From Hoyosella sp. YIM 151337 (GTDB taxonomy: Bacteria > Actinomycetota > Actinomycetes > Mycobacteriales > Mycobacteriaceae): 38,152 nt of DNA. The translations under genes and the position numbers were made by a program. Positions 1 to 38,152 of the stretch are shown here, piece after piece. Under the pieces are notes generated by a model that had not been told where the DNA came from, searched no databases, and saw only the letters and a list, made by a program, of their open reading frames with translations. The stretch lies in the NCBI RefSeq assembly GCF_026041215.1, contig NZ_JAPEIQ010000015.1, positions 1 to 38,152 on the forward strand. The letters run 5' to 3'. Every line of letters begins with the position of its first letter. Position 1 is the first letter of the stretch.

Positions 1-78
1 GCACGCGACCAATGTTCGGCACAGTGCATCCAGTTGGGTGGCGTCTGCCTCCAACCTCACCTGAACAATCTGCTTCAC
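1..78 (-). CDS. tnpB: TnpB-like RNA-guided nuclease/accessory protein, N-terminal fragment (runs off window)
   Basis: Read on the minus strand from a GTG at 78, the frame gives 26 residues beginning VKQIVQVRLEADATQLDAL, uninterrupted to the window edge. This resembles the first beta-strand and helix of IS605 OrfB/TnpB proteins, which typically begin with a short basic segment followed by RLxP/RLEA and a helix. Its divergent position 60 bp from tnpA supports the call. The start is uncertain: the frame stays open further upstream through weaker start codons. Nothing can be said about the RuvC catalytic residues or the C-terminal zinc finger, or whether the gene is intact. Confidence 0.6.
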   Translation of the reverse strand, partial: MKQIVQVRLEADATQLDALCRTLVAC

Positions 79-137
79 ACCAGCACCGTAACCCTCGGGT
101 ACGACAAGTCCTCGTACCCACAATCTAGAATTGGTCT

Positions 138-566
138 ATGTCACCACGGTGGGAACCAGACGCCGATGTGCGCAGGGGCCGGTCGGTCGTCTATAACTTG
201 CACGCCCATTTGGTCTTCACGCCGAAGTATCGGCGCGGCCCGTTCAATTCCCAGATTCTGGACCGATGCGAGCAGGTCATGGCCGAGGTGTGTGGCGAAT
301 TCGGTGCCGAGCTGCGTGAGTTCAACGGGGAGACCGACCACGTGCACCTGCTCGTGCACTACCCGCCGAAGGTCGCGCTATCCCGGTTGGTGAACAGCCT
401 CAAAGGCGTCTCAGCCAGACGGATACGGCAGGAATTCCCAGGCCACATCCGCCAATACCTGTGGGGCGAGCATTTCTGGTCACCGTCATACTTCGCAGGC
501 TCCTGCGGAGGTGCACCATTGTCGATCGTCGCCGAGTACATCGAGAACCAAAAACGCCCCCGGTGA
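138..566 (+). CDS. tnpA: IS200/IS605 family Y1 transposase TnpA
   Basis: A 142-residue single-strand DNA transposase of the HUH/Y1 class. It nicks and rejoins transposon ends as single-stranded DNA during 'peel and paste' transposition. The HUH metal-binding pair is H68-V-H70 in the segment TDHVHLLVHYPP, and the nucleophilic tyrosine is Y134 in EYIENQ. The conserved FWSPSYFAGSCGG block lies just before it. The length agrees with the family (about 130-155 residues), so the gene looks intact. It is divergent from the tnpB start at 78. All catalytic residues expected from the family are present, so activity is plausible but unproven. Confidence 0.93.
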   Translation: MSPRWEPDADVRRGRSVVYNLHAHLVFTPKYRRGPFNSQILDRCEQVMAEVCGEFGAELREFNGETDHVHLLVHYPPKVALSRLVNSLKGVSARRIRQEFPGHIRQYLWGEHFWSPSYFAGSCGGAPLSIVAEYIENQKRPR

Positions 567-593
567 TCCGTTAACGCTGCGCGTCAACACAAA

Positions 594-618
594 GGCCGGG
601 ATGCGATTCCTCCCGGCC
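594..618. repeat. Subterminal hairpin of the IS605-type element
   Basis: GGCCGGGA (594-601) and TCCCGGCC (611-618) are perfect 8-bp complements separated by a 9-nt loop. It sits 27 bp after the tnpA stop, where IS200/IS605 elements keep the imperfect palindrome bound by TnpA. It could also act as a terminator for tnpA, although no T-run follows. Confidence 0.55.
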
Positions 619-649
619 GTGAACGACCGGAGTTCCTCGCAAAATGACA

Positions 650-1110
650 CTGAAAAATCCTGCTCACAAGCGTCCTGAACGACAATATTGGTTGGGTTGG
701 CGCCCTCTGCGAACCCACTTGTATAAGGGAGCACGAACTGGTCGTACCGCGTCATAATGTTGGTGTAGGTAATCCCTGGGACATAGACGCCTCCGTCGTG
801 CAGCTTCTCCAGCAGCGCTGAACCGGGCAGGAACTGCTCGCAGGCTCCGCACAGTGACAGCAATGCGTCGAAGTCCCGATCCACCCCAAGTTGCTCCGAG
901 ACAGCGGCTATCCCATCAACCGGGATCTCCGAACCGTTCCACAGGGGGGCGAGTGACACGTACTTGTCGATCTTGTCCGCGCCACCGAGGTACTTGGCGT
1001 AGTAGCTGGGGACGATCGTTCCCTGCTAGCGACGGCGAGTGCAGCCCTACGGTGCACGTGCTCCCCTTTTTCGTCCGCTCGCGGAACCACTTCTCTACGA
1101 AGGTCATTGA
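650..1110 (-). pseudogene. Secreted triacylglycerol lipase (alpha/beta hydrolase) remnant, truncated and frameshifted
   Basis: Minus-strand frames encode consecutive pieces of an actinobacterial secreted lipase. From about 1107 one frame reads FVEKW...TVGLHS, resembling the helix and strand leading to the GHSQG nucleophile elbow. A second frame then continues QGTIVPSYYAKYLGGADKID and runs through ITYTNIMTRYDQFVLPYTSG to VVQDACEQDFS. At the elbow, 10 extra bases (1026-1035) separate HS from QG, shift the frame and add a TAG stop. The N-terminal third including the signal peptide is missing above 1110. The C-terminus is replaced by IS-derived sequence below about 651. The open minus-strand frame 486-959 is therefore a chimera of lipase remnant and IS DNA, not a gene. 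No start codon or promoter was recognised. Confidence 0.75.
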
Positions 1111-1156
1111 TCATGCTGGTGCGCGTTTGGCGTAACTTCGGGCGCGCGGAGTGAGT

Positions 1157-1944
1157 TCACAGTGCCCGCCGCAGTATCGAGTCGACGACCCGCACCGGTA
1201 GCCTGCTGGCGAGCGCTCGGGCCCGGTCTGGGCGCACTGAATAGCGGAGCTTCGGCGTGCTTTTCGTGGCTGCCTCGACTATTACGGCCGCGAGTACCCC
1301 AGGATCATGGGCTTTCTCGTGCTGGGCGGCCGCGAGCCGCCCGGCCTTTCTGACGCGCTCGGCGAATGGTGACCCGTCGATGGTTGCATCTGCGAATGCC
1401 GCTTCGATTGACGCTGTCATGCCGGTCCGAAACGGGCCAGGCTGGATGATGCTTACTGGCACGCCGAGCGGCGCAAGTTCACGCCGGAGCGCGTCGCCGT
1501 AGGCTTCGACCGCGTGTTTGCTGAGCGCGTAGGCTCCGTTGAACGGCATCGCGGGCTGCCAGCCCGTTTCTGAGCTTATGAGAATGATGCGGCCATTACC
1601 GGCGCTCAATAGCGGAAATGCCGCTCGAACGACCCGGTGGGTGCCCATGACATTGACGTCGATAACGCGCTGCAGCTTCGCGTCGTCCATTTCGGCGAGG
1701 GGCCCGACACCGAGGACGCCTGCAAGGGTGACGACGCATTGAAGCTCGCTCGTCCCGAGGCCTGCGATTGCTTGTTCGACCGACTTTGTCGCGGTGACAT
1801 CCATTCGGACAGGTACGAGCCCGGCGGCAGCTGCTGGTGGTGTCAGGTCAGCCGCGTATACGGTCCATCCGCGACGTGCGAACGCGCTGGCGGCCGCGGC
1901 TCCGAGTCCCCCACCAGCCCCGGTGATAAGCACTGATTGGGCCA

Positions 1945-1945
<1 letters not shown>
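1157..1945 (-). CDS. Short-chain dehydrogenase/reductase (SDR), last gene of the hsa operon
   Basis: A 262-residue classical SDR. It has the NAD(P)-binding TGAGGGLG at residues 8-15, the N98 of the NVMG segment, a serine pair in LISSETG (124-125) and Y139-x3-K143, which complete the N-S-Y-K catalytic set. It probably oxidises or reduces a hydroxyl/keto group on a hydrophobic substrate. The start is GTG at 1945, overlapping the hsaB stop by one base (TAGTG), so it is translationally coupled to hsaADCB and probably shares their KstR control. In M. tuberculosis the gene after hsaB is different, so this SDR is a lineage-specific addition. A role in steroid ring metabolism is inferred from position only. 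Confidence 0.88.
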
Positions 1946-5466
<3,521 letters not shown>

Positions 5467-5567
5467 CAAGCCCTACTTCCCGTTGAACAAAAACCTATGC
5501 CTCACGCCGCTCCAGATGGGTACCCGACCGACTTTGAGGCGTACGGCCATTTCATCCGCACGGTGAA

Positions 5568-5596
5568 ATACTAGAACATGTTATCGTTTCTGTCGA
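5568..5596 (-). promoter_or_regulatory. Predicted hsaA promoter
   Basis: On the minus strand a -35 TCGACA (5596-5591, 5/6 match to TTGACA) and a -10 TAGTAT (5573-5568, 4/6) are separated by exactly 17 bp, about 95 bp upstream of the hsaA ATG. A KstR-like box (5572-5585) fills most of the spacer. The mce4 promoter has the same design and the same -10 hexamer. Prediction only. Confidence 0.55.
5572..5585. promoter_or_regulatory. KstR-like operator, hsaA side
   Basis: TAGAACATGTTATC fits the KstR core TnnAACnnGTTnnA at every fixed position except the last (C for A). It lies in the -35/-10 spacer of the predicted hsaA promoter, so a bound TetR-type repressor would block RNA polymerase. Confidence 0.65.
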
Positions 5597-5683
5597 GATT
5601 ACCGCTCCAGCCACCCGCAGATACCAACGTATCCACCCTCCAGCTCGCTTCAGACGCAGCGCTCTGAACTGGGGATACATTAT

Positions 5684-5697
5684 TTCAACACGTTGTT
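5684..5697. promoter_or_regulatory. Weaker KstR-like operator, kstD side
   Basis: TTCAACACGTTGTT keeps the central AACnnGTT but has T in place of the final A. It is centred 26 bp upstream of the better box at 5710-5723. It may be an auxiliary site, or chance. Confidence 0.4.
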
Positions 5698-5709
5698 CTT
5701 CTCTCATAT

Positions 5710-5723
5710 TGGAACGTGTTATA
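5710..5723. promoter_or_regulatory. KstR operator, kstD promoter
   Basis: TGGAACGTGTTATA matches TnnAACnnGTTnnA at all fixed positions, 34 bp before the kstD ATG at 5757. A possible -10 TATAGA (5720-5725) overlaps its right end. A translation start at 5709 would put the operator inside the gene, which argues for the downstream ATG with its GAGGAG ribosome binding site. Confidence 0.7.
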
Positions 5724-5756
5724 GACTCGGGGGGCATTCGTCGCGTGAGGAGACCC

Positions 5757-7496
5757 ATGCAGGAACACGATGCTGTAGCCGCGTCGCAGGCCGCGCAGAG
5801 TTACGACGTAGTCGTCGTAGGCAGCGGCGCCGCAGGCATGACAGCTGCACTTGTGGCCGCCCACCACGGGCTCTCGGCGATTATCGTCGAAAAAACCAGC
5901 CGATTCGGCGGCTCCACTGCCCGGTCTGGGGGTGGCGTGTGGATCCCCGGGAACGAAGCCCTAGAGCGAGCTGGCGTCAAGGAGTCCCCCGATGCCGCAC
6001 GCGCGTACCTGCGCAGCATCATCGGGGACCACGTGCCGCCCGAGCGCATCGACAGTTACCTCGATCGCGGCCCCGAGGTCATCTCGTTCCTGCTCGACGC
6101 GACACCGCTCGAATTTCGCTGGGTTCCGAACTACTCCGATTACTACCCTGAAGCCCCCGGCGGCACTATCCACGGCAGGTCTGTGGAGCCAAAACCATTC
6201 GACGGCAAGCGGTTAGGCCCAGAGCTAGCGAACCTCGAGCCTGACTATGGCAAGGCACCACTGAACGTCGTCGTCACCCAGGCTGATTTCCGGTGGCTCA
6301 ACCTGCTCGCACGGCATCCACGCGGAATTCTTCAGGTACTCCGCGTCGGTCTGCGGTGGCTCCGCGCCAAGGTGTTCCGGCAGCATCTGCTCGGCCGTGG
6401 GCAGGCGCTTGCCGCCGCACTGCGCGCCGGTCTGATCGACGCCGGGGTTCCGCTGCTGCTGAATACGCCGCTCACCCGACTCGAGGTACGTGACGGTCGT
6501 GTCATCGGTGTCGTCGTCCACACTGGCGGCAGCGAAAAAATGCTGCGCGCACGGCGCGGAGTGGTACTCGCATCCGGTGGATTCGAACACAATGAAGTTA
6601 TGCGCAAGCAGTACCAGCGCGAGCCCATTGGCACCGAATGGACAGTCGGCGCCCGCGGAAACACCGGCGACGGCATCCGTGCGGGGCAAGACGCGGGTGC
6701 CGCGGTCGACTTCATGTCGGACGCATGGTGGGGACCGTCGATCCCACTCACCGGCGGACCCTGGTTCTGCCTGTCAGAACGATCGCTGCCTGGCAGCATC
6801 ATGGTGAACGATCGCGGTCAGCGATTCGTCAACGAATCCGCTCCTTACGTCGAGGCAACGCACGCCATGTACGGCGGCGAGTTCGGGCAGGGGGACGGCC
6901 CTGGCGAAAACATCCCGGCGTGGATTCTCTTCGATCAGCGCTACCGCAACCGCTACATGTTCGCCGGCGTCGGTCCGCGCCAGAAGCTGCCCGGCCGATG
7001 GTCAAAAGCCGGGATCGTGCAGCAAGCCCAGACCATCGGTGAACTAGCCGCGAAAATCGGTGTTCCGGCCGCTTCGCTGGAAGCCACCGTCGAGCGTTTC
7101 AACGGCTTCGCGCGCACCGGCCGCGACGAAGACTTCCACCGCGGTGAAAGTGCCTATGACCATTACTACGCAGATCCGCGCAACAAACCAAACCCGAGCC
7201 TCGCAGCCCTCGATACCGCGCCGTTCTACGCGGCCAAAATCGTGCCCGGCGATCTGGGCACGAAGGGCGGCTTACGCACCGACGCGCATGCCAGAGTGCT
7301 TCGCGAGGACGGCAGCGCGATCGAAGGCCTCTACGCCGCAGGCAACGCGAGCGCTCCGGTCATGGGACACACGTATGCCGGTCCTGGTGCGACCATCGGC
7401 CCCGCGATGGTTTTCGCGTACCTGGCAGTCGAGAACATGACTAACAAGGCTGACGCGCAGCCCCCTGAACACACCCAGCAACAAGGAGTGTCATGA
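5757..7496 (+). CDS. kstD: 3-ketosteroid delta1-dehydrogenase KstD
   Basis: FAD enzyme that introduces the C1-C2 double bond into 3-keto-4-ene steroids such as androstenedione; with KSH it triggers ring B opening. 579 residues from ATG 5757, preceded by GAGGAG. The FAD-binding GSGAAG is at residues 22-27, followed by GGSTARSGGGVWIP. The C-terminal block GHTYAGPGATIGPAM contains the Tyr and Gly that bind the C3 keto group in characterised KstD proteins. YSDYYPEAPGG supplies another active-site tyrosine region. The sequence closely follows M. tuberculosis KstD (about 563 residues). It is the first gene of a six-gene operon, with its stop overlapping the kshA start by ATGA. Cytosolic or membrane-peripheral; no signal peptide. 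Confidence 0.97.
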   Translation: MQEHDAVAASQAAQSYDVVVVGSGAAGMTAALVAAHHGLSAIIVEKTSRFGGSTARSGGGVWIPGNEALERAGVKESPDAARAYLRSIIGDHVPPERIDSYLDRGPEVISFLLDATPLEFRWVPNYSDYYPEAPGGTIHGRSVEPKPFDGKRLGPELANLEPDYGKAPLNVVVTQADFRWLNLLARHPRGILQVLRVGLRWLRAKVFRQHLLGRGQALAAALRAGLIDAGVPLLLNTPLTRLEVRDGRVIGVVVHTGGSEKMLRARRGVVLASGGFEHNEVMRKQYQREPIGTEWTVGARGNTGDGIRAGQDAGAAVDFMSDAWWGPSIPLTGGPWFCLSERSLPGSIMVNDRGQRFVNESAPYVEATHAMYGGEFGQGDGPGENIPAWILFDQRYRNRYMFAGVGPRQKLPGRWSKAGIVQQAQTIGELAAKIGVPAASLEATVERFNGFARTGRDEDFHRGESAYDHYYADPRNKPNPSLAALDTAPFYAAKIVPGDLGTKGGLRTDAHARVLREDGSAIEGLYAAGNASAPVMGHTYAGPGATIGPAMVFAYLAVENMTNKADAQPPEHTQQQGVS

Positions 7497-8623
7497 CGGC
7501 CTATCGCACGATCGACGCTGGCACGATGCCCGCCCGCTACGCCAGGGGATGGCACTGCATCGGTCTCGCCGAAAGCTTCAAGGACGGTGAACCTCACGCG
7601 ATAAAAGCGTTCGGCACCAAACTCGTGGTCTTTCAGAGCGAGGACGGAAAAATCAACGTCCTCGATGGGTACTGCCGGCACATGGGTGGCGACCTCACCG
7701 AAGGCACGATCAAAGGCAACGAGATAGCATGCCCGTTTCACGATTGGCGCTGGGGCGGTGACGGCAAATGCAAGTCGATCCCCTACGCCAAGCGAGTCCC
7801 GCTGCGTGCCCGCACACGTTCCTGGGTTACGTGTGAGCAGAACAAGCAATTGTTTATTTGGCATGACCCGGAAGGCCACCCGCCGCCAGAGGATGTCGCG
7901 ATCCCGCGACTCGACGCAGCGTTCTCAGACGAGTGGAGCGACTGGACGTGGAACACCGTTCCCATTGACGGCGCGAACTGCCGCGAACTCATCGACAATG
8001 TCGTCGACATGGCGCACTTCTACTACGTGCACTTCGCGTTCCCTACGTACTTCAAGAACGTGTTCGAAGGACACATGGCGACGCAGTACATGCACTCGCA
8101 CGGCCGACCGGACATGATGGCAAACACCAAGTATGAAAACGTTGACTCGCACCTGCGTTCCGAGGCGACATATTTTGGGCCCGCGTGGATGGTCAACTAC
8201 CTCTACAACGACTACAGCGGCTTCAAAGTGGACGTGATCCTTATCAACTGCCACTACCCCATCACCGAAAACTCTTTCATGCTGCAGTACGGGGTCATCG
8301 CCAAGAAGGTCGACGGACTCACCGACGAGCAGAACGCCAAACTAGCGAAGAGCATGGCGCGCAACTTCGGTGAAGGGTTCTTGCAGGATGTTGCGATCTG
8401 GAAGACGAAAGCGCGCGTCGACAACCCCCTGCTGTGTGAAGAAGACGGCCCGGTGTATCAGCTTCGGCGCTGGTACGAACAGTTTTACGTCGACGTCGCC
8501 GATGTCACCGATGACATGACGCAGCGGTTCGAGTTCGAAGTCGACACCACCAAGGCAAACCAAGTGTGGGAGGCCGAGGTCGCTGAGAACCTTGCCCGCA
8601 AGAAGGCCGAATCCGGAGTCTGA
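7493..8623 (+). CDS. kshA: 3-ketosteroid 9alpha-hydroxylase, Rieske oxygenase subunit KshA
   Basis: Terminal oxygenase of the two-component KSH that hydroxylates C9 of androstadienedione or its CoA-thioester analogues, leading to non-enzymatic opening of ring B. The 376-residue protein has the Rieske [2Fe-2S] ligands C61-x-H63 and C80-x2-H83 (YCRHMGG ... ACPFHDW). The mononuclear iron site is in NVVDMAHFYYVHF, with D172, H175 and H180. ATG 7493 overlaps the kstD stop (ATGA). The small Cys4 gene starts 2 nt after the stop, and its electron donor kshB follows that gene. Confidence 0.97.
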   Translation: MTAYRTIDAGTMPARYARGWHCIGLAESFKDGEPHAIKAFGTKLVVFQSEDGKINVLDGYCRHMGGDLTEGTIKGNEIACPFHDWRWGGDGKCKSIPYAKRVPLRARTRSWVTCEQNKQLFIWHDPEGHPPPEDVAIPRLDAAFSDEWSDWTWNTVPIDGANCRELIDNVVDMAHFYYVHFAFPTYFKNVFEGHMATQYMHSHGRPDMMANTKYENVDSHLRSEATYFGPAWMVNYLYNDYSGFKVDVILINCHYPITENSFMLQYGVIAKKVDGLTDEQNAKLAKSMARNFGEGFLQDVAIWKTKARVDNPLLCEEDGPVYQLRRWYEQFYVDVADVTDDMTQRFEFEVDTTKANQVWEAEVAENLARKKAESGV

Positions 8624-8625
8624 CC

Positions 8626-8961
8626 ATGTCCCGCACCAATGGATCGCCCCGCGAATGGCGAACAAGTTTCGGCGCACCCGCGACGCGACCGGAATCCCTC
8701 GCGGATCGGGCTGAGTTTCTCACCGGCGGTCTGGTGCCCATCCAGTGCCATCGCTGCGGCACCGAGGTACTAGTGAAAAAGAACAGCCTCAAACATACGA
8801 GCATCCAGTGGACCACAAGCCCCGCCTCAACCTGCCCGATCTTCGCTGCACAAGCAGATAGCGGGAGCCGCACAGCGTTGCTCGACTCGTGCCCCGAGCT
8901 GACGGAGAGCATCGCGCGCGCGGTCGCTGACGGACAGATAAGGGTAGGTGCCGGTGACTGA
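8626..8961 (+). CDS. Uncharacterised small four-cysteine protein between kshA and kshB
   Basis: A 111-residue protein I do not recognise functionally. It has four cysteines: C41-H-R-C44 in PIQCHRCGTEVLVKK, then C70 (STCPIF) and C89 (DSCPEL). This spacing (C-x2-C ... C ... C) suggests a metal site, either a zinc ribbon or less likely an iron-sulfur centre. There is no signal peptide or membrane segment. ATG 8626 is 2 nt after the kshA stop, and the stop lies beyond the kshB GTG, so it is embedded between the two KSH components and almost certainly co-translated. M. tuberculosis also has an uncharacterised gene next to kshA (Rv3527), but homology cannot be confirmed here. A KSH accessory or assembly role is inference. 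Confidence 0.85.
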   Translation: MSRTNGSPREWRTSFGAPATRPESLADRAEFLTGGLVPIQCHRCGTEVLVKKNSLKHTSIQWTTSPASTCPIFAAQADSGSRTALLDSCPELTESIARAVADGQIRVGAGD

Positions 8962-10021
8962 AACCCTGCCCGAACCAGCGCTGCCGGAAGCAGAGTTCTG
9001 CCGTGTCCGGGTGGCGCGTGCGATCACCGAAACCAGCGACGCACGGTCCCTGGAACTCGACGTGCCCCAGGAACTGGCCGAACGCTTCACGTACCGCCCA
9101 GGCCAGTTTCTGACCCTGCGGGTGCCCAGCGATCGGACTGGCTCGGTAGGTCGCTGTTACTCGCTGTCGTCCGCACCACACGAGGGTGGCCCGCTGAAGG
9201 TTACGGTCAAACGCGTCCGCGACGGGTACGGGTCGAACTGGTTGTGTGACAATGCCCGCGAAGGAATGTCGCTTGATGTCCTGCCGCCGGCTGGCGTCTT
9301 CACACCCAAGTCATTCGACACTGATCTCTTGCTGTTCGCTGGAGGAAGTGGCATCACACCGGTGATGTCCATACTGAAATCGGTGCTGGCCCGTGGCTCG
9401 GGGACGGTGACACTCGTGTACGCGAACCGCGACGAGAAGTCCGTCATATTCGCGTCAGAGCTTGCGGCACTCGCGGCGGCGCATCCCGACAGGCTGACGG
9501 TTCTGCACTGGCTCGAAAGCGTGCAGGGCCTTCCCACCGTCGAGCAATTAACCGCACTCGCCCGGCCTTGGGCGCAGCGTGAGGTGTTCATCTGCGGCCC
9601 TGCCGCGTTCATGGATGCGGCCGCCGATGCCTTGAGCAGATTGCAGGTCGATCGCAAGAAGATACACATCGAGAAATTCATTTCGCTGTCCCGCAATCCC
9701 TTTGAGGTCGAAGACGCCACCGGCCCCGAGAGCGACGATTCGGGTGAACCTGCGTCGCTCACCGTGGAACTCGATGGCGAACAGCACTCCTTCAGCTGGC
9801 CCCGAACAAAGAAGCTGCTCGATTTCCTCCTCGAAAAGGGTCTCGACGCTCCCTATTCATGTCGCGAGGGCGCATGCAGTGCGTGTGCGTGCCGGATTGT
9901 TACCGGAGAGGTGAAGATGCTGCACAACGAAGTGCTCGAGCCGGAAGATCTGGACGACGGCATAGTTCTTGCGTGCCAGTCACTGCCTGTCACTGACGAC
10001 GTTGCTGTCAGTTACGAGTAG
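8954..10021 (+). CDS. kshB: 3-ketosteroid 9alpha-hydroxylase, ferredoxin reductase subunit KshB
   Basis: NADH-dependent reductase that passes electrons to KshA. Domain order: an FAD-binding barrel with RCYSLSSAP, an NAD-binding domain with FAGGSGITPVMS and FICGPAAFM, a linker rich in acidic residues, and a C-terminal plant-type [2Fe-2S] domain with CREGACSACAC and a fourth cysteine in LACQ. The GTG at 8954 is preferred: AAGGG (8940-8944) lies 9 nt upstream, too close for the in-frame GTG at 8948. The start overlaps the end of the Cys4 gene. In M. tuberculosis kshA and kshB are far apart; here they are nearly adjacent in one operon. Confidence 0.96.
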   Translation: MTETLPEPALPEAEFCRVRVARAITETSDARSLELDVPQELAERFTYRPGQFLTLRVPSDRTGSVGRCYSLSSAPHEGGPLKVTVKRVRDGYGSNWLCDNAREGMSLDVLPPAGVFTPKSFDTDLLLFAGGSGITPVMSILKSVLARGSGTVTLVYANRDEKSVIFASELAALAAAHPDRLTVLHWLESVQGLPTVEQLTALARPWAQREVFICGPAAFMDAAADALSRLQVDRKKIHIEKFISLSRNPFEVEDATGPESDDSGEPASLTVELDGEQHSFSWPRTKKLLDFLLEKGLDAPYSCREGACSACACRIVTGEVKMLHNEVLEPEDLDDGIVLACQSLPVTDDVAVSYE

Positions 10022-10024
10022 GCC

Positions 10025-10903
10025 ATGCAGCTCGGAATTGTTCTCTTCACCAGTGATCGTGGCATCACACCCGCGACAGCAGCGCAGACGGCGGAACAAC
10101 TCGGATTCGATTCGTTCTATGTTCCCGAACACACGCACATGCCGGTGCAGCGCGAAGCATTGCACCCGTCAACTGGCACCACTGAACTGCCGGACGACCG
10201 CTACATGCGCACGCTCGATCCCTGGGTTGCGCTCGCGGCAGCGTCAGCGGTCACCGATCGCATCAGACTCGGCACCGCCGTAGCGCTGCCCGTCGAACAT
10301 GATCCCATCGCCCTGGCCAAAACTATTGCGTCAGTCGACCACTTGTCAGGCGGCCGCGTGATGCTGGGTGTCGGCTTCGGGTGGAACATCGACGAGCTCA
10401 CTGATCATGGCGTACCGCGCGGGCGGCGCCGCACCATGCTACGCGAGTATCTCGAAGCCATGTCTGCTTTATGGTGCGACGAAGTCGCAGCCTACGACGG
10501 GGAGTTCGTCGCATTCGGGCCGTCGTGGGCGTGGCCGAAACCGCTCCAGCAGATCGACGGCGACAAGCGGAAAATTCCGGTCCTCGTCGGTGCCGCGGGC
10601 ACTGAGAAGAACTTCGCGTGGATCACCAGGTCTGCCCACGGATGGATCACGACCCCCACTGAAACGGATATCACTGAGTCCATCGCACGACTGCAGAAGA
10701 TGTGGCAGGACGCCGGACGCGCAGGCCAGCCGCATATCACCGCACTTGCTGGTAAGCCCGACTCAACACAATTGGAGCGATGGCGCGATGCTGGGGTCAG
10801 TGAAGTGCTCTTCGGACTCCCCGACCGCTCGTCCGACGAGGTGATCGCGTACCTGCACCGACTCGCCGACAAGCTGAAACTTACTACCGCACAAGGAGCC
10901 TGA
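10025..10903 (+). CDS. LLM-class F420-dependent oxidoreductase
   Basis: A 292-residue luciferase-like (TIM-barrel) protein of the F420-dependent type. It starts MQLGIVLFTSDRGITP and has GFDSFYVPEHTHMP, RIRLGTAVALPVEHDPIALAKTIASVDHLS, GGRVMLGVGFGWNIDE and PVLVGAAGTEKN, typical of the single-subunit F420 oxidoreductases. ATG is 3 nt after kshB. M. tuberculosis has a similar gene in its cholesterol regulon (Rv3520c, from memory). The substrate is unknown; a steroid or acyl-CoA intermediate redox step is inferred from operon position. F420 rather than FMN is the family's usual cofactor but cannot be proven from sequence. Confidence 0.88.
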   Translation: MQLGIVLFTSDRGITPATAAQTAEQLGFDSFYVPEHTHMPVQREALHPSTGTTELPDDRYMRTLDPWVALAAASAVTDRIRLGTAVALPVEHDPIALAKTIASVDHLSGGRVMLGVGFGWNIDELTDHGVPRGRRRTMLREYLEAMSALWCDEVAAYDGEFVAFGPSWAWPKPLQQIDGDKRKIPVLVGAAGTEKNFAWITRSAHGWITTPTETDITESIARLQKMWQDAGRAGQPHITALAGKPDSTQLERWRDAGVSEVLFGLPDRSSDEVIAYLHRLADKLKLTTAQGA

Positions 10904-10905
10904 CC

Positions 10906-11763
10906 GTGCCAATCGACCCTTCAGTTGCCGTGGGCGCCGACCTTGGGGAAACGTCCTTCGCATGGGAGTCAAGCGACGTGCTGCTCTACCACCTCGGGAT
11001 CGGCGCGGGCCGCGACCCACTGGATCCACGTGAACTGCGCTACGCGTATGAGAAGGACTTGCGTGTGTTGCCGACCTTCGCGACGGTGGCGGCAACAATC
11101 CGCGCCACTGAGCCCCCAAAAGTGTCTTTCCCGGGCGTGGAAATCGATCTTACGAAAGTTGTCCACGGAAGCCAGGCTGTCATCGCGCACCGCCCACTTC
11201 CGCCGTCCGGTAAGGCAGTAGCGAAAAGCCGGATTTCGAATGTGTTCGACAAAGGCAAAGCTGCAGTGATCGTGCAGGAAACCGTGGTGACTGATTCAAA
11301 TGGGGAACCGCTGTGGACGTCCTCATCGAAGATTTTCGCTCGCGGTGAGGGGGGCTTCGGTGGTGAGCGCGGGCCGTCAGAACGCGTAGAAATCCCCGAC
11401 CGGGAACCGGACGTCACAGTCGAAACCCCGACGCTGCCCCAGCAGGCGTTGCTTTACCGGCTGTGCGGCGACCGCAACCCCCTGCATTGCGACCCCGGCT
11501 TCGCGCGTGCAGCCGGATTCGAGCAGCCCATCCTGCACGGCCTGTGCACCTACGGCGTCGTCGCCAAGGCCGTGACCGATGCGGTACTTGACGGCGACCC
11601 TACGGCCGTACGCTCATGGTCAGCCCGGTTTGCTGGCATCGTCCTGCCCGGCGAAATACTGCGCACGCGAATCTGGGACATCGGCGGCAGGTTCGTTGTC
11701 AGCACAGCGTCAGTGGAGCGTCGTGCGCCCGTCCTGGCTGATGCAGTGCTCGAACGAGTCTGA
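10906..11763 (+). CDS. MaoC-type double-hotdog enoyl-CoA hydratase (Rv3538/Hsd4B-like)
   Basis: A 285-residue (R)-specific hydratase with two hotdog folds. The C-terminal half contains the hydratase-2 signature YRLCGDRNPLHCDPGFARAAGF, with the Asp and His needed to add water to a 2-enoyl-CoA, followed by ILHGLCTYG. It aligns by eye over its whole length with M. tuberculosis Rv3538 (starts MPID, same length), a cholesterol-regulon protein linked to side-chain beta-oxidation. GTG start 2 nt after the upstream stop; last gene of the kstD operon. It is followed by the converging MFS gene and a strong hairpin at 11822-11854. Confidence 0.92.
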   Translation: MPIDPSVAVGADLGETSFAWESSDVLLYHLGIGAGRDPLDPRELRYAYEKDLRVLPTFATVAATIRATEPPKVSFPGVEIDLTKVVHGSQAVIAHRPLPPSGKAVAKSRISNVFDKGKAAVIVQETVVTDSNGEPLWTSSSKIFARGEGGFGGERGPSERVEIPDREPDVTVETPTLPQQALLYRLCGDRNPLHCDPGFARAAGFEQPILHGLCTYGVVAKAVTDAVLDGDPTAVRSWSARFAGIVLPGEILRTRIWDIGGRFVVSTASVERRAPVLADAVLERV

Positions 11764-11805
11764 TTCTGCGGGTGCCAGGCTGGGGTACCTATAACTGATC
11801 TGCCG

Positions 11806-11824
11806 GTTTAGCACTGTGCTAAAC
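11806..11824. repeat. 19-nt near-perfect palindrome
   Basis: GTTTAGCAC (11806-11814) and GTGCTAAAC (11816-11824) are perfect 9-bp complements around a single T. It overlaps by three bases the first arm of the terminator hairpin at 11822-11854, so the two structures cannot both form completely in one RNA. It could be an operator or half of an alternative-fold pair; no neighbouring regulator is evident. Confidence 0.6.
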
Positions 11825-11854
11825 GCCGAGAACAGCAATACTGTACTCGGCGTT
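11822..11854. terminator. Bidirectional terminator hairpin between the kstD operon and the MFS gene
   Basis: AACGCCGAG (11822-11830) pairs with CTCGGCGTT (11846-11854). Inside, ACAG (11832-11835) pairs with CTGT (11841-11844), giving a stacked stem with a 5-nt loop. It lies in the gap between two converging genes (11763 and 11867), the expected place for a shared terminator. No long U-tract follows, as is common in actinobacteria. Confidence 0.7.
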
Positions 11855-11866
11855 GCCGGGCCTCCC

Positions 11867-13243
11867 TCACGCGGCAGAACCCCTCCGCGCGAGCAGCAGC
11901 GCGACCACCCCGAGCGCTTGAATTACAGCAAGTACCACGATGGCTGCACGGAACCCGGTAACCCCGCCATCTGCCGCCGTCCACGCGAACGCTGCGATCG
12001 CCGGAGCGATGGTCGACGCCATCATGCGCGTCGTACCGCTGATACCCCCTGCAGTGCCAGCCGCACCGGAAGGGGCGGCGGACATGATTGCGGCGATCAC
12101 GGGTGTGTTAAACAACCCGAAACCGACACCCATCAGCACGAGCTGCCACGCCAGATCAAACACCGTTGCACCGTCGCCCAAACTGAGCATGATGAGTGTC
12201 GCAGTCACCGTGATGGCTGCACCAGCCACAGCGATGAGCAACTCTCCGAACCTGTCAGCGAGCCACCCGGCGGCCGGCGACACCAGCGACATCGCTGCTA
12301 TCTCAACAAGCAGCAGGAAGCCTACGACTTCGGGGCCAAGCTGGAGGACATCAGCAACAAAGTACGGGATGAGGAACACCATCAGTGCCGCGTTGAAGCC
12401 CAGCAGGAAGAGTCCCGCCATAGTGAATCCGAACGCGCGCATCCGCATCAGCTGAACCACCGCAGCGGAGGCGGGCTGACGCTTCCACAAGATAGCCAAG
12501 ATCACCGCACCGGCCGCAAGAGCGGCCGCAAAAATGGGACTCTCGGGGCGTTCAGTGAGCTGATTGAACACGAGCAGCAGCGCGGTCACCGCACCCCCCA
12601 ACAGAAGTGCCTCCATCAACAAGGGCCGACCCGGTGCGGGAAGCCCTTTATCGCTGCGGGGCAGCACACGCCAGGCAAGGATGAGCACAGCAATCAGCAG
12701 CGGCAGCTTGATCACGAACACCGAGCGCCAGCCGAACGCACCTGCCGCAACACCACCGATGGCAGCGCCAGCCATACCGCCGGCGGTCATGATCGTGACA
12801 ATCACGGAAACCGCGCGTCCGCGGAATTCTTCACGGGAACTGGCGACGACGATCGGCATGTACACGACGAGGATCAGCCCGCCGAACAAACCCTGAACAA
12901 ACCGCGCGAGCAAGAGCACCGACATGCTGGGCGCGAAAGCCGCCAGCACACTCGCGGCCCCCGTCCCGGCCATCGCGATCAGGAAAATCGTGCGTGGGTC
13001 GGCACGGTCGGCCCACCGCCCGGCGGGAATCGCGATCGCGCCCATCGGCAGCGCATACGCGAGCAGAACCCACGCGGTCGCTGCTGGTGTCACCCCCAGG
13101 TCGGCGCCCACCGCGGGCAGCGCCACCGCGGCGATGCTGATCTCTGAGGTCACAACGAGCATGGCCAGCGCGAGCACGATGACCGGCGCCCACTGTGTGC
13201 GCGGACTGGTAGCAATTCGGGAGGAGAGAGCTGAGGTCGTCAT
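11867..13243 (-). CDS. MFS drug/solute exporter (DHA2-like)
   Basis: A 458-residue, strongly hydrophobic inner-membrane transporter with roughly 14 predicted membrane segments by eye. Motif A appears as GRWADRADPRTIF between the second and third segments, and a motif-C-like glycine-rich stretch (TAGGMAGAAIGG) lies in the fifth. This pattern is typical of proton-driven drug efflux pumps of the EmrB/QacA type. ATG at 13243 is divergent from the FMN reductase gene across a 164-bp region that carries two GTCA-N2-TGAC palindromes. The substrate is unknown. Nothing in the sequence ties it to steroids. Confidence 0.9.
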   Translation of the reverse strand: MTTSALSSRIATSPRTQWAPVIVLALAMLVVTSEISIAAVALPAVGADLGVTPAATAWVLLAYALPMGAIAIPAGRWADRADPRTIFLIAMAGTGAASVLAAFAPSMSVLLLARFVQGLFGGLILVVYMPIVVASSREEFRGRAVSVIVTIMTAGGMAGAAIGGVAAGAFGWRSVFVIKLPLLIAVLILAWRVLPRSDKGLPAPGRPLLMEALLLGGAVTALLLVFNQLTERPESPIFAAALAAGAVILAILWKRQPASAAVVQLMRMRAFGFTMAGLFLLGFNAALMVFLIPYFVADVLQLGPEVVGFLLLVEIAAMSLVSPAAGWLADRFGELLIAVAGAAITVTATLIMLSLGDGATVFDLAWQLVLMGVGFGLFNTPVIAAIMSAAPSGAAGTAGGISGTTRMMASTIAPAIAAFAWTAADGGVTGFRAAIVVLAVIQALGVVALLLARRGSAA

Positions 13244-13281
13244 GACAGCGACGCTATTTTTCCGTGAACGCAGGCGAATCT

Positions 13282-13340
13282 GTCAGTTGACGGTGGCTCG
13301 CGCCCAGTGCTCGCTGACCTACCGAACCCAGTCATGTGAC
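13282..13340. promoter_or_regulatory. Two GTCA-N2-TGAC palindromes in the MFS/FMN-reductase intergenic region
   Basis: GTCAGTTGAC (13282-13291) and GTCATGTGAC (13331-13340) share the same inverted core and lie 49 bp apart in the 164-bp gap between divergent genes. The first is preceded by T and the second followed by A, hinting at a TGTCA-N2-TGACA consensus. Such paired sites are typical operators for a dimeric regulator acting on both genes. No convincing -35/-10 pair was fixed here. The regulator is unknown. Confidence 0.45.
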
Positions 13341-13407
13341 AGATGCCGTGCCGACCCAGGATCAATAGCGTCGAAGACACAGCAACGTCACACAAAGGAG
13401 TAGCGCA

Positions 13408-13983
13408 ATGTCTGTTCTTCGGCTTGCAATCATAGTTGGAAGCACCCGCGACGGCCGCTTCTGCCCCACCGCCGCCCACTGGTTTGCACAACAGGCACGT
13501 TCACACAGTGATTTCGAGATTGATGTGGTGGATCTCGCTGACGTCCAGCTTCCAGCCGTCATGACGGATTTCGGTGCCCCCGAACCAGCCGAAGTCACGG
13601 CGCTCGCGCCGCGACTCGCCCAGGCCGACGCGTTTGTTGTCGTCACGCCTGAGTACAACCACAGTTACCCGGCTTCGCTCAAAGTTGCGATCGATTGGTA
13701 TCGCGACGAGTGGCAGGCGAAGCCGGTTGGTTTCGTGTCGTATGGCGGCATGGGCGGCGGCCTGCGCGCAGTTGAACACCTGCGCACGGTGTTCGCGGAA
13801 GTCCACGCGATGACGGTGCGCGATACCATCAGCTTTCATGCGTTCTGGGAGAAGTTCGATGAGGACGGCCAGCCGCGTGACGGCGAATCCTGTTCGCGGG
13901 CAGCAAAAGGCATGCTAGATCAACTGTCCTGGTGGGCAGGCGCGCTGAAGGAGGCGCGAGCCCGTGAAGCGTACTGCGGATAA
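13408..13983 (+). CDS. NADPH-dependent FMN reductase (flavodoxin-like)
   Basis: A 191-residue flavodoxin-fold oxidoreductase. The N-terminal phosphate loop GSTRDGRFCP binds FMN phosphate, and TPEYNHSYPASLKVAIDW is the hallmark of the FMN_red/NADPH-dependent azoreductase family. FVSYGGMGGGLRAVEHLR forms the third flavin-contact region. AAAGGAG precedes the ATG. The downstream DsbA-like gene overlaps its 3' end. It probably reduces quinones, azo or nitro compounds or free flavin. Whether it supplies flavin to HsaA is unknown, since HsaB already does so. Confidence 0.92.
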   Translation: MSVLRLAIIVGSTRDGRFCPTAAHWFAQQARSHSDFEIDVVDLADVQLPAVMTDFGAPEPAEVTALAPRLAQADAFVVVTPEYNHSYPASLKVAIDWYRDEWQAKPVGFVSYGGMGGGLRAVEHLRTVFAEVHAMTVRDTISFHAFWEKFDEDGQPRDGESCSRAAKGMLDQLSWWAGALKEARAREAYCG

Positions 13984-14593
13984 CGCCATGCGTATCGAGT
14001 TTGTCTTCGACTACCCGTGCGTGTGGTCGTACTTCACGTTCAACCGGTTGCAGCGCAGGCTTTCGGAGTTCCGTCGCGCCGGAGGAACTGCTGAGTTAAT
14101 CTTGCGCCCTTACCAATTGGCGCCTGACGCCACCGCCGCCGGGGAGCCAAAACGTGAGGTACTGCGCCGCTCGTTTGGCAGCGACACCGACGACGCGATC
14201 GCGGGCATCGAGTCGCTCGCGGCAGCGGAGGGACTCCATTTCCGGCACGCTCGTGCAGTGTGGTCGAACACCTTCGGGGCGCACCGTTTGACCTTCCTCG
14301 CCCAGCAGCAAGGGCTCGGTGCGAAGACCGCGGAGCGGCTTTTCCGTGCTCACCACACGGATGAACTGAATATCGCGGACCCCCGAGTGCTTTCTCAGCT
14401 TGCGGCGGAGATCGGCGTTCGCTGGCGTGACGTCAGCGACGCACACATCGCGAACGAACTTGAGAGCGTGCGGCAGGCGGGTCTTCGATCTGTTCCCGCC
14501 ACCCGCTTCGGTGGCAGCGCGTGGATGATTGGTGCGCAGTCCGAAGCCGCGCTCAACGCGGCGCTGACGGGTTCCGCCTCTCCCGCTGCGTAA
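13964..14593 (+). CDS. DsbA/FrnE-family thioredoxin-like oxidoreductase with degenerate CxxC
   Basis: A protein of about 209 residues of the DSBA/2-hydroxychromene-carboxylate isomerase family: IEFVFDYPCVWSYFTFNRL at the N-terminus, a helical insert, and the cis-Pro region RSVPATRFGGSAWMIGAQ near the end. The usual active-site CPWC is replaced by C-V-W-S, leaving a single thiol, so disulfide exchange is doubtful. A glutathione/mycothiol-linked isomerase or peroxidase role is possible. GTG at 13964 is preceded by AAGGAGG nine nt upstream and overlaps the FMN reductase by 20 nt. ATG 13988 is an alternative start that matches family N-termini (MRIEF). No signal peptide, so it is cytosolic. Confidence 0.85.
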   Translation: MKRTADNAMRIEFVFDYPCVWSYFTFNRLQRRLSEFRRAGGTAELILRPYQLAPDATAAGEPKREVLRRSFGSDTDDAIAGIESLAAAEGLHFRHARAVWSNTFGAHRLTFLAQQQGLGAKTAERLFRAHHTDELNIADPRVLSQLAAEIGVRWRDVSDAHIANELESVRQAGLRSVPATRFGGSAWMIGAQSEAALNAALTGSASPAA

Positions 14594-14602
14594 GGTGGAA
14601 AC

Positions 14603-17293
14603 ATGCTCGTGGGCCGAGATGAGGAATTTGCCGCGCTGCAAGCGTCCGTCGAGCAAGCCCGGCTGGGCCGCAGCTCAGTGACGGTACTGCGTGGCGAAGC
14701 GGGCATCGGCAAATCCATGCTGCTGGAGGCGCTCGCAACGGCGAATCCCGATGTACGAACAGTGCGAGTGTCATGCGGCGAGTCTGAGAACGCCCTGCCT
14801 TTCGCCGCACTGCACATGCTTGTCCACCCGTTGCGATCGCATCTTGACGCGCTGCCGGTCCCCCAGGCACAGGCGCTCGGCACTGTACTTGGGACAGTCC
14901 GGCAGGCTGACGCCGGTGGCACGAATACCGCGAGCGACCGGTTTCTTGTCGGCCTGGCGCTGCTCACCCTGTTGTCGGATGTTGCGGAGGAGCGACCGCT
15001 CCTGTGCATTGTCGATGATGCACACTGGCTCGATCACAGTTCCGCTGAAGCGCTGCTCTTCGCCGCGCGGCGGCTAAGTGCTGAACCGATCGCGCTCGTC
15101 TTTGGAGTTCGGGACGGCGATGCACCGGAGTTCCTCGCAGCCGACTTCGCGGAACTGGCGCTGCAGCCACTCTCAGACACAGCTGCGCACCAGCTGCTGG
15201 ATCAGCGCGACTCACAGCTCACTCCCGAGCAGCGTGAAGGACTGATCGTGGATGCGCGCGGAAACCCACTGGCTCTTCTTGAACTGCCCGCGAGCGCGGA
15301 AGCGGAACCGACATCCCGATTTCTTCGGCTCAAATCCGCTTTCGCGCAGCGCATCCGCGCACTGCCAGCCCCCACACGGGCGGCGCTGACAATTGTGGCG
15401 GCGGATGATACGGGCCTTCCTTCCGTGATTGTCGCAGCGATCACAGAGGGGGGATTGTCAGCGAGCGATCTCACCCCCGCTGAAGCGGCTGATGTGATTC
15501 ACGCGCGCGAAGACCGGATCGAGTTCCGGCACCCGTTCCTGCGCGCGGCAGCGTACTACGCTGCGCCACTCGTCACGCGAACTGAAAGTCACCAGGCGTT
15601 AGCGGCCGCTCACCACGCAATCGGCGATCAATGCCACTACGCGTGGCATCTCGCTGCCGCCGCTACCACACCGGATGACTTTGTCGCCAAGGTACTTGAC
15701 GAGGCAGCACGACCAGGCGGGAGGCTGCACCACAACGCCGGGACCTCACTCATGCTCGAGCGTGCCGCAGAACTGACGATCGATACTCGACAGAAGGCAG
15801 AGCGGCTGCGGGTGAGTGCTGAAAGCGCATCGTGCGCCGGACAGTTCGAGCGTGCCGAGCAACTCGCGGAGCGTGCGGCCGACTATGCGCAGGATCCACT
15901 TCAGCTCGCCGAGATCGCTCTCGTTCGTGCTTCCGTCCTGGACGCTCAGGATCAGCCACGGCTGGCGTACCGTTTGCTCTCTGATACTGCAGTTTCCGTC
16001 GCGCGGCTGGACGAGAGTTTCGCGGGTCACCTCCTGTTCCGTGCGGCACGCTCGGCTACCAACTCCGGCGACCTCGACGCGCTCGCCCGAATCGCCGAAC
16101 GTGGCACCGATATGGAACTGCCGAATGCCCACACGATTACCGCGCTCGCCCGGGCCTTCACGGCCCAGCACACGTTCGAGCCCTCCGAAGATGATCCGCT
16201 CGCCACAGTCGTCACCGCCCTAGAAGGCTGCGGCGAAACACCCGAATTGCTTGACATCGGCTGGTGGCAGCTACTTCGTGGCAATACTCAAGACGCGCAC
16301 GATCTCGCTAAGACAATCGAGTCGCGAGCCCGGAGCGATGGGGCCGCAGGCATGCTGGCCGCGGCACTGCCGCTGTTGGCACGGACCCAGTTGATTCTCG
16401 GCCAGCTCGACGACGCACAGACTAGCGCTGAGGAAGCCGCGACGATTTCACGCGATATCGGCGCACGGCGCCACAGTCTTTACGTCTCGAATGTGCTGGG
16501 CCAGATCGCAGCGATTCGCGGTGACGCCGAAGCCTGTGTGCGCTACACGGAAGAACCTTTGCGCCGCAATATCGCGCCGGGAAACATGCATGCTCTGGCT
16601 GCTCGCAGCCTCCTCGATCTCGGGAACAGCCGACATGAGAGTGCGTTCACCACGCTTCAGTCGATGATGCGCGGCCCTGGCAGACAGGGAGCGATCGCCA
16701 GCCTTCCCGATCTCGTTGAGACGGCGATGCGGCTGGGTGACCGCGCCACTGCCATGGAGGCACGTGAGTGGTTCGGCCTTTGGGCACGCAACCTGAATAG
16801 GCCGTGGGCGACGTCAATTGCGATGCGGTGCCGCGCGCTCACGGCGAGTGACACCGAGGCCGGAAAGCTCTTCGCGGAAGCAATCGGGCTGCACGCGCAC
16901 CCCGGGCCACCATTCGACTACGCGCGTACCAGCCTGCTGTACGGCGAGTGGCTCCGGCGTCAGCGCGAAACCACTGAGGCGAGGGTCCATCTGCGGCACG
17001 CGGCGGGAACATTCGAACGCATGCGGGCACACCCGTGGCTTGAACGTGCGAATGCCGAACTGCGCGCAGCTGGCGCGCGAATTGAGAATCAGCCGCTCGA
17101 CGATAAGACCGGGACGCTCACTCCGCAAGAACGCCAGGTTGTGCGCCTTGCCGCCAGTGGACTAAGCAACCGCGATATTGCGTCCCAGTTGTTTCTGAGT
17201 CCGCGCACCGTCGGTTACCACCTGTACAAGGCCTACCCAAAGCTCGGTGTCACATCGCGCGGTGAGTTGGCTGCGGTGCCGGGCTTGACTTAG
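14603..17293 (+). CDS. Large ATP-binding LuxR (LAL)-family transcriptional regulator
   Basis: An 896-residue LAL/MalT-like activator. An N-terminal STAND/AAA ATPase has Walker A GEAGIGKS (residues 31-38) and Walker B LLCIVDDAHWLD (133-144). A long middle region has alanine/leucine-rich helical repeats resembling TPRs. The C-terminal LuxR helix-turn-helix is LTPQERQVVRLAASGLSN followed by DIASQLFLSPRTVGYHLYKAYPKLGV. ATG lies 9 nt after the DsbA-like gene, so it may be co-transcribed with the flavoprotein pair. The inducer and targets are unknown. It sits next to the converging ltp2 operon but no KstR box precedes it. Confidence 0.93.
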   Translation: MLVGRDEEFAALQASVEQARLGRSSVTVLRGEAGIGKSMLLEALATANPDVRTVRVSCGESENALPFAALHMLVHPLRSHLDALPVPQAQALGTVLGTVRQADAGGTNTASDRFLVGLALLTLLSDVAEERPLLCIVDDAHWLDHSSAEALLFAARRLSAEPIALVFGVRDGDAPEFLAADFAELALQPLSDTAAHQLLDQRDSQLTPEQREGLIVDARGNPLALLELPASAEAEPTSRFLRLKSAFAQRIRALPAPTRAALTIVAADDTGLPSVIVAAITEGGLSASDLTPAEAADVIHAREDRIEFRHPFLRAAAYYAAPLVTRTESHQALAAAHHAIGDQCHYAWHLAAAATTPDDFVAKVLDEAARPGGRLHHNAGTSLMLERAAELTIDTRQKAERLRVSAESASCAGQFERAEQLAERAADYAQDPLQLAEIALVRASVLDAQDQPRLAYRLLSDTAVSVARLDESFAGHLLFRAARSATNSGDLDALARIAERGTDMELPNAHTITALARAFTAQHTFEPSEDDPLATVVTALEGCGETPELLDIGWWQLLRGNTQDAHDLAKTIESRARSDGAAGMLAAALPLLARTQLILGQLDDAQTSAEEAATISRDIGARRHSLYVSNVLGQIAAIRGDAEACVRYTEEPLRRNIAPGNMHALAARSLLDLGNSRHESAFTTLQSMMRGPGRQGAIASLPDLVETAMRLGDRATAMEAREWFGLWARNLNRPWATSIAMRCRALTASDTEAGKLFAEAIGLHAHPGPPFDYARTSLLYGEWLRRQRETTEARVHLRHAAGTFERMRAHPWLERANAELRAAGARIENQPLDDKTGTLTPQERQVVRLAASGLSNRDIASQLFLSPRTVGYHLYKAYPKLGVTSRGELAAVPGLT

Positions 17294-17323
17294 CCGAACC
17301 CAAGCCAGGACGTTCGCAACTGA

Positions 17324-18490
17324 CTAGTTCCGCAGCACCAGACCACTCGTCGGCACACCGGTTCCGGCCGTCACGAGCACGTGCTGAACAGATTCGACCT
17401 GGTTGACGGCAGTACCCCGCAACTGCCGTACCCCTTCGGCGATTCCGTTCATGCCGTGGATGTAGGCCTCCCCGAGTTGGCCGCCGTGTGGGTTCAGCGG
17501 CAGTGAACCCTGCAGTTCCAGTGTGTCGCCCGCGATGAAACCCGGCGCTTCACCGCGGTTACAGAAGCCGAGTTCCTCCAGCTGCATCAGGACGTACGGC
17601 GTGAAGTGGTCGTACAGCACGGCGACGTCAACGTCACCCGGACTGATGCCGGACTGCCTCCAAAGCTGGCGTGCGACCACACCCATTTCAGGTAGTCCGC
17701 TGATTGCATCCCGGTAATAGCTGGTCATGATGTACTGGTCCGGCCCACTCCCTTGGGCCGCCGCCGCGACCTGCACCGGCACGTTACGCAGGTCCCTGGC
17801 ACGTTCCGCGCTTGTCACCACAAGCGCGACCCCGCCGTCGGATTCCTGACAGCAGTCAAGCAGGTGCAATGGCTCGGCGACCCATCGCGACTCCTGGTGA
17901 TCCTGAAGCGTGATGGGTTTGCCGTAAAACCAGGCATTCGGGTTCGTAGCCGCGTGTTTGCGGTCGATCACAGCTATCGTGCCGAAATCCTCACTAGTGG
18001 CGCCATATTCGTGCATGTACCGGCGGGCGCTCATCGCGACCGTTGCGGCGGGCGTGGCAATCCCCATCGGGTAGTGGAAACTGTTGTCCACCCCCGAGGT
18101 GTTTACCTGGCCTGCCGCTGCGGATGACACCTGACCAAAGCGGTACCCGGATCGCTCGTTGAAAGCGCGATACACGACAACAACGTTGGCGACCCCGGAT
18201 GCAACGGCCATGGCGGCTTGCTGAATAGTCGCCGCAGCCGCGCCGCCCCCATAGTGAACGCGGCTGAAGAACGTGAGTTCGGGGATGCCGAGCTCACGTG
18301 CGACCGCGATCTCGGCGTTGCTGTCCATGGTGAAGGTGACGAGCCCGTCAACGTCGGCCGGCGATAGTCCCGCGTCGTCGAGTGCCGCGGTGATGCACTC
18401 GACGGCGAGCCGGAGTTCGCTGCGCCCAGAGTCCTTAGAGAATTCGGTCGCACCAATTCCGGCGATAGCGGCTTTGCCTGCAAGCGTCAT
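17324..18490 (-). CDS. ltp2: Steroid side-chain aldolase Ltp2 (thiolase-like)
   Basis: Retro-aldolase that, bound to the DUF35 part of ChsH2, cleaves the hydrated C3 side-chain thioester (17-HOPC-CoA) to androstenedione-type steroid plus propionyl-CoA. At 388 residues it aligns with M. tuberculosis Ltp2 (Rv3540c) almost end to end, e.g. IGATEFSKDSGRSELRLA, SRVHYGGGAAAAT, LLDCCQESDGGVALVV and HGGQLGEAYIHGMNGIAEG. The two tyrosines implicated in catalysis in homologues fall in VLYDHFTPY (about residue 295) and GEAYIHG (about 345). The thiolase-type catalytic cysteine is not conserved, as expected. Last gene of the operon; ATG directly abuts the chsH1 TAG stop. Confidence 0.96.
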   Translation of the reverse strand: MTLAGKAAIAGIGATEFSKDSGRSELRLAVECITAALDDAGLSPADVDGLVTFTMDSNAEIAVARELGIPELTFFSRVHYGGGAAAATIQQAAMAVASGVANVVVVYRAFNERSGYRFGQVSSAAAGQVNTSGVDNSFHYPMGIATPAATVAMSARRYMHEYGATSEDFGTIAVIDRKHAATNPNAWFYGKPITLQDHQESRWVAEPLHLLDCCQESDGGVALVVTSAERARDLRNVPVQVAAAAQGSGPDQYIMTSYYRDAISGLPEMGVVARQLWRQSGISPGDVDVAVLYDHFTPYVLMQLEELGFCNRGEAPGFIAGDTLELQGSLPLNPHGGQLGEAYIHGMNGIAEGVRQLRGTAVNQVESVQHVLVTAGTGVPTSGLVLRN

Positions 18491-18919
18491 CTACGCACTC
18501 CTCGTCGGGACGGTTATCTCCACGGATCCGCTCACATGGTCGCCGAGGCTGTCGCGGGCGCGCACGTCGATCATGAACCGGCGCTCCCCCGCGACGACGC
18601 GGTCACCGGATACTCGTCCGGAGAACGTCAAGGTGTCGTAGGCGTAGCACGGCACACCAAGCCGGATCTTGATGGAGCGGATCAGCGCCTCGGGCCCGGC
18701 CCATTCGGTGACGTAGCGCTGCACGAGCCCGTTATCGGTCAGGATATTCAGGAAGATGTCTGTGGAGCCCCGGGCTACAGCCGCGTCCCTGTCGTGGTGG
18801 ACATCCTGAAAATCGCGGGTAGCGAGAGCGGTGCTGACGATGAAGGTTGGCGTCGCCTCGATCACCATCTCTGGCAGTTCGTCGCCCACGCAGATCTCTT
18901 GTGCGGTCCGGGTTTTCAT
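18491..18919 (-). CDS. chsH1: Steroid enoyl-CoA hydratase subunit ChsH1 (MaoC-like)
   Basis: A 142-residue single-hotdog protein that pairs with the MaoC domain of ChsH2 to hydrate the C17(20) double bond of the C3 side-chain enoyl-CoA. Blocks such as TRDFQDVHHDRDAAVARG and DIFLNILTDNGLVQRYVTEW carry the hotdog helix and the Asp/His catalytic pair. Start chosen at ATG 18919 (MKTRTAQEI) because it makes an ATGA overlap with the chsH2 stop; the frame is open to 18931. Fourth gene of chsE1-chsE2-chsH2-chsH1-ltp2, matching the order of Rv3544c-Rv3540c. Confidence 0.95.
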   Translation of the reverse strand: MKTRTAQEICVGDELPEMVIEATPTFIVSTALATRDFQDVHHDRDAAVARGSTDIFLNILTDNGLVQRYVTEWAGPEALIRSIKIRLGVPCYAYDTLTFSGRVSGDRVVAGERRFMIDVRARDSLGDHVSGSVEITVPTRSA

Positions 18920-19842
18920 GCCACCTCCCAAGCGGGCAGGGTCAGGTCATCGTCGATGCGCAAGAACACAGCGCGCACACTGAGACCGATTTTGACGTCC
19001 GACGGTTCGGTGCCGATGAGTTCACCGAGGACGCGCACGCCTTCATCTAATTCAACCAGCGCCACCACAAACGGCGTCTTCTTGCCAGGCACTTTCGGAT
19101 GGTGGTGCACCACATAGCTGTACACGGTCCCCGTCCCGCGCGCCACGACATAGTCAGGCGTCACTGTGAGGTCGCCATTCGGGGAAGTTGCACCGGGTGG
19201 GTGGCGTAATTCTTTGCCCCACCGCTGAATTCGGAGCTCGCCCCGCTTCGTGCCTTCCCAGAAGAACTCCGTGTCACGGGAGACAACTGGCCGGAGCACG
19301 CTTGTCGCGTACTCGGATGCGTCGACGATGCGCGCAGCGGTTTTCGGCTTGAACTTCAGCACCCGGAACACCATTTCAGCGACGGGTTCGCCTGCCGCTG
19401 CCCACGTCGTCACGGTGGTGACAAACCATCCGTGGCCGAGTGCTGTGTCTTTCGGGCCGGTAACATCGGTGAGCCGTGTTGTCGCGGTGACATACTCGCC
19501 GGGACGCAGATAGCGGTGATAGGTCTGCTCGGAGTTCGTCGCAACGACCGAAGTGAAGCCCTCATCGTCGAGGGCGGCCATCATAGCGCCGAGCGGGTCG
19601 TCGTCGCTGCGAGTGCCGTGCAAACCTCGCATCGTCCACACTTGTGCCATCGCGGGTGGCGCAACGACCCCGCTATGGAGTGATTGATTCGCGAACTCTG
19701 GGTCGGTGTACACCGGGTTCGTGTCGCCGATAGCCTCCACCCAGTTGTTGATCATCGCCTGATTGACGGGATCGCGCGCCAGAACCGGGGCCGAGTCGCC
19801 CTGCGCAGCAATACGTTCAGCTATTCCCCGAATATCGCTCAT
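18916..19842 (-). CDS. chsH2: ChsH2: MaoC hydratase domain fused to DUF35 OB-fold
   Basis: A 308-residue two-domain protein. Residues about 1-185 form a MaoC/hotdog hydratase partner of ChsH1 (VEAIGDTNPVYTDPEFA, HSGVVAPPAMAQVW). Residues about 195-308 are a DUF35 OB-fold (FFWEGTKRGELRIQRWG ... VPGKKTPFVVALVELDEGVRVLGELIG) that recruits the aldolase Ltp2. The DUF35 zinc-ribbon cysteines found in many relatives are absent, as I recall for M. tuberculosis ChsH2. ATGA overlaps with both chsE2 and chsH1 indicate strict translational coupling, sensible for a stoichiometric complex. Confidence 0.95.
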   Translation of the reverse strand: MSDIRGIAERIAAQGDSAPVLARDPVNQAMINNWVEAIGDTNPVYTDPEFANQSLHSGVVAPPAMAQVWTMRGLHGTRSDDDPLGAMMAALDDEGFTSVVATNSEQTYHRYLRPGEYVTATTRLTDVTGPKDTALGHGWFVTTVTTWAAAGEPVAEMVFRVLKFKPKTAARIVDASEYATSVLRPVVSRDTEFFWEGTKRGELRIQRWGKELRHPPGATSPNGDLTVTPDYVVARGTGTVYSYVVHHHPKVPGKKTPFVVALVELDEGVRVLGELIGTEPSDVKIGLSVRAVFLRIDDDLTLPAWEVA

Positions 19843-20993
19843 CGGATCACCCGTGGCAGGCCAAGTCCCATCATCGCTATGAGCTCACGCTGGATTTCGT
19901 TCACGCCGCCTCCAAAGGTCAGCACGAGGTTCCGTTTTGCGGTGACGTCGAGCCACTCGGCAAGTTCCGCCGTCTCGGGGTCGTCAAGGCAACCGTATCG
20001 CGCGACGATCTGTTCAAGCTGCGCACCGATCTGCTGTATCTGCTCGGAGCCGAAGATCTTGGTGGCCGACGCGTCGGCTACATCGACCGGCTGTGCGGCA
20101 TCGATCGCAGCGACCTGCCAGTTGAGGAGCTCATTTATACGCTGCGCTGCCTTAGTTTTCGCGAGCGTCACGCGCACGTCGCTGCGATCCAGAATGTCGT
20201 TGCTCGCCGCCCAGGCCTTCACTCTGTCGTACACCGCGCCGATCCGGCCGGCGGGCCCGAGCATCACGCGTTCGTGGTTCAGTTGGGTCGTGATAAGCCG
20301 CCAGCCTTCATTTTCGGTGCCGACAAGCATCGAGGCTGGCACGCGTACATCGTTGTAGTACGTGGCATTGACGTGATGAGCGCCGTCACACGTGATGATC
20401 GGTGTCCAGCTGAAACCGGGATCGCGAGTATCGACGATGAGGATCGAAATACCCTTGTGTTTAGGAGCTTTCGGGTCGGTCCGGACGGCCAGCCAGATGA
20501 AGTCGGCGTCATGCGCGCCAGTGGTGAATATTTTTTGCCCGTTGACGACGTACTCATCGCCGTCACGGACAGCGGTGGTACGCAGCGACGCGAGGTCGGT
20601 GCCAGCTTCTGGTTCGGTGTACCCGATCGCGAAGTGCACCTCGCCTGCCAGGATTTTGGGCAGGAATAACTGCTTCTGTTGGTCCGTCCCGTAAGACTGC
20701 AAGGTCGGCCCCACAGTCTGCAAAGTGACGGACGGCAACTGCACATCAGCGCGAGCGGCTTCGTCGGCAAATATGTGTTGTTCGATCGGTCCAAAGCCGC
20801 GGCCACCGAATTCCGTGAGCCAGCCCACACCCAGCCACCCGTCTTGGCCCATGCGCCGCACAATGGCCCGAAATATGGGACCGTGCCGTTCGACCCGCAT
20901 TGCGGCGCGTTCGTCGGCCGTCACGAGGTTCGAGAAGTAGTCGCGCAGCGTGCGCTGTAATTCGCGCTGACTCTCCGTGAGATCAATGTGCAC
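19839..20993 (-). CDS. chsE2: Steroid side-chain acyl-CoA dehydrogenase subunit ChsE2 (FadE29)
   Basis: A 384-residue acyl-CoA dehydrogenase that forms a heterotetramer with ChsE1 and dehydrogenates the 3-carbon side-chain steroid-CoA. It contains the FAD/substrate motifs IGYTEPEAGTDLASLRT, VVNGQKIFTTGAHDADFIWLAVRTD and WRLITTQLNHERVMLGPAG. The C-terminus RNLVLTFGGGVNEIQRELIAMMGLGLPR is typical of FadE29. The GTG start lies 2 nt after the chsE1 stop. Order and strand match Rv3543c-Rv3544c in M. tuberculosis. Confidence 0.94.
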   Translation of the reverse strand: MHIDLTESQRELQRTLRDYFSNLVTADERAAMRVERHGPIFRAIVRRMGQDGWLGVGWLTEFGGRGFGPIEQHIFADEAARADVQLPSVTLQTVGPTLQSYGTDQQKQLFLPKILAGEVHFAIGYTEPEAGTDLASLRTTAVRDGDEYVVNGQKIFTTGAHDADFIWLAVRTDPKAPKHKGISILIVDTRDPGFSWTPIITCDGAHHVNATYYNDVRVPASMLVGTENEGWRLITTQLNHERVMLGPAGRIGAVYDRVKAWAASNDILDRSDVRVTLAKTKAAQRINELLNWQVAAIDAAQPVDVADASATKIFGSEQIQQIGAQLEQIVARYGCLDDPETAELAEWLDVTAKRNLVLTFGGGVNEIQRELIAMMGLGLPRVIR

Positions 20994-20995
20994 AG

Positions 20996-22039
20996 CTAGA
21001 CCCCCAGTCCTTCAAGCTGATGTTCAGCACCCCCGAGCATGCGCGCCACGTCTTTGATGACCGAGTAGTGCCGGTGCAGCGGATACGTCACGTCCACCCC
21101 GATTCCACCGTGCAAATGGTGGCATGTGCGGACAGCGGGCAAACCGTGCTCTATCAGCCAGTACGCCGCGAGCGCGATGTCCTCGTCGGCGGCAAGCTTC
21201 TGAGCCAATCGCCAGGACGCCGCCTTGAGCGCGAGTTCCGTTGTCCGCGCGGCGATGTACACATCTGCTACTTGCTGGGCCACGGCCTGGAAGGTCGCTA
21301 GCGGTTTACCGAACTGTTCACGGGTGCGCAGGTGCTGTCGCGTCAGGTCGAGTGCCCCCGTCAGCGCCCCGCACCCGACGGCGACGGCCCCGATTGTGGC
21401 GCACCGCCGAAGGTACTCCACCGATTCGCCGGACGGCTGAGCGCCCAATGGGGCCGCCCGCACGCCGTCGAGCTGCACCACGTATTCGGGGTCTCCGGAG
21501 GACGTGGGCACGCGTGCCATCGATACGCCTGCCCCGCCGGGGTCGACGAGAAAAAGCCCCTGCCCGCTGTCAGTCTCAGCCGGAATCACTAAGCGATGGG
21601 CATGGTTCGCGTAAGGCACCACACTCGTGCGCCCGGTGAGTCGCCACTCGCCGCCCCGGGCCGCGGTGACCTCCCACGCTGCGCCGGGCAGCATCCCGGA
21701 AAGCACCGCGTTACCGGAACCAGCCTCTGGCAAGAGGCTATTCTGCTGTTGCGCTGTCCCAAAAGCCGCGATGGGCAGGGCACCGAGCGCCAGGGTTGCG
21801 AGAGCGGGTATGCGTGCGCCTTTGCGTGCGACCGCCTGGAGTACCACCACCAATTCAGGGATACCGAGTCCGTCTCCCCCGGCGCTGGCTGGGTTAGCCA
21901 GTGCGAGCAACCCGGCCTTGGCGAGGCCCGCCCAGAGTTCCTTATCGAACTCGCCGGACGCTCCTTCTGGATTGGCGTTCAGTACCGCCTGGGTGAGGCC
22001 ACTGATCTCGCGCTGGGTGTCGTCAAGCTGAAAGTCCAC
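20996..22039 (-). CDS. chsE1: Steroid side-chain acyl-CoA dehydrogenase subunit ChsE1 (FadE28)
   Basis: Partner of ChsE2 in the alpha2beta2 dehydrogenase. 347 residues from GTG 22039 (VDFQLDDTQRE), preceded by GGAG at good spacing. The frame continues upstream to 22321, but that stretch crosses the promoter/operator and lacks acyl-CoA dehydrogenase features. FadE28-type blocks: RTSVVPYANHAHRLVI, VPTSSGDPEYVVQLDGV, REQFGKPLATFQAVAQQVAD, VYIAARTTELALK and CHHLHGGIGVDVTYPLHRHY. First gene of the side-chain operon. A TATAAT -10 (22096-22091) adjoins a perfect KstR box (22078-22091). Confidence 0.94.
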   Translation of the reverse strand: MDFQLDDTQREISGLTQAVLNANPEGASGEFDKELWAGLAKAGLLALANPASAGGDGLGIPELVVVLQAVARKGARIPALATLALGALPIAAFGTAQQQNSLLPEAGSGNAVLSGMLPGAAWEVTAARGGEWRLTGRTSVVPYANHAHRLVIPAETDSGQGLFLVDPGGAGVSMARVPTSSGDPEYVVQLDGVRAAPLGAQPSGESVEYLRRCATIGAVAVGCGALTGALDLTRQHLRTREQFGKPLATFQAVAQQVADVYIAARTTELALKAASWRLAQKLAADEDIALAAYWLIEHGLPAVRTCHHLHGGIGVDVTYPLHRHYSVIKDVARMLGGAEHQLEGLGV

Positions 22040-22077
22040 GCAGCTACTCCGTTCCACAAGGCCAGTTACCGCAAAAT

Positions 22078-22091
22078 TGTAACACGTTCTA
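22078..22091. promoter_or_regulatory. KstR operator between chsE1 and the alpha/beta hydrolase gene
   Basis: TGTAACACGTTCTA matches TnnAACnnGTTnnA at all fixed positions. On the minus strand it is next to a perfect -10 TATAAT (22096-22091) and would cover the chsE1 transcription start. On the plus strand a possible -10 TATATT (22093-22098) begins 2 bp to its right. A single bound repressor could shut both divergent genes. Confidence 0.75.
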
Positions 22092-22121
22092 TTATATTGT
22101 TGAGCGAGACTAGCCACGCAA
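22091..22121 (-). promoter_or_regulatory. Predicted chsE1 promoter
   Basis: Minus-strand -10 TATAAT at 22096-22091 (6/6) with a poor -35 TTGCGT at 22121-22116 and a 19-bp spacer. Transcription would start near 22084, giving a leader of about 45 nt before GTG 22039. The -10 is convincing; the -35 is weak. Confidence 0.5.
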
Positions 22122-22144
22122 GAGGCAGCGGAGGAACACTCAGG

Positions 22145-23035
22145 ATGCGCTCTCAACAACAGTCGCGACGCCGCAGCGGTTGGCGCCTTCTCGACCGCCG
22201 CGTCTCCGCACCGCCCACGACTGACCTGCCCGCGCCACAGCCGATACACCTGCCTGGACGTGGGGATACCGCGATCTTCGACACAGGACCGCGCGATGGC
22301 GAACCGCTCATCCTCCTGCATGCGCTCTCCTGCACCAGCCTCTTGACCTGGTACCCGTCCGTGTCCGCGCTAGCAGCGCGATACCGGGTCATCGGACTTG
22401 ACCAGAGATGGCACGGAGCGGGGATAAAGTCCAACACGTTCTCGTTAGAGGATTGCGCCGATGACGTTGCGGCGCTCGCCACCGAACTCGGGATCGATGA
22501 GTTCGCGGTCGCGGGATACTCGATGGGATCGTTCGTGGGGCAGTTGGTCGCCCGACGGCACGCTGACCGGTTGCGCGGCCTGGTGCTGTGCGCGAGCACC
22601 CGGAGCATTCGGCGCAGGCAGCGGTATCGCACCGCGTTCGACACCTCGATTCGCCTGGCAGCCCGCCTGCCACCCCGAGCGCGCCGCCGCTTGAGCACCG
22701 CCGCACCCAACCCCGACCTTCCTGTTGATCATCGCTGGCTATTCGGTGAATTCCGCAAGACCACCGTGTCCGCAAACCTCGCCGCGATTAACGCGATCGC
22801 CAGCTTCAACTCGACCGCTTGGGTGCGAGAGATACGCACGCCAACAGCTGTGGTTGTGATGCAGCGTGACGGCGCTATCCCGCCGCGCGATCAGCGGGCA
22901 ATCGCGAAGGCTATACCAGGTGCACGACACTTCGAGGTCGATGCCGGCCATGCCGGGTGTGTGTTCAATCCCGACAAGTTCGTGCCGGCGCTCGTTTCCG
23001 CGTGCGACTGGGTGCACGAGCAAGCTCGTCAATGA
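22145..23035 (+). CDS. Alpha/beta hydrolase, probably KstR-controlled, function unknown
   Basis: 296 residues from ATG 22145, preceded by GGAGGA. The upstream part of the open frame (from 21596) is antisense to chsE1 and is rejected. Nucleophile elbow G124-Y-S126-M-G128 and a C-terminal catalytic histidine, H269 in DAGHAGC, indicate an active serine hydrolase of about family length. LILLHALSC occupies the oxyanion-hole position instead of the more usual HG. The first 30 residues are basic and probably a cytosolic extension. It is divergent from chsE1 across a perfect KstR box; a sterol ester, lactone or CoA-thioester substrate is inference. The 3' end overlaps the converging acyltransferase gene by 7 nt. 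Confidence 0.88.
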   Translation: MRSQQQSRRRSGWRLLDRRVSAPPTTDLPAPQPIHLPGRGDTAIFDTGPRDGEPLILLHALSCTSLLTWYPSVSALAARYRVIGLDQRWHGAGIKSNTFSLEDCADDVAALATELGIDEFAVAGYSMGSFVGQLVARRHADRLRGLVLCASTRSIRRRQRYRTAFDTSIRLAARLPPRARRRLSTAAPNPDLPVDHRWLFGEFRKTTVSANLAAINAIASFNSTAWVREIRTPTAVVVMQRDGAIPPRDQRAIAKAIPGARHFEVDAGHAGCVFNPDKFVPALVSACDWVHEQARQ

Positions 23036-24441
23036 GCACCTGGAGCCGTGTCCGTGCACCGGACCAATTCCGCAAGCGCGTGTGGGATGGCGTCCGCGAT
23101 CGGCCAGGCGTCTGGGACCAGATTCGCCGCCGCGATGATTCCAAAGTCGATCCGCCCCTCCCGTGAGATTGCGGTGATGTTCAGGCCGGCCCCGTGAAAC
23201 ACCGGGCCGAAGGGAAACATCCCCGTGATGCGCGAGCCAAGAAGGTAGAGCGGCATCGGCGGCCCCGGCACATTGGACATGACGAGGTTATGGATGACTG
23301 GATGACGCTCGGCGAGCCGCAACGACGAATACGCGCGCACCGCTAGCCCGAGTGTCCCGAACGATGCGAACTGTGCGACGTCCTGGAGCAAGTCCGCGGG
23401 CACCATCGCGTGATGTTCCTTCGCTTTGCGGTTCGCGTCTGCCAGATACCGGAGCCGGTCGGCCGGGTCCTGGAGGTGCGTGGGCAATGAGGAGAAAATC
23501 GACGACACCTTGTTGGAGCCTTGGTCGTCTCGCTGCGAGCGGCCGCGCACCGATACTGGGATCGTCGCTAGCAGCGGAGTCCGCGGTAACTCATGCCGAT
23601 CGGCGAGGTACGTGCGCAACGCTCCGGTACACACGGCCAGAATAACGTCGTTGACAGTCAGTCCGAATGCGTTCTTCACCTTTTTGACGTCGTCGAGTTC
23701 AGCCTGACAATACGCAACGCTGCGTCGGCCGGTGATCGTCGCGTTGAAAGACGTTCGGGGCGCGGTGAAGGGGATCCGCATACCTTCCTTCCGCACCGCT
23801 TTCATCACGAAACGCGGTACCGGCGCCGCGATCTCGCGCAGCAGCCGGGCGGCAACCACCGGGCGGCTCGCGATTCCGCGGATACCGTGCGAGACGATGT
23901 CGATCGGGCCTGGCGCCCCGGGGTTTTTACGCTGGTGCTCGGGCAGGATAGGCAACGGCGCATCCGGTTCCGTCGAGGCGAGGTAGGCCATGAGGCTAGC
24001 ACCACTCACTCCGTCGATCCCCGCGTGGTGCATCTTCGCGACAATCACGAGGCTGCCGTCGGCGGCCCCTTCGATGACATGGAACTCCCACAGGGGACGC
24101 CGCCGGGACATCGGCTGGGCGGCAATGTGTGCGCACAGCTCTGAAAGCTCTTCCCGGCCACCGGGCGGCGGAACAGCGACGTGATGCACGTGGTGCTCGA
24201 TGTCGAATTCGTCATCCTCCACCCACACCGGGTGGTGCATGTTGAATGGTGGATTGTGTAGCTTGCGCCGGAAGACTGGCATGTTCTCGGTGCGCTCTTC
24301 CAGCGCGGCGCGCAGTTTTGGAAACGAGTATCCGCCGGGCACTGTCGATGGATCAAGCGTCATAAGCGCGCACACGTGCAGCAGCTGCGACGAAGTCTCA
24401 AAGTAAAGGAAGCTCGCGTCGAGCCCAGTGAGTCGCTGCAT
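23029..24441 (-). CDS. Wax ester synthase/diacylglycerol O-acyltransferase (WS/DGAT)
   Basis: A 470-residue bifunctional acyltransferase that esterifies acyl-CoA to diacylglycerol or long-chain alcohols, making storage lipid. The catalytic HHxxxDG is H138-H-A-G-I-D143-G. The N-terminus MQRLTGLDASFLYFET and the C-terminal SNVPGPPMPLYLLGSRITGMFPFGP are typical of the actinobacterial Tgs family. It is 38 nt downstream of fadE34 on the same strand and probably co-transcribed from the KstR-controlled promoter. It may divert acyl or propionyl units from sterol breakdown into triacylglycerol; that link is inference. Peripheral membrane or lipid-droplet location is usual for the family. Confidence 0.94.
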   Translation of the reverse strand: MQRLTGLDASFLYFETSSQLLHVCALMTLDPSTVPGGYSFPKLRAALEERTENMPVFRRKLHNPPFNMHHPVWVEDDEFDIEHHVHHVAVPPPGGREELSELCAHIAAQPMSRRRPLWEFHVIEGAADGSLVIVAKMHHAGIDGVSGASLMAYLASTEPDAPLPILPEHQRKNPGAPGPIDIVSHGIRGIASRPVVAARLLREIAAPVPRFVMKAVRKEGMRIPFTAPRTSFNATITGRRSVAYCQAELDDVKKVKNAFGLTVNDVILAVCTGALRTYLADRHELPRTPLLATIPVSVRGRSQRDDQGSNKVSSIFSSLPTHLQDPADRLRYLADANRKAKEHHAMVPADLLQDVAQFASFGTLGLAVRAYSSLRLAERHPVIHNLVMSNVPGPPMPLYLLGSRITGMFPFGPVFHGAGLNITAISREGRIDFGIIAAANLVPDAWPIADAIPHALAELVRCTDTAPGAH

Positions 24442-24479
24442 AACATTGCCTTCTTCCGGAGAGCAGCACAGGTTACAAG

Positions 24480-26648
24480 TTACCTGGGGAGGCCGAGCAA
24501 TCGCTCGGCTGCGACATTTTTCAGTATCTCGGTGGTTCCCCCCGCGATGCTGAGGCAGCGGGTCAGCAGAAATTCGTGCTGAACCGAGCGCGCCTCCGCT
24601 GAATCCGCCAAGGCCCCCTCCGTGCCGAGCAACTCCAGTGCGGTCTCCGCGACCTCTTGCCGATGGGTTACCCCGATGAGTTTGCGAACACTCGACGCCG
24701 CACCCGGACCGTGCTGCCCCTCGCCTTCAATCTGGTTCAAGACCGAACGAAGGTCGAGCACCGCACCAGCAATACTGTCCGTAATGAGTGCACCTACCCG
24801 TGGTGCTGCCGCGGCCGTGCCGTCCAGCCCTTCGAGGAGGCGCTCAAGAAGCCCCCCGATGGTGTCGCCAGCGCTCATGGAAACACGCTCGTTGGCAAGC
24901 GTGGTGCGGGCGAGTTTCCAGCCGTCCCCTTCGGCACCCACGACACAGTCACAGGGCACGAATACGTCGTCGAGAAAGACTTCGTTGAATCTTTCTTCCC
25001 CGGTTATTTCGCGCAGCGGCCGAATGTCGATTCCGGCACTCCTCATATCGAGGAGAAAGTACGTGATGCCTTTGTGTTTGGGCACGTCGGGGTTGGTTCG
25101 CGCCAAACAGATCGCCCAGTCCGCCTCGTGTGCGAGCGACGTCCAAACCTTCGACCCGGTTAGCCGCCAGCCGCCGTCGGCGGGCACGGCGCGTGTCCGC
25201 AACGACGCAAGGTCCGAACCAGCCTCCGGCTCACTGAATAGCTGGCACCACGCGATGTCGCCGAGCAAGGTAGGCCGCAAGAACCTCGCGCGCTGCGTAT
25301 CCGAGCCGTGTTCGAGGATGGTAGCGCCCGCCCAGCCACCGATAACGAGGCTCGGGCGGGTAATACCTGCCGCTTCGAGTTCTTCATCGATGATCAGCTG
25401 TTGGGCGGGCGTCGCGGCCAGGCCGTAAGGGGCTGGCCAATGTGGCATAAAGTAGCCCATTTCCACGAGTCGCTGCCGGTGCGCGGCGGTGGGCAATGCG
25501 GAGATCTCAGCAACGTCCGCGCGGACGCGTTCGATCCAGTCCGCGCTGACGGTACCGGGCGACACGTCGAGATGGAGCTGACGCCGGGCGCCGCGAGCGG
25601 CGAGGTCTGTGGTGGCACGCAGCCAATAGTCACTGCCGCCGAGCAGTTGACGCAGTGAGACCGCCCGCCTCAGGTACAAATGCGCGTCGTGTTCCCAAGT
25701 GAAGCCAATTCCGCCAAGGACTTGAATGCAGTCTTTTGCGTTGTCAACTGCCGCGTCGAGGCATGCTGCCGCTGCAGCCGCAGCGCTCAGACTGCCTTCG
25801 GAGGCCGATATCGCACAGGCGGCATCCCACGCGAGTGCCGCGGCCTTTTCCGCGCGGCACAGCATCGTGGCACACAGGTGCTTCACCGCCTGGAACGCCC
25901 CGATCTTTGCCCCGAATTGCTCGCGCGTCTTCGCGTACTCGGCGGCGGTTTTCAGCGACCATGCTGCGATGCCGGATGCTTCCGCTGATGCGAGCGTGGC
26001 GGCGAGATCGCGTACCGCTGCCGAGGTCAGGCCATGCACGACAGCGTCCGCGGCGAGCGGCGTGTTGTCGAAGCGGACGCGTCCGGCTGCTCCTCCGAGA
26101 TCCACCAGCTCCCGCGGCTCGACTCGCATCCCGTCCTGACGGGGCGGGACGACGACCCACCGCTCGCCCGCGGCGAGCTGGACCGGTATGAGAAGATAGC
26201 CGTCTTCGGTGGCCCCGAAGACACACTCGAAGGATCCCGTCAGCACGAGTCCCGTGTTTCCAGTTTCACTCGCCTGAACCTCACCCGGCGTGAAAACAGC
26301 TACACCAGCGGCTGTCTGTCCAGTCACGAGTGTCGGCACGGTTTCCTTGGCGATCACGGCGTCGGGGTAGCGCGCGAGAATCGTCGCCGCGAGCACAGTC
26401 GGCAGTAGCGGGCCGGGCGCAAAGGCCTCCGCTGCCGCTTCCAGCCCCGCCGCAGCGTCGGCCACAGAACCACCTGCTCCGCCGAGCTCTTCCGGCACCG
26501 CCACACCGAAAACGCCGATCTCGGCAAGCTCGGTCCAGCCAGCCTGCGCATCTCCAGAGCGGACAGCCTGGCGCGGGTCAGCTCGCCGTGCCCACGCGTG
26601 TAACGCTCGGGCTAGTTCACGCTGTGTGTCGGTGCTTGCGATTGGCAC
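24480..26648 (-). CDS. fadE34: Fused two-domain acyl-CoA dehydrogenase FadE34/ChsE3
   Basis: A 722-residue protein made of two acyl-CoA dehydrogenase units in tandem. The N-terminal half ends around GGIGFTWEHDAHLYLRRA. The C-terminal half carries WCQLFSEPEAGSDLASLRT, GSKVWTSLAHEADWAICLAR and AGGTTEILKNVAAERLLGLPR. It is the fused counterpart of ChsE1/ChsE2; FadE34 in M. tuberculosis (Rv3573c, about 711 residues, also divergent from kstR) oxidises the five-carbon side-chain steroid-CoA. GTG start at 26648 with AGGAGG just upstream. A 22-bp KstR palindrome lies 30 bp before the gene. It leads the operon with the WS/DGAT gene. Confidence 0.95.
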   Translation of the reverse strand: MPIASTDTQRELARALHAWARRADPRQAVRSGDAQAGWTELAEIGVFGVAVPEELGGAGGSVADAAAGLEAAAEAFAPGPLLPTVLAATILARYPDAVIAKETVPTLVTGQTAAGVAVFTPGEVQASETGNTGLVLTGSFECVFGATEDGYLLIPVQLAAGERWVVVPPRQDGMRVEPRELVDLGGAAGRVRFDNTPLAADAVVHGLTSAAVRDLAATLASAEASGIAAWSLKTAAEYAKTREQFGAKIGAFQAVKHLCATMLCRAEKAAALAWDAACAISASEGSLSAAAAAAACLDAAVDNAKDCIQVLGGIGFTWEHDAHLYLRRAVSLRQLLGGSDYWLRATTDLAARGARRQLHLDVSPGTVSADWIERVRADVAEISALPTAAHRQRLVEMGYFMPHWPAPYGLAATPAQQLIIDEELEAAGITRPSLVIGGWAGATILEHGSDTQRARFLRPTLLGDIAWCQLFSEPEAGSDLASLRTRAVPADGGWRLTGSKVWTSLAHEADWAICLARTNPDVPKHKGITYFLLDMRSAGIDIRPLREITGEERFNEVFLDDVFVPCDCVVGAEGDGWKLARTTLANERVSMSAGDTIGGLLERLLEGLDGTAAAAPRVGALITDSIAGAVLDLRSVLNQIEGEGQHGPGAASSVRKLIGVTHRQEVAETALELLGTEGALADSAEARSVQHEFLLTRCLSIAGGTTEILKNVAAERLLGLPR

Positions 26649-26677
26649 GGGGCCTCCTCATCCTCGGAAACATTTCC

Positions 26678-26699
26678 ATATTAGAACGCGTTCTAATAT
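26678..26699. promoter_or_regulatory. KstR operator, 22-bp perfect palindrome between fadE34 and kstR
   Basis: The arms ATATTAGAACG and CGTTCTAATAT are perfectly complementary with no spacer, giving the strongest KstR-type site in the window (TAGAACGCGTTCTA core). On the plus strand a -10 TATAGT (26703-26708) follows after 3 bp, so kstR is probably autoregulated. The same site should repress fadE34, as described for the equivalent divergent pair in mycobacteria. Confidence 0.85.
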
Positions 26700-26796
26700 T
26701 CGTATAGTGGATTCAGACGCCTCGCGAGCCTTAGCCGCCTGCTGTAGGCTTTCGCATTGCCCTGAACATGTTCTCTACTGACGCCAGGAGCGCCAG

Positions 26797-27423
26797 ATGC
26801 CACCAAGGACGCGAACGAACACCGCAACAGGCGGGGCAGCCGAGTCCGGTAACAGCTCCGGCTCCGCCGCTCAGCGCGAACGCCGCAACCGCATACTCGA
26901 CGCGACGCTGACCCTCGCTTCCAAGGGCGGCTTCGAGGCCGTGCAGATGCGCGCGGTCGCAGAGAATGCAGGGGTTGCACTCGGTACCCTGTACCGCTAT
27001 TTCCCCTCCAAAATTCACCTTCTCGTCGCAGCACTCGCCCAGGAGTTCCAGCGCGAAGGCGAGCGTTTAGAGCGCGTCAAGGTACCCGGGGACACCGCTG
27101 CCGAACGCCTGCTCCACGTCTTCGAGCGCAACACCACAGCGATGCAGCGCAACCCCAACCTCACGGAGGCGATGGTGCGCGCGTTTATGTTCGCTGACAC
27201 CACCGTGGCAGTGGAAGTCGAGCAGGTCGGACGCCTTATGGAAGACATGTTCGCCAGGGCTGCCGGGATCGGCGAACCCACCGAGCAAGACCGCGCGATT
27301 TACCACCTCATCGCCGACATTTGGATGGCAAACCTCATCGCATGGGTAACGCATCGCGTATCGTCCGCAGATGTGCACCACCGCATCGAACTTGCGGTGC
27401 GACTGCTGCTGAATCGGGACTAG
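26797..27423 (+). CDS. kstR: TetR-family cholesterol-regulon repressor KstR
   Basis: A 208-residue TetR-type repressor. The DNA-binding domain (about residues 25-75) reads AAQRERRNRILDATLTLASK followed by GFEAVQMRAVAENAGVALGTLYRYFPSKIHLL, almost the same as M. tuberculosis KstR. The C-terminal ligand/dimer domain keeps the MQRNPNLTEAMVRAF and IADIWMANLIAWVTHR segments. In mycobacteria the ligand is a 3-oxo-cholestenoyl-CoA type thioester that releases the repressor. The N-terminal tail (about 24 residues, Thr/Gly/Ser rich) is slightly longer than in M. tuberculosis. Divergent from fadE34, upstream of mce4; targets inferred from seven matching or near-matching boxes in this window. Confidence 0.96.
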   Translation: MPPRTRTNTATGGAAESGNSSGSAAQRERRNRILDATLTLASKGGFEAVQMRAVAENAGVALGTLYRYFPSKIHLLVAALAQEFQREGERLERVKVPGDTAAERLLHVFERNTTAMQRNPNLTEAMVRAFMFADTTVAVEVEQVGRLMEDMFARAAGIGEPTEQDRAIYHLIADIWMANLIAWVTHRVSSADVHHRIELAVRLLLNRD

Positions 27424-27434
27424 AGCGCGTTCTC
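27421..27434. promoter_or_regulatory. Degenerate KstR-like half-site after kstR
   Basis: TAGAGCGCGTTCTC resembles the operator but has AGC for AAC in the left half and C for the final A, and it overlaps the kstR stop. It lies 80 bp upstream of the better mce4 box and may be a relic or chance. Confidence 0.2.
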
Positions 27435-27493
27435 GTGTAAACGCGCGGTAAAGGCCGCGCAACATCATTAATAACGCGACTCCCGCCATAGCT

Positions 27494-27522
27494 TTGACAC
27501 GAGAACGTGTTCTACATAGTAT
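27494..27522 (+). promoter_or_regulatory. Predicted mce4 operon promoter
   Basis: A perfect -35 TTGACA (27494-27499), a 17-bp spacer and a -10 TAGTAT (27517-27522) lie 34 bp before the yrbE4A ATG. The KstR box (27501-27514) sits entirely within the spacer. This is the clearest promoter in the window and repeats the hsaA design. A leader of about 25-30 nt with AGGGGAG before the ATG follows. Confidence 0.7.
27501..27514. promoter_or_regulatory. KstR operator, mce4 promoter
   Basis: GAGAACGTGTTCTA matches the operator core at all fixed positions except the first (G for T); AGAAC and GTTCT are perfect inverted arms. It occupies the -35/-10 spacer of the mce4 promoter. Confidence 0.72.
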
Positions 27523-27555
27523 GGCCTGCATCACAGCACTCAGGGGAGCGAGGCG

Positions 27556-28320
27556 ATGAATACTGCCGCTGCGGTACCACTCAGAGCTGTCGGTGACTTT
27601 TTCGGATTTGTCGCTCAGACAGCGCGCGCGCTTTTTCAGCCGCCCTTCCAGACGCGGGAAGTCATCGACCAGTCATGGTTCGTGGCACGGGTGTCGCTCG
27701 TACCAACACTCTTGATGGCTGTTCCTTTCACCGTGCTTGTCACGTTCACACTGAATATCCTGCTGCACGAAATCGGCGCCGCAGACCTCAGCGGAGCAGG
27801 AGCTGCCTTCGGCGCTGTCACGCAGGTCGGGCCGATCGTGACAGTCCTCATTGTCAGCGGTGCGGGGGCGACCGCAATCTGCGCCGACATGGGTGCCCGC
27901 ACGATCCGCGAAGAGATCGACGCCATGAAGGTGCTCGGCATCAGTCCCATCCAGCGACTCGTCGTTCCACGCGTCATCGCGTCGACGCTCGTCGCGCTGA
28001 TGCTGAACGGACTGGTCTGCACCATCGGCATCCTCGGCAGTTATGTGTTTTCGGTATACCTCCAAGACGTCAACCCCGGCGCTTTCGTCGACGGCCTCAC
28101 CTTGCTTACCGGGTTCGCCGAACTCATGATTTCAGAGCTGAAGGCAGGCATGTTCGGGATGATCGCGGGCCTGGTCGCGTGCTTCTTGGGGCTCAGCGTC
28201 AAGGGCGGACCGAAGAGCGTCGGCGCGGCGGTTAACCAGACGGTCGTGTTCGCGTTCATGGCGTTGTTCGTCGTCAACGTCGTCATTACAGCTATCGGCA
28301 TCAAGATCACGGCGGTATAG
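27556..28320 (+). CDS. yrbE4A: Mce4 permease YrbE4A
   Basis: MlaE/YrbE-type integral membrane permease, 254 residues as in M. tuberculosis YrbE4A, with about five to six membrane helices. Diagnostic blocks include ARVSLVPTLLMAVPFTVLVT, LLHEIGAADLSGAGAAFGAV and ATAICADMGARTIREEIDAM, the last being the EExDAM-type loop thought to contact the ATPase MceG/MkL. With YrbE4B it forms the channel of the Mce4 sterol importer. The ATPase is not encoded in this window. First gene of the operon; ATG 27556 follows AGGGGAG and the KstR-controlled promoter. A 3-nt gap separates it from yrbE4B. Confidence 0.96.
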   Translation: MNTAAAVPLRAVGDFFGFVAQTARALFQPPFQTREVIDQSWFVARVSLVPTLLMAVPFTVLVTFTLNILLHEIGAADLSGAGAAFGAVTQVGPIVTVLIVSGAGATAICADMGARTIREEIDAMKVLGISPIQRLVVPRVIASTLVALMLNGLVCTIGILGSYVFSVYLQDVNPGAFVDGLTLLTGFAELMISELKAGMFGMIAGLVACFLGLSVKGGPKSVGAAVNQTVVFAFMALFVVNVVITAIGIKITAV

Positions 28321-28323
28321 GCC

Positions 28324-29244
28324 ATGACGATTACCAACGACCCAGAAACACCGAAGGTCCAGGGGACCCCCGATAGTGACCCGGCAGTGACCGAGGCCGA
28401 AGTTTTCGCGGCGCGCTTCCCCAAGACCGCCCGGCGGGGCAGACGCATCACCGCAGCCGTCGACGCGGTTGGCGACCACGCTGTCTTCTATTTAAAGGCG
28501 CTAGCGTACGGACCTCGCGCTGTAATGCATTCACGACGGGAAACTGTCCGGCTCATCGCCGAAGTGGGCATGGGCACGGGTGCACTGGCGATCATTGGCG
28601 GCACGGTCGTCATCATGGGCTTTCTGACGATGTTTGCGGGCGGCACCATTGCGGTCCAGGGATTCAGCTCGCTCGGCAACATAGGAATCGAAGCGCTCAC
28701 CGGCTTCTTTTCCGCTTTCATCAACGTCAGGATCGCCGGGCCTGTGATTGCGGGTGTGGGCCTGGCAGCGACCATCGGTGCCGGCTGCACCGCGGAACTC
28801 GGTGCGATGCGTGTATCCGAAGAGATCGATGCGCTTGAAACGATGGCGGTACCGTCACTCCCGTACCTGGTCAGCACTCGGGTAATCGCCGGAATGATTG
28901 TCATCATCCCGTTGTATTCCCTCGCGATCATGGCCTCATTCTTCGGCGGACGCTTCGTCACCGTGCAGCTATACGGCCAATCACCTGGCCTGTACGACCA
29001 CTACTTCAGCACCTTCCTGCGCCCTGTCGACCTGATGTGGTCCTTCGTTCAAGTGCTTGTGATGGCGGTCGTCGTCATGCTTATTCATTCGTACTACGGC
29101 TACTACGCGTCAGGCGGCCCGGTCGGGGTCGGTGTTGCCGTCGGCAAAGCCACACGCGCTTCCCTCGTCGCGGTTGTCACAGTGACACTGATCATCTCGC
29201 TCGCTGTGTACGGCTCGGCCCCAAGCCTGGACCTTACGGGGTAG
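28324..29244 (+). CDS. yrbE4B: Mce4 permease YrbE4B
   Basis: Second MlaE-type permease, 306 residues. The core from about residue 45 matches YrbE4B (GFSSLGNIGIEALTGFFSAF, AAELGAMRVSEEID-type loop, SGLYDHYFSTFLRP, HSYYGYYASGGPVGVG). It has an N-terminal tail of roughly 25 extra residues (DPETPKVQGTPDSDPAVTEA) compared with the 280-residue M. tuberculosis protein; this tail is polar and likely cytoplasmic. ATG 28324 directly follows the yrbE4A stop, which supports the long form. It pairs with YrbE4A in the inner membrane. mce4A begins 4 nt downstream. Confidence 0.95.
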   Translation: MTITNDPETPKVQGTPDSDPAVTEAEVFAARFPKTARRGRRITAAVDAVGDHAVFYLKALAYGPRAVMHSRRETVRLIAEVGMGTGALAIIGGTVVIMGFLTMFAGGTIAVQGFSSLGNIGIEALTGFFSAFINVRIAGPVIAGVGLAATIGAGCTAELGAMRVSEEIDALETMAVPSLPYLVSTRVIAGMIVIIPLYSLAIMASFFGGRFVTVQLYGQSPGLYDHYFSTFLRPVDLMWSFVQVLVMAVVVMLIHSYYGYYASGGPVGVGVAVGKATRASLVAVVTVTLIISLAVYGSAPSLDLTG

Positions 29245-29248
29245 CGGC

Positions 29249-30421
29249 ATGGAGGACACATCAAGCAAGCACAAGCGGCTCGCGGCACTCGGGCTGGTCC
29301 TTCTGCTGGCCATCATTGCCGCGGTCACGTTCGCAATGTTCACTGGCCGGTTCACTGCTACTGCCCCGGTCACCGTCTTCTCAGCCCGTTCCGGCCTCGT
29401 CATGGCACCGGATGCGAAGGTGAAACTGCGCGGCGTTGACATCGGACTTGTACGGGCCGTAAACGAAGTACCCGGCGGTGCCGAGCTCGAACTCGACATC
29501 TATGCCGGGCAACTCGAACGGCTGCCGCGCAACGTGCAAGTGGAAATCAGCGCCACCACGATTTTCGGCGCGAAGTACGTGCACTTCATCGACCCTGAGG
29601 AGCCTGATCCGGCACCGTTGCCCGCAGGCGCCACCATCAACGCGGACGCGGTCACCGTCGAGATCAACACGGTATTCGAGAACCTCTCGGATCTGTTGCG
29701 CCGCATCGAACCCGACAAGCTCAACGCCACCCTCGGTGCCGTCTCCACCGCGTTACAGGGCCGGGGTGACGAGGTGGGCGCTCTCATCACACGAACCCAC
29801 GGCTACCTCGAAGCGATGAATCCGAGCCTCCCGCAGCTGCGAAATACCAGCGCCGCCAGCGCAGACGTCACCAACCTCTACGCGGACGAAATCGATGCCT
29901 TCCTCGACGTGGTGCGGAACACCACCGCCGTCAGCGGCACCATTGTCGACGAGCAAACACAGCTGGACGCTCTGTTGCTCAGCGTCATCGGCCTGGGCGA
30001 CACCGGCAACGAGGTCATCGCGGGCAGCGAGAACGACATCACCACCGCGCTCAGCCTGCTGCGGCCCACCACCCGGTTGCTGGACCGCTACGCACCCGCC
30101 ATCAACTGCATCATTGTTGGGCTCGATAACGCACGCCCCATCGCAGAAGACATCTTCGGCGGCCTGCAGGAAGGCATCGCACTGAACACGGGCTTCATGT
30201 ACGGCGCCGAGCCGTACACCTATCCGAATGACCTGCCGAAGGTGAACGCGACCGGCGGACCGAACTGCTTCGGGCTCCCGAACCCGGTGCCTGGAGCGAT
30301 CCCCAATTACCTCGTCACCGACACCGCGAATGTGCCATTCGCCCCGAATACGAGGCTTCAGCAGGACGCGCCCCGCGTGTACCAGCTGATGTTCGCTGGC
30401 ATCCCGGGGGTGGGTGAATGA
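29249..30421 (+). CDS. mce4A: Mce4A substrate-binding/tunnel protein
   Basis: A 390-residue Mce-family protein. One N-terminal membrane anchor (LAALGLVLLLAIIAAVTFAMF), then the MCE/MlaD domain (TVFSARSGLVMAPDAKVKLRGVDIG ... FGAKYVHFIDP), a long alpha-helical region and a C-terminal tail with a Cys pair near NCIIVG and PNCFGLP. It is exported and anchored on the outside of the membrane, where the six Mce proteins are thought to build a shuttle or tunnel for cholesterol. ATG is 4 nt after yrbE4B, and the stop overlaps mce4B by ATGA. Confidence 0.95.
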   Translation: MEDTSSKHKRLAALGLVLLLAIIAAVTFAMFTGRFTATAPVTVFSARSGLVMAPDAKVKLRGVDIGLVRAVNEVPGGAELELDIYAGQLERLPRNVQVEISATTIFGAKYVHFIDPEEPDPAPLPAGATINADAVTVEINTVFENLSDLLRRIEPDKLNATLGAVSTALQGRGDEVGALITRTHGYLEAMNPSLPQLRNTSAASADVTNLYADEIDAFLDVVRNTTAVSGTIVDEQTQLDALLLSVIGLGDTGNEVIAGSENDITTALSLLRPTTRLLDRYAPAINCIIVGLDNARPIAEDIFGGLQEGIALNTGFMYGAEPYTYPNDLPKVNATGGPNCFGLPNPVPGAIPNYLVTDTANVPFAPNTRLQQDAPRVYQLMFAGIPGVGE

Positions 30422-31443
30422 AGACGCGGGGCGCCGGCATCAAGATGCTGATCTTCAGTATCACAATGGGACTTGTCTTCCTCGGTCTTGCGATCGTGTT
30501 CAGTGAAGTCCGCTTCTCCGCAACCGAGAATTACAAAGCCACCTTCACCAGTGTCTCTGGGCTCCAGCCTGGTGACAAAGTTCGTATCGCCGGTGTCCAG
30601 GTCGGTACCGTCCGCGGCGTTCGCGTCGAACCGGACAACCTTGCGCACGTCGATTTCCGCGTTGAGGCGAAGTACCCGCTGTTCGCCAGCACGAAAGCGA
30701 CCGTGCGGTACGAGAACCTTGTCGGGGACAGGTATCTGGAGCTGCTGGAGGGGCCTGGTACGCCGGATCCACTCGAGCCCGGTGGAACCATTCCCGTTGC
30801 GCAAACGTCACCCGCGCTCGATCTCGATACGCTGCTCGGCGGATTCCGGCCACTGCTGCAGGCACTTGACCCGGACGACGTCAACGAACTGTCGCACGCC
30901 TTGCTCGGTGTGTTCCAGGGCCAGGGTGAGACGCTCGTTTCACTACTCGGGCGCTCGGGTTCCTTCACTCAAACACTCGCTGAGCAGGACGCGCTGATCG
31001 GCAGTGTCATCACCAACCTCACCGGCACCCTCGAGATGCTCGAGCAGCGCGACGATCAGTTCTCCCACACAATCGACAGACTGCAGCACCTAGTGTCCGA
31101 CCTGTCTGCGGACCGTGATCCCATCGCAAGTGCGGTGCCTCGCCTGGCGAACGCCACTGGCTCTCTCGCGGAACTATTCGAGTACAACCGCCCGCCGATT
31201 CGGGAAGTCATCGCCGAAACGCAGCGCACCGCAACGCAACTCGACGCGGGGCGGGACGAGATCAACTGGGTACTGGAGAACATGCCCGAGACCTATCGCA
31301 AACTAACACGCATCGGGTCGTACGGCTCATTTCTTCAGCTTTACGTGTGCGCCACGCAGGCGAAGTTCACGGGTCCCGATGGACGCAACATCATGGTCCA
31401 GCTTCCCGGCACTCAGCTCACGGGGAGGTGCGCGCCATCATGA
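30418..31443 (+). CDS. mce4B: Mce4B
   Basis: 341-residue Mce protein. The N-terminal anchor is about residues 9-30 (MLIFSITMGLVFLGLAIVFS), the MCE domain contains SVSGLQPGDKVRIAGVQVGTV and VRYENLVGDRYLELLEG, and a long helical region with leucine/acidic repeats ends in a short tail with cysteines (YVCATQ, TGRCAPS). ATGA overlaps on both sides (with mce4A and mce4C) indicate coupled translation. Part of the cell-envelope section of the sterol importer. Confidence 0.95.
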   Translation: MKTRGAGIKMLIFSITMGLVFLGLAIVFSEVRFSATENYKATFTSVSGLQPGDKVRIAGVQVGTVRGVRVEPDNLAHVDFRVEAKYPLFASTKATVRYENLVGDRYLELLEGPGTPDPLEPGGTIPVAQTSPALDLDTLLGGFRPLLQALDPDDVNELSHALLGVFQGQGETLVSLLGRSGSFTQTLAEQDALIGSVITNLTGTLEMLEQRDDQFSHTIDRLQHLVSDLSADRDPIASAVPRLANATGSLAELFEYNRPPIREVIAETQRTATQLDAGRDEINWVLENMPETYRKLTRIGSYGSFLQLYVCATQAKFTGPDGRNIMVQLPGTQLTGRCAPS

Positions 31444-32501
31444 GTTATCGCAAGCCGATGTCATCCGAGATGAAAGGCATCATCGGAATCGTCGTGTCCG
31501 CGGTGGTCGTCCTCGCCGCGCTGCAGTACGACAACATTCCCTGGTTCGGGGGCGACTCACGCTACAGCGCGCACTTCGCGGACGCTGGTGGTCTGCTGCC
31601 CGGCGATCCGGTCGAGGTGGCGGGAGTCAAGGTCGGCGAGGTCGGTACCGTCGCGCTCGATGGCGATCGTGTTCGGGTGGAATTCACCGCTCAGCGCTCG
31701 CTGCAATTCGGTGACCGCACCGCCGCGGCGATCAAAACGAACACCATCCTCGGCCGCAAGGCACTGCATGTCCAGCCAGAGGGGCGCGGCGAACTAGGCC
31801 CTGACGATGTGATTCCGCTTGAGCGGACGACCTCACCGTACTCGCTCAACGACGCGCTCGGTGATCTGACAACGACTGTTCACGACCTTGATACCGAGCG
31901 GCTCGCGGCCACGTTCGACAGCATGTCGGACGCGATGACCGATACGCCGCCACACATCCGGGCGGCGCTCGACGGAGTCAGTCGCTTGTCGCGGAGCATC
32001 CACACCCGCAACGAGGAACTTCTGAACCTGCTGAGCGCCGCGAACAACGTCAGCGATGTCCTCGGTGACCGCGCCGACCAGATCAACAGCCTGCTGCTCG
32101 ACGGCAACCAGTTGCTGTATGAACTCGACGTGCGCCGCGCAGCGATCAGTGAACTCGTCACCAACATCTCCGCGCTCTCCCAGCAGCTGAGCGGGCTGGT
32201 GCAGGACAACGAAGCCCAGATGGCGCCCACCCTGGAACGACTGAACTCGGTCCTCGACGTGCTTCGCCAGAACGACGACAACCTCAAACGCGCTCTCGAG
32301 GGGCTCGCGCCGTACGCGCTCGCACTGGGCGAGCAGGTCGGCAGCGGGCCATACTTCCAGGCCTTCGTCTCGAACTTCGGTTCCGGAAAGCTTCTGCAAG
32401 GCCTCGTCGACGCCCTCGTGTGGCCGGAAAACGTCCCCAACGACCTCCGCCACTACCTCCTGGAGCCGCCACCCTCGATCGAGATCCTGGACGGTGAATG
32501 A
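31440..32501 (+). CDS. mce4C: Mce4C
   Basis: 353 residues from ATG 31440 (MSYRKPMSSEMKG). The frame extends back to 31347, but the ATGA overlap with the mce4B stop marks the true start. N-terminal anchor GIIGIVVSAVVVLAALQY, MCE domain FADAGGLLPGDPVEVAGVKVGEV and TNTILGRKALHVQPEG, then helices rich in Asn/Gln/Leu and a C-terminal EPPPSIEI tail. Predicted to be exported and membrane-anchored; assembles with the other Mce4 subunits. The stop overlaps mce4D (ATGA). Confidence 0.95.
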   Translation: MSYRKPMSSEMKGIIGIVVSAVVVLAALQYDNIPWFGGDSRYSAHFADAGGLLPGDPVEVAGVKVGEVGTVALDGDRVRVEFTAQRSLQFGDRTAAAIKTNTILGRKALHVQPEGRGELGPDDVIPLERTTSPYSLNDALGDLTTTVHDLDTERLAATFDSMSDAMTDTPPHIRAALDGVSRLSRSIHTRNEELLNLLSAANNVSDVLGDRADQINSLLLDGNQLLYELDVRRAAISELVTNISALSQQLSGLVQDNEAQMAPTLERLNSVLDVLRQNDDNLKRALEGLAPYALALGEQVGSGPYFQAFVSNFGSGKLLQGLVDALVWPENVPNDLRHYLLEPPPSIEILDGE

Positions 32502-33766
32502 TGCGAGTGATCCCCTTTGTGTCCCGGTTTCGCCGCCGAACCGCCATCATCGCCGGACTGATGGCCGGGGTGATCCTGATCGCCGCGGTGGCGATGCAGA
32601 TCGCGCGGAGCGAACGAACCGAAATCACTGCGCTATTCACCTCGACCACCGGCCTCTACGCGGGCGATGACGTCCGGATTCTCGGCGTCAGAGTGGGAAG
32701 AATCGACCGGATCGAACCCCACGATGGCGCCACCGTCGTCACAATGTCACTTGATCCCGACGTGGAAGTGCCGGCGGACGCATACGCGGCAATTCTCGCA
32801 CAATCTCTGGTGTCTGGCCGTTTCGTACAGCTCGGACCGGTTTATGCGGGCGGGCCGGCACTGCAGGACGGTGATGAGATCCCGTTGCAGCGCACGACCG
32901 TCCCCGTCGAGTGGGATGACATCAAGGTGGAGCTGAGCAATCTGGCGGACGCGCTGGGGCCCGTAGATGAGGACACCGACGGCAGTTTCAGCCGCCTGGT
33001 GACAACAGCTGCGGAAAACCTGGATGGCAACGGTGCCGAACTGAACCTGGCGTTGTCAGAGCTTTCCCACGCGATGTCGACGCTCGCGGATGGCCGTCAC
33101 GATCTGTTCGGCAGTGTGCGTAACCTGCACCGCTTCACCAGCGCACTGTCAGGAGCAAATCAGCAGATCACCGAGTTCGGCGGGCATCTCGCATCCGTTT
33201 CCGACGTCCTCGCAGGCAGCTCGTCTGCCCTCGGGCAAGCACTCGACGAACTAGATATTGCGGTGGGTGAAGTACACCGATTCGTTGGCGACAACCGTGC
33301 TGCACTGGCGGAAAGCGTCGATCAGCTTGCGCATACGACTGCGACACTCGATTCGAAGCGGCCCGAAATCGAACGGGTCCTGCACAGTGGTCCGACGTCG
33401 CTGACAAACTTCTATCAGATCTACAATCCTGCGCAAGGCACGCTGACCGGTGCCATCGCGCTGAACAACTTCGCCAACCCGGTCAACTTCCTCTGCGGCT
33501 CAGTGGAAGGTCTCCAGGCGAACCAGTCCGACCACAGCGCGGACCTGTGCGTCCAGTACCTCGCGCCGATCCTCAACTCACTGGCGATCAATTACCCACC
33601 GCTGCTCTTGAACCCGGCTAGCGGTGTACACGCCTTCCCTGAGCAGCTCCAGTACAGCGACCCGTCACTCGCGGCACGCGTCCCCGCGCAGCCTGCGCCG
33701 CCGGCGGCACCTCAGACGCCGCCGCGTGATCTGGCATCACTTCTCCTTCCAGGGGGTGCGCGATGA
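32498..33766 (+). CDS. mce4D: Mce4D
   Basis: 422-residue Mce protein. The anchor helix is about residues 15-35 (TAIIAGLMAGVILIAAVAMQI). The MCE domain includes TSTTGLYAGDDVRILGVRVGRID, followed by the heptad-like region SNLADALGP...ALSELSHAMSTLADG. It ends in an alanine/proline-rich tail (PAQPAPPAAPQTPP), shorter than in some mycobacterial homologues. Two cysteines (NFLCGS and DLCVQY) could form a disulfide outside the membrane. ATG ATG at 32498 overlaps the mce4C stop, and its stop overlaps mce4E. Confidence 0.94.
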   Translation: MMRVIPFVSRFRRRTAIIAGLMAGVILIAAVAMQIARSERTEITALFTSTTGLYAGDDVRILGVRVGRIDRIEPHDGATVVTMSLDPDVEVPADAYAAILAQSLVSGRFVQLGPVYAGGPALQDGDEIPLQRTTVPVEWDDIKVELSNLADALGPVDEDTDGSFSRLVTTAAENLDGNGAELNLALSELSHAMSTLADGRHDLFGSVRNLHRFTSALSGANQQITEFGGHLASVSDVLAGSSSALGQALDELDIAVGEVHRFVGDNRAALAESVDQLAHTTATLDSKRPEIERVLHSGPTSLTNFYQIYNPAQGTLTGAIALNNFANPVNFLCGSVEGLQANQSDHSADLCVQYLAPILNSLAINYPPLLLNPASGVHAFPEQLQYSDPSLAARVPAQPAPPAAPQTPPRDLASLLLPGGAR

Positions 33767-34845
33767 CGATGCGCCGCCGCCTCACTGCCCTGTCCATCGC
33801 CGCCGCGCTTGCGGTCACTGTCACTGGGTGCGAATGGCAGGGACTCAACTCGCTCGATTTGCCGGGTGCGCCCGGCATCGCGGGCGACTCGTACACCGTC
33901 CGCATCGAGATGCCGAACGTCACGACCCTCACGCGCAACTCCCCTGTCCGGGTCAACGATGTCGCAGTCGGCTCGATTACCGGAATCGAGGTGGACGGCT
34001 GGAACGCGCTTGTCACGGTATCGATTGAGCAGAACGTCATTCTTCCGGCTAACGCGACCGCAAAGGTAGGGCAAACGAGCTTGCTCGGCTCCACTCACCT
34101 CGAGCTCGCAGCACCCATTGATGAGCTGCCCGAGGGTACGCTGCGCGACGGTGACCTCATACCTATGGAGCGCGCCGGTGTGTACGCCACAACTGAGCAA
34201 ACACTGTCGGCGCTCTCCGTGGTGCTCAATGGTGGCGGGCTCGCGCAGCTGCAGGACATCACACGTGAACTCAACCGGGCGCTGGGCGGAAACGAGCAGG
34301 AAGCCCGGGAACTGCTCGCTAATCTGGACGAATTATCAACCGGTCTCGACGATCAGCGCGGCGACATCATCGAGGCCATGGCGGGACTCGACCGGCTGAG
34401 TGCCTCACTCACTCCTGAATCGGAAACGATCTACGCGGCGCTCGACGAAATTCCGCCTGCCCTCGACGTTCTCATTGAAAACCGGCCTAACCTCACCCAG
34501 GCACTCGTGTCACTCAGCGAACTCGGTGACACAGCGACACGCATCACCGCGGAGTCGTCTGAAGATCTGCATGCCAATCTGCAAAGTCTCATCCCCGTGC
34601 TGGAAGCACTCGCCGATAGCGGAACACACCTCACCGACGTGATGAGCCTGCTTTTCACTTTCCCCTTCCCGATGAAGACAGTCGGCAATGCCGTCAAGGG
34701 TGACTACGCGAACCTGATGATGACACTCGATCTCACTGGACCCCGCATGGATTCGAACTTTCTCACGGGCACACCGCTCGGCGGCTCACTCGGCGGCGTT
34801 GAGGGCACCCGCGGCCAGGGTGCAGGTCAGGTGAATGGCCGATGA
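33763..34845 (+). CDS. mce4E: Mce4E lipoprotein (LprN-like)
   Basis: 360-residue Mce protein made as a lipoprotein: a basic N-terminus, a hydrophobic stretch and the lipobox V-T-G-C with the lipidated cysteine at residue 23, followed by EWQGLNSLDLPGAPG. The MCE domain (PNVTTLTRNSPVRVNDVAVGSI ... QTSLLGSTHLELAAP) leads into the helical region DELSTGLDDQRGDIIEAMAGLD. In each mce operon the fifth mce gene encodes the lipoprotein, as here. ATGA overlaps with mce4D and mce4F. Expected location: outer face of the plasma membrane. Confidence 0.95.
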   Translation: MTMRRRLTALSIAAALAVTVTGCEWQGLNSLDLPGAPGIAGDSYTVRIEMPNVTTLTRNSPVRVNDVAVGSITGIEVDGWNALVTVSIEQNVILPANATAKVGQTSLLGSTHLELAAPIDELPEGTLRDGDLIPMERAGVYATTEQTLSALSVVLNGGGLAQLQDITRELNRALGGNEQEARELLANLDELSTGLDDQRGDIIEAMAGLDRLSASLTPESETIYAALDEIPPALDVLIENRPNLTQALVSLSELGDTATRITAESSEDLHANLQSLIPVLEALADSGTHLTDVMSLLFTFPFPMKTVGNAVKGDYANLMMTLDLTGPRMDSNFLTGTPLGGSLGGVEGTRGQGAGQVNGR

Positions 34846-36212
34846 TGCTCACGACGTTCGCGCGCGCGCAGCTCGCAATTCTCGCCTTGCTGTCTGTGAT
34901 TGGTCTAGTCACCGTGTCGGCGGTGTACCTCAGCCTGCCCGCACTCGCCGGCGTCGGGCGGTACCAGGTGACCGTGGAATTCGATGCATCTGGCGGCCTG
35001 TACCAGCATGCGAATGTCGTGTATCGCGGCACCACCGTCGGCGAGGTCCGCTCCGTTGAGCTCACCCCCACGGGCGTCGCCGCACGGTTATCACTGAATA
35101 GCAGCTACAGCATACCGGCGGACGTGAGTGCGACAGTCCGGAGCGTCTCCGCTGTCGGTGAGCAGTACGTCGACCTGATCCCCCTCAGCACCGGCGGTGA
35201 TCGGCTCGCGGGCGGTGACGTCATCCCGGCGTCCCGGACGACGCTTCCGCAAGACGTCGGGCCGCTCCTCGATCAACTTGACGCGATGATCGAAAACATT
35301 ACCGGCACGGACCTTCAGCTCGTCGTCGACGAGGCGTTCGACGCCTTCGCGGGGGCCGACTCCGAGATACAGCGGCTGATCGACGCCGCAACGCTACTGC
35401 TTGATGAAGCTGAACTCAATACGTTCGAAACCCAGGAACTCATCGCGCAAGCGGGGCCGCTGCTCGACACGCAGGTGGCCGGTGCCGACGATATCCGGGC
35501 ATGGACGCGCAACCTCTCGACGTTTACCCACCAGCTGCGGGAAAGCGATGAAGAGCTGCGTTCGCTGATCCGTCAGGGCCCTGGCGCCGCTGACGAGGCC
35601 ACCGCACTGTTCCAGGATGTGCGCCCCACCCTGCCGATCTTGATGGCGAACATGGTGAGCTTCGGAGAAGTGGGCGTGACGTACCATCCCGGTATCGAAC
35701 AGGTTCTCGTCACATTCCCGCCGCTTATTGCCGCACTGTACCGGGCTGCGACCGGTGGTCCGCGTGATCAGGGAGCGCTAGTCGACTTTCACCTCCAACT
35801 CAACGATCCACCTGCGTGCACCACCGGGTTCTTGCCGCCGAGCGAGCGCCGCTCGCCCGCTGACTTTTCCACTCCGGATACACCCCCGGGTCTGTTCTGC
35901 CAGGTCGCTCCCGAAGGTCCGGAAGCGGTGCGGGGTGCGCGCAACACGCCCTGCATGGAGTATCCCGGCCGGCGCGCGCCGACGCCCGAACAGTGCCGTA
36001 CCGGGTACACACCGCTCGGAACGAATCCGCCAGTGGGCCCGCCTCAGCCCGTCGTCACACCAAGCAGCACAAACACCGGCGCAACCGCGCGGCAATACGA
36101 CACGTCGACCGGCATCTTTACGGGGCCCGATGGCCGAACGTACAGTCAGCCAGGACTGATTGGAGGCGCCGGGGATTGGCAGTCAATGATGATCAACCAG
36201 CAGGGCCGATGA
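34842..36212 (+). CDS. mce4F: Mce4F
   Basis: 456-residue final Mce subunit. N-terminal anchor about residues 10-30 (LAILALLSVIGLVTVSAVYL), MCE domain with DASGGLYQHANVVYRGTTVGEV and SVSAVGEQYVDLIPL. The C-terminal part is cysteine- and proline-rich (PACTTGFLPPSERR, GLFCQVAPEG, NTPCMEYPGRRAPTPEQC) and ends in a Gly/Ser/Thr-rich stretch. The four clustered cysteines are characteristic of MceF-type subunits. It is shorter than the M. tuberculosis Mce4F (about 560). The start overlaps the mce4E stop and its stop overlaps the first Mce-associated gene. Confidence 0.94.
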   Translation: MMLTTFARAQLAILALLSVIGLVTVSAVYLSLPALAGVGRYQVTVEFDASGGLYQHANVVYRGTTVGEVRSVELTPTGVAARLSLNSSYSIPADVSATVRSVSAVGEQYVDLIPLSTGGDRLAGGDVIPASRTTLPQDVGPLLDQLDAMIENITGTDLQLVVDEAFDAFAGADSEIQRLIDAATLLLDEAELNTFETQELIAQAGPLLDTQVAGADDIRAWTRNLSTFTHQLRESDEELRSLIRQGPGAADEATALFQDVRPTLPILMANMVSFGEVGVTYHPGIEQVLVTFPPLIAALYRAATGGPRDQGALVDFHLQLNDPPACTTGFLPPSERRSPADFSTPDTPPGLFCQVAPEGPEAVRGARNTPCMEYPGRRAPTPEQCRTGYTPLGTNPPVGPPQPVVTPSSTNTGATARQYDTSTGIFTGPDGRTYSQPGLIGGAGDWQSMMINQQGR

Positions 36213-36760
36213 ACGACACCGACCTCGAAAAACCCGCTACGGGCGCGAACACCAGCGACGTGAGCGCACCGCCACCGTCGCGGCTACGGCGCGTCACGCT
36301 GTGGTTCGCGGTAGTAGCGATAATTGCGCTCGCCGGCGCGGCGGTGTACCTCGTGCTCGAACTGCGGAATGCCGATGCGCGCGACACGGAACGGCAGCAG
36401 TATGTGCACGCTGCGCGGCAGACGATTCTCAACCTCACGAGCATCACACCAGAGACCGCGCGTGACGACATCGACCGTATTCTCAGCACCGCAACTGGTG
36501 AGTTCGAGCGTGAGTTCGACGGTCGGATCGATCCGTTTATCAGCGTCGTAGTCGAAGCGAATGTGGCGACCGAGGGGGAAATCATCGAGGCCGGTCTGGA
36601 AACGGAAACCGATAGCAGTGCAACCGTTCTCGTCGCTGCTCGCACCTTTGTGACGAACGCTGCGCTCGAAGAGCCCCAGCCGCGCGACTTCCGGATGCGT
36701 GTCACGATCGTCAACGAAGATGGGGTGCTGAAAACGTCGAACGTGGAGTTCGTCCCATGA
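36209..36760 (+). CDS. mam4A: Mce-associated membrane protein, first (Mam4A-like)
   Basis: 183 residues from ATG 36209 (MNDTDLEKPATG); the ATGA overlap with mce4F fixes this start, although the frame is open back to 35993. A proline/serine-rich cytoplasmic tail is followed by one membrane helix (VTLWFAVVAIIALAGAAVYLVL) and an exported alpha/beta domain resembling the SnoaL/NTF2-like fold of Mce-associated proteins. These stabilise the importer complex in mycobacteria. No catalytic residues recognised. The stop overlaps the second Mce-associated gene. Confidence 0.92.
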   Translation: MNDTDLEKPATGANTSDVSAPPPSRLRRVTLWFAVVAIIALAGAAVYLVLELRNADARDTERQQYVHAARQTILNLTSITPETARDDIDRILSTATGEFEREFDGRIDPFISVVVEANVATEGEIIEAGLETETDSSATVLVAARTFVTNAALEEPQPRDFRMRVTIVNEDGVLKTSNVEFVP

Positions 36761-37239
36761 CCCGGGCCGCGAAAACTACCGCACTCCTCGCTGCGATTCT
36801 CGTTGCGCTGACCGTGACCGTTGGTTTCCTGGGTTACCGCGTCTGGGAGAACCAGCAAGCAGAGCGTGCGCGAAGCGAAGCGGTACACGCTGCAAGCGAA
36901 CGGGCGGTCGCGATTCTTGCTTACGACCACAACACCGTTGAAGAGACCCTCCCTGCCGCCGCAGCCGGACTAACCGGGGATTTTCGCGAGGAGTACGAGA
37001 CGCTGATCCGCGAAGCGATCATTCCTGGCGCACTGGAGGAGCAGTTGTGGGTCGACGTCTCGGTGACGGGGTCGTCTGTCGTGTCCGCGACCAAAGATTC
37101 TGCTGTGGTGCTGTTGTTCCTCAATCAGGTCACCACGAGCCGCGACAACCCACAGGCCGCCCTCACTGCCAGCCGCGTGCGTGCGCACATGGAGAAATCG
37201 GGTGATCAGTGGTTGATGGCGGGGCTCACCCCGATCTAA
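36757..37239 (+). CDS. mam4B: Mce-associated membrane protein, second (Mam4B-like)
   Basis: 160-residue paralogue of the preceding gene: one N-terminal helix (TALLAAILVALTVTVGFLGYRVW), then an exported domain with EETLPAAAAGLTGDFREEYETLIREAI, VSVTGSSVVSATKDSAVVLLFLNQVT and a final DQWLMAGLTPI. This closing W-x3-GL pattern is common to Mce-associated proteins. Last gene of the ten-gene mce4 operon; it overlaps its neighbour by ATGA. A weak hairpin follows at 37282-37304. Confidence 0.92.
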   Translation: MTRAAKTTALLAAILVALTVTVGFLGYRVWENQQAERARSEAVHAASERAVAILAYDHNTVEETLPAAAAGLTGDFREEYETLIREAIIPGALEEQLWVDVSVTGSSVVSATKDSAVVLLFLNQVTTSRDNPQAALTASRVRAHMEKSGDQWLMAGLTPI

Positions 37240-37281
37240 GCCCGCCCGCCCCACGCCGAATTCATCTACCGGTGTCAACGG

Positions 37282-37304
37282 AAACCGCGTTTTTAAGCCG
37301 GTTT
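37282..37304. terminator. Weak hairpin after the mce4 operon
   Basis: AAACCG (37282-37287) and CGGTTT (37299-37304) can pair around an 11-nt loop containing TTTTTAA. It lies 43 bp after the last mce4-operon gene. The stem is short, so it could equally be an operator for the TetR gene downstream. Confidence 0.25.
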
Positions 37305-37362
37305 TGGATGACTCATGCAGATGGATTCGGGGGCGGACGGGTGGCGCATGCAAAATAGTTGG

Positions 37363-38022
37363 ATGCCCCAGACTCCCGGCCGCCTCTATTCCGGGCTTGA
37401 TATGCAGCAGCGTGTCGATCGCCGCAGGGCCCAGCTCATGGATGCGGCGCTAAGCTTGTTGACTGGTGAGTACCCGGATGAACCCATCACCGTTCGGGCC
37501 GTGTGCAAACGCGCTAGCCTCGGACCACGGTATTTCTACGAGAGCTTCACAGACGTCGACAGCCTCGGCGCCGCGGTGTTCCAGGAGACGTTTGATCTCG
37601 TTGCACAGCGTGCCGCAGCGGGGTTCACTCGCGGCGGGCCCGGCTTGGCGGCTCGAATTGAGGGCGGGCTGCGCGCTATCGTCGACCTGATAATCGAGGA
37701 TCCGCGCAAGGGACGATTGTTTTTTTCCCCGGTACTCGTCAGCCCCGTGCTGGCTACACGCCGCGAGGCTTCGGCGGACGCCTTTGCGGCGCTGATTTTG
37801 AAGCAGTGGTCGCCAGGCTCCGCACAGCCCGGACCGTCTCGCGCCGTCGCGGCTCGGTTCATCGTCGGTGGGCTAGCACAGGTACTTGCGGGTGTTGTGG
37901 ATGGCAAGGACGAGCTCGACAGCGACCTTATCGTCGCGCAGTGCGCGCGCATTGTTTTTGCACTCTCGCGTGACGACGACCGAGACGTCGTGCACGAATC
38001 GGCCCGTAGCGGAAAACGTTAA
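37363..38022 (+). CDS. TetR-family transcriptional regulator
   Basis: 219 residues from ATG 37363. The sequence MPQTPGRLYSGLDMQQRVDRRR matches the usual N-terminus of this TetR subfamily (TPGRLY-G--...RRRA), so the upstream in-frame ATGs at 37315 and 37348 are less likely. The helix-turn-helix covers about residues 40-75 (ITVRAVCKRASLGPRYFYESFTDVDSL). The C-terminal ligand domain contains RAIVDLIIEDPRKGRLFFSPVL. No resemblance to KstR beyond the fold. Ligand and targets unknown; it may regulate itself. It converges with a short frame from the right edge, overlapping by three bases. Confidence 0.88.
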   Translation: MPQTPGRLYSGLDMQQRVDRRRAQLMDAALSLLTGEYPDEPITVRAVCKRASLGPRYFYESFTDVDSLGAAVFQETFDLVAQRAAAGFTRGGPGLAARIEGGLRAIVDLIIEDPRKGRLFFSPVLVSPVLATRREASADAFAALILKQWSPGSAQPGPSRAVAARFIVGGLAQVLAGVVDGKDELDSDLIVAQCARIVFALSRDDDRDVVHESARSGKR

Positions 38023-38144
38023 GCGCGCGACTTCTCGTATTCTTCGAGTTCGGCGCGGATGGCGCGCTGCGCGGACTCAGGCAGCTCGTTGAGCAGATGC
38101 CGCACCCGCTCACGACGCCGGAGCTCACCCTGCCGTTCCGGCAT
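38019..38144 (-). CDS. Short charged protein or C-terminus of a gene extending off the window
   Basis: A minus-strand frame that ends at TAA 38021-38019 and reads MPERQGELRRRERVRHLLNE followed by LPESAQRAIRAELEEYEKSRA (41 residues from ATG 38144). It stays open to the window edge, so it may be the end of a longer gene. The residue pattern is helical, rich in Arg/Glu with leucines at heptad-like spacing. No family recognised. Its stop overlaps that of the TetR gene (shared TTAA). Confidence 0.35.
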   Translation of the reverse strand: MPERQGELRRRERVRHLLNELPESAQRAIRAELEEYEKSRA

Positions 38145-38152
38145 GCCCGGAG

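What the first reader, a model, noticed from the sequence alone, without database searches (positions are those of the whole stretch)
8626..8961. Uncharacterised Cys4 protein translated between the two components of 3-ketosteroid 9alpha-hydroxylase
The gene is 2 nt after kshA, and its end overlaps the kshB start. Its four cysteines (C41-x2-C44, C70, C89) suggest a metal-binding site. Gene position argues for a role in making or coupling KSH, a Rieske system normally described as two-component. I know of no assigned function for such a protein.
Basis: partly seen in the sequence, partly recalled or inferred. Interest (0 to 1): 0.72.

Follow-up and report, generated by a model that had tools for sequence, protein, structure and literature searches.

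The report
Steroid-hydroxylase companion protein, four conserved cysteines
A small unnamed protein with four unchanging cysteines is encoded between the two known parts of a bacterial steroid-ring-opening enzyme and, in the actinobacterial genomes sampled, goes together with the oxygenase part of that enzyme, so it is probably an overlooked helper of it.

Summary
The ORF is real: 8626-8961 (+), 111 aa, 2 nt after the kshA stop and overlapping the kshB start; cysteines C41, C44, C70, C89. Codon-position differences to Hoyosella altamirensis (29/22/65) show it is coding. Its family is unknown to Pfam and NCBIfam; four cysteines are kept in 98 of 98 distinct cores held. The link to KshA is very tight: of 301 family genomes the same 239 carry both and 62 neither; of 150 genomes of the order the same 49 carry both, and outside the family 32 of 32 copies directly follow kshA. 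Six KshA-less genomes with a KstD-like gene lack it. Six of six proteobacterial KshA loci read lack it nearby, and published KSH works with KshA and KshB alone. Best reading: a KshA-dedicated, probably metal-stabilised accessory protein acting in assembly or stability (inferred). Its position matches M. tuberculosis Rv3527, listed only as hypothetical. Metal, partner and mechanism are untested; neither structure model matched a known fold convincingly.

The parts
8626..8961 (+). uncharacterised Cys4 protein, 111 aa; core residues 27-107
8746..8757 (+). codons of C41-x2-C44 (CxxCG), placed between two strands in the models
8779..8811 (+). codons of K52-N-S-x2-H-T-S-I-Q-W62, the most conserved stretch
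   Evidence: [HQ]T[SA]x[QE]W in 97 of 98 cores
8833..8835 (+). codon of C70
8890..8892 (+). codon of C89
8615..8618 (+). GGAG, plausible ribosome site of the ORF inside the kshA 3' end, 7 nt before ATG
   Evidence: sequence
7493..8623 (+). kshA, Rieske oxygenase component of 3-ketosteroid 9alpha-hydroxylase, with conserved C-terminal tail
   Evidence: PF19298 307 bits; 572 bits to 2zyl and 582 to 4qdc; tail
8948..10021 (+). kshB, reductase component (start GTG 8948 or GTG 8954, overlapping the ORF)
   Evidence: PF00970, PF00175, PF00111
5709..7496 (+). kstD, 3-ketosteroid delta1-dehydrogenase (true start uncertain), overlaps kshA start
   Evidence: annotated kstD at the same place in Tsukamurella, 70% identical
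10025..10903 (+). LLM-type oxidoreductase, next gene of the run
   Evidence: only 26% identical (66 bits) to an annotated F420-dependent LLM protein in L122; label otherwise recalled
10906..11763 (+). MaoC-type hydratase, last gene of the run
   Evidence: 75% identical to an annotated MaoC-type protein in L122
5572..5723 (+). three KstR-type palindromes (5572-5585 and 5684-5697 with one mismatch; 5710-5723 exact) at the front of kstD
   Evidence: motif consensus recalled

Best explanation
The ORF encodes a small, KshA-dedicated accessory protein of actinobacterial 3-ketosteroid 9alpha-hydroxylase. It is probably made by translational coupling right after KshA and before KshB (the gene layout is shown, coupling is inferred). 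Its four invariant cysteines probably hold one structural metal, most likely zinc, in a small domain of a beta-hairpin plus helices (predicted). It binds KshA, possibly through the C-terminal tail that actinobacterial KshAs share, and helps the trimer to fold, keep its Rieske cluster and mononuclear iron, or stay stable in the cell (inferred). It is not a catalytic component and is not strictly needed in vitro.
For: The same 239 of 301 family genomes carry protein and KshA, 62 neither; the same 49 of 150 in the order, and 32 of 32 copies outside the family directly downstream of kshA; in the phylum sample 15 of 326 have KshA of 250 bits or more and the same 15 have the protein. Copy number never exceeds KshA_C copy number in the 239 genomes. 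It is specific to true KshA: 0 of 8 weak KshA_C relatives (149-168 bits) have an adjacent copy, against 47 of 69 strong ones; 6 phylum genomes with only weak KshA_C (118-142 bits) lack it. KstD alone does not bring it: six of the 62 negative genomes have a KstD-like gene (E < 1e-70) and no copy. The set moves together: isolated kshA-protein-kshB sets in a Streptomyces plasmid and in G575. Distances of the protein and its adjacent KshA correlate, r 0.90, 87 pairs. Four cysteines kept in 98 of 98 cores. 20 of 28 members carry net negative charge, median pI 5.6, which fits protein rather than nucleic-acid binding, though the window protein itself has pI 7.7. The KshA tail motif is in 98 of 98 distinct actinobacterial KshAs held and 0 of 6 proteobacterial ones.
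Against: 22 of 69 strong KshA genes in 24 genomes have no adjacent copy; 11 of 60 copies lie 2.7-17 kb from a KshA, five of which directly follow kstD; 3 of 35 KshA genes of the order outside the family have no adjacent copy. Two of seven actinobacterial plasmid KshA records (L132, L133) have no copy found, although their KshAs have the tail. Six proteobacterial KshA loci have none within 10-12 kb. KshA plus KshB alone are active (PMC4064121, PMC6680482, passages). PMC6429209 lists one M. tuberculosis strain (mti) as lacking Rv3526 but not Rv3527 (passage). No metal, binding or mutant data. The KshA tail follows phylogeny, and nearly all tails seen came from loci fetched through the protein, so it may have nothing to do with it. 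The models have mean pLDDT 67 and 80 and no convincing PDB match. The correlation of distances is also expected from linkage alone.
Confidence: 0.42

Rival explanations
1. It is a protein of the steroid ring-opening step more broadly, for example one that bridges KstD and KshA or hands the unstable 9-hydroxy-diene-dione product on, rather than a KshA helper.
For: Of 12 copies read that are not directly downstream of kshA, six (L075-L080) directly follow kstD; kstD overlaps kshA in the window.
Against: Outside the family 32 of 32 copies follow kshA; six of the 62 KshA-less family genomes have a KstD-like gene and lack it.
Confidence: 0.2
2. It is an effector or coupling protein: it binds KshA during turnover and tunes substrate range, electron transfer or coupling, as small effector proteins such as MmoB do in soluble di-iron monooxygenases.
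For: Gene order oxygenase - small protein - reductase (35 of 39 loci); strict partner specificity; a rate or coupling effect would be missed in assays that only show activity.
Against: No such protein is known to me for Rieske oxygenases (recalled); MmoB-type proteins are not known to me for a conserved cysteine site (recalled); no kinetic data.
Confidence: 0.15
3. It is an electron carrier with an iron or Fe-S centre between KshB (or KstD) and KshA.
For: Four invariant cysteines; the gene lies between oxygenase and reductase.
Against: KshB already has a Fer2 domain and KSH is described as two-component without a separate ferredoxin (PMC4064121, passages); the spacing CxxC-x25-C-x18-C fits neither rubredoxin (two CxxC) nor plant-type [2Fe-2S] (recalled motifs); no ferredoxin model matched above cut-off.
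Confidence: 0.08
4. It is a zinc-finger regulator of the steroid genes or of its own operon's translation.
For: CxxCG knuckle-like motif; small size; weak zinc-finger hits in PDB sequences (best E 0.04) and weak zinc-ribbon hits in Pfam (Zn_ribbon_ISL3 E 0.049 in 2 of 21 members).
Against: Acidic in 20 of 28 members; inside the catabolic gene run; KstR-type sites already suggest a regulator; cysteine spacing differs from the fingers I know (recalled).
Confidence: 0.08
5. A passenger gene that stays next to kshA by linkage only.
For: Linkage alone would also give correlated distances.
Against: Co-occurrence in 239 of 239 and 49 of 49 genomes, including copies some kb away from kshA, repeated within one genus (g6: 12 genomes with both, 17 with neither); residues under strong purifying selection; the M. 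tuberculosis gene in the same position is listed as needed for survival in macrophages and mice (PMC6429209, table and note seen).
Confidence: 0.03

Closest known systems
Rv3527 of Mycobacterium tuberculosis, hypothetical protein after kshA Rv3526
   Same: PMC6429209 lists Rv3527 as hypothetical with note a (proven essential in macrophages and mice), and both Rv3526 and Rv3527 as missing in the leprosy species (passages).
   Different: Rv3527's own sequence was not compared here; its reductase gene kshB (Rv3571) lies elsewhere; I found no assigned function in print.
Two-component 3-ketosteroid 9alpha-hydroxylase KshA/KshB
   Same: The flanking genes are clear KshA and KshB.
   Different: The described enzyme has no third protein (PMC4064121, passages); here a third gene sits between the two and accompanies KshA in the sampled actinobacteria.
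Small zinc-ribbon or treble-clef proteins
   Same: CxxCG between two strands, then a strand and helices with C70 just before one.
   Different: Third and fourth cysteines are 18 residues apart instead of a second CxxC; no fold or sequence match above threshold.
Effector proteins of soluble di-iron monooxygenases (MmoB, DmpM; recalled)
   Same: Small third gene next to oxygenase and reductase, partner-specific.
   Different: Other enzyme class, no cysteine site known to me; function here untested.
KshC (PMC6680482)
   Same: A KSH gene name already in use.
   Different: That KshC is a second KshA-type oxygenase, not this protein (passages).

Membership tests
3-ketosteroid 9alpha-hydroxylase gene set | KshA with Rieske and KshA_C domains | tested here: met
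   PF19298 307 bits, PF00355 81 bits; Rieske CxH-x16-CxxH at 61 and D-x3-D-x2-H-x4-H at 168 (motifs recalled)
3-ketosteroid 9alpha-hydroxylase gene set | KshB with FAD, NAD and C-terminal 2Fe-2S domains | tested here: met
3-ketosteroid 9alpha-hydroxylase gene set | the ORF is a working part of the enzyme | not testable with these tools
   needs deletion and pull-down
Unnamed KshA-associated Cys4 family (Rv3527 position) | C-x2-C, C, C and HTSxQW core | tested here: met
   98 of 98 cores with four cysteines, 97 of 98 with the motif
Unnamed KshA-associated Cys4 family (Rv3527 position) | occurs with KshA in the genome | tested here: met
   239 of 239 and 49 of 49 genomes; one marginal hit without KshA, G507, with two stops
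Unnamed KshA-associated Cys4 family (Rv3527 position) | sequence match to Rv3527 itself | not tested
   no named M. tuberculosis record of that gene was at hand; position only
Zinc ribbon or treble clef | zinc knuckle CxxCG in a hairpin | tested here: met
   sequence and models
Zinc ribbon or treble clef | second ligand pair as CxxC | tested here: not met
   C70-x18-C89
Zinc ribbon or treble clef | matching fold in PDB | tested here: inconclusive
Zinc ribbon or treble clef | binds zinc | not testable with these tools
   needs metal analysis
Ferredoxin or rubredoxin | diagnostic cysteine spacing and profile match | tested here: not met
   CxxC-x25-C-x18-C (reference motifs recalled); no Fer2, Fer4 or rubredoxin match over cut-off; best Fer4-type hit Fer4_4 at E 0.22, 3 of 21 members
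Rieske ferredoxin | CxH ... CxxH cluster motif | tested here: not met
   absent from the 111 aa

The most novel reading that the evidence does not exclude
3-ketosteroid 9alpha-hydroxylase of actinobacteria is in the cell a three-protein system, and this Cys4 protein is the first dedicated effector or maturation partner of a Rieske oxygenase, docking on an actinobacterial C-terminal tail of KshA; its tuberculosis counterpart would be a missing part of cholesterol ring opening.
Probability: 0.2. Interest if true: 0.85.

Novelty: new variant of a known kind. Interest (0 to 1): 0.66.

Why it matters
KSH opens the steroid ring in sterol breakdown and is used to make steroid synthons; loss of activity on purification and inclusion bodies in E. 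coli have been reported for KshA-type proteins (PMC4064121, PMC6680482, passages). A companion protein found with KshA in all 270 distinct sampled genomes with a strong KshA match, and not part of the heterologous set-ups described in those two papers' passages, would be a cheap thing to add and test, and would give a role to a conserved hypothetical gene of cholesterol degraders.

Tried and rejected

Limits of the genome counts: the searches scored only the best 15 or 14 first-look candidates per genome; in 24 genomes searched again with all (or 150) candidates the copy numbers were the same as. The KshA threshold differs between samples (E 1e-40, 1e-30, 1e-60). Of 35 plasmid records with a KshA match I read 13 (7 actinobacterial, 6 of 7 proteobacterial at 48-52%); 21 weaker ones at 25-32% and H20 were not read.

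Print searches behind 'no assigned function found': in the held open-access PMC library only. Papers: PMC6429209, PMC8228715, PMC4064121, PMC6593523, PMC3068626, PMC6680482 and PMC10398937, passages only; all others only in search listings.

Full report
Observation. The 111-codon ORF at 8626-8961 (+) is as described: ATG two bases after the kshA stop, TGA 8959-8961 overlapping either possible kshB start (GTG 8948 or 8954), and exactly four cysteines, C41, C44, C70, C89. The neighbours are certain: KshA (PF19298, 307 bits; PF00355) and KshB (FAD, NAD and Fer2 domains). Upstream and overlapping kshA is kstD; downstream follow an LLM-type oxidoreductase and a MaoC-type gene. The order kstD - Rieske - hypothetical - ferredoxin reductase - MaoC is annotated in Tsukamurella, beside hsaA, hsaC and hsaD. 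Three KstR-type palindromes lie at the front of kstD, part of 16 matches with at most one mismatch in the window against 5.4 expected (the motif is recalled), which fits a cholesterol-type regulon.

Is it a gene? Length alone is poor evidence because antisense ORFs of 130 and 135 aa overlap it. Conservation is decisive. A sequence search of named genomes gave 39 loci in Hoyosella, Amycolatopsis, Haloechinothrix, Actinophytocola, Rhodococcus, Antrihabitans, Dietzia, Marmoricola and one unclassified actinomycete bin. Against Hoyosella altamirensis the codon-position differences are 29, 22 and 65, and 39 identical residues carry a synonymous change.

Family features. In 21 members the invariant positions are M1 C41 C44 V50 K52 H57 T58 S59 Q61 W62 C70 C89 S95 G103. 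In 28 more diverse members C41, C44, K52, T58, W62, C70 and C89 remain. Over 98 distinct cores from the loci held at that time, 98 keep the four cysteines and 97 keep [HQ]T[SA]x[QE]W. H57 is not strictly invariant: two of 20 members printed have Q. Long forms (about 100-130 aa) and short forms (about 85 aa, starting just before C41) exist. 20 of 28 members have net negative charge, median pI 5.6; the window protein has pI 7.7. No Pfam or NCBIfam family matches over cut-off, and no PDB sequence does convincingly.

Company it keeps. In the 39 named loci KshA lies upstream on the same strand in 39 and KshB downstream in 35; L024 and L026-L028 lack KshB there. The own genome has a second copy, again between a KshA (64%) and a KshB (55%). 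In 301 genomes of the family, 239 hold the protein and 239 hold KshA_C at E 1e-40 or better; the two sets are identical and 62 genomes hold neither. Copies of the protein never exceed KshA_C matches (equal in 123 genomes, fewer in 116; 520 against 678 in all; the KshA count includes weak relatives). Relatedness inflates any p-value, but the pattern also varies inside one genus, g6, with 12 genomes holding both and 17 neither (my count). In 326 genomes of the phylum, 15 have KshA of 250 bits or more and the same 15 have the protein; a sixteenth protein hit, G507, is marginal (E 2.3e-4, two stops) and I take it as spurious; six genomes with only weak KshA_C (118-142 bits) lack it. In 150 genomes of the order, the same 49 hold both, and all 32 copies in the 30 genomes outside the own family lie 120-286 bases after a KshA domain match; 3 of the 35 KshA genes there have no adjacent copy. 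The samples overlap; together they give 270 distinct genomes with both (239 + 1 + 30) and, apart from G507 and the six genomes with only weak KshA_C, none with only one at the thresholds used. Searches scored only the best 15 or 14 candidates per genome; a fuller rescoring in 24 genomes gave the same copy numbers.

Where the picture is less tidy. In those 24 genomes of 22 genera, 44 of 60 copies are directly downstream of KshA, 3 directly upstream, 11 in the same cluster 2.7-17 kb away (one on the other strand) and 2 on contigs without KshA; 47 of 69 strong KshA genes have an adjacent copy and 0 of 8 weak ones (149-168 bits). I read 12 of the 16 copies that are not directly downstream: six (L075-L080) directly follow a kstD, L074 follows one at about 0.5 kb, L086 and L087 are just upstream of kshA, and L088-L090 are in neither place. 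Plasmid records: 5 hold the protein, each with a KshA in the stretch read; the other two of seven actinobacterial plasmid KshA records (L132, L133) and six proteobacterial KshA loci, 48-52% identical to the window KshA (L127-L131, L134), have no copy in the stretch read. So the protein looks like an actinobacterial addition, not a universal need of KshA.

KshA or KstD? Of the 62 family genomes without KshA and without the protein, 10 have a KstD-like match at E 1e-20 and six at E below 1e-70 (G004, G035, G028, G180, G190, G280, the last with a stop inside). KstD without KshA therefore does not bring the protein. Isolated cases carry the set together: a Streptomyces plasmid (L125) and the class-level genome G575 (L108) both have kshA - protein - kshB. 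Distances between proteins and between their adjacent KshAs correlate (r 0.90, 87 pairs, 0 of 2000 permutations as high), which linkage alone could also give.

Structure. AlphaFold of the whole protein: mean pLDDT 67, pTM 0.51, residues 1-23 under 50; of the core 27-107: pLDDT 80, pTM 0.69. Both show strand - CxxCG turn - strand - strand, then helices that begin next to C70 and C89. This is what a metal-held small domain would look like, but coordinates could not be inspected, so that the four sulphurs meet is not shown. PDB fold searches gave nothing convincing.

A possible docking place. Actinobacterial KshAs share a C-terminal tail (R-[FY]-E-x-E-[IVL]-D ... W ... [EQIV][VI]-x2-N): 98 of 98 distinct sequences held, 0 of 6 proteobacterial ones, although the Sphingobium protein has a loosely similar tail. 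Nearly all of these KshAs were fetched through the protein, the tail is also present in L132 and L133 where no copy was found, and it follows phylogeny; it is only a lead.

Known work. KSH is described as a two-component enzyme; KshA and KshB of Rhodococcus and M. tuberculosis were purified in active form (PMC4064121, passages), and KshA or KshC with KshB made in E. coli convert AD (PMC6680482, passages). The same papers report a loss of activity on purifying M. smegmatis KshA and inclusion bodies for KshC with one of two vectors, compatible with a missing helper but no proof. In M. tuberculosis the gene numbered after kshA Rv3526 is Rv3527. PMC6429209 lists Rv3527 as hypothetical, proven essential in macrophages and mice by its table note, and missing together with Rv3526 in the leprosy species; it also lists one M. 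tuberculosis strain (mti) as lacking Rv3526 but not Rv3527 (passages). Only three papers in the held library name Rv3527.

Reading. That the protein serves KshA is well supported (I would put about 0.8 on a functional link). How it serves is inferred. I prefer assembly or stability, because activity in vitro does not need it, it is outnumbered by KshA in many genomes so that one copy may serve several, and a Cys4 site of this spacing looks structural. An effector role is the most interesting rival, an electron carrier or regulator less likely.

Noticed in passing
L041 326-3095 (own genome, contig C38): A second kshA - Cys4 protein - kshB set in the same genome, 64% and 55% identical in the enzymes, followed by a MaoC-like piece.
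   Followed up: partly
window 22078-22091, 26682-26695: Two further exact KstR-type palindromes, one inside the ORF called at 20996-22321 and one just beyond the start of the ORF called at 24480-26648: either the first ORF is drawn too long or more operons belong to the regulon.
   Followed up: no
L083 844-2211, L122 2749-4191; also L082 9771-11123: A second, distant KstD-like flavoprotein (27-28% identical) recurs beside kstD, in L083 and L122 between hsaA and kstD; it is not seen there in the window.
   Followed up: no
L010 6305-7885 (Amycolatopsis sacchari): The kshB match is split by about 550 bases in the middle, as if interrupted.
   Followed up: no
L133 3433-4545 and 12030-13142: A Prescottella plasmid has two copies of the same KshA in opposite orientation and no Cys4 protein in the stretch read.
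   Followed up: partly
L122 (record NZ_LR134448.1, 18.7 kb, called plasmid 6): The stretch read of this Tsukamurella record (15.2 kb) is full of steroid-type genes without plasmid genes; it may be a chromosome piece.
   Followed up: no
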